A stretch of DNA of 64,000 nt, from positions 1-64,000 of the forward strand of contig CAMOIJ010000002.1 of assembly GCA_946615865.1 (NCBI GenBank). The letters are read 5' to 3'. The position numbers and the translations under genes are program-made. Of this stretch, positions 1-64,000 are shown piece after piece. How positions within the stretch are numbered: position 1 is the stretch's first letter; every line of letters begins with the position of its first letter. A model generated the notes under the pieces. It made no database searches. It was not told where the DNA came from and saw only the letters and a list, made by a program, of their open reading frames with translations. Source of the DNA: an uncultured Lachnospiraceae bacterium (lineage in GTDB: Bacteria > Bacillota > Clostridia > Lachnospirales > Lachnospiraceae).

Positions 1-1
1 C

Positions 2-331
2 GGATTCAAGACGGATGTGATGGAGAAGGACGGCAACTACGTGCTTCAGGCTGAGTTGCCCGGCTTCAACAAGGAAGATATCAATGTTGATCTGAAGGAT
101 GATATTCTGACCATCAGTGCTTCTCACAAGGAGGAGAAGAAAGAGGAGAACGAGAAGACCAGATACATCCGCAGGGAGAGACACACTTCTTCCTACAGCA
201 GAAGCTTCCGCGTAGCCAATGTGACACACGAGGATATCAAGGCAGCATACAACAACGGCGTTCTTGAAGTCACATTCCCTAAGAGAGATGCTCTTCCCGA
301 GAAGGAGACGAAGAAAATCGAGATCATGTAA
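2..331 (+). CDS. Hsp20/alpha-crystallin family small heat shock protein (5' truncated by window edge)
   Basis: Frame stays open to the window edge (GFKTDVMEKDGNYVLQAELPGFNKEDINVDL); ends in ...GVLEVTFPKRDALPEKETKKIEI, typical Hsp20 core. Confidence 0.93.
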   Translation, partial: GFKTDVMEKDGNYVLQAELPGFNKEDINVDLKDDILTISASHKEEKKEENEKTRYIRRERHTSSYSRSFRVANVTHEDIKAAYNNGVLEVTFPKRDALPEKETKKIEIM

Positions 332-374
332 GGAAGATACGCCGGTATAGAAGAAAGTAAAACAAAGATAAAGG

Positions 375-415
375 AGGAGGCGCCTGCTGAATGCTCGGCA
401 GGCGCCTCCTTTTCT
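375..415 (+). terminator. Rho-independent terminator after hsp20
   Basis: Perfect 13-bp inverted repeat aggaggcgcctgc / gcaggcgcctcct followed by tttt. Confidence 0.85.
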
Positions 416-495
416 GTGTCATATTGAGATTTGCTTTAAAATCGGGTACAATTTCTCCTTAGAGTCAAAATATCAAAGAAAAGAGGTATCCGGCT

Positions 496-1098
496 ATGGC
501 ACAGATCATACTGGCGTCGGCGTCACCAAGAAGAAGCGAGCTGCTTCGGCAGGCAGGAATGGATTTTATCGTGATTCCATCTAAGGGAGAGGAAGTTGTT
601 ACAAGCACACATCCGGCAGAAGTGGTGGAAGAACTGTCTCTGCAGAAAGCACGGGAAGTTGCCGAAAGGATCCTTTCAGGTAAAGAAAAAGAGGCTTCCG
701 ATTTCAGCGTTGTCATAGGAGCTGATACTGTAGTGGCGGCGGACCACAAAATTCTGGGTAAACCTGCCGACCACGAAGACGCGCGGAAAATGATCACAAT
801 GCTGCAGGGTAATGTTCATCAGGTCTATACAGGAGTAACGCTGATCCTTAAGGACGAAAAAGGAAACATCCGCACCAGAACATTTAATGAATGCACTGAT
901 GTGGATGTCTGTGAGATGTCTTATGAAGAAGTGGAAGAGTATATCTCCACGCCTGAGCCCTATGACAAAGCCGGAGCTTACGGCATCCAGGGCAGTTTCG
1001 GCGTGTATATAAGAGGGATCCGCGGATGCTACTACAACGTAGTGGGATTGCCGATCTCAAGGCTTTGTCACGAACTCAAAGATATGCTTGCTCAATAA
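496..1098 (+). CDS. maf: Maf-family nucleotide pyrophosphatase
   Basis: MAQIILASASPRRSELLRQAG ... VVIGADTVV ... YTGVTLI ... DKAGAYGIQG motifs. Confidence 0.95.
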   Translation: MAQIILASASPRRSELLRQAGMDFIVIPSKGEEVVTSTHPAEVVEELSLQKAREVAERILSGKEKEASDFSVVIGADTVVAADHKILGKPADHEDARKMITMLQGNVHQVYTGVTLILKDEKGNIRTRTFNECTDVDVCEMSYEEVEEYISTPEPYDKAGAYGIQGSFGVYIRGIRGCYYNVVGLPISRLCHELKDMLAQ

Positions 1099-1113
1099 TC
1101 ATCCGGAAGATAC

Positions 1114-1563
1114 TTAGCGGAACCATTTCTCGCGCTCGCCGGCGGAATATTTCTCCTCGCAGTATCTGCAGCGATAGATCTTGCGCCTGGAATCTGCCAG
1201 GAAGAAGATATGCGGCAGTTCCTGCTCAATAGAAGAAATGCATCGCGGATTGTGGCATTTAAGGACTCCATAGACTTCCTTGGGCATATCCATTTTCTTT
1301 TTCTCCACAATGACGCCGCCCTTGATTATATTGACTGTTGTGTTGGGCTCGATCAGAGCGACAGCGTCGAGACTGATGGTATCGGGATCGCATTCCACTT
1401 TCAAAATATCTTTGCGGCCCATATCATTGCTGCGGGCGTTCTTGATGATGGCGACCTGATAGTCCTCTCTGTCAAGGTGGAGATAGTGGTAGATCAGCAT
1501 TGCCTTTCCGGCTTCAATATGGTCAAGAACGATTCCGTTTTCAATCTTTCCTACGTTTAACAT
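1114..1563 (-). CDS. pyrI: Aspartate carbamoyltransferase regulatory subunit
   Basis: MLNVGKIENGIVLDHI... with C-terminal Zn site CHNPRCI...CRYCEEKY; adjacent to pyrB. Confidence 0.95.
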   Translation of the reverse strand: MLNVGKIENGIVLDHIEAGKAMLIYHYLHLDREDYQVAIIKNARSNDMGRKDILKVECDPDTISLDAVALIEPNTTVNIIKGGVIVEKKKMDMPKEVYGVLKCHNPRCISSIEQELPHIFFLADSRRKIYRCRYCEEKYSAGEREKWFR

Positions 1564-1599
1564 CCGGTTTCCTCCTAATCCTGGATAACTTTATGTAAA

Positions 1600-2517
1600 T
1601 CAGTCCACATGAATGTCAAGCAGTGTCAGGATCAACGCCATGCGCACATATACGCCGTACTGAACCTGCTTGAAGTAAGCGGCCCGGGGATCTTTGTCGA
1701 TCTCCACGGAAATCTCGTTTACGCGGGGAAGCGGATGAAGGACATACATATCGTTCTTGGCCCGGCGCATGAGTTTCTTATTCAAAACATAGAAATCCTT
1801 CAGCCTGATGTAATCTTCTTCGTTAAAGAAGCGCTCTCTCTGTACGCGGGTCATATAGAGCAGATCCAGTTTGGTGATGACGTCTTCAAGCTTGATGCAC
1901 TCCTCATAGGTGTAACCTTTCTCCTCCAGAATATCGGTGATGTAGTCGGGAACACGAAGCTCAGGCGGGGAAATGAACACAAAGTGGATGTCCTCGTAGC
2001 GCGCAAGTGTTTTGACCAGCGAGTGCACTGTTCTGCCGAATTTGAGATCGCCGCAGATACCGATCGTGAAGTGGTTAAGCCTTCCCTTGAGCTGACGGAT
2101 CGTCATCATGTCCAAAAGCGTCTGGGTGGGATGTTCGTGTCCGCCGTCGCCTGCGTTGATGACGGGGATGTCGGAAAAACGGGAAGCTACATAAGCCGCG
2201 CCTTCTTTGTTGTGGCGGATCGCAGCGATATCAGCGAAGCAGGAGACAACGCGGATCGTGTCAGCCACACTCTCACCTTTGGCTGCGGAAGACTGGTCGG
2301 CGCCGGCGAAGCCAAGAGCCTTTCCTCCAAGATTCATCATGGCGGCTTCAAAACTCAGACGTGTTCTTGTGCTGGGTTCGTAGAAGAGTGTCGCGATCTT
2401 CTTGCCGTCGCAGGCGTGCGCGTATTTGCCGGGGTTTTTCTCAATGTCTGCAGCCAGATCGAAAAGCTGATCCAGCTCCTGAGTGGTAAAATCAAGAGGT
2501 GTAAGACAGTGTCGCAT
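1600..2517 (-). CDS. pyrB: Aspartate carbamoyltransferase catalytic subunit
   Basis: [49 protein letters not shown] motifs. Confidence 0.97.
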
Positions 2518-2532
2518 GAAGACTCCTTTCTT

Positions 2533-3039
2533 TTAAGCCATTGTTTCAAAACCGATCTCCCTGGATATGAGAAATTTCTCCATAGTCTCGTCCCAGATCC
2601 TGTCGGCGTTTTTGTCCAGTGTAAAACTCTTTAATGCAATGCCCGTAACCAGTGTGACATCGGTCCCGTCATAACGGATGTTGAGGACCATGGCGCCAAC
2701 GTTTTCCTTAAGCTGGGGAAAACCGTGCGAAAGCAGTATCTTTTCACAGTGGTCGGGTCGAAGCTGAAGAACGATCGAGAGAGAGGCCGGCGCTTTTTTG
2801 CCCCGGATCAGTTCCCGCAGGTGCCCCCGCACCTCTGACCATGAGATCAGCGGATAAGGGTGAAGCGACTCGTCCTCCCATTCTTCGGCTGAATAGAAAC
2901 CGCGGTTTATTTTTCCGTCCAAAAGCCAGGTAACCTGCATACTAAGAGAAGCTTCTTCCAGCAAAAAAGAATCAAATGAACTGCCGGACAGAAGCTTCGT
3001 CATGAAATTTCCTGTTTCAGTGATCTTAAATGCTCTCAT
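2533..3039 (-). CDS. Conserved hypothetical protein (resembles DUF5721 family)
   Basis: 168-aa ORF just upstream of pyrB on the same strand; MRAFKITETGNFMTKLLSGSSFDSFLLEEASL. Confidence 0.6.
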   Translation of the reverse strand: MRAFKITETGNFMTKLLSGSSFDSFLLEEASLSMQVTWLLDGKINRGFYSAEEWEDESLHPYPLISWSEVRGHLRELIRGKKAPASLSIVLQLRPDHCEKILLSHGFPQLKENVGAMVLNIRYDGTDVTLVTGIALKSFTLDKNADRIWDETMEKFLISREIGFETMA

Positions 3040-3075
3040 ATAATTCCCCGTCTGATGAATGTAAATAATGAGCCT

Positions 3076-3369
3076 TTACAGGAAAACGATCTTGGAAGTT
3101 GCTATATGAAGCGCGAGCCATGCGCTGATCTGAAGGATAAGGATCAGAGGCAGACCATAGCGGAACTGCGGCTTGCGCTTCTTGTGGCGAAATATGATCA
3201 TTCCCGCGATACAGCCGGCAGAACCGCCCAGAATCGCAAGAATAAAGAGCACGGACTCCGGAATACGGAATCGGCGCTCCATTGCGCGTATCTTATCAAT
3301 GACCATTGCGGAAAGGCCGAGCAGGTTCATAACAAAAAAATAGAGAATGAGCATTAATCTTGTATTCAT
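3076..3369 (-). CDS. DUF1294-type small membrane protein
   Basis: MNTRLMLILYFFVMNLLGLSAMVIDKIRAMERRFRIPESVLFILAILGGSAGCIAGMIIFRHK; start chosen at ATG after aggaggag. Confidence 0.75.
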   Translation of the reverse strand: MNTRLMLILYFFVMNLLGLSAMVIDKIRAMERRFRIPESVLFILAILGGSAGCIAGMIIFRHKKRKPQFRYGLPLILILQISAWLALHIATSKIVFL

Positions 3370-3463
3370 GAGCTCCTCCTTTCCAAAATTCCTGATGAAT
3401 ATTCTATAATTTTCTATCTGTACATGCAAGGAAAAAATATGATTTATCGTATTTGCGTGAGGT

Positions 3464-3628
3464 GCGTTATACCCTTTCTTTCACTCCGGATACCATTTAT
3501 GAATAGTCGATGCTGCACGCGGGACGTTATATCCTTTCTTTCACTCCGGTTTCAAGTACGGGAAAGTTATAAATAGGACAGATGTACTTTCCCGTACTTG
3601 AAAAGTCGTTACAGAAAGGGTATAACGC
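3464..3628. repeat. Nested palindromic intergenic repeat element, copy A
   Basis: Direct repeats cgttata(c/t)cctttctttcactccgg at 3465-3489 and 3525-3549; outer inverted pair gcgttataccctttct (3464-3479)/agaaagggtataacgc (3613-3628); inner perfect 18-bp inverted repeat tttcaagtacgggaaagt (3550-3567)/actttcccgtacttgaaa (3586-3603). Confidence 0.75.
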
Positions 3629-3818
3629 CCCGCGCGCCTCCACGCTATCCCTATTATTTACATTGATGATTCAGATTTTAATTACATTAATCCTCATAGG
3701 ATTATGAAAACTTTATAATAATAGATCCTTGCTTAGTCTTTCCGGCAGGAATATCGTATGTATAATCTGATGCATTATGACTGTATGATTTGCGGTGGTG
3801 TGTAGTGCATACCCCGGA

Positions 3819-3960
3819 GTATATACCCTGTCATGAACGACTTTTCACCGGCGGGGAAGCGATACGTAAAAAGAGAGATGGCACGATGATGCCATCTCTC
3901 TTTCAATTACTATTATATCTTCCCCGCCGGTGAAACCGGAGTGAAGGACAGGGTATATAC
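3819..3960. repeat. Nested palindromic intergenic repeat element, copy B
   Basis: Outer gtatataccctgtc (3819-3832)/gacagggtatatac (3947-3960); middle ttcaccggcggggaag (3844-3859)/cttccccgccggtgaa (3919-3934); inner aaagagagatggca (3870-3883)/tgccatctctcttt (3890-3903). Segment ccggagtgaaggacagggtatat is a degenerate copy of the repeat in element A. Confidence 0.75.
3866..3903 (-). terminator. Probable terminator of argG (innermost stem of repeat element B)
   Basis: 14-bp perfect stem followed on the minus strand by a TTTTT run (tgccatctctctttttacg). Confidence 0.6.
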
Positions 3961-3976
3961 GCAGGGGCATAACAGC

Positions 3977-5206
3977 TTATTTCTTGCCGTTTACTTCCTG
4001 CAGCTTCAGCGCTCGCACCTTCTCGGGAAGACCGAAGAGAGTGATGAAGCCCTCTGCGTCGTGATGGTCATAGAGGTCGCCTGTCGTGAAGGATGCAAGG
4101 CTCTCGTTGTAGAGGCTGTAAGGAGAGTAAGTTCCGGCTTTGATGATATTGCCCTTGTAGAGGCCGAACTTGACTTCTCCGGTGACATACTTCTGTGTGG
4201 CCTCGATGAAGGCCTGCTCCGCCTCGCGAAGAGGAGAGAACCACTTGCCTTCATATACGAGACTGGCGAATTTGTGTCCGATCTCATCCTTAACCTCATA
4301 GGTCTTGCGGTCGAGGACGAGTTCCTCGAGCTGCTGATGAGCCTCCATGAGGATCGTTCCGCCGGGTGTCTCATAGACGCCGCGGGACTTAATGCCGACT
4401 ACACGGTTTTCTACGATGTCGATGATGCCGATGCCGTTCTCGCCGCCGAGTTTGTTGAGGGTGCGGATGATATCGGCGACTTTCATCTCTTTGCCGTTTA
4501 CGCTCTTGGGAACGCCCTGCTCGAAGGTCATGGTCACATAGGTGATCTCATCGGGAGCCTTCATGGGAGTTTTACTAAGGACCAGGAGATGATCGTAGTT
4601 GGGCATCAGGGAAGGATCCTCGAGCTCGAGGCCCTCGTGGCTGATGTGCCAGAGGTTGCGGTCACGGCTGTAACTGCTGTCCGCGGAGAAGGGAAGGTCG
4701 ATCCCGTGCTGTTTGCAGAACTCGATCTCAGATTCACGGGAGTCCATTTTCCACTTGTCGCTGCGCCATGCCGCGATGATGCGAAGATCGGGAGCCAGAG
4801 CCTTAATGCCGAGCTCGAAACGGATCTGGTCGTTGCCTTTTCCTGTCGCGCCGTGGCAGATAGTAGTCGCGCCTTCCTTACGGGCGATCTCAACAAGCTT
4901 CTTGGCGATCAGAGGACGGGCCATGGAGGTGCCCAGGAGATACTTGTTCTCGTAAACGGCGTGGGCCTGTACGCAGGGAACGATATACTCCTCGGCGAAC
5001 TCATCATTGACATCCAGAATATACAGTTTGGAAGCTCCGCAGTATTTTGCGCGCTCTTCAAGGTGATCGAGTTCCTCTTCCTGACCGCAGTCAATGCAGA
5101 CACAGATGACGTCAAAATCATAGTTTTCTTTGAGCCACGGGATGATGGCAGTGGTATCGAGGCCGCCGCTGTAGGCGAGGATTACTTTTTCTTTCTGTTC
5201 GGACAT
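3977..5206 (-). CDS. argG: Argininosuccinate synthase
   Basis: MSEQKEKVILAYSGGLDTTAIIPWLKE; start placed after ggagg RBS at 5206. Confidence 0.96.
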   Translation of the reverse strand: MSEQKEKVILAYSGGLDTTAIIPWLKENYDFDVICVCIDCGQEEELDHLEERAKYCGASKLYILDVNDEFAEEYIVPCVQAHAVYENKYLLGTSMARPLIAKKLVEIARKEGATTICHGATGKGNDQIRFELGIKALAPDLRIIAAWRSDKWKMDSRESEIEFCKQHGIDLPFSADSSYSRDRNLWHISHEGLELEDPSLMPNYDHLLVLSKTPMKAPDEITYVTMTFEQGVPKSVNGKEMKVADIIRTLNKLGGENGIGIIDIVENRVVGIKSRGVYETPGGTILMEAHQQLEELVLDRKTYEVKDEIGHKFASLVYEGKWFSPLREAEQAFIEATQKYVTGEVKFGLYKGNIIKAGTYSPYSLYNESLASFTTGDLYDHHDAEGFITLFGLPEKVRALKLQEVNGKK

Positions 5207-5350
5207 TGTGAGTTCCTCCATTTCTCTATATACATTGAATTTTTATCGTAAGCAGATCTTACATTTGTGTACTATACAACAGCATAATTGGAAATGCAAT
5301 AGGGATTATGAATATAATTTAATAATATTCGAAAATTATACATTGAAAAC

Positions 5351-5399
5351 TGCATAATATGCGTTTATAATGCATAAAAGATGCATATAATGCATAAAT
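5351..5399. promoter_or_regulatory. Cluster of putative ArgR (ARG box) operators between divergent argG and arg operon
   Basis: Four TGCATA half sites (5351, 5371, 5382, 5391) including palindromic tgcataaaagatgcata, located between argG(-) and the GNAT-argJBD(+) genes. Confidence 0.55.
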
Positions 5400-5499
5400 C
5401 TATATTGAATTGTTTAAAAATAGTTCTTTATTATATAAAAAATTGTGATATTATCAGACTGCATGACTTAAAAAGGCGGAAAAATAGTGAAGGAATAAT

Positions 5500-5970
5500 A
5501 TGGAAAATATTGAAATACGTCCCATGGTGTCCGAGGACTATGACAATGTCCGGAAATTGTGGATGGGTATCAGGGGCTTCGGGATACGCAGTATAGACGA
5601 CTCAAAGGATGATATCGAACGGTTTCTGAAAAGAAATCCCACCACAAGCGTTGTGGCGTGTGACGGAGAACGGATCGTCGGATCTATACTTTGCGGAAAT
5701 GACGGCAGACAGGCAAGTTTCTACCACGTATGCGTAAAGAAGTCCTACAGGAGGCAGGGAATTGCCACTCAGATGGTCATCTACTGCATGAACGAACTTA
5801 AAAAAATGAAGATCAACAAGATCGCCCTGATCGCGTTTACGAAAAATGACGCGGGAAACGCGTTCTGGAAGCAGATCGGATGGACCTGCCGTCCTGACTG
5901 CAATTACTATGAATTTGTTCTGAATGAAGCGAATATCACGCGGTTTATAGAGAACGAAACGGAGGAGTAA
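5500..5970 (+). CDS. GNAT-family N-acetyltransferase, first gene of arg operon
   Basis: MENIEIRPMVSEDYDNVRKLW...VCVKKSYRRQGIATQMVIYCMNELKKM (acetyl-CoA binding RRQGIA); stop directly followed by argJ start. Confidence 0.88.
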   Translation: MENIEIRPMVSEDYDNVRKLWMGIRGFGIRSIDDSKDDIERFLKRNPTTSVVACDGERIVGSILCGNDGRQASFYHVCVKKSYRRQGIATQMVIYCMNELKKMKINKIALIAFTKNDAGNAFWKQIGWTCRPDCNYYEFVLNEANITRFIENETEE

Positions 5971-5971
5971 G

Positions 5972-7198
5972 ATGAAAAAGATCGAGGGAGGCGTCACAGC
6001 AGCGCAGGGGTTTGAGGCGGCGTCTGCTGCCGCGCACATTAAATATGAAGGAAGAACTGACATGGCGCTGGTTTTCAGCAAGGTACCGTGTGTCTGCGCA
6101 GGTACTTTTACAACGAATGTAGTAAAAGCTGCCCCGGTCATCTGGGACAGGGATATGGTATACAGCGGAAAGCCCGCCCATGCGGTGATCGTTAACTCCG
6201 GAATCGCAAATGCATGCACGGGCGTTCAGGGAATGGATTACTGCAGGCAGACCGCGGAGGAAGCCGCGGCATGTCTTGACATCGACGCGGACTCCGTGCT
6301 TGTGGGATCCACAGGTGTTATCGGCTTCCAGCTGCCGATTGACCGAATAAAAGCCGGCGTAAGAAAGCTCGCGGAGAACAAGAGACCCGGGATCGAGGCC
6401 GGCACAGAGGCGGCGAAGGCAATCATGACCACGGATACCGTCCACAAAGAGACAGCATATGAATTTGAGGCAGGCGGAAAGAAAGCCGTGATCGGCGGTA
6501 TGGCCAAGGGATCCGGAATGATCCACCCCAATATGTGCACAATGCTTGGCTATGTCACAACAGACGCCGCAATTGAGAAAGCTCTGCTGCAGAAGGCGCT
6601 TGGCGAGATCGTTCAGGAGACATTCAATATGATCTCAGTGGACGGAGATACCTCTACCAACGACACTCTGCTCGTTCTCGCGAACGGGCTCGCTGGAAAC
6701 GCGGTCATCGCTGACGAGAACAGCGCGGATTATGCAGCATTTTATGAGGCGCTCAGAACAGTCTGCAGGGAACTTGCCATGAAGATGGCAGGAGACGGAG
6801 AAGGCTGCACCAGACTCATCGAGACAAGAGTCATTCACGCGGACAGCCTTGAAAACGCGAGGATCTTCGCGAAGAGCGTCATCACATCAAGTCTGACCAA
6901 GGCGGCTGTGTTCGGCAGAGACGCGAACTGGGGCAGGATCCTGTGCGCGCTCGGATATTCCGGAGCCTCTTTTGATCCGGAGAACTGCGATCTGTATTTT
7001 GGCGAGGGCGAAGATCAGATCCTTATATTCACAAACGGAAGCGCGGCTGATTACAGCGAAGAGAAGGCAACTGAGCTCCTCTCCGGCGAGAAAGTAGTCA
7101 TCACAGCGGACATGCACATGGGTGACGCGGATGCGACCGCATGGGGATGTGATCTTACCTATGACTATGTAAAGATCAACGCTGATTACAGAAGCTGA
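5972..7198 (+). CDS. argJ: Bifunctional glutamate N-acetyltransferase/amino-acid acetyltransferase
   Basis: GMAKGSGMIHPNMCTMLGYVTTDA autoproteolysis site and NWGRILCALGYSG. Confidence 0.96.
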   Translation: MKKIEGGVTAAQGFEAASAAAHIKYEGRTDMALVFSKVPCVCAGTFTTNVVKAAPVIWDRDMVYSGKPAHAVIVNSGIANACTGVQGMDYCRQTAEEAAACLDIDADSVLVGSTGVIGFQLPIDRIKAGVRKLAENKRPGIEAGTEAAKAIMTTDTVHKETAYEFEAGGKKAVIGGMAKGSGMIHPNMCTMLGYVTTDAAIEKALLQKALGEIVQETFNMISVDGDTSTNDTLLVLANGLAGNAVIADENSADYAAFYEALRTVCRELAMKMAGDGEGCTRLIETRVIHADSLENARIFAKSVITSSLTKAAVFGRDANWGRILCALGYSGASFDPENCDLYFGEGEDQILIFTNGSAADYSEEKATELLSGEKVVITADMHMGDADATAWGCDLTYDYVKINADYRS

Positions 7199-7272
7199 CA
7201 CTTTAAACCGGTCAAAATATATAAAGATCAGGGATACTGCCGGAACACTTACTTAAGAGCGGCGGGTCCGGA

Positions 7273-8187
7273 ATGGAGAAAATCATGGAAACACATCTGA
7301 ACCGGGAGCAGACCGAGGCGCAGCGCAAAGCGTCAGTACTGATCGAGGCTCTGCCCTATATACAGAAATTCAACAGGAAGATCGTTGTGATCAAGTACGG
7401 CGGAAGCGCGATGAACAACGAGGAGCTCCAGAGAAATGTGATCAAGGATGTCACACTCCTCAAACTTGTCGGATTTAAGCCGATCATCGTCCACGGAGGC
7501 GGAAAGGCTATCAGCAGCTGGGTGAAGAAGAGCGGAAAAGAGGCGCAGTTTATCAACGGCCTTCGCGTGACTGACGAGGAAACAATGGAGATCGCCGAGA
7601 TGGTACTCGGCAGAGTCAATAAGAATCTCGTCCGTATGGTGGAAGAGCTTGGCGTCAAAGCAGTTGGAATAAGCGGCAAGGACGGCAAACTCCTCACTGT
7701 CACCAAAAAGTTTTCAGACGGGCAGGATATCGGCTATGTCGGCGAAGTATGCAAAGTCAGGCCCAAGATCCTCTATGACCTTCTGGATAACGATTATCTT
7801 CCGATCGTCGCGCCCGTAGGAATGGATGGAAATTTTGATACCTTTAATATAAACGCGGACGAAGCGGCCAGTGCTATCGCGAGATCTGTGAAAGCCGACA
7901 GGTTAGTATATCTGACTGATATCGCCGGCCTTTACAGGGATATCAACGATCCTTCTTCCTTTATTAACAGGATCACCATCGCGGAAGCTGAGCAGATGAT
8001 CGAGGACGGCATCATCGGAGGCGGAATGCTTCCCAAACTTACCAACTGCACCCAGGCGGTACGCGGCGGCGTACACAGGGTTCATATCCTCGACGGAAGG
8101 ATTCCCCACAGTATGCTGCTGGAGTTCTTCACAGATAAGGGAGTCGGAACAATGTTCCACCTGACTTCCGATACAGATATGAACTGA
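7273..8187 (+). CDS. argB: Acetylglutamate kinase
   Basis: [28 protein letters not shown] motifs; true start may be ATG 7285. Confidence 0.96.
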
Positions 8188-8207
8188 CGGCAGAAAAAAA
8201 GGAGCGA

Positions 8208-9422
8208 ATGATGAGCCAGAACACAATGACAATGAAGATGATGATCGATCAGGCGGAGAACGACCTGCTGCACACATATAACCGATATCAGGTTGTTCTT
8301 GATCACGGTGAAGGCGTGTATCTCTACGATGTTGAGGGAAAGAAATATCTGGACTTCATGTCCGGTATCGGCGTTTTCGCCCTCGGTTACAGCAACGAGT
8401 ATTATGAGAACGCCCTGAAGGCGCAGATCGACAAGATACTGCATACTTCCAACTATTTTTATAATGTTCCCGCAATTACGGCAGCTCACAGGATCAAAGA
8501 GGTCAGCGGCATGGACCGTGTATTCTTTGCCAACTCCGGAGCCGAAGCGGTTGAAGGAGCTCTCAAGGCGGCTATCAAGTATGCTTACAACAAGGACGGC
8601 GCATCTGATCATCAGGTCGTAGCGCTCGAACACTCTTTCCACGGGCGCACATACGGCGCTCTTTCAGTCACCGGCAACAGCCACTACAGGGAAGCTTTCG
8701 GCGCAATGCCCTGTGAGGCAAGATTCGCGAAGATGAACGACATGGACAGCGTCATTTCCGCTGTGACTGATAAAACCTGCGCCATCATCATGGAAGTCGT
8801 GCAGGGCGAGGGCGGCATCGTTCCCGCGAAGGAGGAGTTCCTCCGGGCAGTGAGAGAGTTCTGTGACGAAAAGGATATCCTTCTGATCTTTGACGAAGTA
8901 CAGTGCGGCATGGGAAGAACAGGCTATATGTACGCCTGGCAGAAATTCGGCATTAAGCCCGATATCATGACTTCCGCCAAAGCGCTCGGCTGCGGGGTTC
9001 CGGTGGGCGCTTTCATGATGACCCAGAAAGTGGCGGACAACTCCCTGACGGCCGGCGACCACGGCACGACTTACGGCGGAAACCCGTTCGCGTGCGCGGC
9101 TGTCAACGCTGTGCTCGACCAGTATGAGGCGCTGGGAATAACGGATCACGTGAAGAAGGCCGCCCCCTATCTGGAGAAGAAACTTGACGAACTTGTGGCA
9201 AAATATGATTTCTGCCTGGAGAGACGGGGTCGAGGCTTCATGCAGGGCCTGGTCTGCAGAGGACCTGTGAAGGGCGTGATCGCTGACGCTATGGATAACG
9301 GTCTGATCCTCATCAACGCGGGAGCGGACATTATCCGTATCCTTCCGCCCCTCATCATCACTGAGAGGGAGATCGACGAGATGGTCTCGATACTGGAACC
9401 TGCGCTGGCAAAAGCGGAATAA
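8208..9422 (+). CDS. argD: Acetylornithine aminotransferase
   Basis: FFANSGAEAVEGALKAA, FDEVQCGMGRTG, TTYGGNPFACAAVNAV. Confidence 0.94.
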   Translation: MMSQNTMTMKMMIDQAENDLLHTYNRYQVVLDHGEGVYLYDVEGKKYLDFMSGIGVFALGYSNEYYENALKAQIDKILHTSNYFYNVPAITAAHRIKEVSGMDRVFFANSGAEAVEGALKAAIKYAYNKDGASDHQVVALEHSFHGRTYGALSVTGNSHYREAFGAMPCEARFAKMNDMDSVISAVTDKTCAIIMEVVQGEGGIVPAKEEFLRAVREFCDEKDILLIFDEVQCGMGRTGYMYAWQKFGIKPDIMTSAKALGCGVPVGAFMMTQKVADNSLTAGDHGTTYGGNPFACAAVNAVLDQYEALGITDHVKKAAPYLEKKLDELVAKYDFCLERRGRGFMQGLVCRGPVKGVIADAMDNGLILINAGADIIRILPPLIITEREIDEMVSILEPALAKAE

Positions 9423-9460
9423 TACATAAAAATGATCAAATCCCGAAAGGGGGCAGTATG

Positions 9461-9507
9461 ATCTCCACAGTATGGGTAAGTAGCCCATATTGTGGAGATT
9501 ATTTGTT
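9461..9507 (+). terminator. Rho-independent terminator of arg operon
   Basis: atctccacagtatggg / cccatattgtggagat stem followed by T-rich tract. Confidence 0.75.
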
Positions 9508-9649
9508 GTTTCACTATATTTTGTATGTCGAAGGGAGAAATTGACGAAAAAAAGGTTAACAGATAAAGAATTGACCTTGTAAAATATTACGTCAATGTTT
9601 ACAATAATGTTGTCGCAATGCGGGTCCCTTTTGAAAAGAGGGGACTAGT

Positions 9650-10294
9650 ATGCAATCTCATCTTATATTTTCTTTAATAACGAAAGGCAAAATCGTAATA
9701 ACTGTCTTAGCGGCGGCAATAGTGCTGTGCGGCTGTAAAAGAGAAAAACAGACTGTTTTTACTGAAACTGCCTATGCTTCCGACGACATCGGCGATACGC
9801 GGCAGGATGCGATATACGAGGAACAGCCGGAGCATGCAGAAACAATCTGTGTCTTTGTATGCGGAGCAGTGAACTGCGAAGGTGTGTATGAACTGCCTGA
9901 ATCCTCCAGAGTTATTGACGCTGTGGAGGCGGCGGGCGGTTATTCAGAAGACGCCGACAGAATTTATGTGAATCAGGCAGAGTATGTCTATGATACACAG
10001 AGGGTTGAGATTCCAACCTTCGAAGAAGCGCAGCGCCTTAGAGAGATCGAGGCGGAAGCGGCCGCAGAGCAGGGTGATTCGGGCAGCGTACGGGAGAACG
10101 GCCTTATTGATATCAATACCGCCGACAAGCAGGAACTGATGAGGATACCCGGGATCGGTGAGAGCAAAGCCGACAGGATAATAGAATACCGGCAGATCCA
10201 CGGCAGATTCGGTTCCATCGAGGAACTCATGAATGTGAGCGGGATCGGAAGCGGTATGTATGAAAAGATGAAAGACTGTATAACAGTGAAATAA
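9650..10294 (+). CDS. comEA: ComEA-like DNA-binding lipoprotein (SLBB + helix-hairpin-helix)
   Basis: Lipobox VLCGC; SLBB-like VCGAVNCEGVYELPESSRVIDAVEAAGGYS; HhH INTADKQELMRIPGIGESKADRIIEYRQIHGRFGSIEELMNVSGIG. Confidence 0.9.
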   Translation: MQSHLIFSLITKGKIVITVLAAAIVLCGCKREKQTVFTETAYASDDIGDTRQDAIYEEQPEHAETICVFVCGAVNCEGVYELPESSRVIDAVEAAGGYSEDADRIYVNQAEYVYDTQRVEIPTFEEAQRLREIEAEAAAEQGDSGSVRENGLIDINTADKQELMRIPGIGESKADRIIEYRQIHGRFGSIEELMNVSGIGSGMYEKMKDCITVK

Positions 10295-10357
10295 TATGGT
10301 GTCTGCGCGCCAGTCGGAACCGACGGCGGAACACGACAACAAAGAGAGGAGTAATGA

Positions 10358-11062
10358 ATGGCAACAAAGGTACTTGTAGTTGATGATGAAAAAATGATCG
10401 TGAAGGGCATAAGGTTCAGCCTTCTTCAGGACGGTTATGAAGTGGATACTGCCTATGACGGCGACGAGGCTCTTCAGAAGGCGACTGAGAATCAGTACGA
10501 CATTATCCTGCTGGATGTAATGCTGCCGAAGCATTCAGGACTTGAGGTATTGCAGCAGATCAGGGAATTCTCCTCTGTTCCTGTTATCATGCTCACTGCC
10601 AAGGGCGAGGATATGGACAAGATCCTCGGACTCGACTACGGCGCGGACGACTATATCACAAAGCCTTTCAATATTCTTGAGGTGAAGGCGCGGATCAAGG
10701 CTATCATCCGCCGCGTGGCCGGAAGCCGCAAGGACAAAGAGGAAGAGGAGGAGAGGATCCTCGAGAACGGCGACCTGAGGATGGATTTTGACAACCGCAG
10801 AGTCACCGTAGCGGGCAAGGAGATCAACCTCACCAGTAAAGAATTTGAGCTTCTCGAGCTTCTGGCAACTCATCCCGGAAAGGTGTACAGCCGCTCGATG
10901 CTCCTGCAGACAGTTTGGGGTAAGGATTATCCCGGTGATGTGAGAACAGTGGATGTTCACATCAGAAGGCTCCGTGAAAAGGTGGAGCCCAACGCTTCCG
11001 AGCCTGTATATGTGCAGACTAAGTGGGGCGTAGGCTACTATTTCAGACAGAATGACAGATAA
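10358..11062 (+). CDS. OmpR/PhoB-family response regulator
   Basis: Receiver VLVVDDEKMI...LLDVMLP...PVIMLTAKGE...KPF and winged-helix VDVHIRRLREKVE. Confidence 0.95.
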   Translation: MATKVLVVDDEKMIVKGIRFSLLQDGYEVDTAYDGDEALQKATENQYDIILLDVMLPKHSGLEVLQQIREFSSVPVIMLTAKGEDMDKILGLDYGADDYITKPFNILEVKARIKAIIRRVAGSRKDKEEEEERILENGDLRMDFDNRRVTVAGKEINLTSKEFELLELLATHPGKVYSRSMLLQTVWGKDYPGDVRTVDVHIRRLREKVEPNASEPVYVQTKWGVGYYFRQNDR

Positions 11063-13007
11063 GCTCAGGGAGCTGGTCCGGAAATTCTCAGTGGTCAGAA
11101 GTCTGAGAATGAGGCTTTTCATAATTATCTTCGTGGTGGGGCTGGTGCCTTGCGTGCTCCTTCACTACGGGATCCTGAATAATTATGAGACCAGAGCCGT
11201 AGAGGTCAGAACGGAGGAAGTGGAGACGCATCTGCGTGCTCTCGCCAATCACCTGATCACATACGACTACCTGAACGATCAGTCTTCGGAACTGATCGGT
11301 GCGGAACTCGCCGAATTCTCAGCGCTGTATGACGGACGCATTATGGTGATCAGCGATCACCTGAAAGTAATGAAGGACACCTATTCGATGTCGGACGGCA
11401 AGACGATCGTGTCGCCTGATGTTGTAAAATGTCTGCTGCAGGGAAATACAGGCAGTACTTCCAACTATGACCGCCGCGACGGTTTCATTGAAATAGTGAC
11501 ACCGATAATAGCAACAAATTATGCGGACAGCAGATCTGACAATGAAGAGTCGTCGCTGAATGTGGCGGACGAAGAAGTTGTCAAAGGTGTTCTGCTGGCA
11601 AGCGTATCCACCGTCTCTATCAGAAACACACTGGGAATACTGAGCCGGAAGGCCATGCTCCTGGAAGTGATCCTGATATTGGCGGTGTTATTGATTTCAT
11701 TAGTCCTGTCCACTGTTCTGATGAAACCATTTGAAAAGCTCTCCGGAGAAATATCCGCAGTTAAGGCCGGGTATTCGACGGACCCCATCAAGGCGCCCGC
11801 TTTCGCGGAGACGGAGCATATAGCTGACGCCTTCAATCAGGTTCTTGCCAGAATGAACGCGCTGGATGAATCCAGGCAGGAATTTGTTTCAAATGTGTCA
11901 CATGAGCTGAAAACGCCGATGACTTCCATGAAAGTCCTGGCGGATTCACTGGTGCAGCAGGAAAATGTTCCTGTCGAGATGTACCGGGAGTTCATGATCG
12001 ACATCAAGAACGAGGTAGACCGCGAAAACCAGATCATTACGGAACTGCTCACCCTTGTCCGCATGGACCGGAAGGACTCCAGGCTCAATGTCAAGGAGTG
12101 CAACGTCAATGAAATGGTTGAGCTTATCCTCAGAAGACTTCGCCCCATCGCGCAGAAGAGGGACATCGAGCTGACTATGGTCAGTATGAGAGAGGTCTAC
12201 GCGGAGATCGATGAGGTCAAGATGGTCATGGTCATCACGAACCTCGTGGAAAACGCGATCAAATATAACAGGGATCACGGAAAGGTCCGCGTAACGATCA
12301 ATGCAGATCCTTATAATTTCTATATCAGCGTCGAGGATACCGGCGTGGGTATTCCGCAGGACTCCCTCGACAAGATCTATGAGAGGTTCTATCGCGTCGA
12401 CAAATCAAGGTCGAGAGAAGTCGGAGGCACAGGCCTTGGACTTTCCATTACAAAGAGTATAATTCTGCAGCATCACGGCGCTATTGATGTAAGCAGTATC
12501 GAAGGCGAGGGAACGAAGTTTACAGTTACTGTTCCGCTCAATTATGTGGCGCATCCCGTTGAGCTCAGAAGGCAGTCCGAGAGGATGAGAAGAAACGAGA
12601 AGAGGAAAAGGCAGATGCGAGCAAAGAGCGCTGCTGCGGTCCGCAAAAAGAGCAGCGGTACGTCAGGCCGTACTTCCTCGGGAAGAACTGCCGCCGGGCC
12701 TGTAAAAAAGACTTCTGCTGCCGGAACCTCAAAGAAGGCATCTTCTGCGGGAACAGTCAAAAAAGCGGCCGCTTCAGGGACAGTGAAAAAAACGACCTCC
12801 TCAGGGACCGTGAAAAAGACATCCTCTGCGGGAACAGCGAAAAAGACGTCTTCTGCCGGAACAACCAGGAAGAATACATCCGGCACGTCAGCAAAAAAGA
12901 AAACCGGTACTGCCGGGAAATCTTCCGGCGCCGGAACTGTAAAGAAAGCGCAGCGCAGCGGAAACGGGAAACCTTCAGAAAGCGGCGCATCCGGAGAGAA
13001 AGTTTGA
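11052..13007 (+). CDS. Membrane sensor histidine kinase with Lys/Ser/Thr/Ala-rich C-terminal tail
   Basis: N-terminal TM, HAMP, VSNVSHELKTPMTSMKVLADSL H-box, NLVENAIKYN, DTGVGIP, GGTGLGLSI; tail from about 12562. Confidence 0.95.
   Translation: MTDKLRELVRKFSVVRSLRMRLFIIIFVVGLVPCVLLHYGILNNYETRAVEVRTEEVETHLRALANHLITYDYLNDQSSELIGAELAEFSALYDGRIMVISDHLKVMKDTYSMSDGKTIVSPDVVKCLLQGNTGSTSNYDRRDGFIEIVTPIIATNYADSRSDNEESSLNVADEEVVKGVLLASVSTVSIRNTLGILSRKAMLLEVILILAVLLISLVLSTVLMKPFEKLSGEISAVKAGYSTDPIKAPAFAETEHIADAFNQVLARMNALDESRQEFVSNVSHELKTPMTSMKVLADSLVQQENVPVEMYREFMIDIKNEVDRENQIITELLTLVRMDRKDSRLNVKECNVNEMVELILRRLRPIAQKRDIELTMVSMREVYAEIDEVKMVMVITNLVENAIKYNRDHGKVRVTINADPYNFYISVEDTGVGIPQDSLDKIYERFYRVDKSRSREVGGTGLGLSITKSIILQHHGAIDVSSIEGEGTKFTVTVPLNYVAHPVELRRQSERMRRNEKRKRQMRAKSAAAVRKKSSGTSGRTSSGRTAAGPVKKTSAAGTSKKASSAGTVKKAAASGTVKKTTSSGTVKKTSSAGTAKKTSSAGTTRKNTSGTSAKKKTGTAGKSSGAGTVKKAQRSGNGKPSESGASGEKV
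12708..12875 (+). repeat. Tandem ~27-nt coding repeat (9-aa unit KTSSAGTxK)
   Basis: KTSAAGTSK KASSAGTVK KAAASGTVK KTTSSGTVK KTSSAGTAK KTSSAGTTR in the histidine kinase tail. Confidence 0.85.
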
Positions 13008-13936
13008 ATAAAAAGACAGGAATAATCTTAATATTGTTCACACTATGCCTCTTTCTCGGTGCGTGCGCAAAGAAAGGCGCTGATAAAAGAGGCATCAGGA
13101 TCTATTATCTGAATAAGGGTGACTACGGGATCCAGGAACAGGAATATGTTCCCGAGGCCGACGACCGGGAGAGGATCATTGAGGAATTGATCGCCAAACT
13201 CTGCGTTCAGCCCAAGGAGATGACGCTCAGGGCTCCCATAACGGATTTCAGACTTCTGTCCAGTGAGACATTGGGAAAGATCGTCACGCTCAATCTTTCC
13301 GCTGAGTATTATGATCTGAGCGCCGTCGAGGAAGTACTGACAAGGACCGCCATTGTCAATACTCTTTGCAGTTTCACGGATGTGGACGGCGTCTATTTTA
13401 TGGTAGAAGGTGAAGCGTTCCGTGACGCGGACGGAGAAGAGCCGGGCATCATGGAGCCGGACCAGTTCATCTACAACTCATATACAGAGATGCGCAATTA
13501 TGAGAGAGTGCGGCTTCATCTGTATTTTGCCAATGAGACAGGAGACAAACTCGTAGACGCATACAGAACGGTGGTCTATAACAGTAATATGCCCCTTGAG
13601 AGGATCGTCATCGAGCAGGTCATACAGGGACCGAACGGCAATTTCGCGCATCCTACTGTTAACAGCGCTTCAAAAGTGATCAATGTCACGACCAGAGACC
13701 GTCGCTGCTACGTTAATCTGAACAGCGAGTTCCTTCACGGACAGGAAGGCGTACTTGCACAGACAGCGCTCTATTCGATCGTAAACTCGCTCTGCGAGCT
13801 TCCAAGTATAGAATCCGTGCAGATATCTGTAGACGGTAATACCGATGCGGTCTTTATGGAGTCGATCCCCCTTTCCGGCAGCTTCAGAATGAATGAAGAG
13901 ATCGTCGAAAGACGCGCGGAGACGGAAACACAGTAA
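13004..13936 (+). CDS. GerMN-domain lipoprotein
   Basis: Lipobox FLGACAKKG; GerM-like domains IRIYYLNKGDYGI... and ...VRLHLYFANETGDKLV..., VNLNSEF. Confidence 0.82.
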   Translation: MNKKTGIILILFTLCLFLGACAKKGADKRGIRIYYLNKGDYGIQEQEYVPEADDRERIIEELIAKLCVQPKEMTLRAPITDFRLLSSETLGKIVTLNLSAEYYDLSAVEEVLTRTAIVNTLCSFTDVDGVYFMVEGEAFRDADGEEPGIMEPDQFIYNSYTEMRNYERVRLHLYFANETGDKLVDAYRTVVYNSNMPLERIVIEQVIQGPNGNFAHPTVNSASKVINVTTRDRRCYVNLNSEFLHGQEGVLAQTALYSIVNSLCELPSIESVQISVDGNTDAVFMESIPLSGSFRMNEEIVERRAETETQ

Positions 13937-13944
13937 TTTGATCA

Positions 13945-13990
13945 GCGGCTTTCGCTCAGGAACTTAACCTGACGAAAGCCGCCTTTTTAT
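13945..13990 (+). terminator. Rho-independent terminator
   Basis: gcggctttcg...cgaaagccgc followed by cttttta. Confidence 0.85.
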
Positions 13991-14124
13991 ATCAGAGAGT
14001 ATCTTGCTTTTTGGGTATATCCGGATTAGGATAATTATGTCAGGACCGTTCGGTCCGTCCCCTGCGCCGGGTCCGGCAGGGAAGAATCCATTATTTTCAA
14101 TATGAATACGGACGGAGGAGAAAC

Positions 14125-16404
14125 TTGCGAAGACCGGTTTGTCTTTTTGTAATGCTCTTTACGGCGGCAGTATGGGCCGCTGTTCTTTTCTCACCCCCGA
14201 AGCCTCTCATAGCCGAAAAGGCGGAGGGAAGGTATGTAACTCTCGTTGGGACAGTGGAGGAAAAACAATATGCGATCCGGGATCCCGGAGGAGAAGAGTA
14301 CATACAAATGACTTTGGGTAATGTCAGCCTTGAGTCTGAGATCCCTAAGGAGGGAGCTTTTAAGATAAGAAGAGGGGACAAAATACTATGTACGATCGAT
14401 GAGGATCCACAAACGCAGAAGATCTGGGCCATTGAAGGTGCCACAGTGCGGGTAAGGGGAAAGATCCGGCTGTTCAGGCAGCCTTCCAATGACGGTGAGT
14501 TTGACGCTTTTTTTTACTATAGTGTGATCGGAGGCTATCTGTTTAAGCTGAGCAATACACACATTCTCGCTTATAACAGCGGGAAGGATCCTGTAAGATC
14601 GACACTTTTCCTCGCGAGAGAGCATTTGTCTGCTGCGATGGATGAGATCTACGGCAGCAGGCATGGGACATATGGCAGAGAGTGCGCGTCTGTCATGAAA
14701 GCGATGCTTTTGGGAGAGAGCGGACTTGTTGACAGAAAGATCAAAGAGAAGTACCAGGCATCAGGCATTGTACATGTGATATGCGTGTCCGGCCTTCATA
14801 TTTCTCTGATCGGTTCCGGGATCTACGCTTTTCTTAGAAAGTGCAGGACACCGCTCTTTATTTCATGTATCGTTACCATAGCGTTTCTTTATTTGTACGG
14901 CATGCTTACAGGTATGCATACCTCATGTATAAGAGCGCTGGTCATGTTCGGGATGAGGACGGCGGCAAAAGCGGCAGGGAGGACTTACGACACGCTTACA
15001 GCTATGGCGATAGCTGCTCTGCTTCTTCTTATTGAACAGCCTTGTTATCTCTTATACAGCGGTTTTCTCTTTTCTTTTACGGCGATCGCAGCCGCAGGTC
15101 TGATGATCCCTGAGCTTCCGTCTCCTGCAAAACCTCTGGCGATCCCTCTCTTCACTCTGCCGGTGCATCTGAGTTTCTATTACACATTCCCGCTGTATTC
15201 CGTTTTTTTAAACATGGTCGTGATCTTTATGGCTCCCATACTGATGACAGCAGGATGTATATCATTATTTCTGGGGACTGCCGCAAGGGTATTATCAGGC
15301 AAAATAGTTCTGCGCGCCGTTTTTTCCGGTGCCTGCGGGCTTGCGGGAGAGGTTCCGGTCCTGATCCTTTGGATCTTTGACAGGATGTGCGATCTTACTC
15401 AGAAGCTGCCCTTTAATACTTTGACGCCGGGTAGGCCGCCGAATTGGGTGATCGCAGTTTATTACATTCTGATCGCCGCAGCCATCGCGGTTTCGCGATT
15501 GAAATCAGTCCGGGACAGAAAACTTCATGTGCTGCGCTTTTCATTCTGCGCCGCCGCAGTATTTCTGATCTTCACGATCAGGTATATTCCGCCCATGGCT
15601 TTGTATATGCTGGATGTAGGTCAGGGGGACGGGCTCGTTATCAGGACCTGCGACGAGAACGGGAGCGGTGTGATCGTGATCGACGGAGGAAGTTCCTCCA
15701 GGAAAGGGATCGGAGAAAATGTGGAGATCCCATTTCTTAAGTATCACGGGATCTCAAAGATCGATTACTGTTTGCTGACCCATGATGATCTTGATCATTG
15801 CAGCGGACTTCTGGAACTCCTCGATCAGGCAGACTCACCGGGCGGTATCAGGATCGGATGTCTGGGGATGCCTTCCATCGCGGAGGAACGAAAGGGAGAA
15901 ACATATCTCAAAATTGAGAAGACAGCGAAACTAAAAGGGATACCGGTTACATATCTGCACAGGGGAATGACATATACAAAGGGAAAATTGAATCTGAATT
16001 GCCTTCATCCTGCGCTGAACGCAAACTATGAGGACGCGAATGAGTACTCAGCGGTAATGCTGCTGACCTATGACAGGTTTTCAGCGGTCCTTACGGGCGA
16101 TCTTGAGGGACAGGGGGAAAAGGATCTTCTGGATTATCTGGGCGGAAATAAGATATCGGCAGACGTTATGAAAATCGCCCACCACGGCAGCAAAGGAGGA
16201 ACTACAGAAGAGTTTCTTCAAAAGATCTCTTCGCGCCTTGCCCTGATCTCCTGCGGATACGGGAATCGCTACGGGCATCCCGCGCCTTCTACGATCAGCA
16301 GGATCATGAATGCGGGAATGGATATTGCGGATACAAGAAAAGCAGGACAGATATCAGTGACAACAGACGGAAGGGGCGGGTATTCAATTCATACATTTTA
16401 TTGA
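14125..16404 (+). CDS. comEC: ComEC/Rec2-family DNA internalization protein
   Basis: VICVSGLHISLIGSGIYAFLRK competence domain; C-terminal MBL-like MLDVGQGDGLVIRT, THDDLDHCSG, KIAHHGSKGGTTEEFL. TTG start. Confidence 0.93.
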   Translation: MRRPVCLFVMLFTAAVWAAVLFSPPKPLIAEKAEGRYVTLVGTVEEKQYAIRDPGGEEYIQMTLGNVSLESEIPKEGAFKIRRGDKILCTIDEDPQTQKIWAIEGATVRVRGKIRLFRQPSNDGEFDAFFYYSVIGGYLFKLSNTHILAYNSGKDPVRSTLFLAREHLSAAMDEIYGSRHGTYGRECASVMKAMLLGESGLVDRKIKEKYQASGIVHVICVSGLHISLIGSGIYAFLRKCRTPLFISCIVTIAFLYLYGMLTGMHTSCIRALVMFGMRTAAKAAGRTYDTLTAMAIAALLLLIEQPCYLLYSGFLFSFTAIAAAGLMIPELPSPAKPLAIPLFTLPVHLSFYYTFPLYSVFLNMVVIFMAPILMTAGCISLFLGTAARVLSGKIVLRAVFSGACGLAGEVPVLILWIFDRMCDLTQKLPFNTLTPGRPPNWVIAVYYILIAAAIAVSRLKSVRDRKLHVLRFSFCAAAVFLIFTIRYIPPMALYMLDVGQGDGLVIRTCDENGSGVIVIDGGSSSRKGIGENVEIPFLKYHGISKIDYCLLTHDDLDHCSGLLELLDQADSPGGIRIGCLGMPSIAEERKGETYLKIEKTAKLKGIPVTYLHRGMTYTKGKLNLNCLHPALNANYEDANEYSAVMLLTYDRFSAVLTGDLEGQGEKDLLDYLGGNKISADVMKIAHHGSKGGTTEEFLQKISSRLALISCGYGNRYGHPAPSTISRIMNAGMDIADTRKAGQISVTTDGRGGYSIHTFY

Positions 16405-16481
16405 CAAAACGCGGGGAATGTCATTCAATGAAAGTTAATACGAAAAAGATTGTACAAGCGGCAGACCGCCGCAGCTTGTAA

Positions 16482-17585
16482 GTGGGGATAACAATGGCCG
16501 CCAAACAGGCAAAGAGTGATTTTGCTGCAGAACAGAGACAATTTAATGAGGCGATCAGGAGCGGAGATCTGAAAAGCGTGTATCTTCTGTGCGGAGAGCA
16601 GGCATATCTGCGGCTCCAGAACAGAGATAAACTAGTGAGGGCGCTCATGGGAGACGGGGATGCGATGAATCTGGCGCGCTATACCGGGACAGATGTGACA
16701 GCCAGAGAGCTGATCGACATTGCGCAGACGCTTCCCTTTTTCGCGGACCGGAGAGTGATCATACTGGAGAATACCGGTCTGCTGAATCCAAAATCCGCAT
16801 CTAAATCCGTGACTGGCAGTAAAACGGCCGCGTCGGTCGCCGAAGAGGCGGACAGGATCGCCGGATTCATCCCCGAGATCCCGGACACTGCCTCGATCGT
16901 ATTTGTTGAGGAGAATGTCGACAAGAGAGGAAAACTTTACAAAGCAATAACCAGAAGCCGCAAGGAAAAACGGGGAGATATCCTGGAATGCGTCACGCCC
17001 GGGGAGGCTGATCTTCGCGCCTGGGCCGGCGGGATCTTCAGAAAGAACGGCTTTTCCGTAAACGGCAGAACACTGGCGCTTTTTCTGGAATTCACAGGAG
17101 AAGATATGCAGAACATAGCAGGGGAAGCGGAGAAACTCTGCTGCTACTGCATGGGAAAAAAGGAGATCACTGAACAGGATATTAAAGATGTGTGCAGTCC
17201 CAGGATCAGGGACAGGATCTTTGACATGATCGAAGCTATTGCGCTGAGAGACAGAAAGAAAGCACTGGGGATCTATATGGAACTGTGCGCCCTCAGAACC
17301 GCGCCGCAAGTCATCCTGAGTCTTATGAGGAGACAGTTTGACCAGTTGGTCAAGATAAAGGAACTGAGCGGGACAATGCCGGACGGCGAGATCGCGTCTA
17401 AGGTAGGAGTTCCTCCCTTTGTCATCACCAGAAAGTATAAGCCGGCGCTTAGAATGTACAGCACAGAGGAACTTATTGAAGCGTTGAATGATTGTATTAC
17501 TGCTGACCATGAGAGCAAGAGCGGCAGGATCGAAGCGGGGATCGCGGCGGAGATGATCATTGTAAAACACTCCGGAAGAGCGTGA
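16482..17585 (+). CDS. holA: DNA polymerase III delta subunit
   Basis: VYLLCGEQAYLRLQNRDKLVRAL...FADRRVIILENTG...LEFTGEDMQNIAGEAEKL; start may be ATG 16494. Confidence 0.9.
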   Translation: MGITMAAKQAKSDFAAEQRQFNEAIRSGDLKSVYLLCGEQAYLRLQNRDKLVRALMGDGDAMNLARYTGTDVTARELIDIAQTLPFFADRRVIILENTGLLNPKSASKSVTGSKTAASVAEEADRIAGFIPEIPDTASIVFVEENVDKRGKLYKAITRSRKEKRGDILECVTPGEADLRAWAGGIFRKNGFSVNGRTLALFLEFTGEDMQNIAGEAEKLCCYCMGKKEITEQDIKDVCSPRIRDRIFDMIEAIALRDRKKALGIYMELCALRTAPQVILSLMRRQFDQLVKIKELSGTMPDGEIASKVGVPPFVITRKYKPALRMYSTEELIEALNDCITADHESKSGRIEAGIAAEMIIVKHSGRA

Positions 17586-17603
17586 CAGTCAAATGATGAG
17601 AAG

Positions 17604-18695
17604 ATGAAGGATTTTTATGAAAAATTGTTAGACTGGTATTTGGAAAATCAGAGGGAACTCCCTTGGAGAGAGGATCCCACCCCCTACCATGTCTGGCTTT
17701 CAGAGATCATGCTTCAGCAGACCAGAGTAGAAGCAGCGAGAGAGTATTATCTGAGATTTTTGAACAGACTTCCGGACGTCAGCTCCCTGGCCGAAGCTTC
17801 TGAGGACACATGCCTGAAACTCTGGGAGGGACTGGGGTATTACAGCCGGGTCAGGAACATGAAAAGAGCTGCCTCAGAAGTGATGGAGAAATTCGGAGGC
17901 AACATTCCAAATACTTCAGCGGAATTGATTCGGCTCCCGGGGATCGGACAGTATACATCAGCTGCAATTGCCTCTATTGCGTTCGGAGAGAGAATACCGG
18001 CAGTGGACGGGAATCTTCTGAGGATATACTCAAGACTGGAAATGTATGAGGAGAATATCCGGACACCGGCGGCGTTTAGGAAAGCTTTGGAGTACTATAC
18101 TGACCGGATGCCGAAAAACACGACGAAAACCGGAAAAGGAAATCCATGCGGGAACTTTAACCAGGCGCTTATGGATCTGGGAAATGCTGTATGCCTGCCG
18201 AATACAGCACCTGAATGCGGGAACTGCCCTATCTCAGAGTTCTGCAGGACACATAGGGAAAGGCCGGGCATGGAGGCGGATCTGCCTGTGATCCCTGCAG
18301 GAAAGGGTAAAAAGGAGGAGCGCCTGACGGTGTTCCTGATCAGATCAGAAGGAAGAACCGCTGTGAGAAAGCGGCCGGCGCGGGGACTGTTGGCTGGTCT
18401 TTACGAGTTTCCGAGCGCGGCAGGAGAACTTGAGACAGAAGATGCCGTTAAGTGGCTCAGGGAACACTCTGTTGAGCCGATCAGGATCAAAAAGATCATT
18501 GATGCTGAGCACATTTTTACACACAAGAAGTGGATCATGCGGGGCTATGAAGTGACGATGGACTCATTTTCGGAAGAAAATGTACCGTTTATCATGGCTT
18601 CCGAAGAAGAGATTGCTCAAAAGTACTGTATTCCCTCTGCTTTCGGCGCTTATTTAAAATGGATGGATTTAAAAAAGAACAATTCCATTTACTGA
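17604..18695 (+). CDS. mutY: A/G-specific adenine glycosylase
   Basis: RELPWREDPTPYHVWLSEIMLQQTRV, LPGIGQYTSAAIASIAFGE, Fe-S Cys set CGNCPISEFC. Confidence 0.95.
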   Translation: MKDFYEKLLDWYLENQRELPWREDPTPYHVWLSEIMLQQTRVEAAREYYLRFLNRLPDVSSLAEASEDTCLKLWEGLGYYSRVRNMKRAASEVMEKFGGNIPNTSAELIRLPGIGQYTSAAIASIAFGERIPAVDGNLLRIYSRLEMYEENIRTPAAFRKALEYYTDRMPKNTTKTGKGNPCGNFNQALMDLGNAVCLPNTAPECGNCPISEFCRTHRERPGMEADLPVIPAGKGKKEERLTVFLIRSEGRTAVRKRPARGLLAGLYEFPSAAGELETEDAVKWLREHSVEPIRIKKIIDAEHIFTHKKWIMRGYEVTMDSFSEENVPFIMASEEEIAQKYCIPSAFGAYLKWMDLKKNNSIY

Positions 18696-18779
18696 CTGAG
18701 GGAAAGCTCGAATGTTTGGCTTATTTGTCAAGGTATGGTATAATATTACGCCGATGACTGCTTATGGAAGGAATGAAAT

Positions 18780-19811
18780 ATGAAATTATTGACAATAGCT
18801 GTACCTTGCTATAATTCACAGGATTATATGGAAAATTGTATCAGTTCCCTGGTTGTCGGAGGGGACGAGGTTGAGGTTCTTGTGGTGGATGACGGATCCG
18901 CGGACAGGACCGCTGAGATCGCTGATCAGCTTGAGGCAGAATATCCCGGGATCGTCAGGGCGATCCATCAGCCCAACAAGGGTCACGGCGGAGCCGTGAA
19001 TACCGGGATCGAGAATGCATCCGGTCTCTACTTCAAGGTGGTGGACAGCGACGATAAAGTCAAAGCCAGCGCATTTAAGTCTATACTGGATAAACTGCGG
19101 GAAAATCAGGATGCTGAGGAGAAGATCGATCTTCTCATCAGCAATTTCGTTTACGATAAAGAAGGACAGGCACGCAAGAAAGTAATGGAATACCGAAAGG
19201 TTCTGCCTGTGGGCAGAATGTTCAGCTGGGATGAAGCCAAGCGATTCAGGAAAGGCCAGTATATCCTGATGCATTCCGTGATCTACAGAACCGAACTGCT
19301 CAGGCAGTGCGGTCTAAGGCTCCCGGAGCACTGCTTCTACGTGGATAACATTTATGTGTTCAATCCCATGCCGAGCGTGAAGAATATCTATTATCTGGAC
19401 GTTAATTTCTACTATTATTTTATCGGAAGAGACGACCAGTCCGTAAATGAAGAGGTCATGATCGGACGTCTTGACCAGCAGGCCAGGGTCAACAGGATCA
19501 TGTTTGACTATTTCTCGGATGGAGTATCGGAAGGTCTGATCGAAAAGAAGAGCCAGCTGTATAAATACATGTACAACTATCTTGAGATCATAACTACCAT
19601 CACCTCGGTTCTCGCGATCATATCCGATGACCCGGAAAAGATCGCTATTAAGGACGAACTGTGGGATTATCTCTCCGAGAAGGATCATGATCTGTATCTG
19701 AAGCTGCGCAGAGGTGTCTTCGGCACAGTCGTGCATCTGCCCGGCAGAGTCGGCAAAAAGGTGGTCTCAGCCGGATACGGAATCGCACGGAATATTTTCG
19801 GATTTAACTGA
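18780..19811 (+). CDS. Family 2 glycosyltransferase
   Basis: LTIAVPCYNSQDYMENCISSLV...VLVVDDGSADRTAEIA...KGHGGAVNTGIE...VDSDD. Confidence 0.92.
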   Translation: MKLLTIAVPCYNSQDYMENCISSLVVGGDEVEVLVVDDGSADRTAEIADQLEAEYPGIVRAIHQPNKGHGGAVNTGIENASGLYFKVVDSDDKVKASAFKSILDKLRENQDAEEKIDLLISNFVYDKEGQARKKVMEYRKVLPVGRMFSWDEAKRFRKGQYILMHSVIYRTELLRQCGLRLPEHCFYVDNIYVFNPMPSVKNIYYLDVNFYYYFIGRDDQSVNEEVMIGRLDQQARVNRIMFDYFSDGVSEGLIEKKSQLYKYMYNYLEIITTITSVLAIISDDPEKIAIKDELWDYLSEKDHDLYLKLRRGVFGTVVHLPGRVGKKVVSAGYGIARNIFGFN

Positions 19812-19861
19812 ACGGAAGTTTGGTTGCTTCATTGCACTTTTAATGAGGCAGGGAGAGAGTT

Positions 19862-21316
19862 ATGCATAAGAAAGAGTTGAGAGGCTGGATCAAGCACATC
19901 GATTTTATAGTGCTCGATGTGGTGATCCTGCAGGTCTGCTTTGTACTTAGTTACTGGATATGGGTCGGATTTGAAAATCCGTACGACACATATCTGTACA
20001 GATATCAGGCGATCCTGCTTTTGCTTTGCCAGCTGCTCACAGTGCTGTTCACAGACAGCTATAAGAATATACTGAGAAGAAACCGGGTTGAGGAATTCAT
20101 AGCCACCTTCCGGTTTGAAGTCATCTTCATGCTGCTGGAGATCCTGTTCCTGTTTATGGTGCATCAGATCTACATGGTATCGAGAATGTTTACCGGTATC
20201 ATGGCAGTCATGTACCTGTTTGCCTCATATTTTATGAGGCAGATGAACAAAAAGAGGATTTTCAATTCAGCCAAGATCAAAGTGGGAAAAAAGTCTCTCA
20301 TGGTAATGACCTCTGCTTCACTGGCTGGAGAAGTGATCAAGAATCTTCTGGACAACAGTGTTCACGACTACAAGATTACCGGTCTGTACGTGATGGACAA
20401 AAAATGCGGGACGGAGACTTTCCGCGACATTCCTGTATTCGGAATGGATACGGATATCATAAACGAGATCAGGAAGAACTGGGTAGACGAGGTGCTCGTC
20501 TATCAGCCGGAAAACATGCCGTATCCAATGGATATGATCGATGCGATCATGGAAATGGGAATCACAGTGCATTACTGTCTGGAAGCATTGAACGCTCACA
20601 GCGACGGCATGCAGGAAGTTTCCAAGATCGGCACTTACAGGGTGTTGACCAACAGCCTCAGGATCGTATCGACAAGGCAGATCATCTGTAAGAGAGTAAT
20701 GGATATTCTGGGCGGTATTATCGGATGCATTCTTACCGGCATCATCTTCATCTTTATCGCTCCGATCATCTACATTCAGTCCCCCGGACCGATCTTTTTC
20801 AAGCAGAAGCGCGTCGGCCAGAACGGCAAGCAGTTCTACATGTACAAATTCAGAAGCATGTATATGGACGCTGAAGAGCGCAAAAAGGCGCTCATGGAGC
20901 AGAACAAGATCAGCGACGGCATGATGTTCAAGATGGATGACGACCCCAGGATCATAGGATCAGAGAAAAAGGATAAGAACGGAAGACCCGCAGGGATCGG
21001 CAACTTTATAAGAAGAACTTCCCTGGACGAGTTTCCGCAGTTTTGGAATGTGCTCAAGGGAGAAATGTCTCTTGTGGGTACAAGGCCTCCGACGCTCGAC
21101 GAATGGGAAAAATATGATCTTCACCACAGAGTGAGAATGAGCATAAAGCCCGGGATCACCGGTCTGTGGCAGATCAGCGGACGAAGCGATATCACTGATT
21201 TTGAGGAAGTCGTCAGACTTGACCGCGAGTATATTCAAAACTGGAGCGTCTGGCTCGATCTCAAGATCCTCCTCAAAACGGTTGGCGTCGTCCTGAGGCA
21301 TGAAGGTGCGGAATAA
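19862..21316 (+). CDS. Exopolysaccharide polyprenyl-phosphate sugar-1-phosphate transferase (WbaP/ExoY type)
   Basis: N-terminal TM bundle; C-terminal KRVMDILGGIIG...GPIFFKQKRVGQNGKQFYMYKFRSMYMDAE...IRRTSLDEFPQFWNVLKGEMSLVGTRPP...KPGITGLWQISGRS. Confidence 0.95.
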   Translation: MHKKELRGWIKHIDFIVLDVVILQVCFVLSYWIWVGFENPYDTYLYRYQAILLLLCQLLTVLFTDSYKNILRRNRVEEFIATFRFEVIFMLLEILFLFMVHQIYMVSRMFTGIMAVMYLFASYFMRQMNKKRIFNSAKIKVGKKSLMVMTSASLAGEVIKNLLDNSVHDYKITGLYVMDKKCGTETFRDIPVFGMDTDIINEIRKNWVDEVLVYQPENMPYPMDMIDAIMEMGITVHYCLEALNAHSDGMQEVSKIGTYRVLTNSLRIVSTRQIICKRVMDILGGIIGCILTGIIFIFIAPIIYIQSPGPIFFKQKRVGQNGKQFYMYKFRSMYMDAEERKKALMEQNKISDGMMFKMDDDPRIIGSEKKDKNGRPAGIGNFIRRTSLDEFPQFWNVLKGEMSLVGTRPPTLDEWEKYDLHHRVRMSIKPGITGLWQISGRSDITDFEEVVRLDREYIQNWSVWLDLKILLKTVGVVLRHEGAE

Positions 21317-21338
21317 TTAAAAGTTAAAGGCAGGATAG

Positions 21339-22250
21339 ATGATAAAGAAACTGTTTCATTTTATTTTTGTTTTATTATTGCTGGCGCTCGTTATAGGCAT
21401 TCCCGGGACATGGATGCTTCATCGCTCCTACAGCGATCCGGAAGTACACTATTTTTACACAAAAGAAGGAGAGGGAGATCAGTCTCTTCGTTTTGTTGTG
21501 ATCTCAGATCTTTACGGCTATGTCTTTGAGGGCGGCAACGGGGTGATCGCCGATCGGGCCGGAAATACATTTCCTGACGCTATCCTGATAGGAGGCAACA
21601 TGATCACAGCCGATACGGAAAATCTTACGCCTCTCACGGACCTGATCAAGAGACTTAACCAGATCGCTCCCGTATACTATTCCTATGGGGAACAGGAACT
21701 GAAGTATGCCGCAGACCATGCTGAACAGGAGGAAGCTGTGGATCCTCTGAAGGATGCTTTGGAGAAAGCAGGCGCTGTTGTCCTGAATGAGAGTTACGCG
21801 GATACGAGTCTTTACGGGATCGGAGTGCGGATCGGCGGCATGTACAACAATGCCTATGAGCTGACCAACCTGAGGTATGAGGTCAAGAAAAGGTATCAGA
21901 GTACCTGGAATTTTCTCAATGACTTTAAGGATACAGGAAATCTGAAGATCATGCTTTCAATAAGACCCGAGAGTTTTTTATATTCCGACGCATGTAAAAC
22001 CTGGAATCCGGATCTGGTGGTGAGTGGAAACGACCTGGGAGGCCTTGTTGTGCTTCCGCATTACGGCGGCGTATTCGGCGGTTCCCAGGGATATTTCCCT
22101 GAGTACCTGCACGGCATGTTTGAAAAGGATGATGTGAAACTGTTTATCACAAGCGGACTGAGCGCACCGAAAGGTCTTATTCCGAGATTAAACAACCCGC
22201 CGGAAATAGCGGTGGTTGACGTTGACGGTCTTTCAAGAGAACAGATGTGA
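21339..22250 (+). CDS. Metallophosphoesterase-fold-like membrane-anchored protein with degenerate metal-binding motifs
   Basis: N-terminal TM; YkuE-like layout but SDLYGY, GGN, GEQE, SGNDLGG replace canonical SDLHxG, GD, GNHE, GHTHGG. Confidence 0.6.
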   Translation: MIKKLFHFIFVLLLLALVIGIPGTWMLHRSYSDPEVHYFYTKEGEGDQSLRFVVISDLYGYVFEGGNGVIADRAGNTFPDAILIGGNMITADTENLTPLTDLIKRLNQIAPVYYSYGEQELKYAADHAEQEEAVDPLKDALEKAGAVVLNESYADTSLYGIGVRIGGMYNNAYELTNLRYEVKKRYQSTWNFLNDFKDTGNLKIMLSIRPESFLYSDACKTWNPDLVVSGNDLGGLVVLPHYGGVFGGSQGYFPEYLHGMFEKDDVKLFITSGLSAPKGLIPRLNNPPEIAVVDVDGLSREQM

Positions 22251-22255
22251 AAATA

Positions 22256-22294
22256 AAGCGCGGCCAAGGGAGTTAGACCTTGACCGCGCTTTTT
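22256..22294 (+). terminator. Rho-independent terminator
   Basis: aaagcgcggccaaggg / ccttgaccgcgctttttat. Confidence 0.85.
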
Positions 22295-22496
22295 ATGGAG
22301 AACGAATGCAGATGCATCCTGTTCGGCAGAGTTATTAAATTTACCGGCAAATATAAAATAGCACTTTATTCTTAACAAAAGTTTAAATATCGAAAAACTG
22401 ACAGTATTAAGGTAACATTATAATATTTTCGTTCATTTCGAATTCGTGTATAATGTTTGATAATTGACTTATGACTACTTTTTTAAGGAGCGGTTT

Positions 22497-24458
22497 ATGC
22501 AGAGTGATTACGAAAAAGCAAGGAAGGACGGCGAGCGCGCGTACCGCAGAGCTGTCATGTCGGGACAGTACCCCTATCTTCCTGCGCTGGATTCTATGGG
22601 ACAGGACATTGACAGGCTTGCTGTGAGAGATCTGGGCGTCGAGGAGGTGCCTATCAGCATGATCGCGGGCACAAGGACTGTCGGAAGGCAGAACGCGTTT
22701 GCCTGCAACTTTATGCCTCTTACAGAACCCGGAAGTGAATTCGCGCAGAAATGGTCTTCTCTCTATGACTCCGCACTCGAAGACGGAATCCGTGAACCGA
22801 TCAAGGTTTACGAATACATGAACAAATTCTATGTAGAGGAAGGTAATAAGCGGGTATCCGTATCCAAGTTTATAGGCTATTTTTCGATCCCGGGAAACGT
22901 GATAAGGATCCTGCCGCCAAAGACGGACGATCCGGGTTCGAGGATCTACTATGAATATATAGATTTTTACAATGTGACGGGAATGTTTTCCATCACATTC
23001 TCCAAAGAGGGTTCCTACGCGGAACTTGCGGATCATTTCGGACAGGACCTTAGTAAACAATGGCCAGAGGAACTGATCGAAGAACTCAGATCAGCCTTCA
23101 ATGTTTTCGCTAAATGCTATGTCCACGTGAGCGCAAAGAATTCCATTACCATTGGAGACGCTTTTTTACTCTATCTTGAGGTCTTTGAACTGGACAGTCT
23201 GCTCTACGATTCGGAGAATCTGATCAGACACAAGATTCAGAAACTCCGCAATGAATACAGCGCTTTATCCGGAGAGGACAAAATAGAGCTGGTCCGCGGC
23301 CCCTGGGAAGTCGGAAGGGGAAGCGGCGTCAGGAAGCTGATCAATCTAAGCAGCGCCTACAGCGGAAAACCGATCCGGGCGGCATTTCTGTTTGAACACA
23401 AAAAAGAGGAATCCAGCTGGGCCTACAGCCATGAACTGGGCGCCAATGAGCTTGTAGAAAAGTTTGACGGTGCTGTCGAAGCGATCAGATTTGAGGACTG
23501 CAGTTCCGAGTATAATCTTGAGCAGGCGTTTGAAGCTTGCAGCGCGGATAAGGAGGATATTGTATTTGCCACATCTCCGGCAATGATGGAGGCATGCCTT
23601 AAGGCAGCGATCAAATACCCTGAGATGAGGATCATGAACTGTTCTGTCAATCTCTCACGGAGTTCGGTACCGACCTATTACACCAGAATGTATGAAGCCA
23701 AATTCCTGATGGGGTGTCTGGCCGCCTCTCTGGCTGAGAACCACATGATCGGATACCGGGCTGATTATCCTATTTACGGCGGGATAGCGAATATCAACGC
23801 GTTTGCTCTTGGCGCCGCAGCCTTCGATCCCGGCGCCAGGATAAAACTTGTTTGGGCATCAAAAAAAGGAAGTGACTGGGAAAAAGAACTGATCGACAGC
23901 GGATGCAGGATCATTTCAGGGATCGATTTCATAAAACCCAAGGATCCCACCAGGAAATACGGCCTGTACCGGATCCACGATGCCGGGACACGCAGAGCTG
24001 ACGGAACAGTCAGAGATGAGCAGGAAGTGGAAAACCTCGCGGCTCCCGTCTATCAGTGGGGCCCCTATTACGAGCAGATCATCCAAAAACTCATTGACGG
24101 TTCGCTGGATGCAAGGAAAAACGGAGCCGCAGGCAAGGCAGTTAACTTTTGGTGGGGGATTTCCGCGGGTGTTGTGGACATCATCCTGTCCCAAAATCTT
24201 CCTTATGCATCCCGTAAGGTCATTATGTCACTTAAACGCATCATAGCGACGGACGCGGCAAGTCCTTTCGAGGGAGAGATCCACACGCAGACCGGCGTTC
24301 TAAAGGGGCCTGACTCACCGGCTCTCAATGACAAAGAGATCATCAAGATGGACTGGCTGTGTGATAATATAATCGGAGAGATACCTGAGACATGGGAACT
24401 TGATGAATCGATCAAAAAGACTGTGAAAGTATCCGGCGTAAAGGAGAAAAAACTGTGA
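22497..24458 (+). CDS. Cytosolic fusion: ParB-like N-terminal domain plus BMP/PnrA-like ligand-binding domain
   Basis: N-term PIKVYEYMNKFYVEEGNKRVSVSKF resembles ParB-like GN/HxR motif; C-term IRAAFLFEHKKEESSWAYSHELGANELVEKFDG...YTRMYEAKFLMGCLAASLAE...GIANINAFALGAAAFDPGARIKLVW resembles BMP family; no signal peptide. Confidence 0.72.
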   Translation: MQSDYEKARKDGERAYRRAVMSGQYPYLPALDSMGQDIDRLAVRDLGVEEVPISMIAGTRTVGRQNAFACNFMPLTEPGSEFAQKWSSLYDSALEDGIREPIKVYEYMNKFYVEEGNKRVSVSKFIGYFSIPGNVIRILPPKTDDPGSRIYYEYIDFYNVTGMFSITFSKEGSYAELADHFGQDLSKQWPEELIEELRSAFNVFAKCYVHVSAKNSITIGDAFLLYLEVFELDSLLYDSENLIRHKIQKLRNEYSALSGEDKIELVRGPWEVGRGSGVRKLINLSSAYSGKPIRAAFLFEHKKEESSWAYSHELGANELVEKFDGAVEAIRFEDCSSEYNLEQAFEACSADKEDIVFATSPAMMEACLKAAIKYPEMRIMNCSVNLSRSSVPTYYTRMYEAKFLMGCLAASLAENHMIGYRADYPIYGGIANINAFALGAAAFDPGARIKLVWASKKGSDWEKELIDSGCRIISGIDFIKPKDPTRKYGLYRIHDAGTRRADGTVRDEQEVENLAAPVYQWGPYYEQIIQKLIDGSLDARKNGAAGKAVNFWWGISAGVVDIILSQNLPYASRKVIMSLKRIIATDAASPFEGEIHTQTGVLKGPDSPALNDKEIIKMDWLCDNIIGEIPETWELDESIKKTVKVSGVKEKKL

Positions 24459-25150
24459 AGGTTCTGGTTGTCGCCGACGAGGAGAGCAAGTCTCTATGGG
24501 ACTTCTACACTCCGGGAAAACTAAAGGGAATCGACTTGATCATTTCCTGCGGAGATCTGAGCCCGGATTATCTGGAGTTTTTAGTGACAATGGGAAATTG
24601 TCCTCTGCTCTATGTCCGTGGAAATCACGACGCGGTCTATGACAGAAAACCGCCGGAAGGTTGTGTATGTATCGAAGAAATGATATATAATCACTGTGGG
24701 CTCAGAGTCGCGGGGCTCGGAGGTTCCATGCGATACAAGTTCGGCAGCAATATGTACAGCGAGAAGGAAATGGATTCCCGGGTCAACCGTCTTATGCGCA
24801 AGACAAAAACGACCGGCGGAATCGACATCCTTGTGACTCACGCGCCCGTCAGAGGATACGGCGACCTTGACGATCTGCCGCACAGGGGCTTTGAATGTTT
24901 TGACAGATTTCTTACGGAAGTGAAGCCTCTTTATATGCTGCATGGGCATGTGCACAAGGCTTATTCGCGCAGTTTTGAAAAGCGAAGAGAACATCCTTCG
25001 GGTACGGTGATAATCAACGCCTATGAGTCATGCACTCTGGATATACCGGAGAGCGCGTACCCGCAGTTCGGAAACACAGGCGCGTTCCTGTATGATTTCT
25101 ACTGCAGAAACGGAAAGAAAATCAAGGGCTTTGACCGGAATCCGATCTGA
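24455..25150 (+). CDS. Metallophosphoesterase with intact motifs
   Basis: SCGDLSPDYLEF, YVRGNHDAVYD, LVTHAP, LHGHVHKA; GTG start overlapping upstream stop by 4 nt. Confidence 0.9.
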   Translation: MKVLVVADEESKSLWDFYTPGKLKGIDLIISCGDLSPDYLEFLVTMGNCPLLYVRGNHDAVYDRKPPEGCVCIEEMIYNHCGLRVAGLGGSMRYKFGSNMYSEKEMDSRVNRLMRKTKTTGGIDILVTHAPVRGYGDLDDLPHRGFECFDRFLTEVKPLYMLHGHVHKAYSRSFEKRREHPSGTVIINAYESCTLDIPESAYPQFGNTGAFLYDFYCRNGKKIKGFDRNPI

Positions 25151-25207
25151 ATCGGATGAAATAAACAAGGGCGGAAAGAACGTCCGCCCACATGGGAGGA
25201 GAAAAAA

Positions 25208-26080
25208 GTGATCAGAAAAAGATTTGTAAACGCAGGAAGAAAAACTGCCGCAGTGATCCTTGTACTTGCTCTGACAGCAGGTCTTTGCGGGTGCGGGGGA
25301 TCGAAAGACTCGACTGTGAAAGAATCAGCTGAGGAGAGCGCGGCGGCTCAGAGCACAGTGATGGAACCGATCAATCCCGAGGAGGTGAAGTCGGAAGACG
25401 TCATGAAAGAGGAAGAGAAGCCTGCCGAAGCAGCAACGCAGAAGGAGCAGCCGAAGGAAGTGATAGAAAAGCCCGAACCCACCGAGGTGGATCCGGAAGC
25501 AGAAAGAGCGGAAGCTGAGAGAAGAAAAGAAGAAAATGAGAAGAGAAAACAGGATAATACCGCTGCCGTCAACCTTGACGAGGTTCTCGACGGCGTTATG
25601 ACCTTTGACGGAATGCAGCTGGAATTCCCTGTCGATCTGAATTCGCTCAAACTCGGCAAGTGGACGATCACCTATGAGATCGAAGGAAATCCCGGGGATA
25701 AAACCCTGGTGGCTGATCAGGTCGTTACAGCGAAGATGACAAATCCTGACTATACGGACGACGATGTCATTGTTAAGGCTGAGTTCGGAAACTATACCGG
25801 TTCAGAGGCGAAACTGACAGATCTTCCAATGACAGGAATCTATATTACTAAGGGAAAAGGAAAGGACGGGGCGGAGCCCAGGCTTCCCGCGGTAGAACTT
25901 CCCTGCGGTTTCACCTGGGGAACCCCCGAGAGCGAGATCATCGAACAGCTCGGAGAGGCAAGCTTCTCCGGAAGTTTCGATTACGATTTTGATTTTATGT
26001 ACGAAAACGGCAAATATCTGCTGGAACTTGGAGGTATGAGCGACACAGGGCTTGAATATATCGTGTACTCTGTGGAATAA
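25208..26080 (+). CDS. Hypothetical lipoprotein with acidic/Lys-rich linker
   Basis: LTAGLCGCGGSKDS lipobox; E/K/A/P-rich segment; C-terminal globular region. Confidence 0.75.
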   Translation: MIRKRFVNAGRKTAAVILVLALTAGLCGCGGSKDSTVKESAEESAAAQSTVMEPINPEEVKSEDVMKEEEKPAEAATQKEQPKEVIEKPEPTEVDPEAERAEAERRKEENEKRKQDNTAAVNLDEVLDGVMTFDGMQLEFPVDLNSLKLGKWTITYEIEGNPGDKTLVADQVVTAKMTNPDYTDDDVIVKAEFGNYTGSEAKLTDLPMTGIYITKGKGKDGAEPRLPAVELPCGFTWGTPESEIIEQLGEASFSGSFDYDFDFMYENGKYLLELGGMSDTGLEYIVYSVE

Positions 26081-26081
26081 T

Positions 26082-26258
26082 GGGCATAGAGATATCTGAC
26101 AGGAAAGTATTGTCCGACCTGAAAGAGCAGTGAACAGTTTCTATGAAGACAGGTATATGCGAATAAAGCGGGACCTTCCGTTCGCGGAGGGTATCCCTGC
26201 GCGTGTTTTCATGTATACGAGGCTCTTTCACCGGAAGGTGGAAGGGCTTTTTTTATGA
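26082..26258 (+). ncRNA. Putative structured cis-regulatory leader (riboswitch/attenuator) upstream of the nitrogenase-like operon
   Basis: Several complementary segments; accttccg (26173-26180) is complementary to cggaaggt (26232-26239), which lies inside the terminator stem, giving mutually exclusive folds. Confidence 0.4.
26222..26254 (+). terminator. Intrinsic terminator just upstream of the nifH-like gene
   Basis: gctctttcacc-GGAA-ggtggaagggc stem followed by TTTTTTTT, ending about 30 nt before the ATG at 26286. Confidence 0.7.
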
Positions 26259-26285
26259 ACGGGAATATTTTGACAGGAGAGCGCA

Positions 26286-27050
26286 ATGATCAGGATCGCG
26301 ATTTACGGCAAGGGCGGCATAGGAAAATCCACAATGACATCCAATCTGGCGGCGGCTTTTGCCTATCTGGGCAAAAGAGTGATACAGATAGGCTGTGATC
26401 CCAAGGCGGATTCCACCATTAATCTGCTGGGCGGACAGCCATTGCAGCCGGTTATGGATTATCTGCGCGAGAAGGACGAGGAGCCGGAATCCATCGACCA
26501 GATCGCAAAAGAGGGATACGGAGGAGTACTGTGTATCGAGACAGGCGGACCTACGCCGGGACTTGGGTGTGCCGGAAGAGGAATTATCGCGACCTTCAGC
26601 CTTTTGGAGGATCTGAGACTGTTCGAGACTTATAAGCCCGACGTAGTCCTCTATGATGTTCTCGGTGATGTAGTGTGCGGAGGTTTTGCGGCGCCGATCA
26701 GGGAGGGCTATGCCCAGAAGGTGCTGATCGTAACTTCAGGTGAAAAGATGGCTCTCTATGCCGCGAACAATATTTGTACGGCGGTGCGCAATTTCGAGGA
26801 CAGGAGTTACGCCAGAGTCGAGGGCATCATACTCAACAGCAGAAATGTCGAGGGCGAGAGCAGGAAGGTGGAGGAGTTCGCGGAATTAAAAGGGCTGCCC
26901 ATTATTGCCCGCATTCCCAGGAGCGACGATATAATCCGGTTTGAGGATCAGGGAAAGACAGTGATCGAGGGAGATCCTGATCTCTTAGTGAGCCGGTGCT
27001 TTTTAGACCTGGCGAAGAAACTCATTGAACAGGAAAACGCCGGAAACTGA
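26286..27050 (+). CDS. NifH-like ATPase (nitrogenase iron-protein family), cassette 1
   Basis: P-loop [10 protein letters not shown]; cluster Cys motifs GLGCAGRGI and [21 protein letters not shown]. Confidence 0.95.
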
Positions 27051-29611
27051 TGGAGGAGAGAATGAGCGGAGCGATTAGTCATACTGTCAGGGAACTATGG
27101 GAGATGGGAAGGGATAATATCCCACAGGACATGGTGTCTAACTCCCAGCTGATCTACAGTTCCCCGGCCACTCTGGCCTTTAATTCGCCCGGAGCAGAGG
27201 GATTCGGCGTCAAGAGGGCGGGGCTGTCAGTTCCCGGGTCGGTCATGCTGATCGTGTCCCCGGGCTGCTGCGGGAGAAACACCTCCTCTATCAGCACCAT
27301 GAAGGGTTACGAAAACAGATTTTTCTATCTGACTATGGACGAGACGGATCTGATCACCGGAAGACATCTGCGCAGGATCCCTAATGCAGTCTGCGAACTG
27401 GCGGCAGGACTTGGGAAGAAACCTTCCGTGATCATGATCTGCATAACCTGCGTGGACGCTCTCCTTGGAACAGATATGGAGCGTGTATGCAGAAAAGCGG
27501 AGAAGATGGTAAATGAAACTGTACAGGCATCTTCTGACGAGGCGGGATCTTATATCCGGGTCAGGCCGTGTTACATGTACGCGCTGACCAGGGAAGGAAG
27601 AAAGCCGCCCATGGTCCATGTAAGACAGTCCATCTATTCCCTTTTGCAGCCAATCCCCAAGAAATCCGACAGTGTCAATATTCTCGGATATTTCGCCCCT
27701 CTGCAGAAAGATTGTGAACTCAGGGAACTTCTTGGACAGATAGGGGTAAAGCAGATAAGGGAAGTATCCTCCTGCGCAGATTACGCAGAATTCGAGAAGA
27801 TGGCGGAGGCTAACTTCAACCTGATCCTCAATCCCGAGGCCAGACCCGCAGCGGGCGACCTCCAGGAGAGACTTGGAATCCCCTCCATCGAGCTTACAAG
27901 ACTTTATCAGGTCGACAGAATTGCGGCGCAGTATGACGCTTTCGCGGCGGCCCTTGGAGTCAGGTTCGACTACGGGATTTACAGAGAGAAAGCCAGAGCG
28001 GCTATGAAGAGTTTCAGGGAAATTTATCCGGAAGCGGTCTTCAGCGTCGGAGAAGCGGTAAACGCTGATCCTTTCGAACTTGCGCTCGCGCTTGTGCGGT
28101 ATGGTTTCAGAGTAAAAGAGATCTTCGGAACAATTACCGCGGATTCTTACCGCTATATCAGGCATTTGTCCAATCTTAGTCCGGAAACAAGAGTATACTC
28201 GAATCTGTCGCCTTCCATGCTGCTCTACAAAGAGGATTCAGACGAATCTGAAGCTGACAAGGGAGCGCTGCACATAGCTCTCGGCCGGGACGCGGGCTGG
28301 TATCATCCGGATTACCCCTGCCTTCTGTGGGGAGAGGACATTCAGCCCTTTGGTTTTATGGGCGTATGCCGCTTTTTCGAAGCGCTGATGGAGACCGCGA
28401 AGGGAAGAGGAAAAGATCTTTACGGTTCTGCAGTCAGACTGGTCGGCGAATATGGCGTTGACAGGGGGATCGAAGAGATCAGCCGTGAGAGTTCCATGAA
28501 TAGAACAGGGACCGCAGACATGCGGCCTAAGGGATACAGAGAAGTCCTGACGCCTTTTGCCCCTGATCAGTCCGGTGCGGTTTCCGTATTCTACGAACTC
28601 GGCGGAATCACGGTGATATGTGACGCCGGCGGCTGCACCGGCAATATATGCGGTTTCGATGAGCCCCGATGGTTCCGGGAGAGAAGCGCCGTCTTCAGCG
28701 CAGGCCTCAGGGACATGGACGCGATCCTTGGAAGAGATGAGAGACTTGTAAAGAAACTGGCGGACGCCGCCTCTTTACTGTCAGAGGACGGAAATGGAAG
28801 GGCGCCTTCTTTTGCCGCCATTGTCGGGACTCCTGTCCCTGCTGTCATAGGGACAGACTTTCGGGCGCTTGAGAGGATGTCGGAGAAAAAGGCAGGGCTG
28901 CCCTGCATCGGTATTGCCTGCGACGGGATGGAGTTCTATGACAGAGGAGCCGAGAAGGCGTATCTGGCCCTGTTTGAAAAGTTCGCGAAAAAAACAGGAT
29001 GCGGTACCCCGGCGGAGAAAAAAGGCCGTCTGGGTATTCTCGGCGCTCAGTATATGGATCTCGGAGGCATCGCTGATTACGACGCGCTCAGGGAATACGC
29101 GAAAAATGAGAACGGCAGGCAGGCGGTAATATATGGAAGCCGCGCGGATGGAACAGAAGCTTTTGCTGATCCGGCGTCGGTATGTGAGAACCTTGTTGTC
29201 ACAGTTTCGGGATATGAAGCGGCAAAGGCGCTTTTATCAAAATACAGAGTGCCTTTCTCCTGCCGCAACCCTCTTGCGGAGCGTCAGATGCGCAAGATCG
29301 CTGAGAAGAAGCGGGTTACAGGAAGAAAGATCCTGGTGGTGCACGAACAGATCACTGCGAATTCCTGCAGAAAAGCTTTGCGGGAACTCGGAGCAGAAAG
29401 TGTTGACGTTGCCACCTGGTTTATGAAAAAGGATGAACTGAGCGAAGCGGGAGATCTGCGCTTAAGTGAGGAGACAGATTTTGTCCGGGCGGTGCGCTCA
29501 GGAAATTACGACATGATCATCGCGGACCCGGTGATGCTGCCTCTGTTAAAGGGCTGTTATGACGGGGTATTCGCAGGATTGCCGCATTTCGCGGTTTCAG
29601 GGAAACTATGA
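27050..29611 (+). CDS. Nitrogenase component 1-like NifD-NifK fusion (853 aa), cassette 1
   Basis: N-half has SPGCCGRN and CITCVDALLGTDMERVC (NifD-like); C-half YELGGITVICDAGGCTGN...GTPVPAVIGTDF is paralogous to the 36897 ORF. Start overlaps nifH-like stop (tgATGg); alternative start 27062. Confidence 0.88.
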   Translation: MEERMSGAISHTVRELWEMGRDNIPQDMVSNSQLIYSSPATLAFNSPGAEGFGVKRAGLSVPGSVMLIVSPGCCGRNTSSISTMKGYENRFFYLTMDETDLITGRHLRRIPNAVCELAAGLGKKPSVIMICITCVDALLGTDMERVCRKAEKMVNETVQASSDEAGSYIRVRPCYMYALTREGRKPPMVHVRQSIYSLLQPIPKKSDSVNILGYFAPLQKDCELRELLGQIGVKQIREVSSCADYAEFEKMAEANFNLILNPEARPAAGDLQERLGIPSIELTRLYQVDRIAAQYDAFAAALGVRFDYGIYREKARAAMKSFREIYPEAVFSVGEAVNADPFELALALVRYGFRVKEIFGTITADSYRYIRHLSNLSPETRVYSNLSPSMLLYKEDSDESEADKGALHIALGRDAGWYHPDYPCLLWGEDIQPFGFMGVCRFFEALMETAKGRGKDLYGSAVRLVGEYGVDRGIEEISRESSMNRTGTADMRPKGYREVLTPFAPDQSGAVSVFYELGGITVICDAGGCTGNICGFDEPRWFRERSAVFSAGLRDMDAILGRDERLVKKLADAASLLSEDGNGRAPSFAAIVGTPVPAVIGTDFRALERMSEKKAGLPCIGIACDGMEFYDRGAEKAYLALFEKFAKKTGCGTPAEKKGRLGILGAQYMDLGGIADYDALREYAKNENGRQAVIYGSRADGTEAFADPASVCENLVVTVSGYEAAKALLSKYRVPFSCRNPLAERQMRKIAEKKRVTGRKILVVHEQITANSCRKALRELGAESVDVATWFMKKDELSEAGDLRLSEETDFVRAVRSGNYDMIIADPVMLPLLKGCYDGVFAGLPHFAVSGKL

Positions 29612-32028
29612 TCGGAAATACAGAGAAGACGCTGAGGATAAAAGTATACGGAATCGTCCAGGGAGTGGGGTTCAGGCCTACTGTAGCAAGACATGCGGCG
29701 GCGGCAGGGATCAGAGGATCCGTCTGCAATAAAGGTCCTTATGTGGAGATTTTTGCCCAGGGCGGACAGGAGCAGGTAGACTGTTTTTTGAGTCTTCTCG
29801 AAAAGAGACCGCCTGAGAGGGCTGCAGTGCTCAAGATGGACGTCAAAAGCGCGGACAGCACGGAGCTAAGTTTCACGTCTTTCGAGATCATAGAGAGCGC
29901 TAAAACGAAGGGAGAGATCTTTATCTCCCCTGACATAGCGATCTGCGATGAATGCCGTAAGGAATTACTCGATCCGAAAGACAGAAGGTATCTCCACCCC
30001 TTTATCAACTGCACGTGCTGCGGCCCCAGGCTCACGATCCTGGAAGGGCTCCCTTATGACCGGGTCAGAACGAGCATGAAGATGTTCCCGATGTGCCCGG
30101 CTTGTGACAGCGAGTATCACTCCCCAAAGAGCAGAAGATACGATGCCCAGCCTGTTTGCTGCAATGAGTGCGGACCGGAGGTATATCTTGCCGGAGAGGA
30201 ATCTGTCAGGGGAAGTGAAGCGATCACAAGGACCCGCAGGATCATTGCGGAAGGCGGAATCGCCGCGGTCAAGGGCATAGGCGGATTCCATCTGTGCTGC
30301 GACGCGACAAACGAGGAGGCGGTGGCCAAGCTTCGTCTCAGAAAGACCAGGCCGGTTAAGCCCTTTGCCGTAATGATGCGTGACGAAGCGGCAGTGGAGA
30401 GGGAGTGCGAGATCAGTGAGGCTCAAAGAGAGATCCTAACGGGACACCAGAAACCGATCCTTCTGCTGCAGCGCAGGGAAGGAGGCAGGCTGTGTCCGTC
30501 CATTGCGCCCGGAAACCCTACTGTAGGCGTGATGCTTCCATATGCACCGGTGCAGATCCTTCTTTTCGATTATACCGACGGGATCAGTATGCCGGACTGC
30601 CTGGTAATGACAAGCGGCAACGTCTCGGGAGCGCCGATCTGCAGAGATGACAAAGAGGCTCTTTCGGAACTTGGCAGTCTCTGTGACTGTATCCTTTCTC
30701 ACAACAGGAAGATCCGGATCAGGGCGGACGACTCAGTCATGGATTTCTACGGCGGGGAGCCCTATATGATCCGCAGATCCCGGGGATACGCCCCGCTTCC
30801 ATACATGCTCTCAGCGTGGGAGGATAGTGAAAAGGAAGCAGGCGGTACAAGAGTGCTTGCTATCGGCGGCGAGCTGAAGAATACATTCTGTATAGGAACC
30901 GGCAGTCTGTTCTATCCCTCCTCCTATATTGGAGATCTCGCGGACCTTAGAAGCGTGAAAGCCCTGGAGGAGACGACGGGCAGATACGCGAATCTCCTGG
31001 AAGTGACCCCGGAGATCATTGCATGTGATCTCCATCCCAGGTACAACTCGGTAACGACTGCGGTCGAGCTGTCAGAGAAGATCGGAAAAGAGCTGGGAAA
31101 AGGTCCCCTTCCGGTAGTCAGAGTTCAGCATCACTACGCTCATGTCCTAAGCTGCATGGCTGAAAATGACTTCTCGGATCCGGTCATTGGAGTTTCCATG
31201 GACGGGACCGGATACGGGACTGACGGTACTATCTGGGGCGGAGAGATCCTGACGGCGGACTATCACGGCTTTGTCAGGGACGCCAGTATTAAACCTTTCA
31301 TTCAGGTGGGGGGAGACCTGTCCTCCACAGACGGATGGAGGATAGCGGTGTCTATGCTCCACAGTATCAGTATAGAAGAGGAAGAGGAGTCGCCGCTTAA
31401 AGATGCCCTTGCCTTGTCATCAAAACTGGCGCTGTGTACTGATAAGGAGGCTTCAGTGCTCATGAAAATGGCGGACAGAAGACTCAACGCGGTGGTCTCC
31501 ACCAGCGCGGGAAGGCTGTTCGACGCAGTGAGCGCCATATGCGGGATCTGCAGACATTCCACTTTCGAGGGTGAAGCTTCAATGGCGCTGGAATTTGCCG
31601 CAGAACGGTATGAGAAAGCAGTGCCCGGATGCAGAAATGTGGAAAGTACAGCGGATCAGACAATAAAAAAAGAAGAAGGACGCCGGATACTTCCTACAGA
31701 CGAGATTGTAAGAAGAATCACACTCGGAAAACTAAGAGGTGAGGAACCGGATAGTCTTGCGTGGCTCTTTCACAAAATGCTTGCAGACCAGATCATTTCG
31801 GCCTGTGCAGAAATCCGGGAAGAAAAAGGGATACGGGCAGCTGCCCTCAGCGGAGGATGCTTCCAGAACCGCCTGCTTCTTGACATGGTCAAAAGAGGAC
31901 TGGAGGCTGAGGGCTTCGATGTTTTGATCCATCACCTTGTACCTCCCAACGACGGAGGCATAGCGCTGGGTCAGGCGGCAGCTGCGGTACAGGCTGTCCA
32001 TGACGGGAAAGTAAATGTCATCCGTTAG
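29608..32028 (+). CDS. hypF: Carbamoyltransferase HypF
   Basis: Acylphosphatase GIVQGVGFRPTVARHA; zinc fingers CDECRKELLDP.../CTCCGPRLTI.../CPACDSEY.../CCNECGPEV; YrdC region; Kae1-like VRVQHHYAHVLSCMAEN, ALSGGCFQN. ATGA overlap with upstream gene. Confidence 0.97.
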   Translation: MIGNTEKTLRIKVYGIVQGVGFRPTVARHAAAAGIRGSVCNKGPYVEIFAQGGQEQVDCFLSLLEKRPPERAAVLKMDVKSADSTELSFTSFEIIESAKTKGEIFISPDIAICDECRKELLDPKDRRYLHPFINCTCCGPRLTILEGLPYDRVRTSMKMFPMCPACDSEYHSPKSRRYDAQPVCCNECGPEVYLAGEESVRGSEAITRTRRIIAEGGIAAVKGIGGFHLCCDATNEEAVAKLRLRKTRPVKPFAVMMRDEAAVERECEISEAQREILTGHQKPILLLQRREGGRLCPSIAPGNPTVGVMLPYAPVQILLFDYTDGISMPDCLVMTSGNVSGAPICRDDKEALSELGSLCDCILSHNRKIRIRADDSVMDFYGGEPYMIRRSRGYAPLPYMLSAWEDSEKEAGGTRVLAIGGELKNTFCIGTGSLFYPSSYIGDLADLRSVKALEETTGRYANLLEVTPEIIACDLHPRYNSVTTAVELSEKIGKELGKGPLPVVRVQHHYAHVLSCMAENDFSDPVIGVSMDGTGYGTDGTIWGGEILTADYHGFVRDASIKPFIQVGGDLSSTDGWRIAVSMLHSISIEEEEESPLKDALALSSKLALCTDKEASVLMKMADRRLNAVVSTSAGRLFDAVSAICGICRHSTFEGEASMALEFAAERYEKAVPGCRNVESTADQTIKKEEGRRILPTDEIVRRITLGKLRGEEPDSLAWLFHKMLADQIISACAEIREEKGIRAAALSGGCFQNRLLLDMVKRGLEAEGFDVLIHHLVPPNDGGIALGQAAAAVQAVHDGKVNVIR

Positions 32029-32085
32029 TATGTTTCATAAAGATAAAGTATATAAGCGGAGGATTCCGCTCAAGGAGAGGAAATT

Positions 32086-32298
32086 ATGTGTGTAGGTCTT
32101 TCAGCAAGAGTAATCAGGATCAATGAAAACGGAACGGCGCTGGTGGACGCCAGCGGGGCCAGGAGACAGGTCTCCGCACAGCTTTTAGAAGATCTGGAGC
32201 CGGGCGATTATGTCATGGTACACGCCGGCGCGGCGATCTCAAAGATCACAAGCGATGACCAGACGGAGACAGAGGAACTTCTGGAGGAACTGTTATGA
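32086..32298 (+). CDS. hypC: Hydrogenase maturation chaperone HypC
   Basis: MCVGLSARVIRI with catalytic Cys2; GDYVMVHAGAAISKI. Confidence 0.95.
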   Translation: MCVGLSARVIRINENGTALVDASGARRQVSAQLLEDLEPGDYVMVHAGAAISKITSDDQTETEELLEELL

Positions 32299-33356
32299 CC
32301 GTGGACAGAAATGAAGGGTCAAAAAAGAGATCGGCCCTCGATATCATCAGAAACTACAGCGGTCCCGACGTGCGGATCATGGAAGTATGCGGCACTCACA
32401 CCCATGAGATATTCCGTCTGGGGATCAGAAAGATCCTTCCGCCGTCAATACGGCTGATCTCCGGACCCGGATGTCCCGTCTGCGTGACGCCGGTGAGCTT
32501 TATCGATGAGGCAATCATGCTGGCGCTGGATCACGGATGCACGATCTGCACTTTCGGGGATCTTGTCAGGGTTCCGGGAACCGGTTCCAGTCTGCAAAAG
32601 GCCCGCGGCGCCGGCGCAAAGGTTCAGGTAGTATACTCGCCGGCAGATGCGGTGGAGTACGCGGCGAAACATCCGGAAGAACAAGTTGTTTTCCTTTCCG
32701 TCGGTTTTGAGACCACAACGCCTTCCGTATGTCTTGCGGTACAGGCTGCACAGAACGATAAACTGGATAACTTCAGTATTTTGACAGCCAATAAGACAAT
32801 GCCGGGCGCTTATGAAGCAATGAAAGACAGCACTGACTTGTATCTTTATCCGGGTCATGTCCACGCAATTGTCGGAACAGGGATCTGCGAGGACCTGGCG
32901 GCCCGCGGAGTGAGCGGCGTGTGCGCAGGATTTACAGCTTCGGAACTTGTGACCGCTCTGGCAGTCGCTGTCACGAAGTTTGAAAAGGGTGAGCCTTTCT
33001 TTGTAAACTGCTACCCCAGAGTCGTAAGAGCGCAGGGACAGCCGGCGGCAGTGCGGCTGGTGGACTCTATGATGGAGCCCTGCGACAGCGAGTGGAGAGG
33101 GATCGGTGAGATACCGATGTCAGGAATGAAACTGCGGGATGAATACTCGCAGTATGACGCGCGCGTGAAGTTCAGTCTGCCGGAAGTGAAAGGGCGGAGC
33201 AATCCCGCCTGCCGGTGCGGAGAAGTCCTTCAGGGAAAATGTCTCCCTTCCGACTGCAAAGTATTCGGCAAAGTGTGTACGCCCGAGCACCCCGTAGGAG
33301 CCTGCATGGTATCAGGGGAAGGCGCTTGTTCGGCATTCTATCTGTATGGAGGTTGA
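32295..33356 (+). CDS. hypD: Hydrogenase maturation protein HypD
   Basis: EVCGTHTHEIFRLGIRKILPPSIRLISGPGCPVCVTP; C-terminal Fe-S Cys set CRCGEVLQGKCLPSDCKVFGKVC. Confidence 0.97.
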   Translation: MTVDRNEGSKKRSALDIIRNYSGPDVRIMEVCGTHTHEIFRLGIRKILPPSIRLISGPGCPVCVTPVSFIDEAIMLALDHGCTICTFGDLVRVPGTGSSLQKARGAGAKVQVVYSPADAVEYAAKHPEEQVVFLSVGFETTTPSVCLAVQAAQNDKLDNFSILTANKTMPGAYEAMKDSTDLYLYPGHVHAIVGTGICEDLAARGVSGVCAGFTASELVTALAVAVTKFEKGEPFFVNCYPRVVRAQGQPAAVRLVDSMMEPCDSEWRGIGEIPMSGMKLRDEYSQYDARVKFSLPEVKGRSNPACRCGEVLQGKCLPSDCKVFGKVCTPEHPVGACMVSGEGACSAFYLYGG

Positions 33357-33367
33357 AATAAAAGACA

Positions 33368-34378
33368 ATGATCGGTAATAACACAGTTACACTGGCCCAC
33401 GGAGCGGGCGGTAAACAGACATCGGAACTGATCGACCGCGTATTTAAGAGTCATTTCCAAAACCCTCTCTTTACTGCGGATGACGCGGCAGTCATTCAAA
33501 TGGAAAAGGGAAGGATCGCCATGTCCACAGACGGGTTTATCGTATCCCCGGCCTTTTTTGCCGGCGGAAATATCGGTAAGCTCTCGATCTGCGGAACGGT
33601 AAATGACCTCGCATGTATGGGAGCGGTGCCTAAATATCTTACCTGCGGATTTGTCATCGAGGAAGGTTTCCCCATGGACAAGCTCGAGGAGATCGCGGCG
33701 GCAATGGAGAAAACTGCAGCGGAAGCCGGAGTACAGATCGTAGCGGGGGACACCAAAGTTGCAGGAAAAGGACAGGTTGACGGCGTCTTTATCAATACCA
33801 CCGGAGTCGGGATCATCCCGGACGGAGTAAAGACTTCGGGAGCGCTGGCAAAGCCCGGCGATACGATCCTTGTGACCGGTGATATCGGAAGACACGGCTG
33901 CACCATCCTTCTCGAGAGAGATGACTACGGAATCGAGGCGGACGTAACAAGCGACTGCGCGCCTCTGTCCGGAGCTGTTCAGGCCGCGCTGAAGGCGGTA
34001 CCTGAGATTCATGTGATCCGCGATGCAACCCGCGGCGGCGTTGGAACTGTGCTCTATGAGATAGCTGCCCAGAGCGGCGTCGGCGTGAACCTCGATGCGG
34101 GCAAGATCCCGGTGGATCCGGCCGTTAAGGGAGTCTGCGGACTCCTTGGTCTTGAACCTCTGTATCTGGCATGCGAGGGAAGACTTGTTATGGTGTGCCC
34201 CGATGAGAAAGCAGATCTTCTTGCGGAAACCCTCCGAAGCTGCAAATACACAGAAGGGACGACTGTGATCGGCAGGATCACAGAAACTATGCCCGGAAGA
34301 GTGACTATGACGACGGAGATCGGCGCGCAGACTCTTCTTCCGCAGCCCGGCAACGAGCTGCTTCCAAGGATTTGCTGA
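33368..34378 (+). CDS. hypE: Hydrogenase maturation protein HypE
   Basis: VTLAHGAGGKQTSELI; RDATRGGVGTVLYEIA; C-terminal LPRIC with the thiocarboxamide-forming Cys. Confidence 0.97.
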   Translation: MIGNNTVTLAHGAGGKQTSELIDRVFKSHFQNPLFTADDAAVIQMEKGRIAMSTDGFIVSPAFFAGGNIGKLSICGTVNDLACMGAVPKYLTCGFVIEEGFPMDKLEEIAAAMEKTAAEAGVQIVAGDTKVAGKGQVDGVFINTTGVGIIPDGVKTSGALAKPGDTILVTGDIGRHGCTILLERDDYGIEADVTSDCAPLSGAVQAALKAVPEIHVIRDATRGGVGTVLYEIAAQSGVGVNLDAGKIPVDPAVKGVCGLLGLEPLYLACEGRLVMVCPDEKADLLAETLRSCKYTEGTTVIGRITETMPGRVTMTTEIGAQTLLPQPGNELLPRIC

Positions 34379-34399
34379 TAAAACACTAAGGAGACGGCT

Positions 34400-34672
34400 A
34401 TGAGCATAGAGACGAGAGTGGCGGTGATCTCCATCATTGTCGGAAATGAGGACGCCGCGCAGAAGATCAATGAGATCCTTCACGAATACCGCGAATATGT
34501 TATCGGGAGAATGGGTATTCCTTACAGAAGTAAGGGAATCAGCATCATAAGCGTAGCTGTGGACGCTCCCCAGGAGAAGATCAGCGCGCTTTCCGGCAGG
34601 ATCGGGAGGCTCCCGGGGATAAGTGCCAAGACAGCTTATTCCAACGTGATCTCAGAGGTGGAGATAAGATGA
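34400..34672 (+). CDS. TM1266-family iron-only hydrogenase system regulator (ACT-like)
   Basis: 90 aa; RVAVISIIVGNEDAAQKINEILHEYREYVIGRMGIPYRSKGISIISVAVDAPQEKISALSGRIGRLPGISAKTAYS. Confidence 0.88.
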   Translation: MSIETRVAVISIIVGNEDAAQKINEILHEYREYVIGRMGIPYRSKGISIISVAVDAPQEKISALSGRIGRLPGISAKTAYSNVISEVEIR

Positions 34673-36855
34673 TAAGGATAGCATTTTACGGAAAAGGCGG
34701 CATAGGGAAATCGACTACCGTCTCAAATCTGTCTCAGTACTGGGCGAGCCTTGGGATGACCGTCCTGCAGATCGGCTGCGATCCCAAAGCGGATTCCACC
34801 CTGAGCCTGCGGGATGGTAAAAAGATCCCCACGGTCATGGACATGGTCAGAAAACGCGTTCCTTTTGACCTCGAAGACGTTATCTATGTGAAGCATACCG
34901 GCCGCGGCAGGATCATCTGCGCGGAGGCAGGAGGCCCCATGCCCGGAAGAGGATGCGCCGGAAGAGGCATCATCACGGCGCTGGAAACTCTCAGGGATAA
35001 AGATATTTTGTCAAAATACAGCCCCGATGTGATCCTATACGACGTTCTGGGGGATGTAGTATGCGGAGGATTCGCCATGCCCATGAGAGAGGGCTACGCT
35101 GACAGAGTGTACATTCTGACCTCCGGCGAGAATATGGCTATATACGCCGCGGCAAACATCGGCCTTGCGGTGGAAAACTTCAAAGAAAGAGGCTACGCGC
35201 AGCTTGGCGGCCTGATCCTGAACCGCAGGAATGTTAAGCGCGAAGAGGAAAAGGTCCTGGAACTCTCGCAGGATCTTCACACGCAGATCGTCGGAAGTCT
35301 CGACAGATCAGAACTTGTGCAGGAAGCGGAGGAACTGGGTGAGACTGTCATAAGCGCCTTTCCCGAATCCGTCATCGCTGATTCATACAGAGCGCTTGCT
35401 GACAGGATCGCTTCAGACTGCGGGGTAGATTATCCTGTCGCCAAAGATACTCCCGCTCAGACAAACAAAACAGAAATAACCGAAACTTCAAGCGAAGGGC
35501 CTTCCCGGATCCCTGTATCGAGGGCTTCCTTTCCCGCGCCCTTTGTGCAGGAACTGGAGTTTAATCCGCCGGTTCATGAGACCTGGAATATCGTTCATAT
35601 CGGAATGCTGATGCCCCAGGCGCACCAGATCTATATCTGCTCGGACAACTGCATGCGGGGCGTCGTAATGACTGCCGCCGAGATGAACGCCATAGAGCGG
35701 TTCTCCTGTGTAGTTCTTGAAGAGAAAGACATGCACAGTGGAAATCTTGAGGAGATCACCCTGGAGGGAGTCTCGGACGTGCTTCTGAAGATCCGCAGAA
35801 AACGGGGAGAAGAAGGACTTCCAAAAGCAGTCCTGGTATTTCCCGTATGCCTCCATCACTTTATGGGATGCGACCTGGGATATGTATATAAGGAACTGGA
35901 AAAGAGATTCCCGCGGATCGTGTTCATTAAGGGATGGATGGATCCGATCATGCAGAAGACCGGGCCCAGTCCTGACATGAAACTAAGAAAAGCAATGATG
36001 GACATCCTGATGCCCTCTGAGGAAAAAAACGGCCTCTCAGCGCTTATCGGAGACATCTATGCGCTGGATCCGGAGAGCGATCTCATGCGGCTGATCCGCG
36101 CCGCGGACGAAGCGCGGGGGACTGTCTCAACCCCTCTTCAAATTCAGGATTGCGAAACGCTTAAAGAGTATCAGGCTCTCTCAGGCAGAGAAGTATTAAT
36201 AACCAGAAGCCCGATGTCTGCGGTATCTGTTAGGCAGACGGCCCGAAGGCTGGGCTGCAAGGGGCTGTATCTGCCGGCGGTCATGGATTATGCGGGAATC
36301 AGGAAAGAACTTGAGACGGCCGCAGAGGCACTGGGCATAACATCTGAACAGGCAGGCATCAGCTTCGAACAGGAAGAAACGCTGTGTGAAGACGCTCTGC
36401 AGCATCTGCGCGATGTGGTCGGAGATACACCGATCGCGATCGACTATATTGCTGTACAGAGACCCCTTGGGTTTGCAAGACTCCTTCTGGAGAGCGGGTT
36501 TGCGGTCAGGGAAGTATACCTGGACGCGGTGAGCCCCGAAGAAGAGAACGATTTTCTCTGGTTTAAAGAAAACCGCGGCGAAGTACTCCTTTGCAGTACG
36601 ATCCATGTCAAGGGGCGCCTGCTTCACGCGGGAGCCATAGATTCGGAACACAGCGGCTTTTTGGCCGTCGGTCCCAAAGCGGCCTGGTTCTGCGGCACTG
36701 AGCATTTTGTTAATCTCGTTGATTACGGCGGAATGTGGGGGTACAGCGGGATCAGAAAGATGGCTTCTCTTATGGAAGACGCGTTTGAAAACGCAAAGGA
36801 CACCAAAGACCTGGTTCCCAGAAAGGGACTCGGCTGTGAGAGCATTTTGTTCTAA
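34669..36855 (+). CDS. NifH-NifD-like fusion (728 aa), cassette 2
   Basis: N-terminal Nif[43 protein letters not shown]-terminal component-1-like: ICSDNCMRG, FPVCLHHFMGCDLGYVYKELE. ATGA overlap with upstream gene. Confidence 0.88.
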   Translation: MIRIAFYGKGGIGKSTTVSNLSQYWASLGMTVLQIGCDPKADSTLSLRDGKKIPTVMDMVRKRVPFDLEDVIYVKHTGRGRIICAEAGGPMPGRGCAGRGIITALETLRDKDILSKYSPDVILYDVLGDVVCGGFAMPMREGYADRVYILTSGENMAIYAAANIGLAVENFKERGYAQLGGLILNRRNVKREEEKVLELSQDLHTQIVGSLDRSELVQEAEELGETVISAFPESVIADSYRALADRIASDCGVDYPVAKDTPAQTNKTEITETSSEGPSRIPVSRASFPAPFVQELEFNPPVHETWNIVHIGMLMPQAHQIYICSDNCMRGVVMTAAEMNAIERFSCVVLEEKDMHSGNLEEITLEGVSDVLLKIRRKRGEEGLPKAVLVFPVCLHHFMGCDLGYVYKELEKRFPRIVFIKGWMDPIMQKTGPSPDMKLRKAMMDILMPSEEKNGLSALIGDIYALDPESDLMRLIRAADEARGTVSTPLQIQDCETLKEYQALSGREVLITRSPMSAVSVRQTARRLGCKGLYLPAVMDYAGIRKELETAAEALGITSEQAGISFEQEETLCEDALQHLRDVVGDTPIAIDYIAVQRPLGFARLLLESGFAVREVYLDAVSPEEENDFLWFKENRGEVLLCSTIHVKGRLLHAGAIDSEHSGFLAVGPKAAWFCGTEHFVNLVDYGGMWGYSGIRKMASLMEDAFENAKDTKDLVPRKGLGCESILF

Positions 36856-36896
36856 TGCCGGTAATATAACGATATTTTGACCTTCAGGAGGACACT

Positions 36897-38090
36897 ATGC
36901 GACAGGCATACAGAATACTGCCGGTCTACTCCGGGGATGTGTCGGGGGTGTGCTCGGCGCTCTACGAACTGGGCGGAATGGTTGTTATGCACGACCCGTC
37001 CGGATGCAATTCCACATACAACACACATGACGAGACGCGCTGGTACGACCGCGACAGCCTGATCTTTTTATCGGGACTGTGCGAGCCGGACGCGGTTATG
37101 GGAAATGACAGCAAACTCATCGAAGATGTGGTCAGAGCGGCGGGGGAGTTCTCTCCCGGATTCATCGCGCTCTGCAATTCCCCGATCCCCTATCTTACGG
37201 GGACTGATTTCGCCGGGATCTGCAGGATCATCGAGCAAAGGACGGAAATACCGGCGTTCTATATTCCCACCAACGGAATGCATGACTATATAAGCGGAGC
37301 CGGGCTTGCCTTTGAGAAACTGGCGGAAAAACTGTTCGGGGAATCAGGAAGCCATGATACCGTAACCGGGAAATATTCAGCAAAAAACAGAAGCCTCAAC
37401 ATCCTCGGAATGACGCCTCTCGACTATGCCGCAGAGGGCTGTGTTTCTTCCCTTCGCGAGATACTCGAAAAAGGCGGGTGGGAGATCACATCTGTGTGGG
37501 CCATGGGGGACTCTCTTGAAAAACTGAAAAAGGCCGGCGAATCATCGGTCAATCTTGTGATATCCGCTTCAGGCCTTCGCACGGCAGAATTCCTGAGAAA
37601 AAAGTTCGGCACGCCATGGGTGGCGGGCGCACCGCTGGAAAGCATGCGCGGACGGGTGTTAAGGGCCCTTGAGAAAGCAGCCGGGAGCGGAGCCTGCGCT
37701 GCAGCTTATGAGACCTGCGAACGGGCTCTTCAAAGAAAGGCTCAGGTCATCGTGATCGGCGAGCCGGTAATGTCCTGCAGTATCGCGCAGGATTATGAAG
37801 ACAGAGGTTTCAGCACACTCGTGATCGCCGCGACAGAGGAAAGCGGGAAACTGATAAGGCCCGCAGACAGGATCAGCCGGGGAGAAGAGGAAGTTGAAGA
37901 AGCGCTGAATCAGCTCTGCGCGGAGGATACCCTTGTGATCGCTGATCCGCTCTACCGCTATGTGATCCCGGAAGGGACAGCGATGGAGCCTGTACCGCAT
38001 CTGGCTTTCTCAGGACGCATTTACAGAAGCAGCTTTAAAGATCCTTTTGTAAGTTCATGCAGCGGGAAAGGAGACATTGATGAGCCTTAA
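36897..38090 (+). CDS. Nitrogenase component 1 NifK-like protein (397 aa), cassette 2
   Basis: YRILPVYSGDVSGVCSALYELGGMVVMHDPSGCNSTYNTHDETRW...CNSPIPYLTGTDFAGICRIIE; alignable by eye to the C-half of the 853-aa fusion. Confidence 0.87.
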   Translation: MRQAYRILPVYSGDVSGVCSALYELGGMVVMHDPSGCNSTYNTHDETRWYDRDSLIFLSGLCEPDAVMGNDSKLIEDVVRAAGEFSPGFIALCNSPIPYLTGTDFAGICRIIEQRTEIPAFYIPTNGMHDYISGAGLAFEKLAEKLFGESGSHDTVTGKYSAKNRSLNILGMTPLDYAAEGCVSSLREILEKGGWEITSVWAMGDSLEKLKKAGESSVNLVISASGLRTAEFLRKKFGTPWVAGAPLESMRGRVLRALEKAAGSGACAAAYETCERALQRKAQVIVIGEPVMSCSIAQDYEDRGFSTLVIAATEESGKLIRPADRISRGEEEVEEALNQLCAEDTLVIADPLYRYVIPEGTAMEPVPHLAFSGRIYRSSFKDPFVSSCSGKGDIDEP

Positions 38091-39312
38091 CAGTACGCCT
38101 TCAGGCGAGAGAGTTCATATAGGCTTTTTCGGCAGGAGAAATGCCGGTAAGTCCAGTATTGTGAACGCCGTGACCAATCAGGAGATCTCCGTGGTCTCCG
38201 ACGTCAGGGGCACGACGACTGATCCTGTCATCAAATCTATGGAACTTCTGCCCCTCGGGCCCGTGGTGATCATAGATACGCCCGGATTTGACGATGAAGG
38301 GGCGCTTGGTGAGAAAAGAGTGCAGCGGGCCAGACGGGTAATGAACCGCACTGATCTCGCGGTGCTCGTGATCGATGCTCAGACCGGCGCGGCAGAAGCG
38401 GACAGGGAGCTTATATCTCTCTTTGAGGAGAAAGAAATTCCCTATATCGTTGTCTGCAATAAATCCGACCTTTTAGACAATAAAGATACTGTCGAAACTG
38501 AGAAACTCATTCCGGGAATCGAAAATACACAGATCCTGTGTGTCAGCGCCCTGACCGGCGAAGGCATCAATGAGCTCAAGGAGAGGATTGCCGCCCTTGG
38601 CAGAGAGAGCGTCGTGGAAAGACCGCTGATCGGGGACCTGATCGAACCCTCCGAGGTGGTCATCCTTGTGATCCCTATCGATAAAGCAGCTCCGAAAGGG
38701 AGACTGATCCTGCCTCAGCAGATGATGATCCGGGGTATCCTTGATGCGGACGGTATTCCCGTCTGTGTCAAGCAGGACCGGCTTTCTGAACTTCTGAATA
38801 AACTGGAGCGCGGCGGCGCTCAGACAAAGCCCGGACTTGTCATCACCGACAGCCAGGTTTTCGGGGAGGTCGCCAAAACAGTGCCGGCCGACATTCCCCT
38901 TACATCCTTTTCAATCCTCATGGCACGATATAAAGGATTTCTTGATTCTGCCCTGGCGGGAGTGAGGAAGATAGATGATCTGAGGGACGGGGATGTGATC
39001 CTGATCTCCGAGGGATGTACGCATCACAGACAGTGCGGCGACATAGGGACGGAGAAAATCCCCGCCTGGATCAGGAAGAAGACCGGGGCAGATATCCGCT
39101 TTGAGACATCTTCAGGCACCGGTTTTCCCGAGGACCTGAGCAAATACGCGCTGATCATACACTGCGGCGCATGTATGCTTAATGACAGGGAAGTGCGCTG
39201 GCGCATGAAATGCGCCGCGGACCAGGGTATTCCCTTCACCAATTACGGCACCGCGATCGCCTATATAAGAGGTATCCTTGACAGAAGTACGGAAATAGTG
39301 CGCAATGAATAA
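38080..39312 (+). CDS. hydF: [FeFe]-hydrogenase maturation GTPase HydF
   Basis: GFFGRRNAGKSSIVNAV, DTPGFDD, NKSD; C-terminal cluster ligands GCTHHRQCGD and HCGACMLN. TTG (38077) precedes ATG 38080; overlaps nifK-like stop. Confidence 0.96.
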   Translation: MSLNSTPSGERVHIGFFGRRNAGKSSIVNAVTNQEISVVSDVRGTTTDPVIKSMELLPLGPVVIIDTPGFDDEGALGEKRVQRARRVMNRTDLAVLVIDAQTGAAEADRELISLFEEKEIPYIVVCNKSDLLDNKDTVETEKLIPGIENTQILCVSALTGEGINELKERIAALGRESVVERPLIGDLIEPSEVVILVIPIDKAAPKGRLILPQQMMIRGILDADGIPVCVKQDRLSELLNKLERGGAQTKPGLVITDSQVFGEVAKTVPADIPLTSFSILMARYKGFLDSALAGVRKIDDLRDGDVILISEGCTHHRQCGDIGTEKIPAWIRKKTGADIRFETSSGTGFPEDLSKYALIIHCGACMLNDREVRWRMKCAADQGIPFTNYGTAIAYIRGILDRSTEIVRNE

Positions 39313-40444
39313 TCTTTCGAGAATGGAGGAGCTTGTCGGGCTCCTGGAAAAAGAACAGACACTCACGGACAGTGAATTCAGTGAGTTTTTCGATATTTTG
39401 GCAGATTCATGCGGTGAAGACGCGGACAGGCGCGTGCAGATCCGGGAAGAGATCCCGGCAGCCAGGTGCACACAGGAAGAGGCAATCCTTTACGCCGCCG
39501 CGCGAAGAGCGAGAGAGAAATATTACGGCAGCGACGTCTATCTCAGGGGACTGATCGAGTTTACGAACTACTGCAGAAACGACTGCAAATACTGCGGGAT
39601 CCGAAGAAGCAACCGGAATGTACAGCGCTACAGGCTCAGCAAGGAACAGATCCTTCTGTGCTGTGAACAGGGATATTCCCTGGGCTTTCGGACCTTTGTG
39701 CTTCAAGGCGGCGAGGATCTTTATTTCACGGATGATATGATATGCGGAATCGTTGCGGCTATTAAAGAGCGATATCCCGACTGTGCCGTGACTTTGTCCA
39801 TCGGAGAGAAGAGCAGAGACTCCTATAAGGCGTATTATGATGCCGGCGCGGACCGCTACCTTCTCAGGCAGGAGACATCAGATCCTTTGCACTACCGATA
39901 TCTTCATCCGCAGGAACTGAGCATTGAAAACAGAAAGAGGTGCCTTTCCGATCTAAAAGAGATCGGCTATCAGGTGGGCTGCGGCATCATGGTGGGATCC
40001 CCCGGTCAGACCAGGGATCATGTGATGCAGGATCTTCGATATATGAAGAAGTTCAGGCCCCATATGGTCGGGATCGGGCCCTTTATCCCCCACAAGGACA
40101 CGCCTTTCGCGGGAGAGAAGGCGGGAAGTCTGTATGATACCCTGCATCTTCTCGCGGTGATCAGGCTGATGATGCCTGATGTGCTGCTCCCTGCCACCAC
40201 AGCGCTGGGAACCATTCATCCGGCCGGAAGAGAACTCGGTTTTCTTGCAGGCGCGAATGTTATCATGCCCAATCTCTCTCCGGGAGACGTCAGAAAGAAG
40301 TATTTGCTGTATGACGGCAAAATTTGTACTGAGGACGAGGCGTCCGCCTGCGGAAGGTGCATTGAGCTCAGAGTGCGCAAAGCCGGATGCAGGGTAGTGT
40401 ACAGCAGAGGAGATTTTGCGGGATTCAAGGTCCGCGGACAATAG
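39305..40444 (+). CDS. hydE: [FeFe]-hydrogenase maturation radical SAM HydE
   Basis: Radical SAM CRNDCKYCGIRRSNRNVQRYRLS; auxiliary cluster motif CTEDEASACGRC (Cx7Cx2C); overlaps hydF by 8 nt. Confidence 0.95.
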   Translation: MNNLSRMEELVGLLEKEQTLTDSEFSEFFDILADSCGEDADRRVQIREEIPAARCTQEEAILYAAARRAREKYYGSDVYLRGLIEFTNYCRNDCKYCGIRRSNRNVQRYRLSKEQILLCCEQGYSLGFRTFVLQGGEDLYFTDDMICGIVAAIKERYPDCAVTLSIGEKSRDSYKAYYDAGADRYLLRQETSDPLHYRYLHPQELSIENRKRCLSDLKEIGYQVGCGIMVGSPGQTRDHVMQDLRYMKKFRPHMVGIGPFIPHKDTPFAGEKAGSLYDTLHLLAVIRLMMPDVLLPATTALGTIHPAGRELGFLAGANVIMPNLSPGDVRKKYLLYDGKICTEDEASACGRCIELRVRKAGCRVVYSRGDFAGFKVRGQ

Positions 40445-40479
40445 AAGATGAACGTATAAAACAAAGCGGAGGACTTAAA

Positions 40480-41844
40480 ATGGAATACAGGATCGAACAC
40501 GACTCAATGGGCGAGATGAAGGTGCCGGCAAATTGCTATTGGGGAGCCCAGACACAGAGAAGCTATCAGAATTTCCGCATCGGAACGGAAAAAATGCCGG
40601 TGGAGATCATCCGCGCATTCGCGGTGCTCAAAAGAGCAGCGGCTATGGCCAACTGCAGGCTCGGGAAACTGGACGAGAAGAGATGCGCCCTGATCGCGCA
40701 AGTATGTACTGAAATAATCGAAGGGAAACTCGGCGGTGAGTTCCCCCTTGCAGTCTGGCAGACAGGCAGCGGCACGCAGTCCAACATGAATGTCAACGAA
40801 GTCATCGCCAACAGAGGAAACGCTATTGCCGGCGCGAAACTCCTGCATCCCAATGATACAGTAAATATGTCTCAGAGTTCTAATGACACATTTCCCACTG
40901 CAATGCACATCGCGGCTGTGACAGCTCTGGAGCATCAGCTCATTCCTGCCCTGGACGCGATGATCGTTGAGATGAAGAGGCTGGAGAAGGAGAACGAAGG
41001 GATTGTCAAGAGCGGACGCACGCATTTACAGGACGCAGTACCGATCGGTTTCTCTCAGGAGATCAGCGGCTGGAGGGCAATGCTCGAGAAGTGCCGGGAA
41101 ATGATCCGGGATTCTGAGAAGGGGCTGAAGGAACTGGCCCTTGGAGGAACCGCAGTCGGCACAGGCCTCAACGCGCCTGAGGGATTTGCGAAGGAAGCAG
41201 CCGCGGCTGTATCTGAACTCACCGGATTTGATTTCATAACTGAAGACAACAAATTCCACGCTTTGTCCTCTAAAGACGCTGTAGTATTCTCACACGGAGC
41301 TCTCAAGGCGCTTGCCGCCGATATGATGAAAATAGCGAACGACGTGAGATGGCTGGCAAGCGGCCCGCGCTGCGGCATCGGGGAGATATTTATCCCGGAG
41401 AACGAGCCCGGAAGCTCTATCATGCCCGGCAAAGTCAATCCCACTCAGTGTGAAGCCGTGACAATGGTCGCAGTGCAGGTGATGGGAAATGATACTGCTG
41501 TAGGGATCGCTGCATCACAGGGAAATTTCCAGCTAAATGTATTTATGCCGGTTATAATTTACAATTATCTGCAGTCGGTCAGGCTCCTTTCGGATGTTCT
41601 CAATTCCTTCCGCACAAACTGCGTGTGCGGGATCACTGCAAACAGAGAGAAGATGAGTCATAATCTCCACAATTCGCTGATGCTCGTGACGGCGCTCAAT
41701 CCCTATATAGGATATGAGAACTCGGCGAAAACAGCCAAACTGGCTTATAAAGAGAATATTTCTCTCAAAGAGGCCTGCGTAAAACTCGGATTCCTCACAT
41801 CGGAGAAATTCGACGAGGTATTTCATCCGGAGCAGATGGTCTGA
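40480..41844 (+). CDS. fumC: Class II fumarate hydratase
   Basis: AVWQTGSGTQSNMNVNEVIANRG and GSSIMPGKVNPTQCEA; the latter favours fumarase over aspartase. Start chosen at ATG after ggagg. Confidence 0.9.
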   Translation: MEYRIEHDSMGEMKVPANCYWGAQTQRSYQNFRIGTEKMPVEIIRAFAVLKRAAAMANCRLGKLDEKRCALIAQVCTEIIEGKLGGEFPLAVWQTGSGTQSNMNVNEVIANRGNAIAGAKLLHPNDTVNMSQSSNDTFPTAMHIAAVTALEHQLIPALDAMIVEMKRLEKENEGIVKSGRTHLQDAVPIGFSQEISGWRAMLEKCREMIRDSEKGLKELALGGTAVGTGLNAPEGFAKEAAAAVSELTGFDFITEDNKFHALSSKDAVVFSHGALKALAADMMKIANDVRWLASGPRCGIGEIFIPENEPGSSIMPGKVNPTQCEAVTMVAVQVMGNDTAVGIAASQGNFQLNVFMPVIIYNYLQSVRLLSDVLNSFRTNCVCGITANREKMSHNLHNSLMLVTALNPYIGYENSAKTAKLAYKENISLKEACVKLGFLTSEKFDEVFHPEQMV

Positions 41845-41951
41845 ACTGACGAATAATATATTTGGGTGCCCGGACGTTTTATTTGTTGTCATCCAATTTG
41901 AAGTAGGGTAAAATACCGTGGGGATATTTGTGGGAGCAAAGGAGGAATAAC

Positions 41952-43031
41952 ATGTCCTGGGAGAGTAAAGTCAGAAGGACTGTACCCTATACGGCAGGCG
42001 AACAGCCCAAAGAAAAAAATATAATCAAACTCAACACTAATGAATGCCCCTACCCGCCGGCACCGGGCGTCAGGAAAGCTATTGATGAACTCGCGCTTCG
42101 CTCAGACGACCTTCGACTGTATCCTGATATGAACGCCGCTGACCTTACGGACGCGCTGTCCGCTTTCTATGGCATCGACAGCAGCAGGATCTTTGTGGGA
42201 GTCGGTTCCGACGATGTCCTTGCACTGTGCTTTCTGACGTTCTTTGGCAGCGGTGATCCGATCCTGTTTCCAGCTATAACCTACAGTTTTTATCCTGTCT
42301 GGGCGGACCTGTACGGGATCCCGTATCAGTCGATCCCCCTCACCGAGGAGATGGGCATCGACCCTTACGAGTACATGCCCCGTCTGACCGGGGTTAAAAA
42401 TGGCGGGATCATTTTCCCCAACCCCAACGCGCCCACCGGCGTGGAGGAATCCCTGACCACAATAGAGAGGATCGTTAAGGCCAATCCTGACAGTGTCGTC
42501 ATTGTGGACGAAGCTTACATTGATTTCGGAGGGACCAGCGCGCTGCCCCTGACAGAGAAATATGACAATCTGCTGATCGTCCAGACTTTCTCCAAGTCCC
42601 GCGCTATGGCAGGACTGAGAGTGGGGTTCGCTATGGGAAATGAGAAACTGATCGGATATCTCAAGGATATCAAGTTCTCCTTCAATTCCTATACAATGAA
42701 TCTCCCTTCAATTATGCTGGGGAAAGCCGCAGTGGAAGACCGTGAATATTTTGAACTGACTACGGGCAAAATAGTGAAGACAAGGGAGCGCTTCAAGGAA
42801 GAACTCAGGAAGATGGGCTTTGTCTTCCCGGATTCCAGGGCAAACTTTGTTTTTGCCGCCCATCCTGATTTCTCCGGAGACTATCTGTTTACGGAACTTA
42901 GAAAGAAGAATATTGTTGTCCGTCATTGGAATTCACCCGCCATCAAAGAGTATCTGAGAATTACCGTCGGCACAGACGAGCAGATGGACGCAGTGGTATC
43001 GGCGCTGCGGGAGATCACCGGCCGCGGGTGA
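41952..43031 (+). CDS. hisC: Histidinol-phosphate aminotransferase (class I/II aminotransferase)
   Basis: IKLNTNECPYPPAPGVRKAIDEL, VDEAYIDFGG, TFSKSRAMAGLRVGF. Confidence 0.88.
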   Translation: MSWESKVRRTVPYTAGEQPKEKNIIKLNTNECPYPPAPGVRKAIDELALRSDDLRLYPDMNAADLTDALSAFYGIDSSRIFVGVGSDDVLALCFLTFFGSGDPILFPAITYSFYPVWADLYGIPYQSIPLTEEMGIDPYEYMPRLTGVKNGGIIFPNPNAPTGVEESLTTIERIVKANPDSVVIVDEAYIDFGGTSALPLTEKYDNLLIVQTFSKSRAMAGLRVGFAMGNEKLIGYLKDIKFSFNSYTMNLPSIMLGKAAVEDREYFELTTGKIVKTRERFKEELRKMGFVFPDSRANFVFAAHPDFSGDYLFTELRKKNIVVRHWNSPAIKEYLRITVGTDEQMDAVVSALREITGRG

Positions 43032-43066
43032 CCGGATCATTTAAAGGAATTAAGGTAAAACATAAT

Positions 43067-43564
43067 ATGGAGAGTTTAGCAGCCTGGTTTGCAACAAACC
43101 TCGGACAGTACATTTCAGCAAAGGCAGTCGTGTTTATCGTTTCCCTGATGCCGATCCTCGAATGCAGGGGAGGACTTATTGTCGCATCGCTTCTGGGCGT
43201 AGATATCGTTGAAGCGATCCCGATCTGCGTGATCGGAAACTTCCTTCCGATCCCGTTCATACTTCTCTTTATCAAGAGAATTTTCAAGTGGCTTAAAAAA
43301 TTCGGGCCTACGGAAAAAGTGGTCAATAAACTGGAGAGCAGGGCCATGAACAAGAGCGACGCCCTCGAAAAGGGCGAGTTTCTGGGACTCATGCTCTTTG
43401 TAGGGATCCCGCTTCCGGGTACGGGAGGATGGACAGGGTCCCTCATCGCGGCGCTTTTGGACGTCGATTTCAAGAAGGCGCTTGTGGCTGAAATTCTGGG
43501 AATACTGATCGCAACTGTGATCATGTCCATTGTTTCCTACGGTCTTCTCGCGCGGATCGTCTGA
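43067..43564 (+). CDS. COG2426-type small multi-drug export protein
   Basis: AVVFIVSLMPILECRGGLIVASLLGV...LMLFVGIPLPGTGGWTGSLIAALL. Confidence 0.82.
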   Translation: MESLAAWFATNLGQYISAKAVVFIVSLMPILECRGGLIVASLLGVDIVEAIPICVIGNFLPIPFILLFIKRIFKWLKKFGPTEKVVNKLESRAMNKSDALEKGEFLGLMLFVGIPLPGTGGWTGSLIAALLDVDFKKALVAEILGILIATVIMSIVSYGLLARIV

Positions 43565-43629
43565 CAGATCGGGGGATCCCGGACAGGCGGTTTTGTACCG
43601 GATATAAGAGTTGGAAGGTCAAAAGTAAA

Positions 43630-44481
43630 ATGTACGAAAGCTATAGAAGTTTTGCTTCCGTCTACGACGAATTTATGGACGGGACGGATTATCAGCTGAC
43701 AGCCGACCGGATTCAGGATATGATCACCAGATTCGGCGTATCTAAGCCGACTCAGAAGAGAACAGGCGCCAGCGAGGCCCGGGATGTGCTGCTGGCGGCT
43801 GAGAAGAACCTGGTGGTGGATCTCGGCTGCGGTACGGGAAAACTCACTGAGATCCTGGCGGACAGGGGATATGACGTCATGGGGATCGATCTGTCTGAAG
43901 AGATGCTCGGAATAGCTCTTGAAAGAAGGGACAGACTAAGACACAGAACGCTCTATCTGTGCCAGGACATGAGGGAGTTTGAACTTTACGGAACGGCCGG
44001 GACATTTGTGAGTGTGGGTGACAGCGTCAACTACCTGCTCGCGGATGAGGATATGGTCAGACTCTTTAAGAGAGTCAATACTTTTCTCTTCCCAAGAGGG
44101 ATCTTCGTTTTCGATTTCAAGACCCTTCATCTGTACAGGGATGTGATCGGCGACAGCACGATCGCGGAGGACAGAGAGGACTGCTCCTTCATCTGGGAGA
44201 ACTGGTTCGACGATGAGTCCCGCGTCAATGAATATGACCTTTCTCTTTTTATAAGGGATAAGGGACCGAAAGACGAAAATCTCTTCAGAAAATATCAGGA
44301 GATCCATCGCCAGCGGGGATATACGCTCGAGGAGATGAAGAGTTTCGCGAATAAAGCAGGGCTGACCTGGATCGCGGATATGGACAGCGACACTATGGGA
44401 CCTGTGTCGGAAGAGAGCGAGAGGATACTGTGTGTTGTGCGTGAAAACGGTAAAAAGCTTCCGCATTTCATGAGAGAGTGA
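43630..44481 (+). CDS. Class I SAM-dependent methyltransferase
   Basis: YESYRSFASVYDEFM...VVDLGCGTGKLTEILADRGYDVMGIDLSEEML. Confidence 0.92.
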   Translation: MYESYRSFASVYDEFMDGTDYQLTADRIQDMITRFGVSKPTQKRTGASEARDVLLAAEKNLVVDLGCGTGKLTEILADRGYDVMGIDLSEEMLGIALERRDRLRHRTLYLCQDMREFELYGTAGTFVSVGDSVNYLLADEDMVRLFKRVNTFLFPRGIFVFDFKTLHLYRDVIGDSTIAEDREDCSFIWENWFDDESRVNEYDLSLFIRDKGPKDENLFRKYQEIHRQRGYTLEEMKSFANKAGLTWIADMDSDTMGPVSEESERILCVVRENGKKLPHFMRE

Positions 44482-44515
44482 ATTGTCAGCGCAGTATGAA
44501 TATAAAGAGGTTCTT

Positions 44516-45424
44516 ATGATCATCAATTTTACGAAAATGGAAGGCTGCGGCAACGATTATGTCTACATAGAAGGCATTTCCCAAAGAATACCGCAGGACA
44601 TTAAGCCTGAACTCGTCAGGAAACTGAGCGACAGGCATTTCGGCATCGGCGGAGACGGCGTGATCTTTATTAACGATTCTCAGATCGCCGACTTCGAGAT
44701 GGAAATGTACAACGCCGACGGCAGCCGCGGAGAAATGTGCGGAAACGGGATCCGCTGCGTAGGAAAATTTGTTTATGACTACGGACTGACAAATAAGACT
44801 CAGATCACCGTTGAGAGCTTTAAAAAGATCAAGTATCTCACTCTCTATCCGGAAGACGGATTTGTAAAACGCGTCAGAGTCAACATGGGACCGGCTATTC
44901 TGGAAGCCGCAGAGATTCCTGTGCTCTATTCAGAGGAAGAGGGAAGTCCCCTGACACTGGATGACGGAAGCAGGATCAGCTGCGCAGTTGTCGACGCGCC
45001 CCTTGAGATCGGAGAAGAGGTCAAAAGAGTCACCTGCGTATCAATGGGAAATCCCCACGCCGTTCTGTTTGTGGACAATACAGAGGACCTGCCGCTGACT
45101 GAGATCGGACCTTTGTATGAAAACCACAGACGTTTCCCGAACAGGATCAATACTGAGTTTGTCCAGGTCATTGACGAAGGGCATGTCAGGATGAGAGTGT
45201 GGGAGAGAGGATCGGGAGAGACTCTGGCCTGCGGAACCGGATGCTGCGCGACGGGAGTGGCCTGTGTACTTAACGGGAAGACAGGCGAGCGCATCACTGT
45301 GGATGTTCTGGGTGGAAGCCTTGAGATCGAATGGGATAAAAAAAGCAACAATGTCTGGATGACCGGACCTGCCAGAACAGTGTTCGAGGGAGTCATTGAA
45401 ACAAATACATTGCTGAAAGACTAA
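44516..45424 (+). CDS. dapF: Diaminopimelate epimerase
   Basis: FTKMEGCGNDYVYIE, MYNADGSRGEMCGNGIRCVGKFVYDYG, RGSGETLACGTGCCAT. Confidence 0.96.
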   Translation: MIINFTKMEGCGNDYVYIEGISQRIPQDIKPELVRKLSDRHFGIGGDGVIFINDSQIADFEMEMYNADGSRGEMCGNGIRCVGKFVYDYGLTNKTQITVESFKKIKYLTLYPEDGFVKRVRVNMGPAILEAAEIPVLYSEEEGSPLTLDDGSRISCAVVDAPLEIGEEVKRVTCVSMGNPHAVLFVDNTEDLPLTEIGPLYENHRRFPNRINTEFVQVIDEGHVRMRVWERGSGETLACGTGCCATGVACVLNGKTGERITVDVLGGSLEIEWDKKSNNVWMTGPARTVFEGVIETNTLLKD

Positions 45425-45446
45425 TACTAAGAAAGGTGGTATTCAA

Positions 45447-45953
45447 ATGGGTATTTTACAACAGTGGAGAGATAAAGCTTACAATGAGAAAGCTAATAAG
45501 GGTGATCTTCAGAGACTGTGGGCGGACTATTTTGCCAAAGAAAAGTCCATCTACGCCGAGATCCTCAAAAATCCCGACGAAGTGGTCAAAGGTACAGTAA
45601 GTGAACTCGCCGAGAAATTTGATGTGGACCTCATGACAATGACTGGATTTCTGGACGGGATCAACGACTCCCTGAAGGAAGCCAACCCTATCGAGGAGAT
45701 GGACGAAAATACAGTCGTTAACCTTGGATTTGACAAGGAACTGCTCTATAAGAACATGGTGGCAGCCGGCGCCGACTGGCTCTATGACCTTGAGGAGTGG
45801 GAGCCCATTTTCGATGAGGAAAAGAGAAAGGAACTGTACAAGGAGCAGAAGGAGAGCGGCACTGTCAGAAAGCCCGCCAAGATCTATCCCAACGATCCCT
45901 GTCCCTGCGGATCCGGCAAAAAATACAAGAAGTGCCACGGTAGAAACCGCTGA
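45447..45953 (+). CDS. SEC-C motif protein
   Basis: C-terminal YPNDPCPCGSGKKYKKCHGRN. Confidence 0.82.
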   Translation: MGILQQWRDKAYNEKANKGDLQRLWADYFAKEKSIYAEILKNPDEVVKGTVSELAEKFDVDLMTMTGFLDGINDSLKEANPIEEMDENTVVNLGFDKELLYKNMVAAGADWLYDLEEWEPIFDEEKRKELYKEQKESGTVRKPAKIYPNDPCPCGSGKKYKKCHGRNR

Positions 45954-45965
45954 TCTTAATTCGAG

Positions 45966-46008
45966 CAAAAAAGGGGCTGTCGCATACGCGTCAGCCTCCT
46001 TTTTATTT
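45966..46008 (+). terminator. Probable terminator
   Basis: aaaaaaggggctg...cagcctcctttttat imperfect stem with T tract. Confidence 0.6.
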
Positions 46009-46017
46009 GATCTGTGA

Positions 46018-46758
46018 TCAGCAGCAGAAGAACCTTCCGCCGCAGAAAAGATTGAGAAACATGTTGAGCAGGCAGAGCCTGAGACACCATCCGCCGCTGT
46101 TATAAGGCTGGACGTAGCTGGTCTCACGCTGCTGATACATGTTGCTGCCCCTGCTGAGCTGTGTGACCAGGTTCTGATAGGAGTAGTTATTCGGCTCCAT
46201 CCTCGCTGCAGTCGTGGCGTATTCCAAAGCCTGGGCGTGATTTCCGAGTCCGGCGTTTGCGATAGCGCTGTAGTAGAACCAGAGAGCGCTGTGATCCTCG
46301 ACGTTGCTAAGGACATTGAGAGCCTCGTTGTAGCGTCTTGCGTTAATATAACTGGCCGCGGCGTTCATATATCTCTGATAGTCGCTGTTCATTGTCGAAT
46401 TATACTGCTGCTGATACTGGCCGCCGTACGCGCCGGCGAAGAAATCGTTGAAGAAATCTTCCCAACTGGTATAGAACTGGCCGTTGTAGCCCGAACCGCC
46501 AGCGTAAGTAGTATTGCTTCCTGTATTTGTGTTTCCATAACTCTGGCTGCCGGCAGACGCATAAGGATGCTGCCTCTCGTAGATGATCTGCTGATACGCT
46601 TCCTGGACCAGCTTGAACATCTCCTCAGCCTTATCTTTATTGGGATTATTGATATTGGCGTCCGGGTGATATTTCTTGCTCATAGCCCGGTATGCTTTCT
46701 TGATCTCATCGTCTGAGGCGTCTCTCTCAACGCCGAGAACTTTATACGGATCACTCAT
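46018..46758 (-). CDS. J-domain protein with hydrophobic Cys-rich C-terminus
   Basis: [35 protein letters not shown] (HPD); C-term [25 protein letters not shown]. Confidence 0.9.
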
Positions 46759-47653
46759 CTTGTGGGGTCCTTTCCGTGGAATCAGCGGAGTTTTCCGTTA
46801 CTCCGGTGCGCTTCCTGTATACTTCTTCAAATTTACACCATATCCCACAATACAATATATTTCGAAGGATATCAATATTTTCTACGACAGGAAGCGTCTC
46901 AAATGCTCCTGTACAGTCCGAGAGAGTCATAGTGAGGACGCCGCGGACATAGTCGTCGAGATGGGGCTTGTCTTTCATGCTGAGAAGGGGATTAAAGCTT
47001 CCGTTCTTTTCATCTTTTTCCAGGTCGTCGTAAGCGTCCAGAATATAGATGAATTTTCCGAGATTAAAGCCGACCCTTCTAAGAGCCGGGCTCCATGTAT
47101 CCTTTCTGCAGTCGAACACTTCCGCCAGAAGATCTCCGAAGATACTGCCCGTTCTGTCAAGGAGTGCCGCCGGCGTAAGATCAGACTCTTCCCGGCTTCC
47201 GGCTCTCTTTTCAAGTTCACTGAGCTCAGAGAGCTTCCCGCGGATAACGGCGGCTTTCTCGGGATAGAGCGCACAGGCCCTTTCACTTTTGCTTTTAAGC
47301 AACGCGGCGAACATTTTCTTCTTCGGATCCTTTTCGTCATTCCAGTCGTCCAGACAGGAATAGTAGGAGAGTATGATATTGATATCCGCGGCGTAGCGCG
47401 TGTAATCATTCTGTCTCGTCCTGTGCTTCTCCACCGGATGGACTGCGCAGCGGATATCGCGTACCAGATCCTCCGGCTCATAAAGGCTTGTCAGAAGAAG
47501 CGCGAGAAAAACAGTGTCATAACTAAGTGTCAGTCTTCCTGTCTGTCCGTAGTTCTCCTTGAGATCCATGCACATTCCGCAGTAATAGGAGCGGTACAGA
47601 TTGAACTCGCGGATCTTAAGATCCTGTTCGCCGACGACTACATATCCGAACAT
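46751..47653 (-). CDS. DUF5685-like conserved protein
   Basis: [46 protein letters not shown]; overlaps the J-domain gene by 8 nt. Confidence 0.7.
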
Positions 47654-47718
47654 ATAGGACTCCTTACCATAAGTTATCTTTGAAGGATATTATAAACACA
47701 AGATAATAAATTTACAAA

Positions 47719-47744
47719 GAAAAACGGCCGGTGAACCGGCCGCT
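47719..47744 (-). terminator. Terminator downstream of zinc-ribbon membrane protein
   Basis: On minus strand gcggccggttcaccggccgttttt. Confidence 0.75.
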
Positions 47745-47748
47745 TAAG

Positions 47749-48168
47749 TCAGCTTTTCTTGTGGAATTCGTATCCGCATTTGGGGCACCTCACCATGATA
47801 TGTCCCTTCCCCCGGGGAATACGGATCTTCTGGTTGCATCTGGGGCATTTGTAGATGTGGTAATCCTTCATCTGCGACATGTTGCTGCCAAAATCAGAGA
47901 AGCGCCCTAAAAGCTTATCCCTGATCTGAAGGAACTTCTGGTTCTCCTCATATCTCTTGGGAATATTCCTGGAAAACATTCTCCAGTAAAGGATCACAAG
48001 GATCACGAGGGTGATCGTTCCGGAAAGAGGGATCCTTATAAACATTCTAAGGATTATGACGGCCAGAAGCACCACGGAGAGAAAGCGGGAAAGGCTGTCT
48101 ACTCCGTATCTTCCCTGCATAAATTTAGAAAAACGATATCTGAGTTCATTAAGCATATGTATTATCAC
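47749..48168 (-). CDS. Membrane protein with C-terminal zinc ribbon
   Basis: Two TM segments then YKCPRCNQKIRIPRGKGHIMVRCPKCGYEF. Confidence 0.82.
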   Translation of the reverse strand: MIIHMLNELRYRFSKFMQGRYGVDSLSRFLSVVLLAVIILRMFIRIPLSGTITLVILVILYWRMFSRNIPKRYEENQKFLQIRDKLLGRFSDFGSNMSQMKDYHIYKCPRCNQKIRIPRGKGHIMVRCPKCGYEFHKKS

Positions 48169-48291
48169 GTCCCTTTATCGTAAGGTTTGCTATTCGTATT
48201 AATTGTAGATAATAGAATAGCGATTGCAAGAAAGAAAAGGAAAAAATAGTATAAAAAAACAATAAACGAACACTTCTGGCGGAACATGCCT

Positions 48292-48615
48292 TCAGAGGAA
48301 CAGACCCGTCAAAAAAACGGTCGCGCAGCAGGATACAGCTACAAAGAAAAGGTCTCCGTTGAACCATGCGGCCAGAAGTCCTACGACCAGTGCCGCGATC
48401 CCGGACCAGATGTTGTCTGTAGCCGTGATTATCGCGGGGAAGGTCATGACTGCGAGAGTGACATAAGGCACATAGTAGAGGAAAGAGCGGAGCCAGCGGT
48501 TCGTGATCTCTTTTCTGAACACAAGAAAGGGGAGCATCCTGATGCAGTACACTGTAAGGCACATGATCAGAAGCGAAGGATAAATTCCCGGATTCATAAT
48601 AATCTCCTTATTCAA
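48292..48615 (-). CDS. azlD: AzlD branched-chain amino acid export subunit
   Basis: ~107 aa, 3-4 TM, downstream of AzlC with overlapping genes. Confidence 0.82.
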   Translation of the reverse strand: MNKEIIMNPGIYPSLLIMCLTVYCIRMLPFLVFRKEITNRWLRSFLYYVPYVTLAVMTFPAIITATDNIWSGIAALVVGLLAAWFNGDLFFVAVSCCATVFLTGLFL

Positions 48616-49345
48616 TGGGATGGATGAAGGCAGCCGCGCCTGCGATCAGGAGCGTTAAAATGATCACCTTAAAGCCGCTCGTAATCCCGCTTAACAGGGG
48701 CAGGACTGAGAACAGCCCGCTTGCAGCCATGGAGATGACCACAAGACCGGCGATAAACCTGTCTTTTCTTGCGGGAGGGATGATGATCGCGAGGAACATG
48801 CCGTACAGGGAGACGCTGAGCGCGTTAACGGCCCAGGCGGGCATTATATTGCCTAAGAGGACGCCGAGAACAGTTCCGGTAGTCCAGCCGGCAACCGAGA
48901 TGACCGTCATGCCGTAGGAGTAAGTGGGATCAAGCCATCCCTGTACTGCTGATGAGAGACCGAAGATCTCGTCGGTGATGCAGTAGGGAAGCATAAAACG
49001 GTGATAAAAAGGCAGATCCGGGCTGAGCTTTTGCGACAGCGAACAGCTCATCAAAAAATACCTGAGATTGACCACGATACAGGTAGTGATCATCTCAAAA
49101 ACGCCGGCGGAGGATTCGATCAGGACGATCGCCGCGTATTCTCCGGCTGAAGCCACCATTCCCAGGGACATCAGGCCTGCCTGCAGTGCGTTCATTCCGA
49201 CGCCTCGGGCTGTGATCCCCAATGCAAACGAAACGGCAAAATATCCCATACAGATAGGAATCCCGTCCCGAAGCCCCCTGACAAACCAGGGCATCTGTGG
49301 AACTGATACTGCATTTTCTCTTGATTCTTTGGAAGTTTCTGTCAT
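48608..49345 (-). CDS. azlC: AzlC branched-chain amino acid permease
   Basis: GLRDGIPICMGYFAVSFALGITARGVGMNALQAGLMSLGMVASAGEYAAI...LRYFLMS. Confidence 0.9.
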   Translation of the reverse strand: MTETSKESRENAVSVPQMPWFVRGLRDGIPICMGYFAVSFALGITARGVGMNALQAGLMSLGMVASAGEYAAIVLIESSAGVFEMITTCIVVNLRYFLMSCSLSQKLSPDLPFYHRFMLPYCITDEIFGLSSAVQGWLDPTYSYGMTVISVAGWTTGTVLGVLLGNIMPAWAVNALSVSLYGMFLAIIIPPARKDRFIAGLVVISMAASGLFSVLPLLSGITSGFKVIILTLLIAGAAAFIHPIE

Positions 49346-49448
49346 AGTAACTCACAATTTATGGTACAATTGTTTACGTTGCGAATATGTATTATATCAT
49401 TATCAGAAGAATTCTGCACCGCAGTTTGAAAAAAAGAAGGAGGAGATC

Positions 49449-49622
49449 ATGCTGCCTGAAGATCCCGATATGCTCGCCAGCTTTCTCAATATGAAGCTCA
49501 GAGACCATTATCCGACTCTGGACGCCCTCTGCGAGGACCTTGAACTTGACAAGGAAAAAATCGTAGGAAAGCTCAAGGAAGCGGATTACGACTATATCCC
49601 CGCGCGCAATCAGTTTCTCTGA
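49449..49622 (+). CDS. DUF4250-type small protein (57 aa)
   Basis: MLPEDPDMLASFLNMKLRDHYPTLDALCEDLELDKEKIVGKLKEADYDYIPARNQFL; ATG preceded by aaggagg. Confidence 0.72.
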   Translation: MLPEDPDMLASFLNMKLRDHYPTLDALCEDLELDKEKIVGKLKEADYDYIPARNQFL

Positions 49623-49772
49623 AACTATAGGACCCGGTAATGAAGGCGCACATCATTAATGCGGGAATTGACAAAACAGTGCAACGCGGTATATTTTGTT
49701 CATAATGCGTAAAATACGGTGCTTTACGTATTTTACATCTTTAACCATAAAGACAACCAAGGAGAAGAGAAC

Positions 49773-52472
49773 ATGCGAAAGATGCTCGCCAAGACTTATG
49801 ATCCTCAGGGAATCGAGGACCGGATCTATAAAAACTGGGAGGATAAGAAGTACTTTCACGCCGAAGTGGACCACTCAAAGACTCCTTTCACCATCGTCAT
49901 CCCTCCGCCGAATATCACGGGACAGCTCCATATGGGACACGCCCTGGACAATACGATGCAGGATATCCTGATCCGCTGGAAGCGCATGCAGGGATATAAT
50001 ACCCTTTGGCAGCCGGGAACTGACCACGCCTCCATTGCCACAGAAGTAAAGATCATCAATAATCTCAAGGAACAGGGGATCAGCAAGCAGGATCTGGGCC
50101 GCGAGAAGTTCCTGGAGTACTGCTGGGACTGGAGAAAGGAATACGGCGGAAGGATCGTAAACCAGCTCAAAAAGCTCGGTTCCTCATGCGACTGGGACCG
50201 CGAGCGCTTCACAATGGATGAAGGCTGCAACAAGGCCGTTACCGAAGTTTTCGTGAAGATGTACAAGAAGGGATGGATCTACAAGGGCAGCAGGATCATC
50301 AACTGGTGTCCCGTCTGCAACACCTCTATTTCCGACGCGGAAGTGCAGTATGAGGAACAGGCAGGCCATTTCTGGCATATTAAATATCCCCTTATCGAAG
50401 AGGACGGATCTGTATCAAAGACCACTTTCCTTGAATTCGCGACTACGCGTCCCGAAACTATGCTCGGCGATACCGCGGTCGCGGTTCACCCTGAAGACGA
50501 CCGCTATAAAGATCTGATCGGCCGCTATGTGTGGCTTCCTTTCGTTGACAGAAAGATCCCGATCGTTGCCGACGAATATGTCGACAGGGAATTCGGAACC
50601 GGCGTCGTGAAGATCACGCCCGCTCATGACCCCAACGACTTCGAGGTCGGAAAGCGCCATAACCTGCCCGAGATCAACATCATGAACGATGACGCCACCA
50701 TCAATGAGAACGGCGGCAAGTTCTGCGGCATGGACAGATATGAAGCGAGAGCGCAGATCGTCAAAGAGCTCGGTGAGATGGGACTTTTAGTCCGCATTGA
50801 GGACTACACTCACAACGTAGGGACCCATGACAGATGCGGCACAACAGTTGAGCCGCTGATCAAGCAGCAGTGGTTCGTTAAAATGGACGAGCTTATTAAG
50901 CCTGCAGTCAAGGCTGTCAAAGAGGGCGATATCCGTCTGATCCCTAAGAGGATGGAGAAGACCTATTTCAACTGGACCGACAACATCCGCGACTGGTGCA
51001 TCAGCCGCCAGCTCTGGTGGGGCCACAGGATCCCCGCATATTACTGCGGTGAGTGCGGTGAGACGGTTGTCGCCAAAGAGGCTCCTTCCGTCTGCCCTAA
51101 GTGCGGATGCACACATCTCACCCAGGATCCGGATACCCTCGATACATGGTTCTCCAGCGCGCTGTGGCCTTTCAGCACTCTGGGATGGCCGGAAATGACA
51201 GAAGATCTCAAATACTTCTATCCGACGGATGTGCTGGTCACAGGCTATGACATCATCTTCTTCTGGGTCATCAGAATGATCTTCTCCGGCTTTGAGCAGA
51301 TGGGTGAGAAACCTTTTAAGAGTGTACTCTTCCACGGACTTGTCAGGGATTCCCTGGGCCGCAAGATGTCTAAGTCCCTCGGAAACGGTATTGATCCTCT
51401 GCAGATCATCAGGGACTACGGCGCGGACGCGCTGAGAATGACTCTGATCACCGGCAACGCGCCCGGAAACGATATGCGTTTCTACGACGAGAGAGTCATC
51501 GCGAACAGAAATTTCGCAAACAAGATCTGGAACGCCTCCAGATTTATCATGATGAACCTTCCCGAGGAAGGCTCAGAGGAAGAGTCCGCACTGCGCGATC
51601 TCATCGACGCCGATAAGGTGCCTGCCGCGGTCTGCCCTGAGGACAAGTGGATCCTGTCCCGCCTCAACGATACTGTTAAGGCTGTGACGGATAATATGGA
51701 TAAATTCGAGCTTGGCATCGCAGTCCAGAAGATCTACGACTTTATGTGGGACGAGTTCTGTGACTGGTATATCGAGATGGTCAAGCCCAGACTTTATAAG
51801 ACTGATGACAAGGACAGCAGGACGGCAGCTCTGTGGACCCTTCAGAAGGTCCTGATCACAGGCCTCAAGCTTCTTCATCCCTATATGCCTTTCATCACCG
51901 AGGAGATCTTCACAACTGTGCAGAGCAGCGAAGAGTCCATTATGATCTCTTCGTGGCCTATATTCAGAGAGGATTTCAGATTCTCCAAAGAGGAAGAGAC
52001 GATCGAGAATATCAAGGACGCGGTCCGCGCAGTCCGCGCAGTCAGAAACGACAGACATGTCGCTCCTTCGAGAAAGGCCAAGATCTTCGTGGTTTCCGAC
52101 AAGAAGGAAGTTCTGGACATGTTCTCGGACAACAAGGTGTTCTTCGAGACTCTGGCTTCCGCATCCGATACAGTTCTGTGCGAGGACAAATCGGAAATCC
52201 CGGACGGAGCGCTCAGCGTGATCCTTCCTTTTGCGGCGCTCTATCTGCCGCTTGCGGATCTTATGGATGTTTCCGCGGAGATCGCAAGACTCGAAAAGGA
52301 AGAGAAGAGGCTTCAGGGAGAACTTAAGAGAAGCGCAGGCATGCTCAGTAATGAGAAGTTTCTCGCCAAAGCGCCCGCTGCCAAAATCGAGGCGGAGAGA
52401 GAAAAACAGAGAGCATATGAAGAGCAGATGAAGGGTGTCCGGGAAGAACTGGAGAACCTCAAAAAGCTCTGA
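49773..52472 (+). CDS. valS: Valyl-tRNA synthetase
   Basis: VIPPPNITGQLHMGHALDNTMQDILIRWKRMQGYNTLWQPGTDHASIAT; KMSKSLGNGIDPL; start ATGCGAAAG after aaggag. Confidence 0.97.
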   Translation: MRKMLAKTYDPQGIEDRIYKNWEDKKYFHAEVDHSKTPFTIVIPPPNITGQLHMGHALDNTMQDILIRWKRMQGYNTLWQPGTDHASIATEVKIINNLKEQGISKQDLGREKFLEYCWDWRKEYGGRIVNQLKKLGSSCDWDRERFTMDEGCNKAVTEVFVKMYKKGWIYKGSRIINWCPVCNTSISDAEVQYEEQAGHFWHIKYPLIEEDGSVSKTTFLEFATTRPETMLGDTAVAVHPEDDRYKDLIGRYVWLPFVDRKIPIVADEYVDREFGTGVVKITPAHDPNDFEVGKRHNLPEINIMNDDATINENGGKFCGMDRYEARAQIVKELGEMGLLVRIEDYTHNVGTHDRCGTTVEPLIKQQWFVKMDELIKPAVKAVKEGDIRLIPKRMEKTYFNWTDNIRDWCISRQLWWGHRIPAYYCGECGETVVAKEAPSVCPKCGCTHLTQDPDTLDTWFSSALWPFSTLGWPEMTEDLKYFYPTDVLVTGYDIIFFWVIRMIFSGFEQMGEKPFKSVLFHGLVRDSLGRKMSKSLGNGIDPLQIIRDYGADALRMTLITGNAPGNDMRFYDERVIANRNFANKIWNASRFIMMNLPEEGSEEESALRDLIDADKVPAAVCPEDKWILSRLNDTVKAVTDNMDKFELGIAVQKIYDFMWDEFCDWYIEMVKPRLYKTDDKDSRTAALWTLQKVLITGLKLLHPYMPFITEEIFTTVQSSEESIMISSWPIFREDFRFSKEEETIENIKDAVRAVRAVRNDRHVAPSRKAKIFVVSDKKEVLDMFSDNKVFFETLASASDTVLCEDKSEIPDGALSVILPFAALYLPLADLMDVSAEIARLEKEEKRLQGELKRSAGMLSNEKFLAKAPAAKIEAEREKQRAYEEQMKGVREELENLKKL

Positions 52473-52510
52473 TAAATCCACCTATCAATTTACTGAACGA
52501 TCATAAGTGC

Positions 52511-52541
52511 AAAGCGCGGCCGCTGTGACCGCGCTTTTGCA
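52511..52541 (+). terminator. Terminator after valS
   Basis: aaagcgcgg...ccgcgctttt. Confidence 0.75.
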
Positions 52542-52579
52542 TATACTTATCTCTCGGTTTCTGAAAGGAATATACCGGC

Positions 52580-53935
52580 ATGAGCAGTGACAGATCCGGA
52601 GAACTCAGTACGAGAATGCGGGAAGCGGAAGAGTATCTCAATTCCACTCCAGTGTTCGCAAAAAAGAGTTCGCTTGAAAACATAAGAGAATACCTCGAAA
52701 GATTCGGCCATCCGGAGAGAGGAATGAAGATCGTACATGTGGCAGGCACAAACGGAAAAGGAAGTGTCTGCGCGCAGATCGCGTCCTGTCTGCGCGAAGC
52801 GGGATTCAGCACAGGTCTTTTCATTTCACCTCACCTTGAAGTGATCCGTGAGAGAATGAGCATCGATGGAGAGATGATCCGTGAGGAGGAATTTCTTACT
52901 CTGTTCGAAAGAGTAAAGCAGGAGTGTCTCGACGCCGGGGAGGAGGGACTGCCGCACCTTCTCTATTTTGAAATGCTCTTTATGATGGCAGTACTCTGGT
53001 TTTCAAAGAAAAAGCCGGATTATATTGTCCTGGAGACCGGTTTGGGCGGACGTCTTGACGCTACGAATGCATTGGAAGACAAAGAAGTGACTGTCATAAC
53101 GCGGATCGGCTTAGACCACACAGCGCTTTTGGGAGATACCAGGGCGCTGATCGCGGCCGAAAAGGCCGGGATACTGCGCAGGAACTGTCCGGCTGTCTTT
53201 CTAACAGAACCCGAAGAGGCGTACAAAGTGATCCGCAATAAAGCCCTCGAAACGGGAGCGCCGATATATGAAGTCTCTCCTGATATGTGGAAAGTGAACC
53301 GGGCGGACGATAATGGCATTGATTTTTCTCTGGACAGTCGTTATGATAAAAATCTGCGGATCAGTCTGAAAGGAAACGCGCTCTATCAGTGTGAAAACAC
53401 GGCTCTGTCAGCGACAGCCTGCGGTATATTGCTGAAAAAAGAAGGAAGATATGATCCTGCGATACTTAAACGAGGGATTGAGAGATGTTTCTGGCCTGGA
53501 AGGATGGAAGAGATCCTTCCCGGGGTCTTTATCGACGGAGCGCACAATCCTGACGGGATCAGGGCTTTTTTGGAAAGCGCCGGGCAGATCTGCAGCCGGA
53601 AGGAGAACTGCGGGGACGGCGGACGCACATTTCTGCTCTTTTCCTGTGTCAGCGACAAAGATTATTCGAAGGAACTGGAAATGATCTGCCGTTCCGGAAT
53701 ATTTTCGGATATAGTCGCAGTTCCTATGGCCGGAAAACGGGCCCTGGACGCTGTGACGCTCAGGCAGTATATAGGCAGATACTCTTCTGATATGAGGATC
53801 CACGATGCAGAATCCGTAAGGGATGCAGTGGAAAGATTCATCACAGGCAGAGATACAAAGGACCGCGTCTTCGCGGCAGGATCACTTTATCTTGCCGGGG
53901 AGATGAGGAGCCTGATTTCAGACAGCAGTGAATAA
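52580..53935 (+). CDS. folC: Folylpolyglutamate synthase/dihydrofolate synthase
   Basis: HVAGTNGKGSVCAQIASCLREAGFSTGLFISPHL; LETGLGGRLDATNAL. Confidence 0.94.
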   Translation: MSSDRSGELSTRMREAEEYLNSTPVFAKKSSLENIREYLERFGHPERGMKIVHVAGTNGKGSVCAQIASCLREAGFSTGLFISPHLEVIRERMSIDGEMIREEEFLTLFERVKQECLDAGEEGLPHLLYFEMLFMMAVLWFSKKKPDYIVLETGLGGRLDATNALEDKEVTVITRIGLDHTALLGDTRALIAAEKAGILRRNCPAVFLTEPEEAYKVIRNKALETGAPIYEVSPDMWKVNRADDNGIDFSLDSRYDKNLRISLKGNALYQCENTALSATACGILLKKEGRYDPAILKRGIERCFWPGRMEEILPGVFIDGAHNPDGIRAFLESAGQICSRKENCGDGGRTFLLFSCVSDKDYSKELEMICRSGIFSDIVAVPMAGKRALDAVTLRQYIGRYSSDMRIHDAESVRDAVERFITGRDTKDRVFAAGSLYLAGEMRSLISDSSE

Positions 53936-53968
53936 GGCTTTGGGCCGGTCTTTCATGAAGGTAAATAA

Positions 53969-55330
53969 ATGATATTATTCAACAGCCTGGCATTCCTGTT
54001 CAGGTTTTTCCCTATATTTTTAATCATATATTTCCTGACGCCCGCGAGATTCAGGGAGGTAGTGCTGTTTTTCGGGAGCATTATTTTCTATGCCATGGGC
54101 GGACTGCGCATGGCTATGGGTCTCACGGTCCTCACGATCATCAACTATATTCTTGGACAGATGGTATTCTCAGCCGACAAAGGCGGAGTAAAGCCTGCCA
54201 ACAAAAGGGCGTTTTACGCCGCGATCGCGATCGACGCAGGTTCGCTCATCCTTTTTAAGGTCCTGTCCGGGCTTTCTGACAAGGTCGTGCTCCCGCTCGG
54301 CTTCAGTTTCTATCTCTTTAAGATGATCTCTTACCAGGCCGATCTTTTCAGGGGGGAGATCACAAGGCGCCCTGATATCATAGACACGGTGGTCTATTTT
54401 ACCATGTTCCCCCAGGTGACCCAGGGCCCGATCATGCGCTGGAACAACGTGGGATTTGAGAAGAGGGAGAGAACTGTATCCGTAAAGGCTTTCAACGACG
54501 GCCTGTTCTTTTTTGTGCTCGGACTTGGAATGAAGGTCCTTCTTGCGGATCCCCTGAGCCTTCTCTGGTATGAGATTGAGAAGATCGGCTTTGAGAGCAT
54601 ATCGACGCCTCTTGCCTGGATGGGGGCCATAGACTTCTCCCTGAGACTGTATATGGACTTCTGGGGCTATTCGCTGATGGCGGCCGGGATAGGCATGATG
54701 CTCGGATTCCATTTTGTCGTCAACTTTGTGCACCCTTACTGGGCGTGCGGCGTCGCGGAATTCTACAGGAGATGGCACGCTACCCTTGGCGCGTGGTTCA
54801 GGGACTATATCTATATCCCGCTCGGGGGAAGCAGGAAAGGGAACCTGACAACGATACGGAATCTTATCATCGTGTGGATGCTCACAGGACTCTGGCACGG
54901 CATTACTCCCAATTTCCTGATCTGGGGAGGAGTACTGGCTTTACTGATAATCTGGGAGAAATTCGTTGTAGACGGACTGATCTCGTCGTTTCCGATCATC
55001 GGACATCTCCATGTCTGGTTCTTTATACCTCTTACATGGGTGATCTTCGCGATCCCTGACCTGAAAGATCTTCTGATCTATTTTGAGAGGCTTTTCCCGT
55101 TCTTTGGAAGCGGAGTCAACGTCAACACAGGCGATTTTATGAAACAGCTCCTGATCTACTGGCCTTTCCTGCTGGTAAGCATTTTACTGTGCACGCCTCA
55201 CTGGTACAGGCTGATCGTAAGGAACAGGAAAAAGCTTCCCGTGATACTGATCCTGACGGCCGTTTTCTGGTTCTCTGTTTACAGGATCACGATTTCCGAG
55301 AGCAATCCATTTATGTATTTCAGTTTTTAA
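53969..55330 (+). CDS. MBOAT-family O-acyltransferase (AlgI/DltB-like)
   Basis: Polytopic; VVYFTMFPQVTQGPIMRW, YRRWHATLGAWFRDYIYIPLGGSRKGN, LTGLWHGITPNFLIWG. Confidence 0.93.
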   Translation: MILFNSLAFLFRFFPIFLIIYFLTPARFREVVLFFGSIIFYAMGGLRMAMGLTVLTIINYILGQMVFSADKGGVKPANKRAFYAAIAIDAGSLILFKVLSGLSDKVVLPLGFSFYLFKMISYQADLFRGEITRRPDIIDTVVYFTMFPQVTQGPIMRWNNVGFEKRERTVSVKAFNDGLFFFVLGLGMKVLLADPLSLLWYEIEKIGFESISTPLAWMGAIDFSLRLYMDFWGYSLMAAGIGMMLGFHFVVNFVHPYWACGVAEFYRRWHATLGAWFRDYIYIPLGGSRKGNLTTIRNLIIVWMLTGLWHGITPNFLIWGGVLALLIIWEKFVVDGLISSFPIIGHLHVWFFIPLTWVIFAIPDLKDLLIYFERLFPFFGSGVNVNTGDFMKQLLIYWPFLLVSILLCTPHWYRLIVRNRKKLPVILILTAVFWFSVYRITISESNPFMYFSF

Positions 55331-55349
55331 CTCACCGGAGGACATTTCC

Positions 55350-56480
55350 TTGAGATTTTTACAGATGCTGTGGAGGAGGTACACGCTGCTGTGCACGCTT
55401 GTGATCACCTCGCTCCCGCTCATAATCATAGGCTGGGCAGGCAGGAGCGGCCTGTACAGCGAATATGAGTTCACTCCCCTGACCGAACCGGGCCTTGCGC
55501 TGGTCATGGAAGGGATCCACGACGGAGTCTTTCCCTGGCAGAGCCTGATCAGGCCGAAGGAAGCGGAAGAAACCGACGCGGCTGCTGCGGAAGAGATCGC
55601 GGCTGTTTCGTCGACTGAAGAGGCTGCTTCCGAAAGCGGCAACCCTGCGGCAGAATACACAGAGGCTGAGGATTCTGTCGTGGAGAAAGTGGAGACGATC
55701 CCTTCCAACGCGATCCGGGGAGGCACGGACGCGATCCCTGAAGGCGTCTGCAATCCTGTCTTACAGGCAGAAGATTACGACGTAGTAAATGTGGCGTTTC
55801 TGTCTCCTGATGACACCGAATACAACACGGATACAGAGGGGATATTTGCCAAAAACGGGATCTATTTCAAACTGGGATCTGTAGATCCATCTTACTTCAG
55901 CGACGCTCTGTTCATAGGAGACTCCAGGACAGTCGGACTATGCGAATACGGGAGCCTCAAGGGAAACGCCGCATTCCTCGCGAAGGAATCTATCAATGTC
56001 TACAACATTCTTGACAAGGAGCTTTGGTTCACAGACAATGACGGAGAGGGATGGGACGCGACAGTAGAAGAAATTCTCTCCGAGCATACATTCGGAAAGG
56101 TATATGTCGCTCTCGGAGTTAATGAACTCGGGATTGGCAACACCTACATGTTCTATGAGAAATACAGAGAAATCCTGGAAATGATCAGGGAGTACCAGCC
56201 GGACGCTCTGATCTATATACAGGGGATCATGCACGTCTCTTATGAAAAGAGCAGCTCAGACAGCTGCAGGAACAACACTGTGATCTGCCAGAGGAATTAC
56301 GCCATCAGTACTTTGGCAAACGGACGGGATATCTATTACATCGACATGAACCCTTACGTCTGCGACGCGGACGGGGATCTTATTTCCGATCTGTCGGGAG
56401 ATGGGATCCACCTTAAGGCTTCCGCTTACGAGAGATGGGACAGATCGCTGATGGAGAACGCGGCGGTCATCGGAGAATGA
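55350..56480 (+). CDS. Membrane-anchored SGNH/GDSL-type hydrolase or transferase
   Basis: N-terminal TM; FIGDSRTVGL, ALGVNELG, GDGIHLKASAYERW blocks; paired with MBOAT; TTG start. Confidence 0.85.
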   Translation: MRFLQMLWRRYTLLCTLVITSLPLIIIGWAGRSGLYSEYEFTPLTEPGLALVMEGIHDGVFPWQSLIRPKEAEETDAAAAEEIAAVSSTEEAASESGNPAAEYTEAEDSVVEKVETIPSNAIRGGTDAIPEGVCNPVLQAEDYDVVNVAFLSPDDTEYNTDTEGIFAKNGIYFKLGSVDPSYFSDALFIGDSRTVGLCEYGSLKGNAAFLAKESINVYNILDKELWFTDNDGEGWDATVEEILSEHTFGKVYVALGVNELGIGNTYMFYEKYREILEMIREYQPDALIYIQGIMHVSYEKSSSDSCRNNTVICQRNYAISTLANGRDIYYIDMNPYVCDADGDLISDLSGDGIHLKASAYERWDRSLMENAAVIGE

Positions 56481-56541
56481 TCGTCAAAATATGGTCATAA
56501 TAAAGAAAAATCACTTCTCATAAAAAGGGGGGCGCTGTAGA

Positions 56542-56775
56542 ATGAGAGAGATGGAGTTCAAGATGGAGAGGGAAGGCCTTCTGAAGGAGGGAGATACCGT
56601 CACCATTGTGGAGGGAGTGCTTCCGAGCAACTACTACTACACGATCCATCCGTCGCTTGCGATGAGCGGAAACTATCCATTCAATGAGCGTCTTCTTTCC
56701 AGAGAAGGAAAGGTCGAAGCTATTGAGGAAAACGAGCGCGGCTTTTATGTAAAGGTCGTTTTCGAAGAGGAATAA
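56542..56775 (+). CDS. Conserved hypothetical small protein (77 aa)
   Basis: ORF with upstream purine-rich RBS; no recognisable domain. Confidence 0.55.
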   Translation: MREMEFKMEREGLLKEGDTVTIVEGVLPSNYYYTIHPSLAMSGNYPFNERLLSREGKVEAIEENERGFYVKVVFEEE

Positions 56776-56793
56776 GAGATCAGGAGGCGGAAG

Positions 56794-57843
56794 TTGAAAA
56801 GAGTAATCGCGATATTGCTGTCAGCTTTTATGGCTGCCGCTCTGTGCAGCTGCAGTCCTACGAATACCGAGACGATGTCTAACGCCCAGAAAGCCCTTGA
56901 GGAGGGCGATTTCGAGAACGCCGCGGCGCTCTATCAGGCCGCGATCGACGAAGGCAAACAGCTTCAGGCCTGTTACCGCGGAAAGGGCATTGCCCTTATG
57001 GGCAGGATGGAATATGAGAACGCTGTGGAAGCCTTTAATAAAGCGCTTGAGTCCGCGACATTCATAGAAGAGAAGATCTATCGCGACGGCATGGAAGACG
57101 ATATCCGCAGATATCTCGCCAGCTGCTATATCCACAACGGAGAGCCTCAGCAGGCGATTCTTGTTTACAACGCGCTGATCGAAAAAAATGACAGCGTAAT
57201 TTCACTGTACACAGAGAGAGGTACGGCAAAGGCCGCTGCCGGTGATCTCGAGGGCGCAAAGGCTGATTTTGACAAAGCGATCAACATGGACAGAGGAAAT
57301 TACGCCCTGATCCTGAACATCGCCCAGACTCTGGACCAGTACGGAGGAAGGAGTATAGGCGAAGGTTATCTTGCTGGAGCAGGCTCTGTGGAAGGGCTCG
57401 ATCCCGTTCTCAGGGGAAGGATCCTCTACTTTATGAAGGATTATCAGGGAGCGCTGGACCTTCTCGGACAGTATGCGGAGGCAGATGAATCAGCGGCTAT
57501 GATCGTCTGCAGATCTTACCTTGCTCTCGGAGATACGGAAGCCGCAAAGGGCGTCATTGACAGTTTCGGCGATAAAGTGGAAAACTCGATCGAACTTCTG
57601 GACCTTCTGGGTTCGATTTTTATGAAACAGGGGAAATACGCTGAAGCCGCCGAGGTTTACGAGCGCGCTGTAAGCGCCGCTAAAGAAAGCGGGGATCTTC
57701 AGGTCACTTTATACAACAGGATCGTCGCGTATGAGTACGCCGGCAATTTTGAGAAAGCCAGGGAACTGCTTACCGAATATCTGCAGCAGTATTCCGGCGA
57801 CGAAGATGCGAAACGCGAACTCAGATTTTTAAAAACGAGATAA
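56794..57843 (+). CDS. TPR-repeat lipoprotein
   Basis: Lipobox ALCSCS; repeated TPR-like helices (ALEEGDFENAAALYQAAIDEGK, KYAEAAEVYERAVSAAKE). Confidence 0.88.
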   Translation: MKRVIAILLSAFMAAALCSCSPTNTETMSNAQKALEEGDFENAAALYQAAIDEGKQLQACYRGKGIALMGRMEYENAVEAFNKALESATFIEEKIYRDGMEDDIRRYLASCYIHNGEPQQAILVYNALIEKNDSVISLYTERGTAKAAAGDLEGAKADFDKAINMDRGNYALILNIAQTLDQYGGRSIGEGYLAGAGSVEGLDPVLRGRILYFMKDYQGALDLLGQYAEADESAAMIVCRSYLALGDTEAAKGVIDSFGDKVENSIELLDLLGSIFMKQGKYAEAAEVYERAVSAAKESGDLQVTLYNRIVAYEYAGNFEKARELLTEYLQQYSGDEDAKRELRFLKTR

Positions 57844-57908
57844 GAAATAATGCACTGCAGTGGACGTTATGCTATACTTTGACTGCAATTACATAAAAGA
57901 AAGGTGAC

Positions 57909-58868
57909 TTGAAAATGATTCAAAGATTAATTGATGGGATCACCTGCAAAGACGCGCCGGTCGTAGTAGGACTCGACCCGAATCTTTCCTTCATTCCGGG
58001 TTTTATCATAAAGAAAGCCCAGAGCGCCGCCGAAGGCGATATTCCGGAGTACTGCGAGAAGGAGAATGTGATCGCGGCTGAAGCTGTCTGGCAATTTAAC
58101 AAGGCGATCACAGACGCAGTCTATGACATCGTACCTGCCGTGAAACCCCAGGTCGCGATGTATGAACAGTTCGGGATTCCCGGCATGATCGCTTACCGAA
58201 GGACAGTGGATTACTGCAGATCCAAGGGGTTGATCGTGATCGGCGACGTCAAGAGAGGCGATATCGGATCTACCTCCGAGGCCTACGCGAGAGGGCATCT
58301 CGCGGGAACCGGGTTCGACGTAGACTTCGCCACAGTCAATCCATATCTGGGCTCCGACGGCGTAAAGCCTTTTATCAAAGTCTGTAAAGAGCACGACAAG
58401 GGGATATTCGTGCTTGTCAAGACCTCTAATCCCTCCAGCGGCGAGTTTCAGGATGTACTCACCGGCGACGGAAGGGCTGTATATGAGCTGGTAGGAAAAA
58501 TGGTCAGGGAGTGGGGCTCAGAGTGCATTGAAGGCGTGTACAGCAATGTGGGCGCCGTCGTAGGAGCCACCTATCCCGAACAGGCGAAGATCCTCAGGAA
58601 ACTGATGCCGCACACATTTATCCTTGCTCCCGGATACGGGGCACAGGGCGCGACGGCTGCTGATCTGAGCGGATTTTTCGACGCCGACGGCCTCGGAGCG
58701 ATCGTAAACTCCTCCAGAGGCATCATAGCCGCCTATAAGAAGGAAGCTTACAGCAGGTACGGAGAAGAGGGATTTGCCGACGCGGCAAGAGCTGCCGCGC
58801 TGGATATGATCGAGGATCTGAGGGGAGCGATCCACGGCGGAAGAACAGTCTGGAACACCGGACGATGA
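57909..58868 (+). CDS. pyrF: Orotidine 5'-phosphate decarboxylase
   Basis: VVVGLDPNLSFIP, VIGDVKRGDIGSTSEAYA, NSSRGIIAAY. Confidence 0.95.
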   Translation: MKMIQRLIDGITCKDAPVVVGLDPNLSFIPGFIIKKAQSAAEGDIPEYCEKENVIAAEAVWQFNKAITDAVYDIVPAVKPQVAMYEQFGIPGMIAYRRTVDYCRSKGLIVIGDVKRGDIGSTSEAYARGHLAGTGFDVDFATVNPYLGSDGVKPFIKVCKEHDKGIFVLVKTSNPSSGEFQDVLTGDGRAVYELVGKMVREWGSECIEGVYSNVGAVVGATYPEQAKILRKLMPHTFILAPGYGAQGATAADLSGFFDADGLGAIVNSSRGIIAAYKKEAYSRYGEEGFADAARAAALDMIEDLRGAIHGGRTVWNTGR

Positions 58869-58902
58869 AGCAGCGTTAAGTAATAAGGGGGAAGGATCCG
58901 TA

Positions 58903-59586
58903 ATGGAAGAGTACAAAAAGAATTTCATCAATTTTATGGTAGACTCGCACGTCCTCAAATTCGGGGAGTTTACATTAAAGAGCGGAAGAAAATCGCCGTT
59001 CTTCATGAACGCCGGAGCATACAAGACCGGCTCGCAGCTTATCAAACTCGGCGAGTATTACGCAAGAGCCATCAACGACAAGTACGGGCTGGATTTTGAC
59101 GTCCTGTTCGGACCCGCCTACAAGGGAATTCCTCTGGCAGTAGCCACAGTCATGGCGATCAGCAAACTCTACGGCCGCGACATCAAGTACTGTTCCAACC
59201 GCAAGGAGATCAAGGATCACGGTGACAAGGGAATCCTTCTTGGAACCCGCTTGCATGACGAGGACCGGGTCATGATCATCGAGGATGTAACAACATCCGG
59301 CGCCTCCATCGCGGAGACTATTCCGATCATCCGGGCACAGGCTGACGTTGATATCGTTGGACTTATGGTCTCTTTGGACAGAAGGGAAGTCGGACCGAAA
59401 GGAACGATCAGCGCGCTGGACGAGATCAGGGAAGACTACGGATTCCCGACGAGCGCGATCGTCACAATGGATGAAGTTCAGGAGTACCTCTACAACAGAC
59501 CGATCGACGGCAAGGTCCTGATCGACAGAAAGATCAAGAAGGCGCTCGACGATTACTATGCAGAGTACGGAGTGAAAAAGGCATAA
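58903..59586 (+). CDS. pyrE: Orotate phosphoribosyltransferase
   Basis: FGPAYKGIPLAVATVMA; DRVMIIEDVTTSGASIAE PRPP motif. Confidence 0.96.
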   Translation: MEEYKKNFINFMVDSHVLKFGEFTLKSGRKSPFFMNAGAYKTGSQLIKLGEYYARAINDKYGLDFDVLFGPAYKGIPLAVATVMAISKLYGRDIKYCSNRKEIKDHGDKGILLGTRLHDEDRVMIIEDVTTSGASIAETIPIIRAQADVDIVGLMVSLDRREVGPKGTISALDEIREDYGFPTSAIVTMDEVQEYLYNRPIDGKVLIDRKIKKALDDYYAEYGVKKA

Positions 59587-59598
59587 GACATTCTTAAG

Positions 59599-59640
59599 CG
59601 GCTCCGCTGTCCCTGAAGGGACGGCAGAGCCTGCTTTATT
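59599..59640 (+). terminator. Probable terminator after pyrE
   Basis: gcggctccgctgtccc-tgaa-gggacggcagagcctgc then tttatt. Confidence 0.6.
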
Positions 59641-61729
59641 GGAGACAAATATGGAACTGACAGATATTCGGTACACGCTTGCTATGGACCGGATCCGCGA
59701 GATACCCGGCGAGAATATGGTGGAACCCGGATTCATACTGTATTTTGAAGACGGAGCGGAGTGGCTTCTTCTCATGGAAGAGGAGGAGCGTTTTCTTTTG
59801 TCAGAAGATGCGGCCGGCGCAGATATCGATCTTCTGAAAAAGAGAAACCACAGATTATACGAGGAAATACTGCCGGATCATTACGATTCGAGCTGGGCCA
59901 ATCACAGTTTCGCGTCTGAGAGGCTCGGAAGTGAAATGGGACCTCTTCTTGCCGCGCTGCGATATGAGATCAGAAGCGCGCTGCCCTTTGTATACAGGCT
60001 CATGCGTGAACGCGTACTGATCAGAGCGGAACTGTTTCTTGAGGTCTACACGGCTTTTACGGTAGCGTTTCACGAAAGCGGAGGCATTCCTTCCCGCGAA
60101 CAGATAAGAAGTATCATCCGCGGGTATCTTGCGGATTACGCGGAAGAAGAAATGACCGCCTATCTTAAGGATAAACTTGTTGAGGGAAGCCCGAGGATCT
60201 ATGACCTTGCGGCTTCCGACTGCGCGGATCTGAGAAATCTGTATCTGACGGGCGAATACGTCACAGATGACGAGACCCGAAGCGCTCAGTATATAGCCGG
60301 ACTCCCCGAAGAGGAGATCGCCCTGATCGCCGGCACAATAACAGAGGGCTACAGGAGAGGATTCATAAACGGCGGCAAGAACCTTGCTTCGAAGAAAAAT
60401 GTGGCTGTGATCCTCCATCTGGGCTTTGAGAGAATACTATCGGCCTGCATCCTGAGATTCAGGGGATATGGGCTCAGAGTGATCCTTTCCGCTGAAGTCC
60501 CGACGCTGTTTCACTCCTTCAGCCGGGGGAACATGGGATACGGCGGAGCTGATCCCAATCCGCAGTATTATTATGATCACAGGGAAGACCTTGCTCTGTT
60601 TCTTGACGAAGGGCTTCGCACAAGAAGGATTGAGGGGCTGACAAACGCTTACAGGAAACTCAGAGACAAGACGGTCCTATATGCGGGCCCGGCTGTTCTG
60701 GAGACTTTCGGAAGCGCTCCTTTCTGCCCTGCTCAGACTCCTTATGCGCCGCGGTACGATGAGGTGCAGCAGAAAATCTGCACGGATTACAACATTAAAG
60801 CCGCTCAGCTCTACAGCGATGCAGTCGTGGCTAAAGACAGAAGCTTTACGGTCATCGATTTTCCTCTTCCCTCCATCGCGGAAACCGACGAGGAATACAG
60901 AGAGATCTTTGATGCTGTCACGCAGATCAATACACTTGACAACGAACTGTACGAGAAGATCCAGAACAGGATGATCGATGTCCTGAATTCGTCGCGCTTT
61001 GCGCAGGTCCGGGGCAGAAACGGAAACAGGACGGATCTTAGGATAAAACTGTATGAACCCGCCGATCCCTCACGGGAAGCCAATTTTGAGAACTGTACGG
61101 CAGATGTCAACATTCCGGTGGGAGAAGTCTTCACGACGCCCGTTCTCGAGGGAACCGACGGACTGCTCCATGTGACCGGGGTCTATCTGGAAGGGCTGTT
61201 TTTCAAAGATCTCGAGATCCGGTTCGAGAACGGCAGGGTGGCGGAGTACAGCTGCGCCAATTTCGAAAGCGAAGAAGAGAACAAAAAATACATAAGAGAA
61301 AACATTCTTTATCATCACGAGAGTCTTCCGATGGGAGAGTGCGCGATCGGAACGAATACAACTGCCTACGCGGCGGCGGCAAAATATGGTATCTCCGACC
61401 GTCTGCCTATACTGATCGCGGAGAAAACAGGCCCCCACTTCGCAGTGGGCGACACATGTTACTGCAGAGATGAGGACAACAAAGTTTATAATCCTGACGG
61501 AAAGGAGATCGTCGCAAAGGATAATTCCGTCTCCATCCTCAGGAAAACTTCACCGGAAAAAGCATACTTCGGCTGCCACACGGATATCACGATCCCCTAT
61601 GAAGAATTGGGAGAATTTACCGCAGTCAGCGCGGACGGAATGAGGACTCCGATCCTTTTGGACGGAAGATTTGTGCTGGAAGGCACGAGGATCCTCAACA
61701 AACCGTTGGACGAAATGGTCATAAAATGA
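59639..61729 (+). CDS. M29-like aminopeptidase with ~400-aa N-terminal extension
   Basis: C-terminal GEVFTTPVLEGTDGLLHVTG, HHESLPMGECAIGTN, EKTGPHFAVGDTCY, CHTDI; better start at ATG 59651. Confidence 0.75.
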   Translation: METNMELTDIRYTLAMDRIREIPGENMVEPGFILYFEDGAEWLLLMEEEERFLLSEDAAGADIDLLKKRNHRLYEEILPDHYDSSWANHSFASERLGSEMGPLLAALRYEIRSALPFVYRLMRERVLIRAELFLEVYTAFTVAFHESGGIPSREQIRSIIRGYLADYAEEEMTAYLKDKLVEGSPRIYDLAASDCADLRNLYLTGEYVTDDETRSAQYIAGLPEEEIALIAGTITEGYRRGFINGGKNLASKKNVAVILHLGFERILSACILRFRGYGLRVILSAEVPTLFHSFSRGNMGYGGADPNPQYYYDHREDLALFLDEGLRTRRIEGLTNAYRKLRDKTVLYAGPAVLETFGSAPFCPAQTPYAPRYDEVQQKICTDYNIKAAQLYSDAVVAKDRSFTVIDFPLPSIAETDEEYREIFDAVTQINTLDNELYEKIQNRMIDVLNSSRFAQVRGRNGNRTDLRIKLYEPADPSREANFENCTADVNIPVGEVFTTPVLEGTDGLLHVTGVYLEGLFFKDLEIRFENGRVAEYSCANFESEEENKKYIRENILYHHESLPMGECAIGTNTTAYAAAAKYGISDRLPILIAEKTGPHFAVGDTCYCRDEDNKVYNPDGKEIVAKDNSVSILRKTSPEKAYFGCHTDITIPYEELGEFTAVSADGMRTPILLDGRFVLEGTRILNKPLDEMVIK

Positions 61730-61860
61730 ATGATGCGTCGCTTTTTTATGTGTTGCACATGGGAACTGTTTTCGATAAACTATGCTTGATAGCATGCCTG
61801 ATCATAACAGGCTCTGTTTGTATGTCCGCAGGTCGGAGCATTACGCATTAAGGAGGAACT

Positions 61861-62370
61861 ATGGCACAAGTTGGTATCGTTATGGGAAGCGATTCGGATC
61901 TGTCGGTGATGAGCAAAGCCGCTGAGGTCCTTGATGAGTTTGGGATCAGTTATGAGATGCACATCATATCTGCGCACAGAGAGCCGGATATCTTTTTTGA
62001 ATGGGCTAAGGGCGCAGAAGAAAGAGGGATCAAGGTCATCGTGGCGGGAGCCGGAATGGCGGCTCATCTTCCCGGGATGTGCGCAGCGCTGTTCCCTATG
62101 CCGGTAATCGGTATTCCGATGCACACAACTTCGCTTGGAGGAAGAGATTCCCTTTACTCCATAGTCCAGATGCCCTCGGGGATTCCCGTAGCGACTGTTG
62201 CGATCGGCGGCGGCAAGAACGCAGGGCTTCTTGCTGCAAAGATCCTGGCTGTCAGTGATACGGCGCTTCTTAAAAAGCTTAAGGATTACAGCGCGAACAT
62301 GGCTGCAGAAGTAAAAGCCAAGGACGAGCGTCTGCAGACGGCCGGATATAAAAATTACAAGAAGGATTAA
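61861..62370 (+). CDS. purE: N5-carboxyaminoimidazole ribonucleotide mutase
   Basis: [21 protein letters not shown]...ISAHREPD...[26 protein letters not shown]. Confidence 0.96.
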
Positions 62371-62388
62371 ACGGAGGAAATACAGCAG

Positions 62389-63423
62389 ATGGGTTTAGAT
62401 TATAAGAGCTCCGGAGTCGATATTGAAGCCGGCTACCGCAGCGTGGAACTTATGAAAGAGCACGTAAAGCGCACCATGAGGCCCGAAGTCCTCGGCGGAC
62501 TTGGAGGCTTTTCCGGCGCTTTCTCTCTCGAGAAGATCAAGGATATGGAAAAACCGGTCCTTCTTTCCGGAACGGACGGGGTCGGAACAAAGCTCAAGAT
62601 CGCTTTTTTGATGGATAAGCACGACACAGTCGGCATCGACTGCGTAGCAATGTGCGTAAACGACGTTGCCTGCGCAGGCGGCGAGCCTCTGTACTTCCTC
62701 GACTATATTGCATGCGGGAAGAATGAGCCCGAGAAGATCGCAAGTATAGTCAGCGGAGTCTGCGAGGGCTGCATACAGTCCGGAGCGGCTCTTATCGGCG
62801 GAGAGACGGCGGAGATGCCCGGATTCTATCCTGTGGACGAATATGACCTGGCCGGATTCGCGGTCGGTGTCGCCGATGAGAAGGACATCATTACCGGCGG
62901 AAATATCAAGCCCGGAGACAAGCTGGTCGGAATTGCCTCATCAGGCGTTCACAGCAACGGCTTTTCACTTGTCAGAAAGGTTTTTGACGTCAACGGCATA
63001 AATCTCAGAAGATTTTATCCCGAACTGGGAATGACTCTCGGAGAGGCGCTTCTGACTCCCACAAAGATCTATGTCAAAGCATTGCGCGCGGTCAAGGACG
63101 CCGGCGTTACCATCAAGGGCTGCAGCCATATCACTGGCGGAGGATTCTATGAAAACATTCCGAGAATGCTTCCCGACGGAATCGTCGCCAGAGTTTATAA
63201 GGAAAGCTACCCTGTGCTGCCGATCTTTACCCTTATGCAGAAAAAGGGAGAGATCGAGGAGAAGATCATGTACAATACCTTCAATATGGGAATAGGAATG
63301 GTCCTTGCTCTCGACAGTGCGGACGCGGACAAAGCTGTTCAGGCGCTGCGCGGGGCCGGAGAAGACGCTTATGTGATCGGTGAGACCGTAAGCGGCGCTC
63401 AGAAGGGAGTAGAGTTATGCTGA
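62389..63423 (+). CDS. purM: Phosphoribosylformylglycinamidine cyclo-ligase
   Basis: [47 protein letters not shown]. Confidence 0.97.
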
Positions 63424-64000
63424 GAGTTGCCGTTTGTGTGTCGGGAGGCGGAACAAATCTCCAGGCGATCATCGACGCGATCGAAAGCGGAGCGATCCGC
63501 GACACAAAGATCGTCCGCGTTATCAGCAACAATAAAAACGCCTATGCCCTGACCCGCGCCGAAAATGCGGGCATCGAGGGCGTATGTGTATCTCCAAGGG
63601 ACTATGAGAACAGAGAACTGTTCAATGAAGCTCTTCTGGCTTGTCTTACGGACGCGCAGCCGGACCTGATCGTACTCGCCGGATTTATGGTGGCAGTGCC
63701 CGCCTGCGTGATCGACCGCTTCAGAGGACGGATCATCAATATTCATCCCGCACTGATCCCTTCTTTCTGCGGGAAAGGCTTTTACGGACTCCACGTCCAT
63801 GAAAAAGTCCTTGAGCGGGGAGCAAAGGTCACCGGAGCTACTGTTCACTTCGTGGACGAAGATCTCGATCACGGACCGATCCTTTTGCAGAAAGCCGTCG
63901 ATGTTAAGGAGGGCGATACCCCTCAGATCCTTCAGAGGCGCGTCATGGAGGAAGCGGAATGGATCATTCTTCCCAAAGCGATCTCCCTGATCGCCGAGGG
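63417..64000 (+). CDS. purN: Phosphoribosylglycinamide formyltransferase (3' truncated by window edge)
   Basis: [27 protein letters not shown]...[50 protein letters not shown]; absent from ORF track because it runs off the window. Confidence 0.95.

Follow-up and report, generated by a model that had tools for sequence, protein, structure and literature searches.

Locus and Leader Architecture

The window analyzed here is a 64,000-nt stretch from an uncultured Lachnospiraceae bacterium in which nitrogenase-like genes (26286–41844) are interleaved with hypF, hypC, hypD and hypE, a TM1266-family gene, hydF, and hydE, forming a candidate HydG-independent pathway of H-cluster assembly (Table 1). 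The operon start at 26286 is separated by an intergenic gap of 205 nt (26081–26285), correctly sized at about that length in an earlier note drawn up from the letters alone, from the end at 26080 of a lipoprotein-like gene (25208–26080). The latter has no Pfam match and adjoins the operon only in nearer relatives; a weaker relative is present in L214. The last gene of the cluster resembles the aspartate ammonia-lyase reported to be linked to H-cluster assembly (PMC11736057) in that it adjoins hyd genes but differs in scoring as a fumarase.

The gap holds an intrinsic terminator with a 14-bp stem and a GGAA loop (−20.6 kcal/mol), just 5′ of the ribosome binding site (RBS). The earlier note had recognized this hairpin, although its T run counts seven rather than eight. 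The fold of the entire leader is more stable than that of shuffled sequence (z −2.8). A predicted sigma-A promoter overlaps the 3′ end of the lipoprotein gene, placing the transcription start at ∼26088. Directly 5′ of 45 leaders, promoter-like scores average 15.9 versus 13.4 ± 0.23 for shuffles, which places the conserved element described below near the transcript start.

Table 1. Features of the leader and the downstream operon (window coordinates)
Feature	Position	Strand	Remarks
Predicted sigma-A promoter	26052–26081	+	−35 TTGAAT 26052–26057, 18 nt, TG-extended −10 AATAAT 26076–26081
Conserved regulatory hairpin	26096–26129	+	CUGA-CAGG-AAAG-UAUUGU-CCGA-CCUG-AAAG(AGCA)
Core helix P1	26100–26121	+	26100–26103 (CAGG) with 26118–26121 (CCUG); CURA/RARG-type internal loops on both sides
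Switching tail AAAGAGC	26122–26128	+	common to aptamer base and antiterminator
UUCG-capped spacer hairpin (earlier note)	26171–26199	+	inside the nonconserved spacer
Intrinsic terminator	26219–26254	+	stem-loop 26219–26250, T run 26248–26254
Antiterminator partner GCTCTTT	26222–26228	+	within the terminator 5′ arm
Shine–Dalgarno AGGAG, first operon gene	26275–26279	+	by inspection
NifH/CfbC-like ATPase	26286–27050	+	first controlled gene
Fused NifD/K (NifE/N)-like protein	27050–29611	+	853 aa
HypF	29608–32028	+
HypC-like ORF	∼32029–32294	+	after HypF
HypD	32295–33356	+	above curated cutoffs
HypE	33368–34378	+	above curated cutoffs
TM1266-family iron-only hydrogenase system putative regulator	34400–34672	+	TIGR03959, E 1e-33; relative 2NZC
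Second nitrogenase-like pair	34669–38090	+	NifH-NifD-like fusion and NifK-like
HydF	38077–39312	+	TIGR03918, above cutoff
HydE	39305–40444	+	TIGR03956, above cutoff
Class II fumarase/aspartase-superfamily lyase	40387–41844	+	last cluster gene; best score FumC

A Conserved, Covarying Hairpin

Leaders gathered through orthologues of the first operon gene within the genus are almost wholly unlike one another, save for one block at the 5′ end (CTGACnGG...), with a terminator usually lying 37–230 nt further on. The upstream genes also differ among congeners, except in nearer relatives, so the conservation is not explained by the upstream gene. The block corresponds to an element of ∼34 nt kept before the nitrogenase-like operon in 24 congeneric genomes. 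A covariance model recovers a single strong copy in 24/24 of these, always before this operon, with E values of 2e-11 to 4e-8; the next match, roughly five orders of magnitude away, is at 2e-3. Within the window, model R3 matches at 26091–26130 (49.1 bits, E 1.9e-10), the runner-up reaching only E 0.8. By inspection, G036 (L059) carries a divergent form before the operon, and no element was recognized before the operon in G072.

The core consensus reads 5′-CURA-[4 nt]-RARG-loop-CURA-[4 nt]-RAAG-3′ and describes a nearly 2-fold symmetric hairpin: a four-pair helix with like purine-rich internal loops on either side, which may adopt a tandem G·A geometry. The upstream aptamer suggested in the earlier note survives as this hairpin, whereas the second of the pairings it had proposed there (acctgaaag...acaggt) is not conserved.

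Conservation and covariation in homologous leaders, to which the earlier note had looked for a verdict, were both found. Of the proposed cells, 92.5% are paired across 45 sequences, compared with 20–50% in slid control structures. Double-change cells number 55 versus 19.0 ± 3.8 after shuffling (0/500 shuffles), a strong result that is not to be read as a probability, the shuffle control ignoring relatedness. In the same sequences, P1 columns 12–32 appear as GC, AU, CG, and GU, and columns 14–30 as GC, AU, CG, and UA. Later leaders, found with the 45-sequence model and standing outside its covariation count, add the P1 types UGGG/CCCA, UUGC/GCAA, and CGCC/GGCG, as well as U–A as the first pair. 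The P2 pairs of the first two models (15–26 and 16–25) were superseded by 17–27 and 18–26 once wider sequences were added. Elements of the nifH type from other genera and families (L137, L143, L147, and L097) have P1 columns 12–32 mismatched, as G·G or G·A, and may constitute a subtype.

Distribution and Gene Context

Scans of the Clostridia and the Bacillota place the element before H-cluster genes in 37 of the 39 confident matches with a readable downstream gene, the contexts counted being hydG, hydE, hydF, TM1266, aspA-hydF, or the nif-like/hyp/hydEF operon. Downstream genes were assigned by sequence similarity and inspection of translations, those of the window by curated models. In the family scan, the downstream gene was hydG twice, nifH-like twice, and TM1266 once, with weaker matches amounting to coding-region noise. 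The Clostridia scan (E ≤ 0.003, self-matches excluded) returned 23 non-self matches, located 5′ of hydG (12), the TM1266 gene (4), nifH-like genes (3), hydE (1), and aspA followed by hydF (1); the remainder comprised one contig end (L127) and one clear false match (L145). The 17 non-self matches of the Bacillota scan, spread over many families of the phylum, precede hydG (7), the TM1266 gene (5), hydE (3), and hydF (1), with one false (L237). Many sampled genomes gave no match under the strict filters of these large scans. Weak covariance-model matches lying inside coding regions (L090, L101–L103, L121, L123, L145, and L237) were discarded by inspection. Two genomes carry two copies: G1212 has one 5′ of the TM1266 gene and one 5′ of hydG, and G658 has a second, weaker copy 5′ of the TM1266 gene.

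As judged from gene context, the regulon of the element is predicted to be H-cluster assembly of [FeFe]-hydrogenase. The guess of a metal, cofactor, or redox metabolite as the sensed signal, made in the earlier note, can be narrowed to match. A common switch would join hydG, hydE, hydF, the TM1266 gene, aspA, and the nif-like operon into one regulon, would give a handle on what cells sense while building [FeFe]-hydrogenase, and would suggest a role for the unexplained TM1266 family.

Predicted Coupling of the Hairpin to Gene Expression

The element tail (26122–26128) and the terminator 5′ arm (26222–26228) are complementary. Among 31 leaders, the summed duplex energy of each tail with its own arm is −283.0 kcal/mol versus −208.9 ± 12.4 kcal/mol with arms permuted (0/20000); among 18 more distant leaders, the values are −159.1 and −111.4 ± 9.7 kcal/mol (0/20000). 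The test was run without L100, L129, and L147, owing to a mismatch of pattern or position, and the terminator arm of L230 was assigned by hand. Own-arm energy is unremarkable in L131, L142, L143, L146, and L236. The partner sequences change together, as in L228 (GAAGGGAC/GTCCCCT), L225 (GAAGGAAG/CTTTCTTCC), and L230 (AAAGGAAGTTAG/CTAACTTTCC). Between element and terminator lies a spacer of 14–230 nt whose sequence is unrelated among orthologues, and nearly all congeners have a terminator at this position.

Computed folds in which the tail resides in the hairpin or on the terminator arm are mutually exclusive. The principle of exclusive terminator and antiterminator folds thus stands as put forward in the earlier note, with covariation assigning the pairing to 26122–26128 and 26222–26228 rather than to the bases chosen there. 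For nascent RNAs of the window ending at 26228–26240, the antiterminator is the minimum free energy structure; its advantage over the fold that retains P1 amounts to 2.8 kcal/mol at 26234. The terminator prevails after its 3′ arm is complete, and the full window leader favors the terminator fold (−58.1 versus −53.4 kcal/mol), so that antitermination would need to be kinetic.

A different platform occurs in 18 hydG leaders, which are without a terminator. Here, the tail leads directly into a Shine–Dalgarno-like AAAGGA, with the purine run within the tail and the start codon 13–20 nt past P1. Since the terminator and Shine–Dalgarno arrangements share one logic, a tail held in the hairpin would correspond to the gene being off.

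Proposed Switch and Alternatives

We consider it likely, at a probability of roughly 80%, that the leader is a cis-acting RNA switch of H-cluster assembly genes. Sensing would fall to the short 5′-proximal hairpin, in which P1 is flanked by the purine-rich CURA/RARG internal loops. An effector stabilizing this hairpin would cause it to retain its 3′ tail, leaving the terminator arm free to fold into the intrinsic terminator, and transcription would end short of the nif-like/hyp/hydEF operon. Without such stabilization, the tail would pair with the emerging 5′ arm, the terminator would be delayed or prevented, and the operon would be transcribed. In other Bacillota, where the tail abuts the Shine–Dalgarno sequence of hydG, effector binding would instead block translation. 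The OFF direction of switching and its kinetics are presumed from the folds described above.

Several simpler readings of the leader were weighed. The terminator might merely end the lipoprotein transcript, with the operon using a promoter of its own and the conserved element being unrelated. In its favor are the strength of the terminator and the shared orientation of the upstream gene and the operon. In many lineages whose upstream genes differ, however, the terminator is preceded by a predicted promoter and the element and followed by the gene, and the covariation of tail and terminator arm opposes a purely upstream role. A promoter downstream of 26254, the option raised in the earlier note, is also not in evidence: none that is convincing is visible before the RBS at 26275, and the promoter-like sites lie 5′ of the element. 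We regard this reading as improbable. Equally little credence attaches to the antiterminator proposed earlier, in which 26173–26180 pairs with 26232–26239. The complementarity is genuine (a perfect 8 bp, −12.0 kcal/mol, with a chance of ∼1.6% that some such 8-mer arises) and is kept in the closest orthologues, but it is weaker in L038 and missing from most other congeners, in line with the nonconserved spacer. Moreover, the same bases first form a very stable local hairpin (−16.7 kcal/mol), the stem ccttccg-TTCG-cggaggg that the earlier note had itself pointed out. From these comparisons, the pairing appears to be a lineage-specific complementarity. Least credible of all is a leader-peptide attenuator: the spacer holds a 7-codon ORF (ATGAAGACAGGTATATGCGAATAA), but by inspection no good RBS precedes it, its stop codon is gone in L038, and more distant congeners do not have it, and the hydG leaders are too short for any such ORF.

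A weightier alternative is that a protein binds the hairpin, most likely the TM1266-family regulator whose gene lies within or close to these operons and which would thereby govern its own regulon through attenuation and repression of translation. Of the element-bearing genomes examined, nearly all contain TM1266, and in at least 10 the element lies before the TM1266 gene itself. The protein is a small lone domain related to 2NZC; the near 2-fold symmetry and small size of the hairpin are features suited to a dimeric binding partner. Against this, TM1266 was not found in G065, G494, and G668, though these genomes are 84, 97, and 93% complete and hence not conclusive, and we found no evidence of RNA binding by the family. 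We hold the protein reading to be a reasonable possibility that falls well short of even odds. At L214 (G065 C2), the operon is intact on its contig minus TM1266 and the second NifH domain, and the element and terminator are retained.

The effector of the cis-acting switch may be a compound made or consumed during H-cluster assembly that the RNA itself binds. We judge direct binding by the RNA somewhat likelier than recognition through a protein such as TM1266, and direct small-molecule binding by the predicted switch, taken alone, is slightly favored. Metabolite riboswitches are seldom as small as a ∼34-nt hairpin lacking both junction and pseudoknot, a form that would suit a protein. With ligand binding putative, the element is classed as riboswitch-like and not as a riboswitch proper. 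The full proposal, in which a new Bacillota-wide riboswitch class has as its direct ligand a small molecule or a metal complex from H-cluster assembly and here controls a HydG-free route, with nitrogenase-like and Hyp proteins supplying the iron-CO/CN unit to HydE/HydF, is tentative and somewhat less than an even bet.

Relation to Known Systems

None of the 4227 families of Rfam 15 matches over the element at gathering cutoffs, in the window or in related leaders, or anywhere else in the window, in keeping with the failure of the earlier note, which had suggested such a scan, to recognize a known class. A permissive scan of the window leader gave chance-level eukaryotic matches only, with no plausible subthreshold bacterial match. 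The element was likewise undescribed in the literature searched, where subscription papers and preprints were thinly covered, so that absence is not proof. Its general kinship is with metabolite riboswitches: a covarying 5′ domain, a tail common to that domain and the antiterminator or Shine–Dalgarno sequence, one domain on two platform types, and a one-pathway regulon. It differs in consisting of one ∼34-nt hairpin, which has internal loops but in which no junction or pseudoknot was detected, and in having no Rfam 15 match. PyrR-type and ribosomal-protein leader attenuators share the small hairpin with conserved internal-loop purines 5′ of a terminator, but they show no match at gathering cutoffs; one leader gave weak subthreshold alignments to PyrR and the L10 leader, no better than chance. 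Moco, NiCo, cobalamin, SAM, and other curated metal or cofactor riboswitches also control cofactor-related genes, but none match over the element, the only gathering match being a cobalamin riboswitch at L129. Regulation of hydG is known from Caldicellulosiruptor, where it is controlled by Rex (PMC6391272); that regulator is a DNA-binding transcription factor rather than an RNA leader, and the report makes no mention of a riboswitch.

The earlier assignment as a regulated terminator/antiterminator leader of unrecognized class is upheld: conservation of the element does not depend on the upstream gene, the hairpin covaries, and so do its tail and the arm of the terminator. The element is a genuine and conserved cis-regulatory RNA belonging to the H-cluster assembly regulon, uncatalogued in Rfam 15 and in the literature searched; neither yielded a case of control of H-cluster assembly at the RNA level.

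HydG and the Nitrogenase-like Operon

HydG is absent from all operon genomes examined, namely those of this genus, G315, G458, and, in another family, G763, G611, and G780; the absence is genus-wide, operon-less members included, and represents only ∼4 independent lineages, with G000 88% complete. The sole matches to HydG queries in these genomes are ThiH-like proteins of ∼30% identity. HydG is present in all genomes whose element precedes hydG, and the HydA catalytic domain is present in the operon genomes tested. No [NiFe]-hydrogenase large subunit was detected in G000 and most other operon genomes, some having only a partial match of ∼70 residues to it. Because HypC–F occur without a [NiFe] enzyme and adjoin HydE and HydF, the gene content suggests that Hyp and nitrogenase-like proteins may replace HydG as the source of the Fe-CO/CN unit, and the switch offers regulatory evidence for the operon doing the work of HydG. 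A HydG-replacing nif-like operon is not described in the literature searched, with its thin coverage of subscription papers and preprints. Other explanations of HydG absence exist, since TM1266-first genomes of family f47 (G610, G588, and G535) also have HydA with no HydG detected.

Six congeners (G004, G014, G027, G075, G078, and G006) contain TM1266 and a HydA-type domain and neither HydG nor a close relative of the nifH-like operon gene. In the three f47 genomes, the element and a terminator lie 5′ of a divergent TM1266 gene, after which an ECF-S-like membrane protein is encoded (L129, L130, and L138), and in G588 and G535 a HydA gene is located immediately upstream. The G610 locus L129 additionally carries the cobalamin riboswitch (RF00174, 1553–1732, E 2.6e-30), separate from the new element.
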